The notes below the pieces were generated by a model. That model had not been told where the DNA came from and searched no databases. It worked only from the letters and a program-made list of their open reading frames with translations. Below, in pieces: positions 1 through 64,000 of a stretch of DNA of 64,000 nucleotides (its first letter is position 1; every line of letters begins with the position of its first letter). A program made the translations under genes and the position numbers. The stretch is taken from assembly GCF_964355755.1 (NCBI RefSeq), contig NC_092674.1, positions 26,400,001 through 26,464,000 of the forward strand, given 5' to 3'. This DNA is from Antedon mediterranea (Eukaryota > Echinodermata > Crinoidea > Comatulida > Antedonidae).

Positions 1-293
1 GCGTATAAGATTACAAATTCAAACAATCGCATAGTGTCATTAGGACACAGCGTAAGATATATATGGATTGAATGTAAAAGAAGTTTGGTTATCGCCGGGA
101 ACGCAACGCAGCGACACACCGTAACCGCCAAATACTTGCGGAGCGCTTACGTCACTGCGCTGCGTAGTGTGGACACTAATCTTAACGAATCATAGAGCAG
201 ATTATTTATAAACACCTGCATAAACCGTTTGTTGTTTCTATTTATATAGTATTAAGTAAAGTAAAATGCTGGTAGTGGTTCTTGACAACTTAC

Positions 294-3200
294 CCGATGC
301 GCGTATGAAATGTGCCACGTGACATTTATTTCCTGTCCAGGTTGCAACGCAGTTACTGGATCACCAGGGTCTGAAAATAAACAAAGTACCGTCAATATTA
401 AATGAACAATACAATTTCAAGTAACATTAGATAAACATAGATTGTCAATGAAGAAACAGTAGCTTTTGAAACTTAAATTGACATAACAATGATGACGGAA
501 TTTGTCAACATAAATCAATCGATATTACATCGATATTTTACTGTCTATCTGCATGAAATGTTTGTGGAAACATAATTGTAGGCTAACACCCGAGGTGCCT
601 AAACAAACCTTCTCGTACTAGTTCGAGCTAAATGAAATGAACTTCAACGAAATATGCGATTAATCAAGCCGATTTTGACCATTTTTTAAAGTCTATCAAA
701 GCGCTAAATCGTAGATTTGAAACAGTATCAATTTTACTGAGGATTCATTCTATTCGTTCCTATCTAGAAATGTTAATTTATGACATCGGTATTAAAAACA
801 TTCATGAAAAGTATAATATATATTGTATATCCAAAACATGAGCAGCCATTAGGGTTATTTAGTGGACATTTTTAAAATGTTACAAATGTTTTTTATTGCT
901 ATGTGAAAGAAAAAAGTTTGAATTGACTTTATGCGATCTTTGTCCACTCTTTCCATATTATTAATTTCATCAGCGTCACAGGGCGTTTAAACGTTCTCTA
1001 TTTCCGGAACAATCTCACCCTACTCGTTTTACTTGCTGGTCAGTGTACCTTAAGTAATTAAATTGTACTATTCATTTGCATTTTACAATCAATTAAACTA
1101 CAATAATGTCTCGGCACATTGAAATCGCTTTCTATTATCACCATTATTATTATTATGTTATTATGATAACGAGACAGTTTGCACTGTTCCATTTACCAGT
1201 TCTTCAAAGTGCTGTCAGTTCACTATTATCATAGACGTTTAATAATAATAATATAAGGTACATGCTATTATCATCATTCGTGTGAACGATATTCAAAGAT
1301 GGACTTATGAAAGGTTTATGATCCAAACACATCAATGGATAGAATATATTAATGTTTATCGTTGTTATTCGCTTCGTTTGCTGTAGTTAAAACGGTTCAA
1401 TAGGACCATTGTTCCAAAAAATTGGAGCTGCAGGGTAGATGGTACTCGTAAACTGACTCGTTAAACTTGTCTGGTCCATGACTACCTAATATAATAACAA
1501 GATTTCTTCAATAATCCTTCCTTTACCAAAACATATCTCCTAAGTCTACACAACAATTAAAGCAAACTAATAACAAATTTTTATTAATTTTCTAAAGATA
1601 GATATAACTTTTTTTTTTTATTTAAACTACTCTGAAGAATATTTCTACTAATGTAGGCCTAGTTTGGCTTTTTCTCCTTTAGGCCTATATTATTTCTGTA
1701 ACTATAGGCCTAAGGGATAATGGAATGGATAATCCGTGATTATACAAAAGTTACAATAACAATTTTTTACAGTATTTGAAAGAATGAAAAACAACAAAAG
1801 ATAAGCTATAATCCTTGTGATAATACAACATTGAAAAAAGTAAAGAAATAATAGCTAAGCTCGGGTGTGGCTGCATAATGGGGACAGGGATATAGGCCTA
1901 CATCCGGTCGGTAATCGTCAGATGGGCACTACATGTCAAGAATGATTCGACATTATTGTCAAACGGTCGTACTTGCCCCTTTTTTATCGGTAACAATAAT
2001 GAACAAAAAACATTTTAATTCAAGATTTCACGCGTATTACGTCGACCTTGACTTTGGAAAAACTCCTTACCTAGGATAAACGTGGAATAGAAAAGTGTTT
2101 AGTCACTTAAATCGGTACAAAGCAATGGAATTTGGAACAAGATCGAATTATTAACTAATTGTACTATTAGGGCTTACTATAAAAGTAATTATATCTATTG
2201 ATATTACCTCATTTAACCAGGGAAGAGTGAGATTTTCATTTGCTGTGAAAATTCATCTCAAATTCCTGAAAAATATGCTGACTTACAAATTTGGCTGAAT
2301 ACATGAGTATTTTAATGGTCTTATTGTTGAATGCTTACTCTAATATAACTATGCATAATACGGTACCGTATAGTATACTGCAAAAATGTAGACAAATCTT
2401 GTACATTCATTTAAATGTTTACCAAAGAAGGGACATTATTGATGGTTTTCTATGGTTTAATTGTTAAAACTTTCCTTTACAACCTCCAAGTGTCATAATA
2501 TCCTTATAAGGGAAACGAACTATAAAAGAGGACCTCGGAACAACTTATAAAAGAAATGAAATTTTAACAAAAAGCATCTCGTGACGGCTTTTTGGAGTGT
2601 TCGAAGGACTTTTGTCGAGGTCAAATGTCATTGATCGATGGTCAAGTTTGTGCTTAATGATTTCTATTCTTTATAGATATAAGGACATAATTACAGTAAC
2701 AAAAGTGGAGTAGGCCTACAGTAATAAGAAATGTATTGAATGAGTCACTGAATAAAGAGTACATACTGAAGAAAACTTCATATTCTGCAGGTTTTGGTAG
2801 AAAGAAAGTTACATTAATATATATTACAACATTATAACTCATGATAGGCCTATTAATTAGGCAAAAATGTTACAAATTATGACGTCACCTCCAGACAAAC
2901 CATGCCTTATAACATGGCATCCCGTATCACGAACAAAAAAAAAACAAAAATGACGGTTGAACTGATCGGGTTGTAACTAACTCCCTGAACTGATGCAGCA
3001 GGCATTGTTGGAAAAGTATTAACGTCACACTTTGTTGCAGTAATACAGTTTTATCTTGCCTAATTGATAATAACAGTGTTATTTGCCATGTACAAAGGAA
3101 GATCTTAATCCCGCAACAAAAACCGGGGTAAAATTTACACTCGTATTCACCTGGGTTTAGATTTAACACCTGAAAAGAATGTTACGTAACCAGTTGTTGT

Positions 3201-3755
3201 TACTTTCTGCACATTCCAATGTTGAACAGACCGATTTCAGGGAATTTGCATTTTGTACCGTAGAAGAGAAATGAATGATAATATTATTATACAAGTATTT
3301 ATAACATTCATGTACTACGGTATAGGCTCGAAGTGAATGTGTAAATACTGCCCGTCAAAGTTGGCTATAAGGTTACATGATTACTACTATGCTAATTTTA
3401 TTCAAAATACAGTATAATGTTTAACGACCAAGTAGGCTGTGGAATAGCATCAAACGCATAAACACACATAATCGATGATATGGTTTTACCAACGACTACC
3501 ACACATTTAACATCGCAACCGATCGCAATGCAATGCCCGTCTGAATAGCATATTGTTTGATAAGAAACGTTTTTTAAAAAGCGCCAAAAACTACAAAAAC
3601 AATCTCTTACCTTTTTCTGATCCACATGGACCCTCTGTCCTTACATTATCTAAAAAGTCGAGATACGATCTGGCGGGTGGGAAAGTTAAAACAATGTGGC
3701 TATAACTTAAAGAAGCCAGACTTAACAAAAATAATATCAGCATTGGGTAATTCAT
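294..3755 (-). CDS. LPMO-like secreted protein, exons 1-2 (5' part of gene)
   Basis: Coding exons 3611-3755 and 294-370; the gene continues beyond position 1. The start at 3755 is chosen because it opens directly onto a 19-residue signal peptide (MNYPMLILFLLSLASLSYS); an upstream in-frame Met at 3860 would bury it. Cleavage would expose His20, followed by IVLTFPPARSYLDFLDNVRT and a PCG motif. An N-terminal His is the first copper ligand of the histidine brace in lytic polysaccharide monooxygenases. Exon 1 ends with one base and exon 2 starts with two, giving a continuous frame. Exon 2 reads PGQEINVTWHISYAHR, resembling the W..xxxxH segment of these families. Donors GTAAGAG and GTAAGTT and acceptor TTTTCAG are good. 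Known members oxidise chitin or other polysaccharides, but related His-brace proteins only bind copper. Family assignment is from remembered motif patterns; substrate unknown. The 3.2-kb intron shows no further exon. Confidence 0.6.
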
Positions 3756-5565
3756 CTTGTAAATAAATTGCAATGGTGGTTGTTTGTATACAGAGCGAGT
3801 CGATGAAATTGTATTGATGGTGTAAATGCACCTGAGATGTCGTTCTTTAATAATACCCAATTCTGGATTAATCCATTACGCCGATGGGGAAACACAAGTC
3901 ACTAAAAAAATACAACGGAATAAATATATGATTATTGATTAGTATATCTTAAACACAACTCAGTTTAAGCTTAAACAAAAGTTATTAAAACAAATTACGA
4001 AAATATATTTATATATAAATAGTTAAACTTACTCAGACCTAGGCACTTTATAATTAAAGCGGGAAAAAAATCCCCAAATATGTGAATGAAATACATTCGC
4101 CCAAAGTGACTTTGCAGTTTATTGTACGCTCCTATTTTGATTAATAAAAACGTATTTCATTATTAAACTTGCCCTGATTTTTTTTAAAGGTATTTAAATA
4201 TCAGAATATTTACATAGTTGTTGTTTTATAAAGTGACGTCAATAATGATCTAATTTTTTAACCACGACAACGAGCAATGTTTGGGAACTCCATGAATTAA
4301 TCATCAGGTCGTTATTAAAATTGTCAACAACACAAACCATGAATGTCATTAACTCATAAAAAAAAATCATATCCTCATAACATCTTTAAACATAACACAA
4401 TCAATATCATCGATTGACAATTATAATAATTGTATACAAGTCGGCTACTGGTATACCACCAAACTTCTCTCCTTAAGACCAGACGACTGGTGAAACAAAT
4501 CAGATATGGGTTCAGACAAGCTATGCTTATCAATTAAATTGTACCTATCAAACTTTAATTTTAAGTGTAAGAAAGTGATCAGGATCTATATTACAAATCA
4601 GTTAAAGTAACTTGGTGCTTTATCCCAATGTTGCAGTCATGTTAGGAAGAGATATTACTGGGAACTTATAGATGTTTCCAGAAGGGATTTAGCAAACATC
4701 GAATCTGCAACACCTCCTGGCGTCATAGCATTCCATAATCATGTTCCTCGACCGACATAAATGTTGATGGAAAAGATAGCTAACATTTATAAAATAAAAG
4801 TTCCTTTACTGAACAGTTTTGCTTCCACAACATAGTCATCTTATGGACATCATTGAACTTTGTTACATAACGTGTTGTATATAATACTGTGAATGAGAAA
4901 GACTTTGAGAATTTGAAAGCATCAATCAATCTTTCTTTTCATCATAATCACAAAAATATCTAATACAAAATTAGGATGGAGGACGTACAACAAAGGCAAA
5001 GCCTAAACAAAAACGTACACCTTTACAAAAAGAACACAAAAAACCACCAAAAAATGACATTTTGCATTGTCGTACACCCATCCCCTTGCAAAGCCAAACT
5101 AAACAAGTGATATTACAAAGTAATACCATATATTTTAATACTCCAATGTTCACTGTTATTAGTGTATGTGATCATTATTCATATTGATTTAGGTTAAAAC
5201 TACTAAATTATGTTAATCATTTTGTAGGTGCAATCAGGATTTAGTAAGGTTTAAAAAGAAAAGAAAATCGGGTCTCACCGTATGAGCCTAAAGCCGCAAA
5301 AATGTTAACATACTTTACTAATGCAAAATAAAAGACTCTTATGGTTGCTTAATCAAGGATCAATAAAAAGAAAACACCTCGTTTTTCAGTCACGATCCAA
5401 TTTAGTTATGTCATTTTCCAATTATGGAAAAGGTACGATAATGTACCAGAATAATGAAGGATATTTTTTACATTGTATTTGTTACGTTTTCTTGTACTTT
5501 GTGGAATTGTATCGTGTTCTTCCTGTCCAGTCTGTTCTACTGCTTACATCTGCTCGGGCCCTCTC

Positions 5566-5567
5566 CC

Positions 5568-5599
<32 letters not shown>

Positions 5600-5604
5600 C
5601 TCCG
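5566..5604. repeat. CT microsatellite
   Basis: A run of CT/CCT dinucleotide units with a few interruptions. It creates artificial Ser/Leu-rich and Arg/Glu-rich open frames on the two strands. Confidence 0.9.
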
Positions 5605-6171
5605 CCTTCGGTGCATCACCGTACCGTAAGTGATATTTACACCAGGCCTAGGCCTTCTAGGCTGGTTGGGCCTGGGCATAACTATTAATAAATGAATCAT
5701 TTAATCTAATAAATTCACCCAATAGATCTATGATTCCTTCAGTGCATTCATTAAACGCCATTTCTACTCTGATTTCTCTCTCTGATGACAAGCAAGAGAA
5801 GAAGGGGCGGGAGGGGACATTCTAGCAACGCCTCCTCTCTGATGACTCTGATTCAAGATTTATTTTGTCAATTGAAATGGAAATAATATGAGTACATTTT
5901 CAAAATTTTAAAATGTATATTAATAAAAGTATTACTATAAACAATATTTATATTATTTAAAACAGTCAATATATTAAAAGCAGACTTCAATACTACAGGG
6001 ATACAACATTTTAAAAGTAACATATAAGAACATCAAAAATACTATAAACATTACATTACACAGGTTCCAATAATTAGTTAAAATATGCAATAAAACTGGC
6101 TAAAAGAATAAATAAAAATGCTGACTTTACTATGCTTGAGAGATATGCGTAAAAACTCGATAAAAACTAAA

Positions 6172-6335
6172 CACGTGCGATGTGTATAAACTCGATACGT
6201 GCGATGTGTAAAAATTCTACACGCGCGATGTTTAAAAACTCAACACGCGCGATGTGTAAAAACTCAACACGCGCGATGTGTAAAAATTCAACACGCGCGA
6301 TGTGTAAAAATTCAACACGCGCGATGTGTAAACAT
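6172..6335. repeat. 24-bp minisatellite, left part
   Basis: About seven head-to-tail copies of a 24-bp unit with core CACGCGCGATGTGTAAAAA. Because 24 is a multiple of three, both strands give periodic open frames (HIARVEFL-type repeats on the minus strand); these are not treated as genes. A few degenerate units recur at 7133-7210, beyond an inserted element, so the array was split by insertion. Confidence 0.9.
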
Positions 6336-6346
6336 AACACTAAAGT

Positions 6347-7130
6347 CAAAGATTGTATAGCGCCGCTACGCGGCGCAAGATAGGTAACTGGGTGAGACCT
6401 TTGTAGATGGACGCCATTCCGGCGGACAAATTTGAACCGGAATAAAGTCGTTGTCAAGGCAATATCCACGATGTTTCGGTTAAAGAACGAAGTTGTCTAA
6501 CCAAACATATCAATGTTAACACACAGAATTAATCGGAAAGTGTCCAGATCCCAAAGAAACTTTTATTTTACTTTGTTTACATAATTTCTTCCCTTTTCCA
6601 TGAATCAATCATGTAAGCTGATTTTCCACTAGGCGAATTTGTTCGCGCGAATCGAAAGCGTCATGCTCTGCGCATGCGTATTCGAGTTTCTGTCTGTCAT
6701 ACTCCCTTCTGCGACGAATTCTAGTTCCTTGATTTTTCGCTGCAGCGAAATTTACTAGTTCGAATTGTTTCTACTTTTTGCGAAGCGAAATATTGCGCAA
6801 CCAATCAGAGCTCAGGAAATGAGTTATGACGCTTTCATGAGCAATCATGCGAATCGAAATGCTCAGCAACCACGCGAGGAACATGAACGTCGCAGCTATT
6901 CGCTCATGTAGTGGAAAGAGAGTAGGCGATTTTTTTCTCTTCGCGAAACGTTTGATTCGCGCGAACAAATTCGCCTAGTGGAAAATCGGCTTAAGATGGT
7001 TAACCATTAAGATGGTTAACTTCGAGGCGGACCGCAAAATTTAAACCATTTACATTTAAATCATAATAATAACCTGTCCGCCCGAATGGCGTCCATGGAT
7101 TTACCGCGTAGCGGCGCTATACAATCTTTG
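6347..7130. mobile_element. 784-bp MITE-like element with 27-bp perfect TIRs
   Basis: The left end begins CAAAGATTGTATAGCGCCGC and the right end is its inverted copy; 27 bp match perfectly. The heptamer CTAAAGT flanks both ends (6340-6346 and 7131-7137) as a target duplication, and the 24-bp minisatellite resumes on the far side. No transposase is encoded, so this is a non-autonomous element. A 7-bp duplication is compatible with hAT or P-like cut-and-paste families; the exact superfamily is unresolved. A second element (6614-6994) is nested inside. Confidence 0.8.
6614..6994. mobile_element. Nested 381-bp MITE, family C
   Basis: Inverted ends of about 40 bp, beginning TAAGCTGATTTTCCACTAGG and continuing into a GCGAATTTGTTCGCGCGAA stretch. 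The right end is the inverted copy ending in CGGCTTAA. Relatives occur at 37840-38000 and, degraded, at about 15219-15330. The TTAA-like edges suggest a TTA/TTAA target site. It is non-coding. Confidence 0.75.
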
Positions 7131-8171
7131 CTAAAGTCAACACGAGCGATGTCAACATAATTAACACGAGCGATGTGTAAACTCAACTCGCGCGATGTCT
7201 CCATAACACGAGTTAGGAAAACTTGACATAGTTATGTCCGTCCTGGCGTGCCATACTTGGTATTCATCACGCCCTACCACCTTTGTCAAACCCACCTTCA
7301 CTCGTATACAAAGCCTCTTGATTTTGCTGTATCATTTGATTATGATTATTTAGGTTAAGGTATCGTTGGCGGCTATAGGACTGGCGACCAGACATTGAAC
7401 TTCAAATCTATTATAATGTTGTCAATTTATGTATTCTCAATATTATATTTCTATGCCTACAAAAAGAGTCTATACATTATAACATTCTGATCACTATAGG
7501 CTCTACAATCATTATTGTTTGCCTCTATATTCCAAAAATAACGGTTTTTCTTCTTCTGAAAACAACCATTCTAATACTATGTTGTATCCGGTATTTTAAA
7601 ACAATACGGTAGCAGATACTGTATTGATAAGTTCTCAATTTTCAGTTTTTTTTCTCCAACAATGTCATTAATTTTGTTAATAAGAAAAAAAAATGTATTT
7701 TCATATTATGTTATGTTAGAAAACAACAATTGTTTTTTATTATGCACGGATCACCAACTCGCCATGGTGACGAGTTCAAAATAAAGTTCAGTTTTCAATC
7801 GAGCATGACCGGGGCCCACACAGCCATGCGTGGCGGCGCTGGTGGGTGCGTCTATTCAGGTATAAGCAATATTTACAATAGTGTTTTGGGTGACTTTAAA
7901 ATTATAGTAGGTGTTATAACATAAGTCAATGTCAAATATACTGATAGTTATAATAGGTATTGTAAATCGTTAATACTCAAATCAAACCTTGACAGTGAAG
8001 AAAATAATAACAATAGTAAGATGAAGTGTTGAAATATTATGTGTATATACGAAACTAAAAAGGAATGAAAAGAACTATGAAAAAGAAGCCCAAGACAAGA
8101 AAAGAGGAGGAAGTAATTGGTCTTCTCCTCCATTGGGGAGAGAGAAGGAAATAATATATATATATACATTT

Positions 8172-8612
8172 TAGGGTTTTTCTCAAATTGTAGTGGCCCC
8201 AATTGATATGCCTTAGTAAAAGCCATTTATGTTGAAATGCTAATTGAGATGACTGAGTGGTATGATAGAGTGTTTCCATTTATCGTTAAATCTGTCACAC
8301 GGAAATTAGACAATGTTTTGTGTTCGATCACGCATTTATCCTTAATAGGGCTTATTATTCATATATTTTATTTTATTTCTTTGGTTAGGTTAAGGTTTTC
8401 GTCAAATTGTAGTGGCCCCAATTGATATGTCTAACGCCATTTATGTTGAAATGCCAATTGAGATGACTGTGTGGTATAATAGAATTTTTCCATTATCGTA
8501 AAATTCTATCTAGCCTATCGCACGGAAGATCAGAAAATGTTTTGTGTTCGATCACGCATTTCTCTCCTTAATAGGTCTTATTATTCATAGATTTTATTTT
8601 ATTTCTTTGGCT
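8172..8612. repeat. Two-copy tandem duplication, about 220 bp
   Basis: Copies at about 8172-8392 and 8396-8612 share CAAATTGTAGTGGCCCCAAT, then ATTTATGTTGAAATGC and TGTTTTGTGTTCGATCACGC in the same order, with scattered differences. It is non-coding. Confidence 0.8.
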
Positions 8613-10621
8613 CATTCATTTATTATTCCAGAGACAATTTTTGTACATGCACATTTTATGATCCAATAAACTGCGCCTTTTTTCTTTGTATTATAAGAAT
8701 TTCAATAACTCATTTGAAATGTTGGTTGATCATAAACCTATTTAAGCCATTCGGTTGTATAAGTTATAGTACAAATTGTAGTTCAAACTAAGTCTTCTAA
8801 AAGTTATCAAAATTTGTGGTTTTACTGTCCGGTCAGTAAAAAGATTAGGTACATACCAAAATACAGTTCAAGTGTTTTAGCCAATGATTGTGGAATAATC
8901 CCTTCGCCAACACATAATTCTGTCATACTATAGACGATGGTACTTGATGACAGATAATTATAATATTACAATGAAAATAGTGAATAATTATTAATATAGG
9001 ATCGTTAATAAAGTAAGCCTCCGATGTTTCGGTAGTTGAACTCTCAATTTTTGATATTCGTTTTTGCTTGTTGAGGGCGCACTAATGAAATCACCAGCAG
9101 AGTCATAATAAATAATATATATATATACTCCTAACTCTTTTTAAATATATTGCTTTGATCGTTAGTTGTGTTCAATTGTTGTGAGCAATGAAGACCAGCT
9201 TCACTTGAGTAATAACAGTAAATCTCACTCGTCTTTAGGCTTATCATCCAGCTCAAAATTATGCATTATGCATTTTTCGCGCCGATCCTTTGGGCTGAAA
9301 ACAAAAATGGTTATAAACTCGGACTGGGCGTGCGCAAAACCAAAGTATGTCTGGGAGAGAGGAGAGTCTATGGGATACATGCAGACAGTAGTAAGACGTG
9401 TTCAATAAACAATGTTTCATTTTGTCAATTTATCTTTGTCAAAACAATCCTTCCATATTTTTGACGAATGGTGTGTACATGTGGGTCGGTCACATGGCCT
9501 TGGGGAGTAACACCTCTATCCCGGAATATGCACAGTACTACAGTTTAGTTTAGGACTTTGTTCATTTCAGACTATATTTATGTTACACAAAATGTTTAAT
9601 ACTGATTGTTAAACAAAAATAATTGATAATAAATCATTATTTCTTAAATTATTAAATAGAATATCAATAAATCTAATGAAGAAAGAACAATAATTAAAAC
9701 TGTTACGTCAAAAAGTCGAGCAGCGTTTTTTGTAAGAAATATTTCTTGTTTTACTTCAGTAACGCAAATGTGGAAGAAAATGTCTTCTGAATAATACAGT
9801 AATAAAGAAACACTCAAAGATAGACAACAGACATACGGTAATTAAGACAATTTCGCTCAACTTTATTGTAATAATAAAATTCGCAACAACTGAACGAATA
9901 GCAACACAAATTAAATGGGTTTTTTTTGTTGTGGTACAGTAACATACACTATAACAAAAATGTCTTCTTACTAACAAAATGTATAGTTTGTGAAACAGAA
10001 ATTTATGAACACCAGAATCTCTCCCAAAACGAAATCCTGGGCAAGTTCATGGTATTCTACTTTAGGAAGAGTTGAAAAGTACTGTATTGCAATAATTTTA
10101 ATTTTATAAGCTAGCGATGGCATTAGCTATACAGTACGGGGCGCCGTTCAGGACATTTCTAAGTATTTTGTCGACAAAATTAGTGATGTCCCGAATATCT
10201 CCCCGTAATACAGTGCTATAACAGGATATTTAGATGTAGTGCGGTGCTATAATAAATGTACAAGTTATTTAAAGTGTACAAGTTATTTGTTGTTCTGATC
10301 TAATCCGATGAAGCGCCACATATGAACATAACAAACGGATTGTTTTGAGGCCGATTAGCCAAAAACATTTATAAATTCCGACCGAGCGAATAAAAATCAA
10401 CACATTAAAAAAAATGTCTAGTTGTTGCTAGTACAATTAAAATTTGTTAAAATCTTAAAAGAATTATATACATCATAATAAAAAATATACAGTATAATAA
10501 AAAGAATTATGATTTATGAACGGATTATCCACCTATAGATGTACAATATAGGATTAAGCTGCAAGAGGATTAAGCTGATAACTAACAACAGTACTGTGAA
10601 AATGATTAATCATTCAATGTG

Positions 10622-11170
10622 AATATTTTAAATAACGTCTCTCTAATTAAAGACCAATGAATAACAGAGATACGTTAAGCACCTTGTAGCTCTGTTAATA
10701 ATACATTACTGTTCAGAAGTGGGTCTTTAATTGTTAAAGTACCTTTAATATGAATATTTTAAATAACTTCCCTCTTATTAAAGACCTCTGAATAACAGAA
10801 ATACGTTAAGCACTTTGTAGCTCTGTTAATAATATATTACTGTTCAGAAGTTGGTCTTTAATTGGAGAGACTTAACTTAAAGTACCTTTAATATGAATAT
10901 TTTAAATAACTTCCCTCTAATTAAAGACCACTGAATAACAGAGATACGTTAAGCACTTTGTAGCTCGGTTAATAATACATTACTGTTCAGAAGTGGTTTT
11001 TAATTGGAGAGGCTTAACTTAAAGTACCTTCAATATGAATATTGTAAATAACGTCTCTCTAATTAAAGACCAATGAATAACAGAGATACGGTAAGCACTT
11101 TGTAGATCTGTTAATAATACATTACAGTTCAGAAGTGGTCTTTAATTGGAGAGACCTAACTTAAAGTACC
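10622..11170. repeat. Four-copy tandem repeat, 132-143 bp unit, self-complementary
   Basis: Unit starts near 10622, 10754, 10894 and 11037, each opening with GAATATTTTAAATAAC or a close variant. Each unit contains CTCTAATTAAAGACC and later GGTCTTTAATTGGAGAG or a variant, so a single unit can fold into a stem. This suggests a MITE-like element amplified in tandem. Confidence 0.85.
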
Positions 11171-11370
11171 TTTTTTAACGATAACATTTATCTATATTTA
11201 CAATCAAGCAAACCATCCAATCTAACTATTAATTATTATTAACATAGCATTAACCTGAAATTAGATAACAGGGCCTAGGCGGTAGTAGGACCGACGGTAG
11301 ATTTCCCACCTTGGTTGGGTTGATGGTAGTTGGGCCGCGACGGAATAGGACCGGCGCGCCGATAGTTGGG

Positions 11371-11665
11371 CTGACGACACTAGGGCTGACGACACTAGGG
11401 CTGGCGACACTAGGGCCGACGACACTAGGTGACGACGACACTAGGGCCGACGACACTAGGTGCCGACGACACTAGGGCTGACGACACTAGGTGCCGACGA
11501 CACTAAGGCTGACGACACTAGGGCTGACGACACTAGGGCTGACGACACTAGGGCTGACGACACTAGGGCTGACGAAACTAGGGCCGACGACACTAGGTGC
11601 CGACGACACTAGGGCTGACGACACTAGGGCCGACGACACTAGGGCCGACGACACTAGGTGCCGAT
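11371..11665. repeat. 15-bp GC-rich minisatellite
   Basis: About twenty units of GACGACACTAGGGCT and variants (CCGACGACACTAGGT). The minus strand reads as SVVSP repeats in two open frames, but there is no start context, splice linkage or domain to support a protein. Confidence 0.9.
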
Positions 11666-13033
11666 GATCAATAAACACCACATTCATACATAGGTAAGCC
11701 TAGGAAAAAAATGTCAATATAAAATACTATATCTAGGCTAAAAAAGCAACAGAAACAAAACACTCGAGAATGACCGTAATTTCTACAAAATAATAAAGCA
11801 GCTGCTTTGGCCGCCCATACCCTGTAATTGCGCTCGTGTGCCTCTTACAGTTTTCAATGACAACTTAATACGTAGGCCTAAAATACGTGCTCAGTAGGCC
11901 TACGAGGTAACATATAATCATCTGAATGTGTAACTACAGTATTTTTTAAAAGTGCTCACCCTGTTTGGAATACGGCTGGCAGTGTACGGTCCTGTTAATA
12001 GTATTTACTGTATAAAGTATACACATATCTATGGGTACAGTATATTGTTAAGCTTTGAGTTTTGTGTCTACACTTATAAAGTAAGGTTAAATGCAAAACT
12101 TCTTAAGTTTGGCAGATGTATTTCTGATATTATAAAATGTTAGCTCATTACTTATGATAGCGAATAAATACCAATAAATAACCTCTTACTCAACTATGAA
12201 TATCATGTACTACATTGGAAGACCAAATTACATTTTAACAAAAATATTTCTTTTTTTAGCAATGTGTCTCTATAAATAAATCTGCTTAATTATTCAAACG
12301 ATTGCATTGAATAGCCGTAATATTAACTATAATAATTAATATTAATACCAACAGTAAATGCCATACACAAGTATATTAATAAGTTTACATCGACAGTACA
12401 AATGTTTGTTTGTTCTCAAAGTTTAAATTATATTTAGAATTTTTTTAAATATTGCTTGTCAGTAGACTTATATAAACCAGGAGTTTGTAATTAGAATTAC
12501 AACTCCATTATATAACTATTAAGGTCAAGATTCCGAATAATGGCATGCGTTGCAAATACGTCATTTTATGATCGAATGGGCGTGGTTATACCAGGGTTAA
12601 ACCACGCCCAATTCAAGCTCGTACGCTACTAATCAAATTTGCTTGAAAGAACATGACGCATAAATCTATCGCATACCTACAAACCGGCCGACAAGAAATC
12701 CTATCAATATGCTGACACTTTACCATAGCACACAAAACGTAGAAGTAAAATGTCGGCATCAGGCCTCTGACTAGACTCAACAAGACTCGTCTGCCTATGA
12801 TAATGACGTCATCTTCGATGTCTTCTTCGCCTAAACATGCTTCTTCCTTCTCTCGCGTCTCTTGATACACTGACGGTTATAGCGGATCGATTTATCAATA
12901 AGTTATTAATAAATCATCATCACCATAACTTTCAGTATACCTAAACTGTGCTTTCAATTCGATACATACACCAGATTAGAATGAAAGAAAGCTATGAAGG
13001 AGGATTTTCATCTAGGGTGTGGTCCAAATCCTC

Positions 13034-16000
13034 TTATACTGACGAATCAACGGCGTTCATAGCCGCATTGTAGGAAGGTGGAGATGATAAAGGAACGGCA
13101 CTCTCATCATCACAATTCCCTCCACGGCCTTCGATCTCGGGATACTGCAATTCACGGCGATGTTCGTTTAAAAACGGTCCCCATTCAGAATGTGATTGTG
13201 CCGATCGTTCGATTTTCTGTAAGATTATTACAAATAAAATTAGGAATTGAAATTGTAGTCTACTAACATATATTGTGTTATTCTGTACTGTACTACGCTG
13301 CACACATATTACCAACGTTTGTAATACTATAGTTTTACGTAGCGCCATCATTTTTTTTTTCGTATTCCTTATCTCAGGTATAGTTATGACACGCTATATG
13401 TGTCAAAATATTTTTCTTTTCATGAATATTAAACGAATCGATGTCTAGGCTAACTAGTACGTGACGTAATTTATGCCACGGTATAAGTGTCTCTTTTAAA
13501 TAGTTGAACAATGTACCAAAGTGCTTAGAAATGCTTCAAATCGCATTTGGAGACGTTTTAGACCATTTTGTGATTTTCGAAAAAACATTTTAACATTAAT
13601 TAAATAGCTTCCCACTAAATGATTGTTAATAGCAAGAACAGGAAACAGACATGCGAAGCGCATCTCAAATCGTAGGCATCACGTTTATAATCTCTGCCAA
13701 GTAAACGTCAAAGACTGACCACGAAAGAACGGTCTGACCGTTCTTAACACTTTTTTTTTATTATTTAATATACAAAAATATTAATCACAAGAATCACCAT
13801 AAAATTTACATTAAGATCACGTGGTTTTAATGGCCTAATCCGATTGGGCAACGATTCTTAAAATCAGGGGACATAAATTTAAAAAAAAATTATTTAACGA
13901 AAACCTCACCTCAATTAATGAACCTTTAGCCTTGGAAATTTCGTAGACAGCAATGATGGGAGTTGGTACAATTGCTGCTACAACCATCAGCCAGCCTAGA
14001 GCTTCAGCCCATGGCGGGAACTTGTAGTCTGTTTCGTACGTTAACGGAGCGTAACCAACGCAGAAGAAAACAAAGATGAACTAGATAAACAAAATGTATA
14101 TTATTAATATTAATTATTACCCAGACAGAATCTTAAAAGAGTAGATATAGTTGATATAACAACATATAGTGTCATATTGTTCTACGAATTTCAGTTATGA
14201 TTACGCAAAGCGGCTGACTGGGTTTATGTTCTAGGAACATGGTGTCTCTAGTGTCCATGTTCATAAATATCGTATTTTTATCTCTAGTATTGTTATTTGC
14301 TTGTGTTTATTTTGCGGCATATCGATCATCCTCTTCATAGCGACATGATCGGTTCCGTTATCGCTAGAAGTGGTAGGATGATGAGGACGGTGAACGCGCA
14401 GACAGACCGTTACAAGTACTCGTTCTACGGCATGCATTATAACAAAAGATTTGTTAGATATTTCTTTTTTCCCTTATTTGTATTTGAGGCAAGTCAGAAT
14501 TTGAGCACTGTAATTTCCATTATATTGGATAATAGAAGGTATCTGTATCATATCAAATTTTGAGCGTAGACAAATTATAATACAGTATTATTAATATGTA
14601 ATTTTATGTGGAACCATCCAATTGGTGGGTTAAACAATTTAACACCCTCAATACTCCACTCAAGAAGTTTGACCCATTTTATTTCTGAACGAGTTCAGTA
14701 GGCCTACCATTAAAAACATCAGTTTTTTAAATCGGATGTTTTTGTTGTAAATGTTTTATGTAAATACTTGAAGCTAGACTACAAATATTGAGATAGTCAC
14801 AATTTCTTCAACAAAGATTATTTTTTTAATAATATTGATTATTATATTAACTATCTCGAAATACCTTGAAGTTATCTGTAAGGGTAAACGTATCTTTTCC
14901 GTTTCATGGTGACTTTGTAAATTATATCTTAAGTAAATCAACGAAGATTGTCTAGACAATTACTTTAATCATATTAACTTAATAATACAAAGTTGATATT
15001 GCATTTATCAATTAGCAGTACCCCGTGTAAACCTTTTCCATCAGTGTTCACATACTTAACCCATGGAGTTAATTACCACCATGCTTATTAACCTTTACTG
15101 ATACTTTTTTTTATCTCGTTTCCATTGTATCTATTTAAATAATTATCATTATATCACGCGAAAATAATCATGCTGTGTCTCCATGATGGAAAATCTTCCA
15201 CAACTTTACCTTCTAAAGACGGTTTTTCACTAGGCACATTTATTCGCTTGAATCGAAGTGTTGACGCATCTACTTTTGTGACGTGTAAAAATGCGCAACA
15301 AATCACATCTCAGGCATGTTCGAGCGAAAAAAGTGCAGAAGTATACACAACAACAACGTTATTAAACAGCCTTGACATTATAATATCATAATTCAGATTA
15401 TTCTGTTGAATGATGACTGTTGTTATTATGAATTTTCCGGTCATTTAGACACGCGTATTAAATGACGTCAATCAAAGTTATATTTACTGCATCATATCAA
15501 AAATATGTTTTTGTATTTATTACTTCATTATTTGTTTTCGAACGACTCACAATTGTTCATAGTATTTCTAAAGAAACTATATACATAGTGTTACGGTATG
15601 TTCTATCGCTACCATTTTCAAAAATATCATTATCGTACAAATAAACGATCCAAGTTATAGGCCTATATACTGAAAAAATGTTTAAAAAAATTGAATATAA
15701 AATAACTAAATAAATAAATAGTGAAATTACAGTAATAATTAAATAGCACTACAACCGATGGTGTGTAGGCATGAGCAGATGTTTGTAACGCTTTGCTGCA
15801 TTGTGCACTTGGAAATGTAATTAATAATACTATTGCACTTACTCCTATTACACAAGGTGTGATAATCATCCACATAGCTTTCCAGTAAATGTTTGGTGTA
15901 AAACCTAACATTTTACTTATGTCTTCCGTGTATCTTTGAATACCTAAACAAAAAAAGAAAATAATAAACAATATCAAAAATCATTATTTGTTGTTACATA

Positions 16001-19000
16001 TATAAAATGTGTGCATGGAAAAATTGTTTTCCTTGACAGAACAGTGGTAAAACATTCGCAATTACATCATACATAGAACAAAAATTAGGCCTACAACTAT
16101 AAACATCCATTAAACGTACATTAATCCCGCATAAAAATACATACACTAAAAAACGGTAAAATCTTAAAAATATATATATATATAGTATATATGTGAACTT
16201 TATTCAATCAATCGTACATTTGTTATAATGGTAACCACAATAAGGTATAATATTACAGTAGATTTTTACAAAAAAACAAGACCAATATAAATATTAATTA
16301 TAAAATATATACAATGATTATTTACAGTAATGATAATAATAAAAATTAATTGTTTATATTGACTATTATTGGAAACAGAAGTTGAATAATAAAATACTGG
16401 AAAGTTTAATTAGAGGTTTACATGTGTGTTATTATGTTTATCAAGCGGATGATTTCTGTTGACAGCGCTATGATGTTAACGCACATTATACCCTATTCGC
16501 TATAGCCTAGTGGTCTTAATTGGAGTGCGTAGATATTTAATAATTCGCATTGGTCACTTACCATAAACGTAACTGATAACAATTAGTTCAACGAATGCAA
16601 TAAGGAGAAGTGAAAACCCAGCAGAATAGTTATCCATTAAAGAAAGTAGATATATTCCTCCCTGAAAATAAAATAAATGAATAAAATAACTGATACATAG
16701 ATATAATGTATTCTACGTTGACAAATTGATAGATTGAATATCTGGGGTAGCAAGGGAAAGCTATCACGATGACAATAGTATGTAAGCATGCATACGATCA
16801 TAACAGTAAGATTCTTTATTATATATTATGATATATTATATTATTCTTTATATTTATCTTCGCCGTTGAGTGGTAGAAGATAAAAGTCTCTATAATATTA
16901 TGCCTACTGTAATTTCTGCTATATACAATACAAAGAAGACAAAACAAATATAAAAGGCAAGGAAAGACCAAACAGGTACTGAACACCTATATCTTTAAAG
17001 AGAGTAAGGAGCCGAAACAATAAAATATAGCCGTGCATGACGAAATCAATCTAAAATTGTCTTATCTGTTGGAATTAGTTCTTATCGCCGTTGATGAGCG
17101 TTTGGGTCTCACTTAGACGCAAAACATGGTCGTAAGCGCGCATGAATTGTTTAACCAATCACGAATCAGTTGATCATCAACTGACGCTTATGATTGGTCA
17201 ACTCACATTCACCACGTGAGGGTGGCTTTATCACACGCATGCACTATCTAAATAACTAAACAGAGAGCGAGACACAATTTCACAAGCTTTTTGTAGTTTC
17301 TGTTGACCTACTACTTTGAATTACTATAAATTAGGATTTAGTTTGATGTGAAATAAATCGCTTTTAACCTTTGGCATTAATAACTAGTTACATAAAATAT
17401 TTTATATACAGGGAGATTTTTCGAAAATAGCCAAATGCGATTAGTTCTTCCTATTTTATCTATTATGAATGCGGCTTGGAAATGCATCAGGTTTGAATCG
17501 AGCTCTGGAATTACGTAATATTTTGTGACGGTAAATATTTATTTAGGTTTCAATGTCATTTGTAAACATTTGCTATCTTGTTTGATTATTATCTGGTGAT
17601 AATGATAATAGAAAAATGATAATGACGTCAATGATTACGAAGACAATAAATAGTTTTCTGTTTGTGTTAAAATTCCGTTTGAGTTTATATTTCTTTCAGT
17701 GACTTCAGCTAAATAATTATTTATATACAAAAAAAAATCGCTTTTCAGATCTCCACCTCCAGGTATGATATGAGTGTAAACGCAAAGATACAACATCAGG
17801 CATGTTCGGAACAAACAAGTGTAAAGGGAAGTAATAATCGTCGTTAAAACAGGATGGATAGGCTACAAGACTATCATTGCGGACATATAAATACAAGGCC
17901 ATTTTTCAAGAACTCACTAATTTAATTTAAATTGTGACAAGTATAAACTTATACTTGTCACAATTTAAATTAAATTAGTATGTTTGTACCTCAGTTACAT
18001 GCGGAATTCCCAGCAAGAATCCAACAACACAGAATCCCAATGTGAACCAGATCTTCTTCGATTGGACATTTTCTATTTTGGTTGAAAGTTCGTCACAAAA
18101 AGCTGTTATTACCGTCTCCATCATTACAAACTGCGGTAAAATAATAAATAAATGCATTTGCATATTAGGCCTATATATTGAGCCTACTGTTACATGAGGC
18201 AACATATATTTAAAATTATAAAAATAGTAATAAATTATGTGATACGAAATATGTAAACATTTTAACTACACAAGTCATATCTGCTTAAGCTTGGATCGCG
18301 CTTAGACGCAATATAATGGCATAGTTGCAACGCAACGTGAATTGACCAATCACAAGCGACAGTTCGGATACTCAATCGCTTCGTGATTCGTCAAATTATA
18401 CATTATTGCGCTTAGGTTCTTGCATTGGATCCAAGCTTTAGCAAATAACCTCTATTAATAGGCCTATGTCATTTACAAATAAATTTGTGTTTTTTTTACC
18501 TGACTGTCCAATCCAAGAGTGAATAACATACAAAAGAATAAGAAAGACCAGAAAGGAGATGCTGGCATCCTAGCCACCGCTTCCGGATAAGCAACAAACG
18601 CCAGACCAGGTCCTTTAAAAATAGAAAATCATCAATTACTATGCGTTTCAGTATTAAGCATTATATAACACCTAAATAAATTCATGTCATTTCATTGAAC
18701 AATTGTGAGTCGCATGCCGCGCAATAGTACGCACTAAAGATCGTTACATAGTACTTTATTTATTTGTATAATAATGAATGACTCTGAAATTATCAGGAAG
18801 AAGAAAGATCATAAAGTAAGAATTAATAATATAAACAACCTAAATGAATTAAAAGAATTTGGGAAACTTTCTCAAAATTACCGGTTTCATAATTCAGTTT
18901 CTATAAAATTAATTACAAATGACAGCATAAGAGAGAGGAACTTGGTGTATCAAATGATTGGTTGCTGCTGCAGTATGTTAGAAAACAGAAATTGTCCTAC

Positions 19001-22000
19001 TTTGGTCACATTAAGCGACAAGATGGAATGGAGAAGAGAGTGTTGGAGGCTTATATTCCAGGGAAGAGAAAAAGAGGAAGACCAAGATGCAAAAATGGGA
19101 GAAGATTATAGTAAATGTGTTTGGCTCTATGGAGCAAGGAAGTAGGATGACAGTAGATGGTATCAGAGAAGCCTCGCTCTGATCAGAGTTTGTTTTGACG
19201 ACGACGAAGATACAATTAATAGCTTTATCCATATTGTGTAATTTTGTGCAATATGTTCCAATATGTTTAAATATGTATACGGATCGTAGTCAACTGTTTA
19301 CCATATGTATCTAGTTTAATTTGATTTCTATAATTAGTTCAGTGTCCGCAAGAGAATAACAATTAAAACTAAATCTGCTTTAATTTCACTTAAAGGTTTC
19401 CATTACAAACGCAATACCGTACAGTTTAATTTAATACTAACATTTAGATATCGATGATATATCTTGTGCATACTGAGCTAATCAATTAAATATACCGGTA
19501 ATTATTACCGTACATTTCGCTCTGTAAACACTATTTTTAGTTGCTTTATTATGACTGTTTCTTTCACATCTAAATTGCTAGTACAAACATTAACTATTCA
19601 TTAAAACTGTCTTTCTGTACTGTTGCTAGAATTTAATCATAAAACCATCTACATCTTTTAGAAATCAGTAATTTGTATTCAGAATTAATCAGAAACCTAA
19701 AGCGATAACATAGTATCTTCAATTAAATAAGAAAATTGAAAACCATCAATAATAATAATTGTTATTCAACTCGTATGCTGTACAAATATTTATTCATTGA
19801 TATATTTTAAAGATGATTTCTTGTTGATTCACTTTTGTCTTCAACTTTGCAATTAAAGTAATGTTGTAAGAAGAGCATGGAGGTGTTATTCACGAGGGGA
19901 GGTAGATATGTTGTCTCTATGCAACAGTGAGGGCTAACGATTTCAGCAATGGTGTATTACCTCGACCGCTATCAAATTAATCCGCAACTCGTAATACGCG
20001 CATAGCTGCAAAATAAATAGTGCGCGATGTTTTTTGGCAGCAGAAAATCCATCACGCGATAAACATTAAGGGCACAAAGTTTAAAAAGAACTGTGCATTA
20101 TGATATACACTTACCAGTACTAGCAACCTTATCAATTTCAAGATTAGCATCGTGCGCCATGAAACCAATGACAGAGAAGATGACGAAGCCAGCAAAGATA
20201 CTCGTACCACAGTTAGTGAACGCAACGACCAGAGCGTCCCGATGGCAGTTGTTGTGGAATTTATTGTAACTGGATAGTGTGTGGAGACTTCCCCAGGCGA
20301 CCCCCAGGGAATAGAAAATCTGGGAGGCAGCGTCCTTCCATACCTATATTACACAAATGTATTTACATTAAACACTGTTATCTAATAATAAACTTATTGC
20401 GTGATCTGGATGTAAAGTTTGTATTCCAAGTTTTACGTTGGAAAAGCTCTGTCTACACTATCAAACATCGTGTCCATACATGGGCACATCACATTATTAT
20501 AAGTTATCACGTTATACATAAGTTTGATAGTGTAGACAGAGCTTTAGACGCAACGGCGTAGGCATAATATAAATGAGTTAACCAATCACAATCGATAATT
20601 CGGATGATCCATTCCGTCGTGATTGGTCAAATCAGGGAAAAGTGAAATCTAGCCTACTCTTCTCTGGTCAAATTACTTGGGTCAAAGTGGAGAACCAAGC
20701 TACTCTTCGGTACTATTGTTCAAACTATCGTATTCTTTACTTCTACTGTTATAATACATATTTTCAAAACCCTCACAAAACTATATTCTCATAGTTTAAT
20801 ATTATATAGGTTATGAACAAAGCTCTATAATGCTGTTCCCATCAACAACCGTACTTTGCAGTCGTAAATATTATTGTAACAACTAAAAGTCACGTCTGAA
20901 CAATTTGTCTAGACCAGAAATCGTCAGCTGCCGCCACATTTTTTAAAGTACAGTCCCATGTACTGTAATATAGAGCTTTTGATTTTCGAGGACCTAGGAC
21001 CCAGGAATTACGTAAATTATACATTACATATTCTTTCCACTGAAATCTTTGTAATGGGGTCCCACAAATTAACACAAATTGGCAAACCTATCAAAACGTG
21101 TGCGCACAATAAATTAACATGACGTCATCGGTCCTGGCCAATTGAAAGCTCCCTAATAAGCACTCCACTTAAAACTCTTCTTTTTAATTAATAATACTAA
21201 TATTGTTATGCGTTCTGTTCTTTTTAGGGCGCCATATAAAAAGTTTTATAGAATAGAACAGAATAGATGAAATATGGTACCTTTGGATCTTTCAACAGTT
21301 CAAATTTCGGCCACACGAAATACAGAATACCATCGGCAGCTCCGGGTAGTGTAACGCCACGAATGAACAAAATTAAAAGAACCAAATACGGGAACGTTGC
21401 TGTGAAATATACAACCTGTGAATTAAATAAATGGGATGTTACTTACTGCGCATGCTTACAATGAGAATATTGATGAAGAAGTCTACATCTATTCACTACT
21501 TATGTCTACTTTAGATATTAAGTGTTAAGATCGATTGTTTTCAAACTCAAGTACACGACAAATGTTTCTCTAAAATGGCTATAAGTTCCCTCGTGGCACA
21601 TTCGTTAGTGTGGCGCTCCATACTATTATATACACGGTGGCTCTCCGTGGCGTTTCATACTAGGTAGCTTACAATGTAACGAAAATCTCATATTATATAT
21701 ACCATGTCAATAAAGCGACAGACCGGGATGTATATTGCGATAGATTTTCCATAATTAATTCATCCGTGAAAGAAGCTATTGGTCACAAAAACATTAATTC
21801 GAGGGTTAAAAGGAAACAAGAAAAACAGGTACTGTAATCTAAAAATCACTGCAGGTAAAATCATTACACAGATCGATACTTCCTTTCAAAAACCTACTAC
21901 ATAACAAAAAACTAGTTTTATCCAGTTTTATAACCTTCATCAAGGGGTGTTACGAAAAATAAATCTCTTCAAAATAGGTCAAAAATATATACTTTCATTA

Positions 22001-25000
22001 TAATTTATATAACCCTGAAAAAAACCTGTATTGATTAAATTTTGACACGAAAGATGGCTAAAGGAAAAAAGCATCTTGTCACGATTTTCAATCAAAAATA
22101 TACGTTTGTCAAAAACAAAAATTGTGTAGGATTATATACACACGGTGAAATAAAAAATGTTCGACTATTACAAGAATACGTAGGAATAGTATTAATAACT
22201 CGGGTATAATATAAGGGAAGTCGAGTGGGCTTATATACGTACTAGGGTGGTCTTAACATCGCAACAATTTACGGGCTTAAGCTCGGGATATCGATGCGGC
22301 ACAGACGTAGAAATAATATGTTTGCAAAAATAATAATGTCTCAAATGGCACCCCGTACAATATTGTAATAAATTACAAAACATCATCACCAGCACATACT
22401 ACTTACTTTGCCGGATGATTTGACCCCCTTTGCAATACAAAAGAAAACAATGATCCAGGCGAGTAGCAGACACAAGCAGAGGTCCCATCTTACGGAACCT
22501 GGTTCCTCAATACCAGACGACCGGTGCAAGACACGGTTGCTAAGTTGACGAAGAAAGAAAAGAGATATATTCATGTTACTAAAGTAGGCCTAATCAATAT
22601 TGATCTAGGAAGAGGTAGCATTATTTTGTTTGATTGCAATATTTACTCTTCTTGATACAGCAGGGAACATTTTCGCCAGTGTAGCGTAGCAAAAAGCTAT
22701 ACAAAACAACCTTATTGCTACACATTTTGAAAATTGTGTAGAAAAAAATACAATACAAAACTATGTTTCTCGACTTAAAAATCAGTTTGATTAGCAATAT
22801 TGCTAAACAAAATTTTTAAATGAAAATTTTCCCTGTACAGTATAAACATCATGACAATCATAATATATGATGTAGTAGTACTGTGGTTATAACATCATGA
22901 TAATTATATAGTAATGATATCATCGTGATGTTAATGATGATACCGTAATGATAAAAATAATCATAATGGTAAAAATAATCATAATGAAAAGGAGTAAATT
23001 GTTTTTAAAAATAGCAATTTTATTCTTCTATGATATTGATACAGTATACTAACATCATGGCAATTATAATATGATGTAGTAGTACTGTGGTTATAACATC
23101 ATGATAATTATAATAATCATGATCATGGATGATGATGACGATACTGTAATGATAAAACATCATGATAATGATAAGTCCATGGTATCATGATTAAGAAATG
23201 ATGATAACGATATGAAAATGAAGATCATGATGATTTTATTGCAACCAGCATATTTTACATAATTGTACACCCACAAATTGATATTTCATATTTTAATCTT
23301 ACCAGGATAAAATTGTGAACACGTGACGTGTACAAGATGGCCACTAAGGTTACAGTGTCAAGGTCAAAGTTAAGTTGACGTTCATGGCATATTCGAAAAC
23401 TCAACAGCTTCATCAACATCCGAATTCCAGAAAAAATGATGACTTCATTTACATATTTCAATAGTGTTGCACACCCCGGATACAATCAAACGGGATGGGT
23501 AAGACAGGGGCATGAATTATAATATTATAAATTACATGGACTCACTTCCAAAACTCAACGCTTGGTCTTACGGAATCGTTGCTATGAACGGCAGTACCGT
23601 TTTCATCCATAACAGTTCCATTCAATGAACACATGTCAGAGTTCCACTCATGTCCACACGATGCCCACGGTAACTCTGACGTCATCGAGGCGAATAAGTA
23701 GAAGAGAATATAGGCGATGATGACGTTGTAATAACAGCATACCATAGCAGTAATAAGGGTCATTCCCCATCCGAGACCTAGGGTGGGAAAAGCAGTATAT
23801 TAAAATCGACGAATATAACACTGTGTGACTGCTGTAGAAACAACATTAACACAAAACAAATGAAATAAAGTCATTACATATAGGCCTATAGCAAAACAAG
23901 CAGTTAACATTTTACTAATAAAATATTTGACAATTTAAATTCAAAATTTCTTAATTTTATAACATCGATGTGTAAGCTAGGTAAAATCTGGTTTTCATTT
24001 AAATATTGACCTTCTTGCTAAACCCATCGGAATTTAACTTTTAAGTGGTTTCAAACCAAATATCCCAAAAACTACACCTTAAACTGAGAAGGCAAGATTT
24101 ATGAAAACCAGACTCCAACAGACAACCACATCTGGATGGAGTCCCAAAAATGGCAATAGACGTATCTCTCAAACAATCAATATGGAAACAGCTGGTGCTG
24201 CATACTACTTTTTTCGCGCGTTTTCGTTAAGCACAACATTATTTTAGTATTCGTTGAACGAAAAACGCGCGAAACAACAATGTCCCAGTTTTAATGAAAA
24301 ATATAGGGAGATTTACTGACTTAATATTACATAAAAGCAAGCTTTCCTGTCTCGAATAATCTCATTTCGGACGCAGTTCTGTAAAGCGCAGCTAGAAAGA
24401 AAGAGCATTTTCTGTACTTAATAAAAGATTATGCGTTTTGAGTCAACTATTTAAAGTATGCCGATGATGTCGATGCGTAGTACGAGCTGCGTAAGACACA
24501 ATCACGTCTATTAAACAATGGTGTGGTTAACTATAGAGTAATGTTTAGCGGCCTTTTCAATAATCAATTATAGTAAATACGCGTTGACGCATTCTTCTTA
24601 AGCGGAATTGTAGAAATTCGGCAATCAGATTTTATTTGTTTCTTTTGATTTTAACGCAGACAACGAGAACACGTCCTCGACTGGAAAACTAGCTTTAAGT
24701 GCTGTTGTGAACATCACACGAATATTAGTAATAAAATATAACAAGCAAGTCAGTTATAATATCGTTTAAATATGTATTACAATATTATAATTATTTCTTT
24801 CCCAAAGATTTCACATTTTACTACTGAAATCACACATACGCTATTCTTTACTTCCAAGTTCCCACCCCCTCCCCATACCACAAAACCACCCAATTCCCCC
24901 GCCATCCCATATACCTAAGTAACCCAGGTATTTCATACTCTCATAAATTCTTGCATAGCCCTTCTTATTCCCTTCAGTTTAAACCCCATGTTTATATTAT

Positions 25001-28000
25001 ATGAACACAATAGGACTTATCTGCGGTGCTCGTTACTGATGACGACGCCTGTCGATGATGCGAGATTCCGGGTAGCACACCTTCCCTCAGACGTATCCAA
25101 CTAGCCTAGCCTAAAATAGTAAAATAATCCTTCCTCTATACAACTCCCTGCTCTTACTTAAATAATAACAATAACCTCCCATCCGATAAAAACGCTACCG
25201 ACACCGATAAAATAAATAGGAGCATTTTAATCAGTGTCATTTTGTTACGATCGTAAAGATCTGTGTTGTTTGGATGGAATGCCATTCGTTTTAAATGTAT
25301 AGGCCTACTATTATTTATTTTCAGTAAATACAAAATAATCTGAATTATTTATTTAAATATTTGTATAAATTAAAATTTTCCAAGTTTATATTAATTTTGT
25401 TTACGATTAGATATAACGATTGTTTATGTTATTTTCAATGTTTTGTAATAGAGGACCATTACCTTGGCATTGAGGAGCATACTGTACTATAATGAGCTAA
25501 TTTGAATTAAAGTTTAAACAATGTATGCAAACATTTAAATTGATTCTTATATTCAACAACATTGATTGTTTTACTTAAATATATTCAACAAAATTAAAAT
25601 GATATCAAATTTATCACAAGATACGATAATCGCCTTCTGATTTTCTTCTGATAGAAATAATATATCTCGTCTCCGAGTTGACAACTTAGAAATCCTATAG
25701 CAAGTTTAATTTCCTCTATCTCATTATGATGAGTTCAGATATTCGTGGAAATTTCCATCAGCTTTTCTACGACTCGTTTTAAAAAATATGTATGCTATAC
25801 GAGAGTAGTAGCGTGTAATATCATTAAATGTGATCCCCTTAGAGAGAGAGAGGGAGATGCTAAGATATATCAAAAACTACTGAAGTAGAAGACGAAATCG
25901 CATCTTTAAAATGTTAATTACTATGCATTAATAACAGTTAAATTCTTTTCTCAACTCGCAAATAGACATAATATTATTTTCGGGCATTATTTCAATCATA
26001 ATTCTCTTCTTACCACACCAAGGCAATCTAACAAACAGTCACTCGAACACCAACATTTTAAAGAGGACACATTATCATTTATAAGAACACAATTCATTTT
26101 GCCTAAGATACTAAATTCGTACCGCTAAATGACTCGGCCTTAGTACAAAGCTAAGTCGTCCGGCCGAAGCAGCTAGTTCACTTCTCGTAGATACTGTATA
26201 ATAAACTTGGAGAGGAAAGTAACAAATTAGCGACATAAAAAGAAAACAATTTTTCATTTCTTTCAACCAAAACTGTAAGTTAAATAAAATGTTCAAGCTA
26301 CAAACAAGACTATTCTTCTTGTTAATGAAATTTTCATTAAAGTTTACAGGGATTTTTCATCAACGTATAGGCCTATATTTGCCAAATTAAAACCATAAAA
26401 GGTAAAATATATAAATTTAATTTATTTTCAATAATAATAATATTTTACCCGTTTTTTAAGGGGTTAATTTTATGCATGGAAGACTTTGATTTTTAAATTG
26501 TTCAACTCAACTTATTTTGGAAATTTCCAGAATTTTATAAATACAGTTGATTAATATGGGTAAAATATCATAAATACATAATTATGTTAATAATATAGGC
26601 ATAATTACCAATAATTATAATAAATATATTTGTTGTAAAAACCACACAGTATGAAAATGAAGAATGTTTTGTTTGTCCAATATCATCCAGTTTCAAAACC
26701 ATTTTTACAAATAATGGGTTCGTTTTTTGATAAGCAACGGGTTAATTAAAAATATACTGTCATTTATATCTATTTTAAAAGAAAGACAAATATAAATTGC
26801 TTATTTTGTAAATCGAACTTTTGGTAACTCCAAAAGATTCTAGAAACCATGTTTATCAAAATTGTATACAGTCAACTATCACAATACCGGAATCCTCTAC
26901 AAAAGCATAGGAAACTCAAACAAATCAAGATTCTCTTCGAGGTCCAAAAGCACCAAAGTCGTTTTATCTTGGAGAAATTATTATTTCTCTGTATATGGTT
27001 TACCATTATAAAATCACAATAGGAATACCAGAATTTCTGGAAAACCAGGAAGCCCATCCGAAGTTTGTTCGGTATTGCAAAGTTGACTGTACAAATGTAT
27101 GTATTTTACTTAAAGTTATTAAAATAAGCAACTATAGTTGTGCTTTCTTTTATGACAGTATATGTTTAATTACGATGTGCATACCTAAACAATATAAAAA
27201 AGTAATCAAACATGGTTCAATGTTCATCAATGTCTACTCGAATTGTATTGAAACTTTATGTCAGTTAATTTTCAGAAATATGATTATTAAGTATAGAAAT
27301 TCAAACTGGATAATTAGGTACAAACTGTGTTAATGGAAAAAAGTGTTGTAGTTGGTTTAAGAAAAAATGAATACCTTTGAATACTGGACTAATTTTCCAT
27401 ATACTTATGGCTCCCAGGCTGGCGAATTGTCCAAAAGACAACTCGAGAAAGAAGAGTGGAAGTCCAGCGCATAACAACATGATGATATATGGAAGGAGGA
27501 ACGCACCTAGAACAAAATAAAAACATTACGTTTAAACTTACATAAAAAGGACACCGTGCGACATTTTGAGGACAGGTCCGGTCCTCCCTTGATATTGTTT
27601 AATTTACGGTAAAAATAAAACAGTCAGGGGGAAAATGGCAAAATGTTTCCTACTTTCTAGGATTTTTAACCTATATTGTTTTGACTACTTGTAACCACAA
27701 GGCTGATTTTTACATTTTTCTTCTAACTGAAAATTAATGTTGAAATTGGTTTTTTGTCCGGTCCTCCATTACACGAAAAAATTGTTATAGTTGTGTTTGT
27801 TAATTTACGGTAAAAGAAAATATTGCCATTTTCATATTTTGTTTGTAGACCAATGAAATTGTTATTTTAATAAAATATTAAAACAAAATATCAAAACAGT
27901 CAACAAGAGTCAATTTTTTTGTTATTGTTATTGCCTTTTATTTTGCAATATTTTCATACGCATTACGATTTAATTGTCTGTGTTAATATAACCGATTCTA

Positions 28001-31000
28001 TATAATCGATGCTTTTGTAATAAATGTATATTTCGTTAAATATATTCGGATCCTCCTGTATTTCAGAACAAAAATATAAATGTTCACGGCGGTCGAACTA
28101 ATTTATTCTTGTTCCTACAATGTGAACATGTTATCGTATTGAAAGCATAAACAGCGGGAATCAATTGGAAAACATCAACTACGTATAGTATTTGATCCTC
28201 CCTTGCGGAGCAGGTGGGGCCGTTCTAGGTAGAAAAAATGGAAGCACATGCTAAAACGTGATCATATTGAAAACTATGCCCAGTGGAGGCCTCAATAGCG
28301 TAACGATTCATAAATACTGGCTCTGTAGGTAGGTACAGATGGTCGATATCTGGCGTTAAATTCTGATTTGATATTTGCATTAACGACTTTTCATAAATGT
28401 CGTAGAGTGAAATTACAATGTCATCCTTCTCTGGTAATAGTATGCGTTTGAGTAAGCAAATTATTAGAATTGAGTATGAGACGCCGACTACAAAATATTT
28501 GACTGATATGATTGAAACTCCGACATTTACATGAACCATTGTGAAATGTTATTCTAGACAAAATCACATATTCGATATTCGTAGAAAATGTGTAAAAACT
28601 AAAATTAATCAAATTGAATATTAATTTACGGGTGTTTTTTTTTTCAAATTTTTTTTTAATAAGTTATTAATATATTATGTTTAAACAAATGACGTCACAA
28701 TATATCAAAATTTACATTAAAATAATGACATGAAATGAAAATAAAATTTAGCTTTACAATACAATGTATATTAACCTATGGATTTCGCGACTGCCAATTT
28801 ATGTAAAACATTGCACAGATTGCCTTGCCGTTTTAATATCACTACTTCAATTCCTTGGGGTAAAAATAATAAGTGTACCAAGGCCATACATCATACAATG
28901 GGTCACGCCATACATGTCTGTCCGTACAGGCGGAAATCATTATCCAACTGGGTTCTTATAAACGTAAATCGCTACTGGCAATAGACGCTATACATTTTCG
29001 CGCGCTAAGTTTACTTAGCTATAATATGGACTTTATATAGTACTGTAGTTATATTTTTAGGGTAATATTATATATCCTAAGATGAATAATAATCCTATTA
29101 ATAATAGTATATTTAATTCAATTACACGTATGAATAAATTCTTTCATTGGATTAAATCTAAAAACACGCTCGTTATAATATATTATCAAACGAACAATTA
29201 CTTTGTTCTTTTGTAGGTCACGCATTCATTTGTTTTCTTATTTCGTCATCGTGACATCATGCGTCAACATCGACACAGAACATGTCAACATCGACACGCG
29301 TTAGCATTAACATCGACACATAATAATATTTACTCTCTCGACGTATTCTTTCAATTCAAGAATCATCTAACTCGTCCTGGGGACGATAACACAGTACAAA
29401 TCTAGTTGTTTTCCTTTTCTTCACAATGCGGCCAATTTGATTACCGTTATTCAGGTACTGGTTCATCCTAATAAAGATATGCCTACAAAACTGGGAATGG
29501 GAGCCCCGGAGGAAAAGTGGCCAAAACACAGGACTTTGGCGGCTTTCCAAATTTAAATTTTTTTTAAAAGGTACGTTGGAGATATACACAGTACGATGTT
29601 ACTATACTTCTGATGTTCTTATTCTCGTACTTTTCCCCTGATCTTCAAGGAAGTTATTGTTAACAATTTAATAAATATTAACTTCGACCTTCGTTCATTG
29701 CAGTTTGTGTATGCCCTTTGTCAGGCACAGGAACCAATACTATATTAAATAATGTTTGCTGTACTTCTTTGTAAATTTAAATATTTTATCGAGACCTTTG
29801 TTAAAAAGTTGTTTATAAACCAAAGCAACAATAGAGTATTCCTTCAGGCTATGTCGAGTGTATGCGCGTCCTCATACGTTACTTCTCGCAATGTATGGTA
29901 ACAAAATTAATTAAGTGTTAGATAAAATATAAAATTGGAAGACAAACTTGGAGATTGTTTACATAAAATTCTTGAAATTGTGGTCATTTTATACACGTGG
30001 TATATGGCATTTTTCCGGGAAGTGAACGGTCAGGCTGATACAGTGTTTAGGAATGCCTTATTGATGATAGTAAAACTGTTTCCGAATGAATGGAACGGTA
30101 TAACTGATTACATTCAGTATATTCATTGATAAGATGCAATTACGTCTTTGAACGCTTGGAACGTATCCAAACACGTGATTACATTATGTTTTCCCACGTT
30201 TTCATTTCAATAAGATATTTAAGATGTAGATGCCTTATTTCAGTTTGATAAAGAAATATTAATGTTTTCATTTATCACAGGTATTTCTAGAAGAATTCCC
30301 TCTTCCAACTAAATTTTATTCGATATCACGGTGAATCACGTTGTGGTCTTTTTGTAACTTTTAGGCTAAGGTGGCGCCTGATGGAAAAATACAGAGTGCG
30401 CGCAGATGACTAAACATTACGTCATTGTTGAAGAGGAGAGAATGTTGACCATAGAGATTGATTGATGATCATAAGGATTGTTGACTCTAATGATAACACA
30501 CATTGATGATTAATGATTTCTAAGAAGAAAACAATCAAATGTCGTTACTTACCTCCTCCGTTTGAGTAAGCCAAGTAAGGAAATCTCCAAATGTTTCCTA
30601 ACCCCACGGCATACCCCACGCAAGACAGCATAAAGTCGAGTTTACTACCCCAGTTGCCCCGAATTGTATTTTCATCTCCATCGCACTTCTCAGTATTTCC
30701 AACTGATATGGTGCTATATGCCACAGCCTAAATCAAATAAGTTTTATTAAAGTTTTTAATGTTATTATCAACCATCGGATAAATTTGTTATCCAATCTTG
30801 GTATAATAATTTGATAATGTATACAGTTAGATCATGTTGATTACATAATAATTTGACATTTAATTTTTTTTATTAGATTTTCATACGCCCCCCCCCCCCC
30901 CTCCACCCATTTTCAAATCAAAATAAAAGTACAACTATTTACTGAGAATTGAAATTATTATGTATCCGACACTGTACACACGTGTTGGATTTTTATGGTA

Positions 31001-31879
31001 TAAATCTCTGCTCTAGATACAGTCTAGTCAATCGATACACAGTACACTGTCTATTGATGGTCAATTATCAATAACAATAACATTAACAACAGATGGTTTA
31101 AATAATAATATTATTATTAACATATTGTTGACCATGTGGTACCCTACCATTAAATATGTAACGCATACATAAACCTACGAACAGGCGTCAACCTTTCATA
31201 CTAGGCCCTACAGTTTATGTAAATAAATGTAACATCTTGTGTATAATATGTAAATAATGTCAAATCAAAGTGCTTTACTATACAGTAGATCTAATTTCTT
31301 TTTTCTAATATTAATATAGTTAGGCCTAGGCCTAGGCCTCATAAATCAATAACAACAAATTATAGGCCTATATAAAATATAATAATTTATATTAATAATA
31401 ATACTTAATACTAATAGGCTAGGCCTAAATAAAATAAAATAAATTAAATATTTTAATTAATTAAAAATTATTATTAATTAGCCCTAGCCTACTACTAATT
31501 TCTATCACTATATAATATTAAGCCTAACCTACTCCTTTGATTGGCAATAATAATATAATAGATAGGCCTGGGCCTAGGCTAGGCCAACAACTGCTAGGCT
31601 TTGCCCTTATATACTACTAGTTAGCCCCTCCCTAGCCTTTAGGCCTCCTCTCTAGCTAGGCTTAAGCAATATGCCTAGCCTAGGCCTAGGCTAGCCTAGT
31701 AGTACTAGGCCCTAGCCTACTATAGGCCTACTAGCCTAACTAGCCTAGGCCTAGGCCTAGCTTAATTAGCTAGGCTAGTTAGACAATAAACTAAAAACTA
31801 TTATAAATCACTCACAATACATATTTCAAGATCTCAAATTTCTTACCTCATTTGCTTTAGATTCCGAAGCAGATGTCAT
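13034..31879 (-). CDS. SLC6 Na+/Cl- dependent amino-acid transporter, glycine-transporter-like
   Basis: Complete 13-exon gene: 31847-31879, 30553-30727, 27375-27506, 23546-23777, 22407-22539, 21281-21415, 20115-20343, 18500-18612, 17990-18130, 16562-16661, 15843-15943, 13910-14080, 13034-13216. All junctions are GT-AG with matching phases, giving 625 residues, normal for SLC6. TM1 carries [13 protein letters not shown] (about 49-61) with Gly where amine transporters have Asp, indicating amino-acid substrates. The second extracellular loop has a Cys154/Cys163 pair and glycosylation sites at Asn166, Asn173 and Asn180. TM6 reads SLGVAWGSL, then SYNKFHNNC and [20 protein letters not shown], closest to GlyT/PROT sequences; the tail WGPFLNEHR is also GlyT-like. 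The C-terminus adds PPSY (611-614), a WW-ligand type, and ends DSSV, a class I PDZ-ligand pattern. The protein would take up glycine or a similar amino acid across the plasma membrane with Na+ and Cl-. Exact substrate is uncertain. Confidence 0.95.
15219..15330. mobile_element. Degraded family C MITE end
   Basis: ACGGTTTTTCACTAGGCACA followed by TTTATTCGCTTGAATCGAAG resembles the end of the 6614-6994 element. It lies in SLC6 intron 11; no clear partner end was found. Confidence 0.4.
17083..17213. mobile_element. Family A-related MITE
   Basis: Contains GTCTCACTTAGACGCAAAAC, then inverted AACCAATCACGAATCAGTTG / CAACTGACGCTTATGATTGG halves. It is related to the ACGCAACGC...GACCAATCACAA family elsewhere in the window and lies in SLC6 intron 9. 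Confidence 0.5.
17916..17979. repeat. 64-bp near-perfect palindrome next to a splice donor
   Basis: The 31-base arms, ACTAATTTAATTTAAATTGT onward, mirror around position 947/948 of the 17 kb block with only the central bases unpaired. It lies entirely in SLC6 intron 9, with its near edge about 10 bases inside the donor of exon 17990-18130. Confidence 0.85.
18287..18441. mobile_element. Family A-related MITE
   Basis: Begins TAAGCTTGGATCGCGCTTAG and ends with inverted CTTGCATTGGATCCAAGCTT. Internal GACCAATCACAAGCGA faces TCGTGATTCGTCAAATT. It is non-coding, in SLC6 intron 8. Confidence 0.65.
18975..19215 (+). pseudogene. Non-LTR retrotransposon 3' fragment
   Basis: One frame reads [20 protein letters not shown] then [15 protein letters not shown], the pattern (L.y.GH..R..., G.rkRGRpr) typical of the region just after the reverse-transcriptase domain. 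A further piece, DSRWYQRSL, resembles the usual DR..W tail in another frame. Stops and frame changes show it is dead. It is on the strand opposite to the host SLC6 gene, inside intron 7. Confidence 0.6.
20443..20547. mobile_element. Family B MITE
   Basis: Inverted ends AAGCTCTGTCTACACTATCA and TTGATAGTGTAGACAGAGCTT around a short AT-rich centre. Same family at 36389-36441, 43281-43442 and 46306-46468. It lies in SLC6 intron 6. Confidence 0.85.
22846..23240. repeat. ATGATAATG-rich region with a 200-bp duplication
   Basis: GATGTAGTAGTACTGTGGTT followed by ATAACATCATGATAATTATA occurs near 22870 and again near 23073. The rest is imperfect trinucleotide-like ATG/ATC repeats. It lies in SLC6 intron 4. 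Confidence 0.75.
30888..30901. repeat. Poly-C run
   Basis: A run of about 14 consecutive C bases in SLC6 intron 1. Confidence 0.8.
31318..31790. repeat. AGGCCTA-rich tract in SLC6 intron 1
   Basis: Dense, irregular clusters of AGGCCTA, CTAGGC and GCCTAGGCCT, including several CCTAGGCCTAGGC runs. The same motif is scattered singly across the window, but this tract is the densest together with about 52500-52960. Confidence 0.8.
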
Positions 31880-33437
31880 GTTCACAAAGATAATTCAGGC
31901 GATTAATGATTTTATGAAAAGTAAAATTATCTATTTTTACGTCGTACGTAAAAATAATTGCACTGCAATAATTTGTAAAAACGCGCGCGTAATGTACATG
32001 CACACGAGGTAAAGTAGTGTGAATGAGCCTTTGTTGAAAAAATTTACTATCGAAAGGGCGTATGTAAAATCATTGAAAGAACTATGTCCAATCAAAATTA
32101 TGGAAATTTCGGATTCGTACATTTTGTATGATAGGTGCTCAAATATTAAATGTTAAAATAGAAATGTAAATTAAAACAAATTTGTAAAAACTAAGAAAAT
32201 GAAATATGAAATAAAAATAAATAACCTTTTTTACTGAAATAATTTATGTAAAAGGGTAAATAAATGCAACAACGTACAATTTAACCACCTTTCTTGAAAA
32301 TGATGATGGCTCTCGATGTGACGTCATGGAAAAAATTGTAAAGACGCTATTCGTGACCTATGACCGTTCTTTTGGCAGCATGATGCGCGCAGAGGAGAGG
32401 AGCAAAAGAGAAAAACGTCCAGAAAGTTGTTTTACAACTCCCTGGTTGTATTAAGCTATAATACGTAAATTGAAACAAATTGTAAAAACTGAGAAGATGA
32501 AATATGAAATTAGAATAAATACCTTTTTTTTTTACTGAATGAATTTCTTATTATTAATTATTATTTGGTACCAAATAAAGGATGTTATTTGACCCGAATC
32601 GTCTAATCAAATTACAAGATCCTATTCCGGTGCTTTTTGGCCGCCTACTCTAAATGCCAATAATTTTATTTTCCATTTGAGATGTGTTTATTAAATAAAA
32701 TGTATTTTCTATCAAAAAATATAAAACTCAACTTTGCTTTATTTTATACTTTAACTTTATTTTTTAAATAATCGAGTCTATTATAGCTAGCGGTAAAATC
32801 TAGGAATCTAGAAAAGCTTTTTAATTTCTTCAAAAAATCTACAATTCATTTCATGAGTATTCTTTACATACGTCGTTACTTCTGTTTAAATAACATAATT
32901 TGTTAATCTCCATGCTAAAAAAAATCACCGGATCTCAAGAATACTAAGAATAATTCTTGGTACAGTACTTAGCCTGTATAAAGGTGTAATCAGAATTAAT
33001 GTTCGTTATCACGAATAATGAAAAAAAAATAGGCTTATTTATACTGTTTTTACTTCATTGCTTTCGATCGTCAAAGTGATATATACTTAGATAGATCATG
33101 TTGTATATTACAAGAAATAGAACTGATTACTATTATGCTGTTTAATTGTTAATTGTCTGTTACACAAACATTATACGTTATTTTATGACGCAATACGCGT
33201 TAAATTTTGATAATACAGTTGCGCGTATGCGTCATTAATGAATACGACACCGACGTGACGCATTTAAACGCCACAAAACGTTTAAACTGAAACGGTTTCT
33301 GGTCGTTTTATAAAAAGCATAACCGTTTAAACAATTGTTTTTAATTAGAAATTATAGGCCACGTCTTAATTAATTAATGCCCAGGAATCGCTTCAGAAGT
33401 TTAGGTGTTACGCCTAGTAGTGAAAAGTGAAGATACA
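31880..33437. other. Intergenic region upstream of the SLC6 gene
   Basis: About 1.6 kb between the SLC6 start codon and the stop codon of the first DEG/ENaC gene, so it should hold the SLC6 promoter and the DEG/ENaC 3' UTR. A 60-bp direct repeat (AAACAAATTTGTAAAAACTA, then GAAATATGAAAT) lies at about 32168 and 32467. No core promoter element is clear enough to call. Confidence 0.5.
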
Positions 33438-36400
33438 TTATGCAAGTGATACAGATGTGGGAATCTGTTGGTTCTTCTTGATTTCCAATAATTTCGTCTG
33501 CTTTCTTTCACGCCTTCGTTTGATACGATCGACCAGATTCAGAATGGCAAAATCAATTAGTTCACATACTGTGATGGCACTTGCTCCAAGAAGAAGACCC
33601 ATGTAACCTCCGATATCACCTGTAAAGAAAGATTAATTAATAAACAATAATATTAATAATGGTCCATGGGTTACGGTATGTTAGCTAAAGATCCATTTGT
33701 GAGGTTCTGTTTCTCTGTGGTTCTCTACTCACTAGTAATCAGGCCTACATGTTTTGGCCTATTGTAAAAATTATTATACCACCATAAGTTTCTGTTAATA
33801 ATCTTTTTGAAAGAACCCCTGTTTCTAATCCTACAGAGCCTATTTTTAAGTTCATAGATACATGCGTTTCGTAGGAGACAGGTGAAACTTTTTAAGTCGG
33901 TAAAGCTTGGCTTACTTTGCAGGGTCGAGGCATCGTATGCTGCCACCTGCCTAATCTCCTCAAAGCTCAGCTCTTCGAAGTAAATCACAATATCTAGGTA
34001 ATTCTTTCTGAAAAATATTTTGACATAATGATTTTATACCGTATCGCCTAACACATTAAACCAAAATCAGGTAATAATTAAAATTGACACAGTTTATTTT
34101 CCTTCATATCCTGGAAATTAACATAATGGTAGGAAAAAAAACAAAAGAATGATTAGGCGCGGCTTTAAAAAATTAAAAATAATTATAAAAAATTAATAAT
34201 TTGTCGATGCTTCTAACTGTTTTTACTTTTGATAGTAGCTAGGCCTACAGATTTAGATTGCATTATTTTCTAATTTTCCTTTATTTTAATTTAAAAAATA
34301 GAAATGGAGATAACATGTTTTATAAAATCATTAGCGCTCCTTCTTCTCGTATCAGGTCTCATAGATATGCACATAAATAAATTGCATTGCCAAACGTAGG
34401 CTTTAAATTGCAAATTAGAATACCGCTAATTAATTTCAATAAGACGCTAGGCTTGATGATCCAGTACTATTCAATAAGATGCTAGGCATAATAATCCAGT
34501 TCTATTCAATAAGATGCTAGGCTTAATGATCCAGTCCTATACCCAATAGGACGCTAGGCTTAATAATTCAGTTCTATTCAATGGGACGCTAGGCTTAATG
34601 ATCCAGTAACTATTCAATAAGATGCAAGGCTTAATGATCCAGTTCTACCCAATAAGACACTAGACTTAATAATCCAGTTCTGCCCAATAAGATGCTAGGC
34701 TTAATGATCCAGTTCTATTCAATAAGACGCTAGGCTTAATGACAGTTCTATTCAATAAGACACTGGCTTAATGACCGTCCTATTCAATAAGACGCTAGGT
34801 TTAATGATCCAGTTCTATACCCAATAAGAGGCTTAATGATCCAGTTCTATCCAATAAGGTGCTAGGCCTAATGATCATAAAAGAACATACAAGACAAGAT
34901 AATTCATGTTGGACAAGAACGTTTTTTAACCAGAATACTATATTAAAGGCCTTGTTTCGTGAGGAACCACACTAATAACAATCATGTGGTTTATGGCTAT
35001 GTTACTGGGTTTTTTTTTTTGTTTTTTTTTTTCTTTTTTTTTTAGGTATTGGATATGTGTATATAATTTTTTTTTAAATTATTATAATAGGACTACTCCT
35101 TTAAATACAGACGTACGATATTAGAGGCCGGTGCTTTCCATCCATCACCCTTGCCTAATTTATAGGGGAAATGGGTGTAATTCATTAGGTTCCTGTACAG
35201 GAGTTCACTGGTCCAGGGCCGTGAATACTGGGTCTATCTCCTCAAATAAACTTTATTCAAGTTCAAAACATGTTCATTTGATTTTGGGTTTTCTCGTTGA
35301 GAAGTCATAAGATTGATTATTTAAATTGCCATATTTAAATTGCACGAAATAACGATACCGATGGTTATTAATAACTTGGAATATTATGTGTAATGTTTAT
35401 GCGTACATATTTTAAGTTTACCAAATATCATTACGTCATTCTTAATATCGAGTAAGTTCATTTCCTGTTTTATGATCAACCACCACACCTCACTCATCAT
35501 AACGACCGTATGTTACCGTATGTCATGGTACATTTTCTAATTGTACTGTTATATAATTATTATGTATAAATAGAATACTGCACTCGACTTGCCAAGATAG
35601 GATCTCGTAATTATGATAAAAAATGCATGCCTTGAACACACAATGATGCAGCAAATGATAATTTAGATCCGCTGTATTAAAAAATAAAATTTAGAATTAC
35701 CTGATGTGTTCCTCTGTTTGATTGAGGGTCACCTGAAGTTCTTTAGTGATGTGTTGGGCTGGCCAAAATGCGCTGGACACGCGTGATTGATAAACCTCAC
35801 GTAGGCATGGTATCGGGCAGTGGCACACCAATCCTTCTCGTGTGTAATTTGCTATTTTGTGGAAGATTAAAAAAGAAAATTAAACAAAAATGTTTTTTTA
35901 TGATGTAGTTGCTACTAATTTAAATACAATTTAAATTATCATCATTACGGTATACTTATTAGAATACTGTTTTATTAACAGCACATTGGAACCTACGTAA
36001 TTAGTAATATTAATAATAATAATCAATAATATTAAAATGAAGAACCACCGTCAAAATGCCATATGGTGATTATGTATGGCTAGGCCGCCCACGGTATTTG
36101 TAGCCTACACATGTTCGAGAATTCATTACCCAAAATAATCAAAGTCATTACCCGTGTTTTAGTCTCCCAAACAATCAAATTTAAATCGTAGGTCTACGGG
36201 CCTATATGGTTCGTTCGTATAACCATCCATTCATTCACATGATACATATTATTTGTTAATGATGTTATTATGCATTTTATATACTATTGTGTAGATGTAA
36301 CATCTTCAAAAACAGCTAATTCAACCTGATATTCATTTTAAATTACATTTCTAAAGCGCCCTCTATATCGTCACACAAAAATGCACTCAAGCTCTCTGTC

Positions 36401-39400
36401 TACACTATCAAAATAATTTGATAGTGTAGACAGAGCTTAAGATCTTTGAGCCAACAAAGAAGTGACGGTATAGGATACGCTAAAACCTGAATTTCATGAA
36501 CGTATATGTTATCATGTTATCTATAACTCAGAAAACGCATTCACAGAGTAATATTTAATATTATTTCGTTAATTCGTTGAATGAAATATTAGTATTGTCA
36601 TCTAGTATCTGCTTCAGACGTCTGGTCAAGGTGGGCACTGGACGAGAGAAGCCCTTGATCAATGTTAGGACCAATCAAGGTGCTTTAAAACAGTCCTGGC
36701 TTTGTTTGTATCAAACCTGTTAGTGGCTGTTGGTTTCGATTGAATAAAATAAATAAATAAATAATCAACGTACTCAAAAATAATACTGAAAATTCGATGT
36801 TAAAAAAGTTACGATTTTTTTATAGTTCAATTTTCGTTTAGTAAAATATATTAACTTAATTTTATTGAAACACAAACTAAATGGCATTATGCATTATGGG
36901 AGATATACTTCAGTTCATTTAGTTACCAATTCAACCACGCATTCAACGGTGACCAACCATGATACAAATATTTGTATTAAAGGAAGTCATACGACAACAT
37001 CAAGATATCAATCATACTGACTGAATTATCGTTCTATACAGAGGGCGTCTGTATATGCATGGAGGAAAAAATAGATAAATAAATTTTTTCCTCCATGGTA
37101 TATGTTTCTGAATTTTAAGAGGATTACATAAAAAAACTAGAGGGTACTCCAAGAGTACAAACCTCCGCCTACTGTAAAATTCCCCTACATAAAATGTCCC
37201 CGGAAAATATATATATATATATATATATATATCTTTTTTTAATTTTTTTTTTTATTAGGTCTAAGTGTAAATAGGCAAACTGCACACTACACAGTTGTGG
37301 ATGAGAGTTTGGTGTAATGGTTATGTATCCAGCCTCTCACAGTTGAGATCGCTGGTTCGAGTCCCACTGCAGTTTTTTTTATTATTATTTTTTCTTTTTT
37401 TTGTGGACCTTGATCTTTGACCCTGACCCTACAAAATTTAACCACAATTATAATGATGAGTCATTGATCACTGTGGCTACGTTTGGTGAGAATCGAACAA
37501 AAACTGTGGTCTCTAGGCAGTAAAATAGTTTTTTGTTAGTTGTAATGATCTTGACCTATATCCTTTTCCACTCAAATTCGAACTCGTCCGAGCTTTTGAG
37601 GCATAGATCATTGTGGCCAAATTTGGTGAGAATCGAATAAAAACTGTGGCCTCCAGGCTGTTCACAGACGAGACACACACACACACATAAACATACAGGG
37701 GTGAAAGCATAACCTCCTTGGCGGAGGTAAAAACAAATACAAAACTAACAGAGTACGTACGTTTAAAACATCATATAAAAAAAATACACATTTTATACAA
37801 CCTATTTTAGAATAAAAAATGAGTGGTATATTGCGTGTGTAAAGCCGATTTTCCCCAAAGCGAATTTGTTCGCGCGTATCGAAAGCGTCAGCTTATACGC
37901 ATGTGTTTCATGTTATGTTTCTATCTTTCAAATCATTCTATGCGTATACGTTGACGCTGTCGATTCAAGCGAACAAATTCGTGTGTATATATAATGTTAA
38001 GACCTTACCACTTGCTGGCTTGACACATTCATGTATCTCCTTTGGGTCACATACACGAACATTACCTGAGAAAAAAATACGTAGAGAATATAATTTCCCA
38101 TGATTCATTATTCAAAATGGATGTAAACAATCAATTTTTAATTATGAAGGTTTGATTTTAAGGAATCAATTTTAAAAATCTCTAGTTTACAGTAGTACAG
38201 TATTTTGTAATCATGGAATCGATAGAGGGCGCTAAACTGAACAGACAGACCAATATTGCATGTTTATAAGACTTCCCAAAAGTTATTATTGCTTTTTTTT
38301 TTTATGTTAGTCGGCGTTTCGATTTTTGTCTGAAAACTACGAGTTTACAATTGCTAGTCTGTTACTAGTACTATCTACTGTATCTTTACTTTTTTTCCAG
38401 TATAAGGTAAACTCCATGATACACATGGGCCAATTTACACAGACGAGCGGTAACAATATAGATCTATGTTATTCACTAATACGCAACGCGGAGCGGACGG
38501 GTGGTTTCCAGCACACGATAGATACAGATTCTATATGGGACAAGTAAAGGCCAATTTACACAGACGAGCGGTAACGGTAAAGGCCAATTTACACAGACGA
38601 GCGGTAACGGTAAGCGGTAAAGTTGATCGGAAAACGCAAAAATAGAATCTATGTTATTTCTTATGACCATTTACACAGAACGCGGAGCGGACGAGCGGTT
38701 GAGTGGAAATCCGCTCAGGATCGAAACAGATTCGATTTTGTGAAATTACCGCGCGGTAATTATGAATTCTGGCCAACCAACGATATGATTGAAATGACGT
38801 CATCTATCAACAACTTTTTTTTGCGTCCGCGCGCTGTGTAAATGAGAAAAGCCACGCGGGTTTTCGCTTACTATTACCGCTTACCGTTACCGCTATTCTG
38901 TGTAAATTGGCCTTTAGGTGGTTTTCCGCTTACCGTTACCGCGCTTGTCTGTGTAAATTGGCCTTAATGTTTTATCAGGACAAATTCATTGGCAAGGGCG
39001 GATAACACTAAGTTGGCTTGTTCAGCACCATTGCCAATCTATGCTACTGCTGTGTACAATACCTGGCATATTGTAATTCTTGCATCCACATTTCCCGATG
39101 ATATAATCCACTCTACATTCTGTCTGACAAGCTTCTACGGTGTATTTAGCCGCATATTTCAGTTTCTTCTCTAAGCACTGAAACTCGTAAGGTCCTGGTA
39201 GATTCTGAAGCTGTCCATGTAATAAAAAAAAGACGACAATTAAGTCTTAGTTTAGTTTTCTAAGTTAGTTTATATTCTATTGTATTGCTTAAGCTTGTTT
39301 CCCACTAGAGCAACGCAAGTAACTTGACCAATCACAAGCTATGGATTATTTGAACTGCCGCGTATCATTGGTCAACTCGATTGCCTTTGAGCTTAGGTCC

Positions 39401-42244
39401 CTTGCATTGCGTCCTAGTGGCAACTGTATTCCGATTCAATCTCGTTTCGATGTGCTGCTATGCATTCTATTTCCAGGTTTCCAGGTTCCAAAATTTAGTT
39501 GTTTTCTAATGTACATCTCAACCCCAATAATTATTAATTTAATTACAAATTGTTTGTTTTGTTTTTGTTGTTGAAATATGAAATTGATTGAACCTGTTTT
39601 ATTAAAAAGAAAGATAAAAACTGTATGAACCTACTTTGGTGAATTTCAAACTGACCAATGTTTCAAATCCTGGCGACACGGCAAATCCAAGCTGTTTGAC
39701 GAATGGGTACACACCCTGTGAATGGGTTAATATCTGTGTAGGAAGACAACATATTAATTACAAATAAAATTAATCCGGGTTGAGTTGTTAGTATTGCAGT
39801 AACGTAACCAACGCAACGTAAGAAAATGCCCTTCCAATAATTGTGTTTTCCCCCGCCTGCGTGAAATCAAACCTGCGATGTTTGCAGCACTGTTGCGTCG
39901 TCGGTTCCCACTTGTGATTACGCAACTCCCAGCACTTTGCGTCAATACGTCGCTGCGGTGCGTTCTAGTTGTAACCACGCTTAAAATTAATAATTAAAGT
40001 CACCCAGGCCTACATACATAATTACAATAATTAAAGCTTGGTTCCCTCTCGATGACACAACGCAAATATGTAAGCGAAACTTTAAACCTTGGTTCCCACT
40101 TGCGACGCAACGTAACGCAACCTACGCAACATAAGCAAATGATGCCCTTTCAATAATTTTGTTTGCCCCCGGGCCCGCCTGCGTGAAATCAAACCTGCGA
40201 TGTTTGCAGCACTATTGCGTCGTCGGTTCCCACTTGTGATTACGCAATATAGCACTTTGCGTCAATACGTCGTTGCGTTGCGTTCTAGTGGGAACCACGC
40301 TTAAGTAATTTCACCAATCACAAATGATGGATTATTCGAAGCACCGCTTGTCATTGGTAAACAAAGCTTCATAGTTTTGTATGTGGCATAGTGTTATATG
40401 ATAACATAACGCCATATATTTTAACCTTACTTTGAAACCAGCTCCTTTATTATTCCCATTAAGATATTCATCTTGTTCCACGTTTAATCGCAATGACAAC
40501 CCATAATCACTTCCGGTTTCCTTTACCATTAAAATGTTCTTTTCATCAGACGGGTGATTAAAGGTGTAGCAGACGCCAAAATCTGTAATTGACATCGTAA
40601 AGTTTTGATAAGTGCAAGGATTGATGTTTTTCCACATACAATCAATAATCATGTTTTCTTTCTGGTGAGCTCCTCGTATGATGTCAGCCGTGATGTTCCG
40701 ATCGCTGAAATCGTAATCTGACCAATCAATATCACTCTCTGATGTCTGAAGGCTTGGAAACATGAGTCTCAGCAACTCAGCGTCCGTTTCTTTAACGTAT
40801 GAGGCACGCCATTGGTTGTAATTGCAGATGGTTATTGCTGGAAAGCTTAGGTTCTCGACATAGTTCAGCGTCACCACGGTTGCCACCGGAAAAGCCGCAA
40901 AGTTCAGAATGTTTGTTGTTAGTCCAGCAATGAGCCAGGCAAAGAGCGCTATCATAATGAACATCCATAGCAATCTAACAATATGAAATATACATCTTAA
41001 GTTTCTTTTACGACCACAATGATGCGCCAAAATGGTGGGGACTGTCAACTACTAGGCACGAATGATTCTGTTTTCTATTATTAATTATTTTTCTATTATA
41101 AATCATTATTTTAAAAATAGTTGGCTATAGAAGCTTGATTTCCACTAGAACACGTAACGCAAAGATGTAAGTGCAACACCAGCTAATTGACCAATCACAA
41201 ACGATATAATATTCGAACTTTCCTTGCCATTGGTCGAATTGTTCGTTGCGCGCTTATGTCGTCCTAATGGGAACCAACCTTTATTGCAACGTTTATCTAA
41301 TGCATTTCAAAACTGTTGATAGATTGCTATAGCCTCATTTTATTCTAATCTTTAAAGACCCGTGACAAATCCTTCTCACTGGCTATCAGAAAATAGCAAT
41401 AAATTTGAACTGTTGTTGTTATGAAGTACCATTATTACTCTGGTAAAAGAGCACTTTCAGTTGCCAGAGAATTCTTAACATTTATAGAATTTTAACCTTA
41501 GATCTCTGTAGAGAAGTAAATGGCAAAAACCTTATAGACTGATGACATATTATCTTTAACGTGGTATAATACATTATACACTAAATATTTTAGTTGAAAT
41601 TTATCAATTTATTGCATACAATTTAATTATTCCATTCTACTAAGATTATTGTGTAATATTGGAGTTTGAGACACTATAGATAAAAATGGGGTAATTTACA
41701 AAGTTAAAGCAAAAATGTAAAAGCACAGATGAGACGTGTTTTTGAGAGAAAACTTTAAAAGGTCAGCAATGAAATATTCGTAAAATACTAAATAAGAATA
41801 TCCATGACCAGTTAAAAATGTTCACCTATGCTAATACCGGTTCCAGAAACCACCCAGACATAATTGGCAAGCCCAATGGATGCGCGGTATTGGAAAGTTG
41901 ACCGATTAATCATTTCGTAAGACTACAATCTAAAAAGATTGTTGAGTTGAAATTAGTAAAATAAAGTTTTCTTACTTTCTAAATCCGCTCGAATGTGAAC
42001 TTGTAATATACTTCAATCCATGCAATGACGTAGTTTCTCCAAAATCTTCCCAACTTTTTCTTCCACCTATCCACTTAAATCGGTTCTTTAATTTCATACG
42101 TAGTTTATTTTCCTCAGCCTTGTCATGTATGCCTACGGAAAATTGGTTCCCGCTGTTATGTCTCGTTAAAATTGAATCGGCACCACCATTCGTAGTGCTC
42201 CATGCCCAAGGATTCATCGCTATTTTTCTTCTAAAAGCTTTCAT
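33438..42244 (-). CDS. DEG/ENaC (ASIC-like) cation channel 1
   Basis: Complete 8-exon gene: 41976-42244, 40431-40974, 39635-39733, 39063-39210, 38009-38065, 35701-35851, 33916-34007, 33438-33619; 513 residues with all phases matching. The start is the first Met of its open frame. The N-terminus carries the gating motif His75-Gly76 (TTSLHGLKYI), then TM1 from about residue 90 (LLWMFIMIALFAWLIAGL). The ectodomain has FPAITICNYN, FGVCYTFNH, LNVEQDEYLNG, a PG motif and the cysteine series ending CGCKNYNMPG, CHCPIPC and FWPAQ. TM2 reads DIGGYMGLLLGASAITVCEL with the selectivity filter Gly-Ala-Ser at 465-467. Family members form trimeric amiloride-sensitive sodium channels gated by acid, peptides or force; the ligand here cannot be inferred. 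The basic KRRRERKQTK tail is cytoplasmic. Introns hold a minisatellite, a SINE-like element and several MITEs. Confidence 0.93.
34438..34875. repeat. 35-37 bp minisatellite in a DEG/ENaC intron
   Basis: About a dozen units of GATGCTAGGCTTAATGATCC plus AGTTCTATTCAATAA, with length variants. It lies in the intron between exons 33916-34007 and 35701-35851 of channel gene 1. Confidence 0.9.
36389..36441. mobile_element. Family B MITE, minimal copy
   Basis: The two inverted ends of family B (AAGCTCTCTGTCTACACTAT and the mirror) are almost back to back, leaving a near-pure hairpin. It lies in a channel gene 1 intron. Confidence 0.85.
37140..37735 (+). mobile_element. SINE-like retroposon with tRNA-like head
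   Basis: Positions about 37307-37372 resemble a tRNA gene: an A-box-like TGGTGTAATGGTTA and a B-box GGTTCGAGTCCC. A T-rich stretch follows. Then come two related 60-bp modules (TTTGGTGAGAATCGAA plus AAAACTGTGG) near 37480 and 37625, a CA run, and a terminal CCTCCTTGGCGGAGGTAA hairpin. CCTCCGCC also occurs on the left at about 37162. The whole may be one composite element; the left limit is uncertain. Confidence 0.5.
37206..37233. repeat. AT microsatellite
   Basis: Perfect AT dinucleotide run in a channel gene 1 intron. Confidence 0.95.
37840..38000. mobile_element. Family C MITE
   Basis: AAAGCCGATTTTCCCCAAAG then GCGAATTTGTTCGCGCGTAT on the left. The right side carries GATTCAAGCGAACAAATTCG in inverted orientation. 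The element ends just before the 38009-38065 exon of channel gene 1. Confidence 0.6.
38428..38965. mobile_element. Inverted-repeat element with duplicated ends
   Basis: GGCCAATTTACACAGACGAG followed by CGGTAACGGTAAGCGG occurs as several direct copies on the left (about 38428, 38551, 38584). Inverted copies ending TGTGTAAATTGGCCTT lie at about 38915 and 38964. The pattern suggests repeated self-insertion or end duplication of one MITE. It lies in a channel gene 1 intron and has no coding capacity. Confidence 0.75.
39289..39425. mobile_element. Family A MITE
   Basis: Starts TTAAGCTTGTTTCCCACTAG and ends with inverted CTAGTGGCAAC. Internal GACCAATCACAAGC faces ATTGGTCAACTCG. It lies in a channel gene 1 intron. 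Confidence 0.7.
39772..39984. mobile_element. Family A MITE, long subtype
   Basis: Shares GTGAAATCAAACCTGCGATG and GCAGCACTGTTGCGTCGTCG with 40081-40304 and, inverted, with 59126-59328. The right end is TTCTAGTTGTAACCACGCTT; the left end is degraded. Confidence 0.7.
40081..40304. mobile_element. Family A MITE, long subtype
   Basis: Begins TTTAAACCTTGGTTCCCACT and ends CTAGTGGGAACCACGCTTAA, so both ends are intact inverted repeats beside TTAA-like sequence. Internal sequence matches 39772-39984. A separate, truncated end lies just upstream at about 40031-40068. It lies in a channel gene 1 intron. Confidence 0.8.
41131..41283. mobile_element. Family A MITE
   Basis: Begins AAGCTTGATTTCCACTAGAA and ends with inverted CCTAATGGGAACCAACCTTT. 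Internal TTGACCAATCACAAACGAT faces CCATTGGTCGAATTG. It lies in channel gene 1 intron 1. Confidence 0.7.
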
Positions 42245-42733
42245 TCGTAATTCTCAAATAAGACAAACGATAAAGGTTGCTTTCAGCAGCTCCATAAGAC
42301 GAAAGAAATGAAACGATCGGTAGCTAAGAAACCGATGTAAAAACACGACAAAAAGAATCATGAGATGAAAACACATGTCACGGAATTATAGAAAATTCGG
42401 CGATGTGATTGGCCAAAGGTGTTGGCAGTGTGTAAATAACGGTAGTTGTATAAATCGCAGTTCATCAATACTCAATTAGGATTAATTAACAAGTGTATTA
42501 CAATCAGATAATGGAATTCGCTGTTTAATTTTCCAATAAAAAGATGCCATGTCTCGGTTATACGTTTGTTTGAATGATGTTATCTTAATCAATGTATCGT
42601 GCCATGTAGAGTATCGTCGGTTGATTTAGGCCACTAGTAAGTAAAATAAATCGCAGAAGTGATGCGACACACGTAATGGAATCAGGCAAAAATATCCGAT
42701 TTAAAGGGTTAATTGCCACTGGTGTTTAATGAA

Positions 42734-43112
42734 TTTATTATTTGCTATTGTGTGTGTTTTTTTTTTTTTTTTTTTGCTATTTTGGTACTCTTTAATTTGG
42801 TATTAAGCATTTAACTTATTAAAATTTAAATAACAAGAACTCATTCGGTGAAAATCAATAAAAAGTAGTTTTATTCAATATATAAATATTGTCTGGTAAT
42901 AATAAGCATGAATATTTTATTTATTATTTCCTATTGTGTGTTTTTGTTTATTTTTTGCTATTTTGGTACTGTTTATTTCGGCATTACGCACTTAACTTGT
43001 TAAATTTAAATAACAAGAAGTCATTCAGTGAAAATCAATACCTAAAGTAGTTTTTATTCAAGAAACACACATAATAAATATTGTTTGGTAATAAGCATGA
43101 ATATTTAACTAT
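42734..43112. repeat. Two-copy tandem duplication, about 180 bp
   Basis: Both halves run CTATTGTGTGTTTTT, CTATTTTGGTACT, ATTTAAATAACAAGAA and GTGAAAATCAATA in order, ending in AATAAGCATGAATATTT. The first half has a T-run of about 20. Confidence 0.8.
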
Positions 43113-43280
43113 TATTATTAATGATACTACGCGAAGAAACTAATCATATCTACAGTGTCCTTCATTCACTACTAATGTATTTTAAATGTATAAACAATAC
43201 TAATGTAATTTTAAAATGATGAGAAATTGTTAAGTGATAGTTTGCATCATTATTGTCCAGAAGTTTCCCTTATGCTCTGC

Positions 43281-43442
43281 TTAAGCTCTGTCCACACTAT
43301 CAAACTAGTTTGACAAAAAATGTGATGTGCCCAAATATGGTAGTGAGATGCTTAAATATGGTAGTGACATCACCATGTCCATATATTGGCACATCACACT
43401 TTTTTTTCATAAAGTTTGATATTGTAGACAGAGCGAGCTTAA
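43281..43442. mobile_element. Family B MITE
   Basis: Ends TTAAGCTCTGTCCACACTAT and inverted GATATTGTAGACAGAGCGAG. The interior, TGTGATGTGCCCAAATATGG, is shared with 46306-46468. Confidence 0.85.
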
Positions 43443-44062
43443 CAGTAGTGCTTTTGTTTGTCTGCTTAATCTTCCACAACATTTGAAATAAGCTGATTTC
43501 TCATTTTCTATGTGTTCTCTTCCATTATTTTCTTCAACATTATTTCATTATTCCTATTTTAATTTAATTGACTTGAATCCTAATTCTTTGTACGGAGTAA
43601 TTAATAATGGTCACGACAGAATTGTATTTTGTCTTTATAGTCTCTCATACATTTAGATTTATTTTATATACATCATCGCATGCATATCTATATACTTCAG
43701 TACATCATAGACTGTTTACTCACGTCAAGTAATACTCGTAAATCTTAATTGTACGGCTGCTTTAATGTTATTATTGTCTGTTTCCTTTCTAAGCAAACAG
43801 AAGCAGAATCCGCTCCGCTTAAACAAACAACAGGGTTATAGAACTAACAACATAAGATTCAATATTGATCATTTTGTCGTATGAGAGGCGAATGGAGTCA
43901 AAATAACTATACTATCGTACATGCTACGATACTGACTATTTGGATAGTTTAAAAAGTCTATCAGCTTACAAGATTCAGTGGAGTTTGTGATTGTGATTCA
44001 GACGAAATCTCACCACACAATGGTTATAATAAGTATCAATTAAGAACAGTATTCTATTATTT

Positions 44063-44222
44063 ATAAGGTTTATCGCAAATAGCGTGAGCAATGCATGATG
44101 GGAAGGAATTGGGAGCAATAGCGCCACCAGTATAATAAAACTTGATATACTGGTGGTGGCGCTATTGCTCTCAATTCCTTCCCATCATGCATTGCTCATG
44201 CTATTTGCGAAAAACCTTATTA
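44063..44222. repeat. Long fold-back, arms about 70 bp
   Basis: The left arm contains GCAATGCATGATGGGAAGGA and AGCAATAGCGCCACCAGTAT; the right arm repeats these inverted with few mismatches. The loop is about 15 bases (AATAAAACTTGAT). Transcription from either strand would give a long hairpin RNA. It ends about 80 bases downstream of the stop of channel gene 2, perhaps in its 3' UTR. Confidence 0.85.
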
Positions 44223-44301
44223 TAAATATTACACAATCAATACAAATTTTACGTAAAAAAACTCTCTACCAAACAATTAGTTCCCTTAGAATTGTATTTT
44301 G

Positions 44302-47300
44302 CTATCTCTCATTTTTCTTTCCTCGGCATCGGTAAAATTTGAAGCAGAATAGCTCTACAAATTCCAGCATAGTTAGTAAGCTTGCTCCAATACATAACCC
44401 GAAACTTCCACCGAGATCACCTGTAAAAATAATTTGAACTTTTTGTAGGTAACTGATGGCAGCCCACTAGTCGGCTTTTCGACATTTTGTCTGAAATTTA
44501 AATTTAAATAGTACACGTATGACACATCATATGTGCGAAAATATTTATCTTTTTACTAAAAACTCGAAACTCCGCCTAGAACCTAGACTACTCTAGTGTT
44601 AAAGAATGCAGGAAAGCGTGACAGAAGTGGACGTATGAAGCGCCATATATGCCAAAATATTTTCTTTTACTAATATCAAGTCAAAAATCCGTCTAGAACC
44701 TAGACTACTCTTGGTGTTAAAGAATGCAAGAAACCATGACAGAAATGGACTAACAGAAGACTTGTGCAGCAATGAGATCGTTTACTTACTGAACAGGCTG
44801 TTTATATCATAGTCGTACACCATGACCGAGTTTTCAACCCTTAATGATTGGTAGAAAATGTTTAGCTCTCCCAAGTTCTTTCTGAAATATATACAGTATA
44901 TTTGATTATAATAGTGTATTCACACTATACCCATGTATTCCATATATTTCGAACGTTTGTTTGCGTATTTAAACGCAGCTACCTCAAAGTTATATTTCGT
45001 AAAATGGATCATATTTAATATATTTTCATTAAAGATTTATTGTCCCCCTAAACATTTTTTTTTCTTGTTGTTGAATATGCCATTTTAATGTCAAATAATA
45101 GTTATTCACTTTGACCAAAAACTGGATCGAAAAAAAATTATTTACCGGAAAAAATGTAATTTAATGCAAATACTTATATTGTCTGTCAGACAATGGTTTT
45201 TAGTTAAAATTACTGTAATTGTTTCTTTTGTCTTTTTATAAGTGAAATAACATGTGTTAGGCTTTTTTTTTACAGAAGTGAATAACTTTATTAAAACTGA
45301 AAAACGGCTTATTTAAAGTCTGATTATATTAATCTTAATTTTTCATGTTTTTGGAGGACAATACTTCTTTAAGTTTTTCATTTCATTATTACTTTATCTC
45401 ATCTCTCGTCATACCAATTGCATCAGTTATGGTATCAACCAGTGCTTCCGCAGGAAAATAAGCGAAACTATTGCTTGTGATAAACGACTCTTCTTTACAA
45501 GGAGGCGAACAAATGCATGCTTCTAGACAAACACAAATCAATCATCAGAAACAAACATAGTATATCTTGAACTTTCATGATTGTTCGTAATAAACTCAAC
45601 GTAATAATTCATTAAACAAGATTTTGTCACACATGGCGTACCATACCTTTACTTGAATCTTCAGTAGGAGTTTAGTTGGGAAACAATCAAAACGCCCACT
45701 CTGGTCTGGTGGTGGCGCTCGTAAAGGACAAGAGACTTCTGACAAGTCTTAATTAATCAAGACATGAGCACCCGATTATCTGTACTGTATCTACACATTG
45801 ACATTATATAATCATGTGTGTTACATGTAGGCCTATCACATTTGGTGCCTGTATTAATTATGTTAAGATTTAGTTTAGGTTCGATTATGACCTATGACAC
45901 GTCGAAGTGGATGCAACAGTACCACATAGTTTGCCTGTACACATTATTGATAGTCTGACAGCTTTTCGTAAATTGTAGCTGCGACTATAAGAATTATTTA
46001 CCGATCAATGTGAATAATTATTTTGTGTGATTTGTTCATGAAACTATCCTCAACAGACTGCCAGAATATTATAGTGATGATATAATATAAATAATTTATC
46101 AAAGTTTTAAGATATAATGCTTTAATCTATATAGGCGGATGTGTTCATACGATCGATCCAATAATAACTCACTTGATGAATCTCGAATACACTCATTAAC
46201 CTCTTCTGTAGCGCAGATTGGACCGTCAGCTTCTATAGAGATATATTACATTTTATAGATGTTATTATTATATGAATAGAAATCATGATCTAACATGCCA
46301 TTGCCTTAAGCCTTGTCTACACTATCAAACTTTATGTGACAAAAAATGTGATGTGCCCATATATGGACATGATGATGTCTATCACCATATTTGGGAATAT
46401 CACTACCATATTTGGACTCATCACACTTTTTTCATCAAACTTGTTTGATAGTGTAGAGAGAGCTTTAGCATTGTAAATGGGAGACGGCAAAGGCAAAGCC
46501 GATTCAGAAATGTCGCAAGGCGGGGAGGTGGGGCGGGGGTATAACATAAAAATAAATTACTAATAACACTAATATTTAAAAAGAAATTAACATAAGCAAC
46601 AATAAAATATGAAACATTCAAAATTGGATTAATTGTTTGTAAAGTTTATAAATGGTGGTGGGATAAAGAGATTCGAGATTATAAGGGGATGTCATAAAAA
46701 TGAAATGTTACAGACACTGTCTCTCTTTCTCCAAATGTAGGCATAATGTTTAAAATTCGCCCACTTAGGCCTATTACTAAATGATTACCTTCAAGTTCTG
46801 CATAAAATAACCGACAACCACAATTTGACGCCAGAAAATTAGCCTGGCAATTAGTACGGCACTGATATGTAGTGTAGCCATCAACAGTATCATTGGCACA
46901 GTATGGTTGAAGGCGAGATACCTAAACAATATAATAATAATTACTTTAAAAAAAGAGGCTATTGTGCGGTCCACCGTGTGTGTAACTTAAAGTTTTCTAT
47001 TGGCACGGTCAAAACTCAAGTTATATAATGTATTAGTTATATCTATTTTATTGTATAATTGCAATAGCTGGTCTGCTCCCAAAATTGATACTAAACCTTT
47101 ATCTGAGATTGTAAATAAACTTAGGTGGTCTATGCTTGGTCATATACTTAGAATGAGTGAAGATACTCTTGCTTTTCAGCGTTGGTGTTGTACACTCTAA
47201 TTCAATAAAAGGCCGAATTGGAAAACATCAAACAAATCTGTTAAGTACACTTCGAAATGATTTATTTATCAGAAATTTTAAGTTAAATAATTTAAACGAC

Positions 47301-50300
47301 TTAAGGACAACTGTACCGAGGACCATATTTTAAAAACGTATTAGGGGTATACATATGATTTCAGAACCATCGCGAAATCGAGGATATCGCCGCACGCGCT
47401 CGCCGTACAGCCGTCGCCGTAAATTGCTGTGACGTCACAGGTGCATCGCATAATCTACTTAATGAGTTTTCGCTGTTGTTACCATACAAAAGATAGGTAC
47501 CGTCACTTCAATTGCTTATTTAACCTTTTAAATTACTTAAATTTGCCAAAATGTTTTCCTGGTATTTTGAAGAAACACTTCAATATCCAGATAGGCAAAA
47601 CAAACAATAAAAAAATTCAACTTTTATATTTTTTACGATTTATTTAAAAAGTGTGTTTACTAGAAATGTTCGCGCTTTGCGAGACTTGTCTATGGGACCC
47701 GAAGAGTAGCTAGTAGAGAAACATGACGTATGACGTTCTGGAATCATTCAACCATATCGGACTCAAAACTTTTTCTCTGCTAGCTAGCGATTTTTGGGCC
47801 GTGTGCGAGCTTCCTCCTCCTCGTGTGTGTGACGGTGGTGTGATCAACATTGTGTAGAGTAGTAGTAGAGAGAGGGAACTGAAAATGCCGGCGTGTGTTG
47901 TTTCAAATTGTCGGGAATACGAAAAAGCCCGATTAGATGGAATACCCTTTCATACCTTTCCAAATGATAAGGCGTTGGCCAGAAGATGGTTAACTGTTAT
48001 TAGAAACGCTAATTTGAATCCCGGCTGTAAGCCGTCGACATACAGAACTTTGCGAGTTTGTGGAAAGTACTTCATGAAGTCAGATTACCTACCTGACCCA
48101 AAACACGATCTAGCTCCGCATCTTTACAAGCCAAAACACCGCCTGAAACCTGACGCAGTACCAAGTATATTTGCATTTAACAAACCTAGTAGTACAACTA
48201 TGAGAAGTGCATTTAAAAAAAGACAGGAGGCTGGTAATCAAGAATCGGTAAGAACAATGATGAATTTACCACCAGAACAATAATATATTAATAATTAGGC
48301 CTAATATATCAAAGTAAAATATAGGCCTAATAAGTTTTTTTTTTCTTTTTATGTTTAGGCTAAGCCTAAAAAAAAATTAACAATTGACTGGGCCTACTAC
48401 TCTGTACATTATTAAAATATTACATTTATGATATAGGCCTAGGGATTTTAGGCTATGCCTAGCCTATAAATCCAAACAAGAAAAAATATAGCCTATGCTA
48501 GATAGTATTACTACTACTACTAGCTAGAGATAGGCCCTTTCTTAGTGCATTATTTTTTTTAAATGAAAAATGCTATAATGATGATTACTACTAACTAGGC
48601 CTACTAACTACTAGCCATCATTTGGTGATTGAGAACAACAACAAATAACACTAACTATAGTTTAAAAAAACAATTCTATTTTTTGTTACTGTGTAGAAAT
48701 GGTATTAAAGAAAAATAAATATATTTAGGTTTTCACAGGCTCAGAATCATCGCATACATCACATGATGTCCAAGAAAAAAAATCAGTACATGGCAATGAT
48801 GATGAGGTATGATTATTTATGGTTTATCTATCTTCACCAACTTGTGAATGCGTAGTGTATGTAATAATATCAAATTCTGTAAACTATATAATATTATAAT
48901 TTTACAGGACTTAAATGTAAGCTTTTCATCATCACATGGAAATGAGTCGATGGGATGGATACCAGAAGAGGACAGTTCTTCTCCCTCTGAAGAAGAAATA
49001 GAAGTAGTAGATGATAATGTTACAGGAAAAGTGATAGTCAATGTTGATAGTGTGCTTGAAATGTTTAAGCGATGCCAAGAATGCGGTCAGAAGATAATAT
49101 CAACAAATGTGTTATACAGGGGAGCACAAATAATTGTACATTGGCAATGTACTGAATATCACTTTGGCAAATGGGAAAGCTGTCCAGATGTTCGTGGAAT
49201 GGCAGAAATCAATTTACTTACAGCCTCTGCTATTTTGTACAGTGGAAACACATATCAAGCAATTAATAATTTTGCTAAAATTCTTGATATGCATTTTTTA
49301 TCATCATCAAGTTTTTATCAAATTCGAAAATGTTATTTGTTGCCAGTCATAAATGAAGCATATAAGGAACAACAAGATGTGATGATTGCCGAACTCATTT
49401 TAAGAAGTTTGGATAATGAGACTATCTCAATTTTGGGGGACGCCCGGTCAGACTCGCCAGGGTATTCCGCAAAATATTCTACGTACTCTTTTATTGAAGA
49501 GAAAAGTGACAAAATTGTTGATGCTCGGCTGATACAAGTGACGGAATGTTCCAGCTCAGTAGCAATGGAAAAGGAAGGTTTCATCAGAAGTTTAGAGTTT
49601 TTGTTGGGTCATGGCATCAACATCAAAACAATCACAACTGACAGATCACCATCAATCAGAAAAGTTATGAAGGACGAATACTGGGAGATATCACATCAGC
49701 TTGATTGCTGGCATGTTTGTAAAGGTATGATTAATACAGTAAAATAATTTTCTAACAAACTAAAACCAAATTAAATCCTTCATTTTTTTTACTCTCATCA
49801 GTATATAAATAAGCACCATATACATATTGTACAAATGAGCATTATATGAGTTTGCTCTAATCTATCTCATCTCACACAGTGTAATTTCAATTGACACTTC
49901 TTCTAGTCTACTAGTGTAGCACCAGCGAGTACAGTATATACTGTAATCATGTTTGTAAAGTTCATAAATTGTTTTACTAATACTATATTGTATATTTTAT
50001 CAAATATTTCAGGCATTAAAAAGAAAGTCTTGGCAAGTGGTAAAAAGAAGGGAAATGAGCACCTATTATTGTGGACCAAGAGCATAACAAACCATTTGTG
50101 GTTCTGTTGTGCAACTTGTAAAGGTGATGTCCAGGTATGACCACTAGTGAATTTTTTTTTCAATCGACAGGGGTGAAGAGGAAAAGCAAAAGTAATGAAA
50201 CTCTCATCTTGTGATGTGCTTAACAAGCCCTGTCAATATACTGTAAACAAAACAAAAATATATATTTATGTACATCATCATATTGATAATTGATATATAA

Positions 50301-53300
50301 AATACTCAAAATTAAAAAATCAGTTCTGCTTTATACTGTGTTTATTATTAATAAGTACTATATAATTAATACAGAAATAAAAATAAAGTTGTGTCCAATA
50401 AAAAATATTGCAGTACTATATAAACTGCTCTTATACTAGTATAAAAGAAAAAAGAGCACCATCATCATCATTCTCTAAATTGAGCTTTACACTATTTTTT
50501 TACTAATGTTTAGGTACTCAAAAACAGGTGGAAATCAATTTTAAATCACGTGGTAAATGTTCACAGATGGGAGGAAGATGGGATTGAGAATACCTGTGCA
50601 CACAGTGCCCTAACAGAAGAAGAAGCAGAAAGCAAGATATGGCTAGAATATGATTCGCCAGCCTATGATGCTTTGAAAAAAATTGTACTGGATAAAAGAT
50701 TAGATAATGATCTTGGTCAACTTGGAGAATTTAAGCATACTGGTGGGTGTGAAATGTTTTTTGTGTAGACAATAAGAATTAAACGTTAGTGTAAAACCCA
50801 TTTTACTTACTCACTGCTCAATTCTTCAATTCAGGTACCTTAGAGTCCTATCATGCCTCGTACACCAAGTTTGCCCCAAAACGAATTCACTTTCATTATG
50901 GTTCTATGCAAGGCAGGACTCAGCTAGCAGTTATAGATCATAATGCTAATGTTGGCAGGAAACAGGCACAAACAATTGCAGGTAATACTTATAATGCATG
51001 TAATAAAATAATACGACACTTTAAGTTAATATACAACATTTTATTATATTCTCTGTTCACCCATGTCTAAACTGTCTAGTCCAGCTACATAATAGGCCTA
51101 TTAAAAATGATTTGTTTTTCTGAATTTAATTGTAGGTGATCTTCGATACAAAATGGTTTGCCCAAAAAAATTTATGAAGCTAAAAAATATGATTACGTTG
51201 TTGATCTGGTTGAGAAGACGCTACAGAGACGAATGGACCCAGGTATAAGGTACAAATATACAGAATCTGCAGTGCCTCTTCCAGAATTACCAAAAAACAT
51301 CTCAAAGCAGGAACAACCTTCTAAAGATTTATTAATAAATGAATATTGTCAAAGAACCGAGCAAATTATGGATAATCAGTAGATGATTATGATGGTGATG
51401 ATTTAAATACTGTTGTTATACAAAGTTTATTTTTCAGTTTAATCGAACAAATTATGCATCATCAGTAGCAGGCCAAGAAAAACCTTTGTATGTTCCATCA
51501 GGTGAAGGAAACTTTTCTCTAATTTTCTTGACCAAACAAGCTGGCAATACCATTCTGTTCTTGTAGCCTAGTTTTTCACCTTGTAGAATCCATTGTAGTA
51601 CAACTCTGTAAGCTACAAGGCGGTATTGTCTGATAATTTAAAAAAATGAATGACTTTAGCTAAGTCTGTTAAAAATAAAAAGTGCCATGTTTTCTATATT
51701 TTGTTTTACTCACTGCTTGTTGATATCTAGTATTCTATATAGTAATTGGTTATTAGAGTGACTTTTGAAAACATGGTCATGCAAAACAGATTTAGTGGTC
51801 AAATGTATTTTTAAAAACAAAACATATTCTTGTGCTTATAGAGTAGTTCTCTTGAGTTTAACACAATGGAACTAGCGGCAAAATGAATGTATTATGTAGA
51901 AAGAATAAAAAAAATAAATAAAGGAAGAAAGATATCTTGAATAAAAAACCAAAAGCCTTACTCATTATTTAGTTGGCCATGTAGGCCCCTTGGTTTCGGA
52001 AATTGTTTCCAGTTGTGTCGATGACTTCGAAAAAATGTTGTCAAAACACTTGTATTTAAGTGTGCTTCAAGATCACAATGAGATGTAATGCACCGTAATA
52101 ATAAATCGTCATCTTTTTCCATTGGAGTTGTAGTAGGCCTCTCTCTCTCTAACAAAGACAATGTTTGTTGAACTTCATTGCAACATACACATTCGTCTTC
52201 CGTTGCCATTGGTGTACAAAAACCACATGTACACCAAAAACTGTCATTCAGTCTACTTACTAAAGCAGTTGGCAGGGGTGCAACTGCACTATTATTCTTC
52301 TCCTTTCTTCTGCGCTCTATCTCGGTTGGTGAGTATTGTGGTTCAAATAAATATGGTTTTGGAACAGAATAAAAAATATCGTCGTCACTTCCATACTCTT
52401 CTTCTTCTGTTTCATGCACTTCAGCCATGTTTTATCGTTATATGTGTCTATGATGAAATTAAATGAGAGTATTAAATTGGGCTATATTAAATACCGATTT
52501 GATATGCACTGCCTAGTAGGCCCTGGGTCTACCTAGTAGTATTCAATCCATCTGCCTAACCCTTCCTCTAGCTGGGCACAATATGATTATGAGTGAGGAT
52601 TTCGAGTAAAATATTATTAATATTATTATAATAAGTTCATGAATTTTTAGGCGTTCATAAACGGCGGCCATGCCCCACCCACCATGCCATGGCCAAAGGC
52701 CCAAAATAATCAGACCCACTCTAAGCTAGTAGTAGAGTACTACTAGGCCTAGGCTGGTACTAGGTAGGCATAGTACTATACTAGGCTCTTGCGCATATCA
52801 ATTAGTAGCCTATTTATTATAGGCCTAGCCTAGTAGAATAGGCTTACCCAGACTCCTACTAGGACTAGGCTAGGCATATATATAAAAGAAAACAGCGGCA
52901 GCAGAGCCAGAGCAGAGGGGACCTAGCTAGGCCTAGGCCTAGGGTTAGGCCTAGTTTTGTTTTCCAAAATTGAAATTACGAGACCCTGACACAAAAACAA
53001 ACATAATCTAATTTTTTTTTTAAACTTACGTGATAAGCCCACGATCAATGCTAAAAAACTTGTCTGGAAAAATTACAACTATCTCACACACAGAGTTTAC
53101 CACATCACCACACGTCACATACACACCACCACCACACAGCAGCAGCAGAGAAAAAGTTTTGAGTCCGATATGGTTGAATGATTCCAGAACGTCATACGTC
53201 ATGTTTCTACTAGCTACTCTTCGGGTCCCATAGACAAGTCTCGCAAAGCGCGAACATTTCTAGTAAACACACTTTTTAAATAAATCGTAAAAAATATAAA

Positions 53301-56300
53301 AGTTGAATTGTTTTATTGTTTGTTTTGTCTATCTGGATATTGAAGTGTTTCTTCAAAATACCAGGAAAACATTTTGGCAAATTTAAGTAATTTAAAAGGT
53401 TAAATAAGCAATTAAAGTGACGGTACCTATCTATTGTATGGTAACAACAGCGAAAACTCATTAAGTAGATTATGCGATGCACCTGTGACGTCACAGCAAT
53501 TTACGGCGACGGCTGTACGGCGAGCGCGTGCGGCGATATCCTCGATTTCGCGATGGTTCTGAAATCATATGTATACCCCTAATACGTTTTTAAAATATGG
53601 TCCTCGGTACAGTTGTCCTTTAATTCATTTGCGTGAGATTGCCAGCAACAGAAATAAGTGGCTTTTGTTATTTTGAATCATTATTTGTACGTTATTTTAT
53701 ATTTTTTGTTGTTGTAAGAAGCATGCATGTAAGAACGCAGTGCGTGGTTTTGTTACATTTTTTGGAAAATAAAGTTCCTATATATAGGCACGGTCGACCG
53801 TGTTTGTGTAAATTAGTATGTAACCGTAAAATAAGTCGATATGCCTACCTAATGTGTACATCTTTCGGCACGGCTTATTTACTGTACGTGTAAGTTATAC
53901 TATTTAAAAGTTCCGCTAGGCGACGACTTTCCAAGAGGACACAGAAAGTTTTACTCTATAAGAGTGTCACAGTGTGACGTCACAACGATAGAGGGCACTG
54001 CATGGTTGCTAGCGCCAGAGCCATGGCTCTGGCTAGCGCAACCAAAAATGCGTTCAATGCTACTCTATGTTGATAAACTGTATAGATCTGTATTTCTATC
54101 GAATTATGTATCTTTAGCTTGATTTTTTTAAACTTAAACTGTAGTTGAAGAATAAATAGATTAAAACAAATCTTTAGTGATCTTTTAAAATTTTAGTCTG
54201 GTTTTATTGAAAATTATTAAGTTTTAAAATGACTACTTCAATAGGCCTAAGCCGATTCCAAACCATTGGTGATCTGAGAATCACTCAGGCAGGTTGAACG
54301 CTATTCTATACATACCGATTGCTTTCGAATGCTAACACGTGTCATCATGGCAGGTGAAATAAAAAACGAACGTTCCAACATCTCATCTGGATTTTCGCGT
54401 GGGCTGTGCAATAAAATCTTTAAGAAAATATATACAACATGATGAAATGATGAGCATTATATAGTCTGGGTTCCAGACGGAGTGTTGTCTTAATTAGTAA
54501 AATGATAATATTTTTGCACATATGGCGTTTCATACGTATACTACTTGAGCTTTGATACTATTTTCAGACAAAAATGAATACAAAATTAAAGATACAATGA
54601 ATATAGACTTGGGGAATGTCTAGATGAGCATGAGAAAGAGAAAAAAGTGTTTTGGCAGAGCAAGAAGAAGTGTAAGAAAAGGAGAGAACATGCGAATGAG
54701 GAGGAGGAGGATAATGAAGAGGAGAATGAACAATAGGAGCAGGAAAGGAGGATGGAGAAGGTAGAGGAGATGTTATAAATACTACCAACTGTCAAGCTGA
54801 AGAGTTAGAATGTTTCTATTAGTTTCAGAATAGTATCCAAGCTCAAGTAGTATACGTATGAAACGCCATATGTGCCAAAATATTTATCGTTTTACTAATC
54901 AAAATACTCATTATTGTTATAATTACCCTAAATCCAGCAGAAAAATCTTTCACAGGTAAGTATTTTTCCTGCTCAACATTAAGCCGTAACCACAGTCCGT
55001 TCTGACTTCCACTCCCTCTTACTTGCAGAGGAGGACTACTTGAATTCAAGGCAGAGTTGAATGTATAACAGATACCGGCGTTTGTAACCACTTCCGTGAA
55101 ATTGTCATAATTGCATGGGTATTCCGAAAGCCACAAGCAGTCTATAATCATATCCTTGATATCGTGAGATGCACGACGAAGCTCGTCCAAATAGCTCGTC
55201 GATTCATTACCAACTTTTCTTTCACTTTTAGCGATTAGCGACGTTAAAGGATCGCCATCTAATGGCCACGTGTCTGAGTCCACATTGCCTTTCACCACAA
55301 CGTTGATGTTGCAAATAGTAACAGCGGGAAATTCAAGATCGGCTAGTTCATTGTGTGTTATGATTGTGGTTGTTTCCCCCTTACTGTAGCGTATGGTCAG
55401 ATCAATAGCAGAATACATCAGCACTGCCATGAAGACCATGACGAAAAGACCCCACAGCAATCTAAAAGAGAATGTATATATATATATATATATAAATCCA
55501 AACGCAAAATACTGAAAAAATGACAATGTTGTGGGTATCAGTGGCTGGATCTCAATGGAGATACAAAAAAAAGCAAAAAGCTAAATCAAAACGATGAAGT
55601 CAAACAGCCAGAAAAGTTAGCAGAGCCATTGGCTAAGACTATTCTGTAGTCATTATGGCAGTGACCAAATCCAGTATTCGATCCAGAGTATATTCAGCAT
55701 AACCAAACCACAGTTACAATTCTGCTATATCATTTATATTTATACTTCAATTCAATCGAGTTACCATTGTTTCAAAAACAGAAACGGAATCTATAATTTT
55801 ATATGCATCGTTGATAATCAATCAAAATATATATTTATTATAAATAAGTACAATGAATAAAAAATAACACACTTTATCAACAAACAAGTTCGTGATATTA
55901 AAAAATCAGAAAGCACGTTCTATATACGGATATGAATATTGTCATTAATCCAGGTAGTTATATTAGATAACTATTCTATTCAACAACTGAATACGACCTG
56001 GATAGGTCGTGAAACGTCGCTGTTATTATAATAAACAAGTCAACAAGTCCAGTTGAATAAATTTATCCTTCTAAACATACCTACCAATCAGTTTGCCGTT
56101 AGTATAGCAAATTATAGAAATCATACTTTTAGAAGGTTAAAGTACTACATCACAGTATTTAAGTCGTTGATATAGTAATAACATAACAATTATGCCTGAA
56201 TGGATTAAAACATTACTAGTCAATATTTCGTCAATTTCAATCAGTTACTTTTAATTACTAAATTAAATGAACAGCAGCAGCGCTTTAAACAAATCAAATT

Positions 56301-57582
56301 GTCTTAACACATCGTGAGTAAGATGTTGGTAACATCCTTTTCTCAAATTACTTATGTACATCAAGAGCCCGTTGAATATGTAAAACATAAATGGAAAGCG
56401 ACAAAGCAAATAATTCATTCATTTATTCAATATGTAAGCCACTGGCAATAATAGAAAATAATACATTATGTTTAAATGTAAGTAGTAACAGCAAAATAAT
56501 GAGTTCTCCTGTTATATGCGAAAAAGGCAAATCTTACCAGGTTATTATTTTATTTGTTGGTTGAATAAAATAAAAAAAAAAGACTGTCTTATTTCTTTGT
56601 GATAGTGATATTCATTTTCAACCTCATTGCAAAATTTACAGATTTGTTTTTCTCTTCCAATTCCTGTCCATTTTCCCTCTCTTTGTTTTCAAAATCTAAA
56701 ATGTCTAATCTTAACTTGATCATGATTTGTTTAAACTTTTTGAATATCAATAAGGAAATCTTCTAATTTCAAATCAGTTTTAATTTTGTCGGTAATTTCT
56801 TTCTGTAATATTTTAACCTTGGAGAAAGTTTGATTTCCTCGATAAGTTGTTGCATTTCAATAACCTGCAATTTTTGCTCTTATTTATAATTGTTGTATCC
56901 CGGATATTTTCAAATAAGCGTTATTGCAATTAACTAAAATAAATGTGTTGAAGACAAGATTTATATAATACATAAAATATTAAAATATTACAAAAATAAA
57001 ATTTACAACAAGAAACACAATACAAAAACACATTCAAGATTCAATTTTTTATTTTGCCAATTAAAATGGAAATTATATGAGTACATTTTCAAAATTTTAA
57101 AATGTATATTAATAAAAATTATTACTATATACAATATTTATATTATTTTAAGAATGTTAAAAAAAGTCAGCCTTTATAAATCAAGAATTAGAAAAAAAAA
57201 TCATAAACTATTTACAATTCAGAAAAATGTATTAATTATTTTTATAGGCCTATATGTATAATTGATTTCTATGCCTAATAATTCAACAATGGTATTAGCA
57301 AACATTTTGTCATATTATATTATTTTTCTACTGATCAAATAAACGATAAAATTACCTTCGGATTTTACTGTTATTTTCTGTTGTATACTTTACACCATGC
57401 ATCGTCGTCGATTCCAAGAATTCTGTCACCGAGTAGGGCTCCTCAGAATTATTTTTGTCTTCTGTATCGGTTTTAGTGGGGTAAGCAGCACCCCGATAAT
57501 CCTTCACTTTTACGTGTACCGGCGTTCCTAAATCACCCTCTTTTACCTCCATTGGCTGCACTTGCTGGTTTCCTCTAAACAT
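44302..57582 (-). CDS. DEG/ENaC (ASIC-like) cation channel 2
   Basis: Complete 8-exon gene: 57356-57582, 54927-55461, 54316-54417, 46789-46921, 46173-46232, 45393-45522, 44790-44881, 44302-44420; 465 residues, all phases matching. Start at 57582 (MFRGNQQVQP) is preferred; an in-frame Met at 57681 would add 33 hydrophobic residues unusual for the family. His62-Gly63 is the gating motif (TTMHGVKYTT); TM1 begins about residue 77 (LLWGLFVMVFMAVLMYSAID). The ectodomain has FPAVTICNIN, AGICYTFN, LNVEQEKYL and the cysteine series ending CGCRLFYAELE, CICSPPC and FAYFPAE. TM2 carries GDLGGSFGLCIGASLLTMLE with Gly-Ala-Ser at 438-440. Exon order and phases equal those of channel gene 1. The 7.4-kb intron between exons 46789-46921 and 54316-54417 holds a 6.3-kb transposon. 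It is probably a sodium channel; stimulus unknown. Confidence 0.92.
44574..44745. repeat. 117-bp tandem duplication
   Basis: CTAGAACCTAGACTACTCT followed by GTTAAAGAATGCA occurs near 44576 and 44693. It lies in the last intron of channel gene 2. Confidence 0.75.
46306..46468. mobile_element. Family B MITE
   Basis: Ends TTAAGCCTTGTCTACACTAT and inverted GATAGTGTAGAGAGAGCTTT. The interior matches 43281-43442. It lies in a channel gene 2 intron. Confidence 0.85.
46990..47303 (+). pseudogene. Non-LTR reverse-transcriptase fragment, left half
   Basis: Reads KLYNVLVISILLYNCNSW, LRWSMLGHILRMSEDT and, after a frame change, GRIGKHQTNLLSTLRNDL and LNNLNDL. This order (LLYgceSW, mLGHilRM, kGR.gr..t.L...l..DL) is the C-terminal part of an RTE/CR1-type polymerase. 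The frame is broken and residues are missing. It stops exactly where the 6.3-kb transposon begins and resumes at 53620. Confidence 0.75.
47304..47782. repeat. Left terminal inverted repeat of the transposon
   Basis: Outer part is CG-rich (CGCCGCACGCGCTCGCCGTA), followed by TGACGTCA, then a shared AT-rich part. The inner limit is near GACTCAAAACTTTTTCTCTG. A 72-codon open frame mirrored in both repeats is a by-product. Confidence 0.9.
47885..51382 (+). CDS. THAP-domain Kolobok-type transposase, frameshifted
   Basis: Exons 47885-48247, 48729-48806, 48908-49724, 50013-50134, 50514-50742, 50835-50981, 51136-51382; all junctions keep phase. Residues 1-95 are a THAP zinc finger (MPACVVSNC, IPFHTFP, RRWLTVI, AVPSIF). 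Its last ligand is lost: VCGKYF has Tyr where C2CH needs His. Then come an acidic linker, CQECGQK and WESCPDVRG. The catalytic fold follows: GDARSDSPGYSAKYSTY with the first Asp, TTDRSPSIRKV with the second, then HQLDCWHVCKG, NHLWFCCATCKGD and SYHASYTKFAPKRIHFHY. In the last exon the frame changes at a run of seven A (51164-51170); one more A would keep the conserved frame to the stop at 51382, about 667 residues. Either a real mutation or a homopolymer sequencing error. The enzyme would cut and paste the element; as read, it is probably inactive. Confidence 0.85.
51452..52428 (-). CDS. P2X7 receptor C-terminal-domain-like protein carried by the transposon
   Basis: Two exons, 51962-52428 and 51452-51629, spliced with donor GTAAGG and acceptor ATCAG; 214 residues, intact. 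The N-terminus is acidic (HETEEEEYGSDDDIF). Then comes the Cys-rich core WCTCGFCTPMATEDECVCCN (about 85-104) and RCITSHCDLEAHL. Exon 2 reads YRLVAYRVVLQWI, NRMVLPACLVKKIREKFPS and GTYKGFSWP. The spacing and KIR.kFP..dG.Y.GF signature match the zinc-binding cytoplasmic domain of P2X7 (P2RX7_C), here with no channel attached. Stand-alone proteins of this type are common in aquatic invertebrates; their role is unknown. The stop codon faces that of the transposase, and both lie within the terminal repeats, so it is transposon cargo. Start chosen at the first Met; a 5' UTR intron is possible (donor-like GTAAGT near 53027). Confidence 0.85.
52500..52960. repeat. AGGCCTA-rich tract inside the transposon
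   Basis: Clusters of CCTAGGCCTAGG, TAGTACTAGGC and GCCTAGCCTAG upstream of the P2X7-domain gene. A similar, sparser stretch is at 48290-48620 within the transposase introns. This is the same motif as in host introns. Confidence 0.75.
53146..53619. repeat. Right terminal inverted repeat of the transposon
   Basis: Inverted copy of 47304-47782, ending CCTCGGTACAGTTGTCCT followed by TTAA. Confidence 0.9.
53620..53675 (+). pseudogene. Non-LTR reverse-transcriptase fragment, right half
   Basis: Immediately after the transposon the frame reads LIHLREIASNRNKWLL, the expected L..lA.DR.kW end of the polymerase whose preceding residues (LNNLND) lie at the left edge of the transposon. Removing the insertion joins the two without loss of frame. 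Confidence 0.8.
54493..54899. mobile_element. MITE with about 60-bp TIRs
   Basis: The left end ATTAGTAAAATGATAATATT leads into CACATATGGCGTTTCATACG and TATACTACTTGAGCTT. The right end is the inverted copy finishing TTTACTAAT. The interior is a purine-rich GAGGAGGAGG tract. It lies in the channel gene 2 intron, 28 bases from the donor of exon 54927-55461. A related partial end is near 44513. Confidence 0.8.
57034..57152. repeat. Dispersed repeat pair with 5851-5965
   Basis: ATATGAGTACATTTTCAAAA then TTTTAAAATGTATATTAATA and ACAATATTTATATTATTT occur here and at about 5851-5965 in the same orientation with few differences. This looks like the end of an interspersed element of unknown type. Confidence 0.7.
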
Positions 57583-58035
57583 GTTGTAATTATTCAATAA
57601 TAGTTGTAAAAAATTGATCTGCCAATGGATGTAATTGCAAAAAGCAGCAGACAATGCTTGAATGACAATGACGATTACCAAACTAACAATTGACGGTTAG
57701 GCTACAAATACGTTGCTGTTTAAAATGAAATTATAGCCAATGCAATGCAATTGTTATCAAATTTACGAATAATAATAATAATAATAATCTTAAAGTTTCC
57801 AGCTTATTAAACTACTTCTATTAAACGCAGTTTTGCGACTGAATCGTTCGTGAAACGTATTGAAGATGTAAATTATAAAATCAATAATGCCGCATATCGA
57901 AGTATGAAGTCAACAGGTAACGTTTGATATATATACAAACAAACAATTAACGTGTTGCAGTTGTATGATGCGAATCTGTATTGGGTTGACAGTTAACCGT
58001 ATACGCCTGTTTCTTCAATGATTAACTCGGTACTG

Positions 58036-58316
58036 TACAAAAGCTTGGCTCCTATACTATGACGCAACACATGTACGTACTCACAAATAATTTGACCAAT
58101 CACAGGGGAGAGAGTCCGTCGTTTGTGATTGGACAGCCATTGTGTCATTTTATCTGTTGCTGCAGTGTGGCGAAGAATAAATATTGGTTTATACCATCAG
58201 AGACGCAACACAAGGACGTAAGCGCAAAGTAAGTGATTCGACAAATCACAAGCGATTGATTATTTGAACTGTCGCTGCTTCGCTTGCGTTGCGTCTCTCG
58301 TATGAACCTTGCGTTA
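58036..58316. mobile_element. Two adjacent family A-related MITEs
   Basis: The first, about 58036-58190, has AAAAGCTTGGCTCCTATACT and TTTGACCAATCACAGG facing GTGATTGGACAGC. The second, about 58185-58316, has ATCAGAGACGCAACACAAGG facing TTGCGTTGCGTCTCTCGTAT. It is non-coding. Confidence 0.6.
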
Positions 58317-58847
58317 TGTACAATAGTAACTCTTAACATGCAGCTTCTGTACTTAGAAATACTCGTTTTAGGAAACTGTTGAAATACCGTACATCGAAGA
58401 ACTAAATATAATACCACTCTTCAATAACAATACGATTTCTATTAATGGTAATGGCATCTTGACAACATAGAAAGAAGCTGCTTCAAGAAACGTTAAATTC
58501 GTTAGTTCCCTTTTCTTATAAAAGTACAATTACATTATGATTGGAAAGCGAAACGATATTGATGGACTAGCCAAGCATTCAAATTGGCATTTAATCAGTG
58601 TAGATAATATTCAATATAAGTACACTGTGATTGATGAGAGGCAAATTAGACCAGTCTTGTCGTTAAGTAAACAATCAAACTAAATATCATTTATCGATTT
58701 TTGAAACACTCGGCAAAATTATTAATCTCGGGTTGCAATATCTTATAGAATATGCTTATTAATAGTGAGTCGAAACCAGCTCATGGAATTTAGAAATGGA
58801 AAAACAAATATTTATGTACTTTAAGATTTGGCTTTCTTTACTAGTCA

Positions 58848-58991
58848 TTAACCGTGGTTCCCACTGGAGATTCAACGCAAGTTAGTGACCAATGACAAGC
58901 GAGAGGTAAAATAATCTATCACTTGTGATTGGTCAAATCACTTAAGTTGTGTTACGTCTTCTATTGCTCTAGTGTGATGAACCAAGCTTAA
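58848..58991. mobile_element. Family A MITE
   Basis: Begins TTAACCGTGGTTCCCACTGG and ends CTAGTGTGATGAACCAAGCTTAA in inverted form. The interior has GACCAATGACAAGCG facing CACTTGTGATTGGTCAA. Confidence 0.75.
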
Positions 58992-59125
58992 GAGCATGGG
59001 GTACCCTCCATAATAAATTCATTCGACCTTTGAACTGTAGAGTTATAGAGAGACATATTGGGAAATCACTTTGCTTTCCTCCGTGGTAAGCAGTCCGACA
59101 AAGTTTGGAGAACTTCGTATAATAA

Positions 59126-59328
59126 TTAAGCGTGGTTCCCACTAGAACGCAACGCAATGACGTATTGACGCAAAGTACTGTATTGCGTAATCACAAGTGG
59201 GAACCAACGACGCAACAGTGCTGCAAACATCGCAGGTTTGATTTCACGCAGGCGGGAGCAAACACAATGATTGGAAGGCATTTTCTTACGTTACGTAGGT
59301 TGCGTCGCTAGTGGGAACCAAGCTTTAA
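59126..59328. mobile_element. Family A MITE, long subtype
   Basis: Begins TTAAGCGTGGTTCCCACTAG and ends CTAGTGGGAACCAAGCTTTAA, so both ends are intact beside TTAA. The interior GGTTTGATTTCACGCAGGCG matches the 40081-40304 copy in inverted orientation. Confidence 0.85.
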
Positions 59329-59708
59329 CGAACTATTATGTGATTTCCTAACAAATGAAGTACATTCTGCTGGAGTTATACTGTAGTCTATTGTACACTT
59401 TACAATGAATTTGTCAACATAAGGAAACCACTTCCTGCACATCAATTGGCCTATATACGGTACACAAATCCAAGCTTACAATAGTTAACCTTGTATTTCC
59501 AAGACAACTCAAATATGAAAAAATTCCATTTATTTAAAAATAAAATATCTGTTCTCATTTACTTTTCTTCTATTTATGTCTGAGGTGAGAAATCTTAAAT
59601 ACAAAGAACATAATTAAGTGGGAACAGAGACAGAGAGGTCCAACTGCAAGAATTTATTTTCCCTCAGGTAAACGTGGACGGCGTCGCGCTTTCCATCAGT
59701 AATTTACT

Positions 59709-62280
59709 TTATATTACTACGTCTCCAACTTTTCTCCCTTTTGGTAAACATTTACGAAGTAACATAAAGACAAATTCGACAATCTCAATGATTGTCATTA
59801 AACTCATTCCACATAGCAATCCCATCAAGCCACCAATGTCACCTTCAAAATAAATAGTCAATGTTGAATTATTAATAACAAATATAATAATAGTTTAAGT
59901 AAAGACATGGAAGATAGGAACGCCTACTTGTTAAACTTTTACGTTTTACTGCACAGATTTGATAACTGAATGGATACCACGATGATAATTGTATAACTTG
60001 AGTGTGGGATGGCTTGGCGCTGGAAAGCTAAGTATTTGGTTAGATATTTGGCGCTACACTGACTTTCATAACACATCATCTGATCCTTGATGCGCTTGCG
60101 ATTTGTTATCTATATGGATTTTTGTTTTTGCTCATCAATAATTACTACTGTTAGGCATGGTTTAAATTAATTGATGGTCTTTATTGGCCGTCTCCTATCT
60201 TTGTTAAAAATATATACCCAAAGATAAAACTTACAGAGTAGCTTGATTGAAGAATACACTGGAACTTGTTCTGCAATTTCATAACTTATATCTTCGTAAT
60301 ACAGATACATGTCGAGGTAGTTCTTTCTAAAAATATAAATATATATAATTGTATTAACTTATTGTATAAGTGATGTAGGTCTTTTCAAAAAAAAAGCCGC
60401 ATCCGCTGTAGGTCAACATATTCTGATTCTTTTTCATAACACATAAACGAACTTCCACACACAACTTTACACATAATTATGAATTAATAAATATAATAAG
60501 GTTAGTAGATATTTTGATTTTATCATGCGGAATCCAACAATGGACACTTTTGTGTTCAGATCATCATGTATGCTAGACGCCACAAACAGATAGTAATATC
60601 TTACTTTATCGTCTCTGTGGACTGATGCAAATGGTGCTCGAGATGTTCCAGAAAGTGATCCCCCGGCCATAAGGCAGACGATACTTTAGTGGAGTATTCC
60701 TTATAGTGGCATGCAGTCCGACATTTGCAGTGCATCTTTGTTTGTAAAAGATTTTCTATTAAATACATTTAAACATTAGTTAATAAGGTTTAATACATTT
60801 TCTACATACATAAAAAACTAAAACTAGGCCTTTCGTCAAATTTTGATTTCACATACCTGCCTCTGGTACTACACATTCGACCGCCTCATCTACAGTACAG
60901 TTCCTCTGGTTCAAATACCCTAAAATAGTTATACAAAAAACTCTTTCAGCACTGTTAATGTTACATAAGAAAATACATTATACACCTAATTAATGGTTTA
61001 ATTAATCCTTAAAACTTATCTGGATAGGTCATTATACCTTACATGGATACGACGTCAAAGCTTACCTGGATACGTCGTTAAAGCTTACCTGGATACTTCA
61101 TTCAAGTTTACCTGGATACTTCGTTAAAACTTACCTGGATACTTCATTCAAGCTTACCTGAACGTGTCAATACAGCGTACCTAGATACTGTACGTCGTTA
61201 TATCTTACCTGGATACGTCAGTATACTGTAGCTTACTGTACGTACCTGGATACGTCATGAAGCTTACCTAGATACATCATTGTAGCTTACGTACCTGGAT
61301 ACGTCATGTTAGCGTACCTGGATAGAAAGCATGACGACATCCACATTTTACATATAGTACATCAGCAATGCATTCTTCTTCGCATATTTATTGGGTATAA
61401 ACGTCAGAGTACTTTACACCATTATCTACACATTCTGATGGATATGGTTTCTTGAGTGATTTATACTAAAGTATATTAACAATATGTAAAATTGGCTAAC
61501 GTATAATTTATATTATTTTTGTTTTTGGTTAAAAATCTAAAATGAGAAACGATCATCAATCAATATTATGGTAATTTGTGATATTTGTATATTACTGAAA
61601 AAAAGCTAGATAACTCACAAGTGTTTTTCGAAATGCAACCAATGTTTCGTAACCAGGAGAAAGTGCAAAACCAAAATGTCTAACAAGAGGGCGCTCTCCT
61701 TTGCTATGTACTAGCATCTGGAATTGACAAATTAATTGTGTAAAACCTTGTTTAGAATAGTCATGAAACAAAGTTGTCATAAGAAAAGTGTTATAAAATT
61801 ACCTTAAATCCTGCAGCAGAATTGGCTCCATGTGTATATTCATTTTGTTCGACATTTAATCTCAAGTACAAGCCTCTAGATTTCCCAGACTTCTGCACCG
61901 TAAGCCGTCGGCGGTTACTCTTATGATTAAATGTATAACAAACTCCAAAATCCGTCGTCATAGCGGTTGTAAAATTCAAAGGTCCGCATTTCTCGTACAG
62001 TTCCCACGTGCAAAGCTCAATTGCGCCTTCTACTGTGTGCGCAGTCTTACGAAGTAAGTCCTCTGCGACGACAGTTTGTGCTATTTTGAGAGTTATCAGT
62101 GGTAAATATATCAATACCATCTTCGACTAATCCGAAGAAACTACTTAACATAAGCTGTTCATGTTGCCTGGTTACCGAAAGTCTCATCTCATAACATCGA
62201 CAGGGGTTCGGGTGTCGAGGCTCACCATGGTTCTGGTAGTAAAACGAGTCTTGTCGGATAAGGAGGTCCAGTGTACACAT
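59709..62280 (-). pseudogene. Decayed DEG/ENaC channel 3
   Basis: Recognisable exons: about 62280-61803 (partial ectodomain), 61619-61717, 61318-61465, 60857-60919, 60605-60755, 60235-60326, 59709-59842. Four have exactly the lengths of channel gene 1 exons (99, 148, 151, 92) with the same phases. Breaks: an in-frame TAA at 61388-61390 (YTQ then stop then ICEEEC, aligned without gaps to YTVEACQTEC in gene 1); a frameshift at about 62060-62095, where homology passes from one frame (TDNSQNS) to another (AEDLLRKTAHTVEG); and no HG motif or TM1 in the window. The filter in TM2 is Gly-Met-Ser (LLCGMSLMT), not Gly-Ala-Ser. Still visible are FGVCYTFNH, LNVEQNEYTHG, KCGCRHAFYPG and CKCRTACH. An upstream exon beyond 64000 cannot be excluded. 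Most likely a pseudogene. Confidence 0.8.
61015..61320. repeat. 23-bp array of splice-donor-like units
   Basis: About 13 degenerate units of CTTACCTGGATACGTCGTTAAAG. On the minus strand most units read ATCCAGGTAAG, ATCCAGGTACG or a close variant, a consensus 5' splice site. The array abuts the real donor of exon 61318-61465, which reads TATCCAG then GTACGC. It appears to be an amplified exon-intron boundary. Confidence 0.85.
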
Positions 62281-62335
62281 CTGGTTCATGTGTACACATC
62301 TGGTTCATGTGTACACATCTGGTTCATGTGTACGT
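62278..62335. repeat. 19-bp tandem repeat, three copies
   Basis: Three copies of TGTACACATCTGGTTCATG in a row, at the point where channel 3 homology ends. Confidence 0.9.
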
Positions 62336-62344
62336 TAAGAACCT

Positions 62345-63003
62345 AGTACATCTTTCGAGACAAGTAGGGGTTTACCCTGGTGTACTAGTACATCACAGCC
62401 ACTGATCATTACTGGGCCCTCTGGGAGACCAGTTGTTGAGGAGTCGCCCAGTTGAGAGGTCACCCAGTATAAATAAAATATTTAAATTCAATTCGAATTC
62501 TAATGAATTAACAAAGCATGTACTGTACTAGGCTCTGTATGAAATGCGATTTCTTAGTGAGAATACGATTAACACCATGAAGCGTAGTTTCTGGCATACA
62601 AAATCTTCAAAATGTTCTAATTCGCTATTTTTCTCCTCTCTTTCCTTCGATAAATTATCTTTACTCTCGGGATACATTCTGTATTATAGTTTATTTTATG
62701 TCTTTCAATCGACCTGTAGTGCTGATCAGCTGTAGGGAGCAACTGACCTCATGAAATCCATCCACCGGTCGTGATCAACGACATTCATTTTCATTTGTTA
62801 AATTTAAATATTTTTCAACCAATCACTTTCACTCACGCGTGGGAATTACCATGAATCGTTATTTCAGACAAATTAAACATCAATACAATAAGCAAATATA
62901 TAAAAACAAAACATAATTATTGTATTCAAAGTATTGTATTTTAGCCTATTCTACAAGGTGTTCGTTAGCCTATCATTTTCGTTGGAAGTAAGTTGATGTA
63001 GAA
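62345..63003. repeat. 659-bp direct repeat, copy 1
   Basis: Begins AGTACATCTTTCGAGACAAG and ends near GAAGTAAGTTGATGTAGA. It contains TATAAATAAAA at about 62470 and an open frame of 63 codons without recognisable similarity. Copy 2 lies 997 bp downstream and differs at only about five visible positions. Confidence 0.9.
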
Positions 63004-63341
63004 GCATTAGCAATTAGGATCTTTATTCTTCTGTCGTGGAATTAATACAAAAATTAAGAGAATGATAAAGAATAAGAGATGAACAAGTAATAAAGTCTGA
63101 TAGATGGAAAAATGATACAAAACGAACAAGAAGTTTTGTTTGAAGAAGAATTCTGTCTGTAGTAAAGAGCTAGAATGGCCTGATATTGGGTTACAAGTAT
63201 GTTTAACCTGAAACGGAGATTATAACGATTATTAACCTCTTTCTTGGAACTATAAGTATATTATTAGTATTTAATAGAATTTATATTTCGTTGTTTGTTG
63301 TATTGAATTGATTTTACTCTATTAACGTCTAATTGTACATC

Positions 63342-64000
63342 AGTACATCTTTCGAGACGAGTAGGGGTTTACCCTGGTGTACTAGTACATCACAGCCACT
63401 GATCATTACTGGGGCCTCTGGGAGACCAGTTGTTGAGGAGTCGCCCAGTTGAGAGGTCACCCAGTATAAATAAAATATTTAAATTCAATTCGAATTCTAA
63501 TGAATTAACAAAGCATGTACTGTACTAGGCTCTGTATGAAATGCGATTTCTTAGTGAGAATACGATTAACACCATGAAGCGTAGTTTCTGGCATACAAAA
63601 TCTTCAAAATGTTCTAATTCGCTATTTTTCTCCTCTCTTTCCTTCGATAAATTATCTTTACTCTCGGGATACATTCTGTATTATAGTTTATTTTATGTCT
63701 TTCAATCGACCTGTAGTGCTGGTCAGCTGTAGGGAGCAACTGACCTCATGAAATCCATCCACCGGTCGTGATCAACGACATTCATTTTCATTTGTTAAAT
63801 TTAAATATTTTTCAACCAATCACTTTCACTCACTCGTGGGAATTACCATGAATCGTTATTTCAGACAAATTAAACATCAATACAATAAGCAAATATATAA
63901 AAACAAAACAAATTATTGTATTCAAAGTATTGTATTTTAGCCTATTCTACAAGGTGTTCGTTAGCCTATCATTTTCGTTGGAAGTAAGTTGATGTAGATG
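63342..64000. repeat. 659-bp direct repeat, copy 2
   Basis: Same sequence as 62345-63003, running to the window edge, so its true end may lie outside. The 338 bp between copies (63004-63341) is AT-rich with no recognised feature. Confidence 0.9.

Follow-up and report, generated by a model that had tools for sequence, protein, structure and literature searches.

A recently active Kolobok transposon with a convergent P2X7 ballast-domain gene in the crinoid Antedon mediterranea

The P2X7 receptor has been proposed to be a fusion of a P2X4-like gene with KolX, a gene of the Kol0 lineage of Kolobok transposons whose product adopts the ballast fold of P2X7 (Kojima and Bao, Mob DNA 2022, PMC9587614). 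In a stretch of 64,000 nucleotides from Antedon mediterranea (contig NC_092674.1, positions 26,400,001 to 26,464,000, on C5), hereafter the window, a gene for a stand-alone P2X7 cytoplasmic domain lies between the ends of a transposon. Is this gene a regular part of the element, or is it a P2X7 tail that the element has captured? From the evidence below we are highly confident that the element is a recently active Kolobok of the Kol0 type and that the convergent KolX is a regular gene of it, not a captured P2X7 tail.

The element and its two genes

The transposon occupies positions 47304..53619 of the window (6,316 bp, no strand assigned), as delimited by its inverted repeats and by sister loci with TTAA flanks. 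Both its boundaries and its long matched terminal repeats had been proposed in a first-pass annotation, made from the sequence; the boundaries proved exact to the base when compared with the inverted arms and the termini, and the repeats are inverted arms of about 478 nt that are 99% complementary. The left terminal inverted repeat (47304..47781, plus strand) begins 5'-AGGACAACTG and the right one (53144..53619, minus strand) finishes CAGTTGTCCT-3'. They are detected as two inverted arm pairs, one of 415 nt at 99% (47303-47717 / 53206-53620) and a second of 65 nt at 100% (47717-47781 / 53144-53208). The runner-up among the inverted pairs of the region measures 51 nt at 75%; the arms of the element are far beyond what is expected by chance. 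The termini in the window family are 5'-AG...CT-3', which agrees with the 5'-RR / YY-3' ends of Koloboks. On the right the element is flanked by TTAA (53620..53623), and on the left by CTTA (47300..47303), which differs from TTAA by one base. TTAA is found at both sides of the loci L021-L027, L029-L033 and L037, so the family has the 4-bp TTAA target-site duplication of the Kolobok superfamily.

The transposase gene is on the plus strand and consists of seven exons, which join in frame according to the predicted splicing. Exon 1 (47885..48247) was obtained by splice reconstruction and codes for the THAP domain, found by Pfam. Exon 3 (48908..49724) contains the first two catalytic aspartates (GDARSD, TTDRS) and the DxxH motif (LDCWH), and exon 6 (50835..50981) the last catalytic glutamate (GTLESYH). 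Exons 2 (48729..48806), 4 (50013..50134) and 5 (50514..50742) are frame-consistent splice reconstructions, and exon 7 (51136..51382) is the last. The spliced product of a sister copy (L022) has 676 residues and matches the Pfam THAP domain with 54.8 bits and the Mutator-like family PF20700 with 34.4 bits, in agreement with the THAP transposase first read within the element. In an alignment with other families the catalytic D, D, DxxH and E are kept, and the protein is accordingly a DDE transposase with the C/DxxH motif that Koloboks have between the second D and the E. A piggyBac transposase domain, piggyBac being another TTAA system, is absent, as Pfam finds the THAP and Mutator-like domains only.

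In the window copy, a 28-bp deletion near 51162, located between two CCAAAA repeats and common to the window copy and a twin on C3, shifts the frame of exon 7. The window transposase therefore has 622 residues instead of 676, and its normal C-terminus, the last 54 or more residues, is lost. A full transposase can be read in the loci L022-L025 (676 residues) and L027 (675 residues). The word intact in the first-pass annotation thus holds for the P2X7-tail gene, but it does not hold for the transposase of the window copy.

The second gene, KolX, is convergent to the transposase and has two exons on the minus strand. Exon 1 (51962..52428) codes for an acidic N-terminal part and the zinc cysteines (WCTCGFC...ECVCC...RCI), while exon 2 (51452..51629), reading ...AYR...LPAC...KIREKFPSPDGTYKGF, codes for the C-terminal half of the P2X7 ballast domain. 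The predicted GT-AG intron has the donor GA/GTAAGG and the acceptor ATTATCAG/A, and the product has 214 residues; the two-exon gene (52428-51962 and 51629-51452) and the length of its product are as originally described. The spliced product matches the Pfam family P2RX7_C (PF20478) with 57.1 bits and an E-value of 2.9e-15, the cut-off being 23.5. In a search of solved structures, the single KolX sequence matches rat P2X7 (6u9v) at E 5.5e-6. A profile of four family members, with sequences from this genome alone and no P2X7 included, recovers P2X7 chains over residues 472-594 at E 4.3e-10, with no other noteworthy match. The identification as a P2X7 cytoplasmic domain, for which a Pfam search had been suggested, is borne out by both the family and the structure matches.

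Eight cysteines of KolX (C66, C68, C71, C80, C82, C83, C113 and C187) are invariant between families. Among the five GDP-contacting residues of rat P2X7 named in PMC7016195, R546 and R578 are retained in KolX as R159 and R193, while according to the alignment H547, R574 and K583 are changed. Non-vertebrate ballast domains show the same pattern of retention (PMC7016195). The KolX genes of the window and of L021-L025 are almost identical and have open frames; in L027 the frame is broken by a one-base deletion. KolX is a complete gene of 214 residues with no P2X channel joined to it, so it is not a P2X7-receptor fusion.

Koloboks of the Kol0 lineage encode two proteins, and their KolX is clearly similar to residues 476-595 of human P2X7, including the zinc cysteines (PMC9587614). 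The window element has the ballast domain in its second protein, and it shares with the Kol0 elements that carry KolX (Kolobok-1_XT type, PMC9587614) the TTAA duplication, the 5'-RR...YY-3' termini and the DDE transposase with DxxH. By these features the element is a probable member of the Kol0 lineage. Unlike the Kol0 elements described, the window family is a separate one with long terminal inverted repeats. The window element probably represents a family that has not been described before, or is one copy of a family that is not yet catalogued. In the KolobokP elements (Kojima and Bao 2022, PMC9587614), too, the opposite strand carries a second gene beside the Kolobok transposase; however, their long terminal repeats are direct and they encode a His-Me nuclease, whereas in the window element the repeats are inverted and the second gene is of the P2RX7_C type. 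With the stand-alone ballast proteins of invertebrates (ZCD, PTHR36981) and zebrafish Nanor, KolX has in common the zinc cysteines, the equivalents of R546 and R578 and a C-terminal KIR..FP..G.Y.GF motif (PMC7016195). These proteins are treated as products of host genes in PMC7016195, while the window gene is inside a multicopy transposon. The P2X7 tail itself (PF20478, P2X7 residues 472-594) is a homologous ballast domain, from which KolX differs in having no P2X channel and in retaining two of the five GDP contacts of the rat protein. With 120 columns and about 30% identity, a tree of KolX and the vertebrate P2X7 tails would hardly be resolved.

Copies and recent movement

A search of the whole genome (354 Mb) finds at least eight copies of the element, including the one in the window. 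Five of these are full-length at 98-100% (on C5, the window copy, and on C3, C1, C2 and C11), and three more are interrupted or split (C1 at 2.47 Mb, C5 at 24.2 Mb and C6 at 11.7 Mb). Many solo ends of the window family are found in the same search. The flanks of the complete copies differ from locus to locus. The twin on C3 has a single substitution compared with the window copy in 6,316 positions and its flanks are unlike those in the window, which shows that the movement is recent and happened after the 28-bp deletion. The window element is a recently active transposon. A search for homologues between terminal repeats of the same type had been proposed as a check, and such copies exist, with the same terminal inverted repeats, TTAA, different flanks and the tail gene. 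Four derivatives (L030-L033) consist of the ends only; they are 1.04-1.06 kb long, have TTAA on both sides and contain neither gene. Another TTAA-flanked locus (L029, C7:13.37 Mb) is a rearranged relative of 4.3 kb, with fragments of KolX exon 1 on both strands.

A THAP-DDE transposase should bind to the long inverted repeats, excise the element and insert it at TTAA. Such cut-and-paste chemistry at TTAA is what we infer for this element from its family and from the target-site duplications. Since the window copy and its twin carry the same frameshift at different sites, the window copy was probably mobilised by transposase supplied in trans from the intact sister copies. Alternatively, the shortened transposase might still work although at least 54 residues of its normal C-terminus are missing; we favour this less than the supply in trans.

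Recurrence of the gene pair and the origin of the P2X7 tail

In the genome there are 70 P2RX7_C matches. At least 28 of them have a detected Kolobok transposase no more than 10 kb away, and in 27 of those 28 the two genes are convergent; by chance, such neighbouring is expected about 0.002 times per P2RX7_C match. The other 42 of the 70 have no adjoining transposase among the matches listed. Remains of a transposase were found by direct reading in L043, L044, L046 and L047. Both genes are present in nine out of ten sampled loci of 9.4 kb, corresponding to about seven families, as L041 and L042 belong to a single family and L043 is closely related to L044. P2RX7_C copies with identical scores occur on different chromosomes, which favours transposons over single host genes. 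One locus (L040, 4260-7404; C6:16.86 Mb) holds a 3.1-kb element with 33-nt ends and TTAA flanks, of which at least 13 further near-complete copies exist. KolX is the only gene that it carries, with a frame interrupted upstream of the C-terminal exon; a transposase is absent. Its end is similar to the one found in the L045 family, which suggests a non-autonomous derivative.

These results bear on two other explanations of the gene pair. Transposons do capture host genes, and the tail gene could be a host gene that was captured once, by the window transposon, the pairing being a local accident; the capture of host genes by transposons speaks for this, and so does the annotation of stand-alone ballast proteins as ordinary genes in many animals (PMC7016195). 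However, the convergent pair is found in several diverged families, with ~30-40% identity in both proteins, and it has also been reported for the Kol0 lineage (PMC9587614). The recurrence in diverged families indicates one old association and not a local capture, which we consider very improbable. Alternatively, the second gene of the element could be derived from a P2X7 receptor gene, in line with the homology of the KolX and P2X7 domains. The distribution contradicts this direction of transfer, since P2X7 occurs in vertebrates only, while proteins with the ballast domain are found from sponges on (PMC7016195). It also disagrees with the genome at hand. Exons of P2X channels are located on C3 at 4.196-4.201 Mb and 6.684-6.721 Mb, and none of the 70 P2RX7_C matches is beside these channel genes; consequently no P2X7-like fusion was found in the genome. 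A receptor origin is therefore hardly credible.

An old association of KolX with the transposase is the reading that we retain. The first-pass annotation had proposed the tail gene as transposon cargo, had named several independent insertions with the same two-gene layout as what would support this, and had suggested that a domain travelling on DNA transposons would have a route for its spread and its capture by a P2X gene. The dispersed copies with their terminal inverted repeats and TTAA, together with the recurrence of the convergent pair in several diverged families, support the cargo status. The interpretation is right but not new: KolX was described, and the same origin of P2X7 deduced, in 2022 (PMC9587614). 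In that paper Nanor is seen as a domesticated KolX, and Kojima and Bao point out that the transposons went unrecognised in Rump et al. (PMC7016195); the text of PMC7016195 contains no word starting with "transpos" and does not mention transposons. With the evolutionary point, i.e. the P2X7 tail from KolX, already published (PMC9587614), what the window adds is a clear-cut case, recently mobile and present in near-identical copies, of the class of transposons proposed as the source of the tail. Having near-identical mobile copies also means that the function of KolX can be tested with a natural element.

The role of KolX

We tentatively regard KolX as a possible zinc-binding accessory factor, either needed for transposition or regulating it, on the basis of its co-occurrence with the transposase. 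Among the close copies, four codon changes in KolX are silent and one is altering, and in the transposase three are silent and eleven altering. If about three in four random changes are taken as altering, the ratio in KolX has a binomial probability of about 0.016. The numbers are small, and the ratio is a hint of constraint on KolX.

KolX might instead be passive cargo, without a role in transposition and retained merely by its position between the ends. The 3.1-kb derivative without transposase has multiplied despite its broken KolX frame, and the derivatives of about 1.05 kb without either gene have moved too. The spread of derivatives without a working KolX implies that KolX need not be supplied in cis. 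On the other hand, the intact copies have an open KolX frame, and the KolX cysteines do not vary between families that share ~32-34% identity; passive DNA would lose them. We therefore find a purely passive KolX unlikely, and an accessory role in trans fits both the hint of constraint and the multiplied derivatives that have no working KolX.

A wider proposal, rather doubtful as a whole, is that Kol0 transposition requires KolX as a zinc-binding and perhaps guanine-nucleotide-binding factor, that the P2X7 tail is this factor in domesticated form, and that the "ancestral synteny" reported for ballast genes in 2020 is the gene order of a transposon. In that report ballast genes are linked to two markers from sponge to sea urchin (PMC7016195), and these two markers may be Kolobok genes.

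The transposon sits inside a cluster of channel genes of the ASIC/degenerin type (Pfam ASC), which in the window are found at 40422-41000, 54918-55499 and 61271-62057, all on the minus strand. Further ASC-type genes are present on C5 from about 26.05 to 26.48 Mb.
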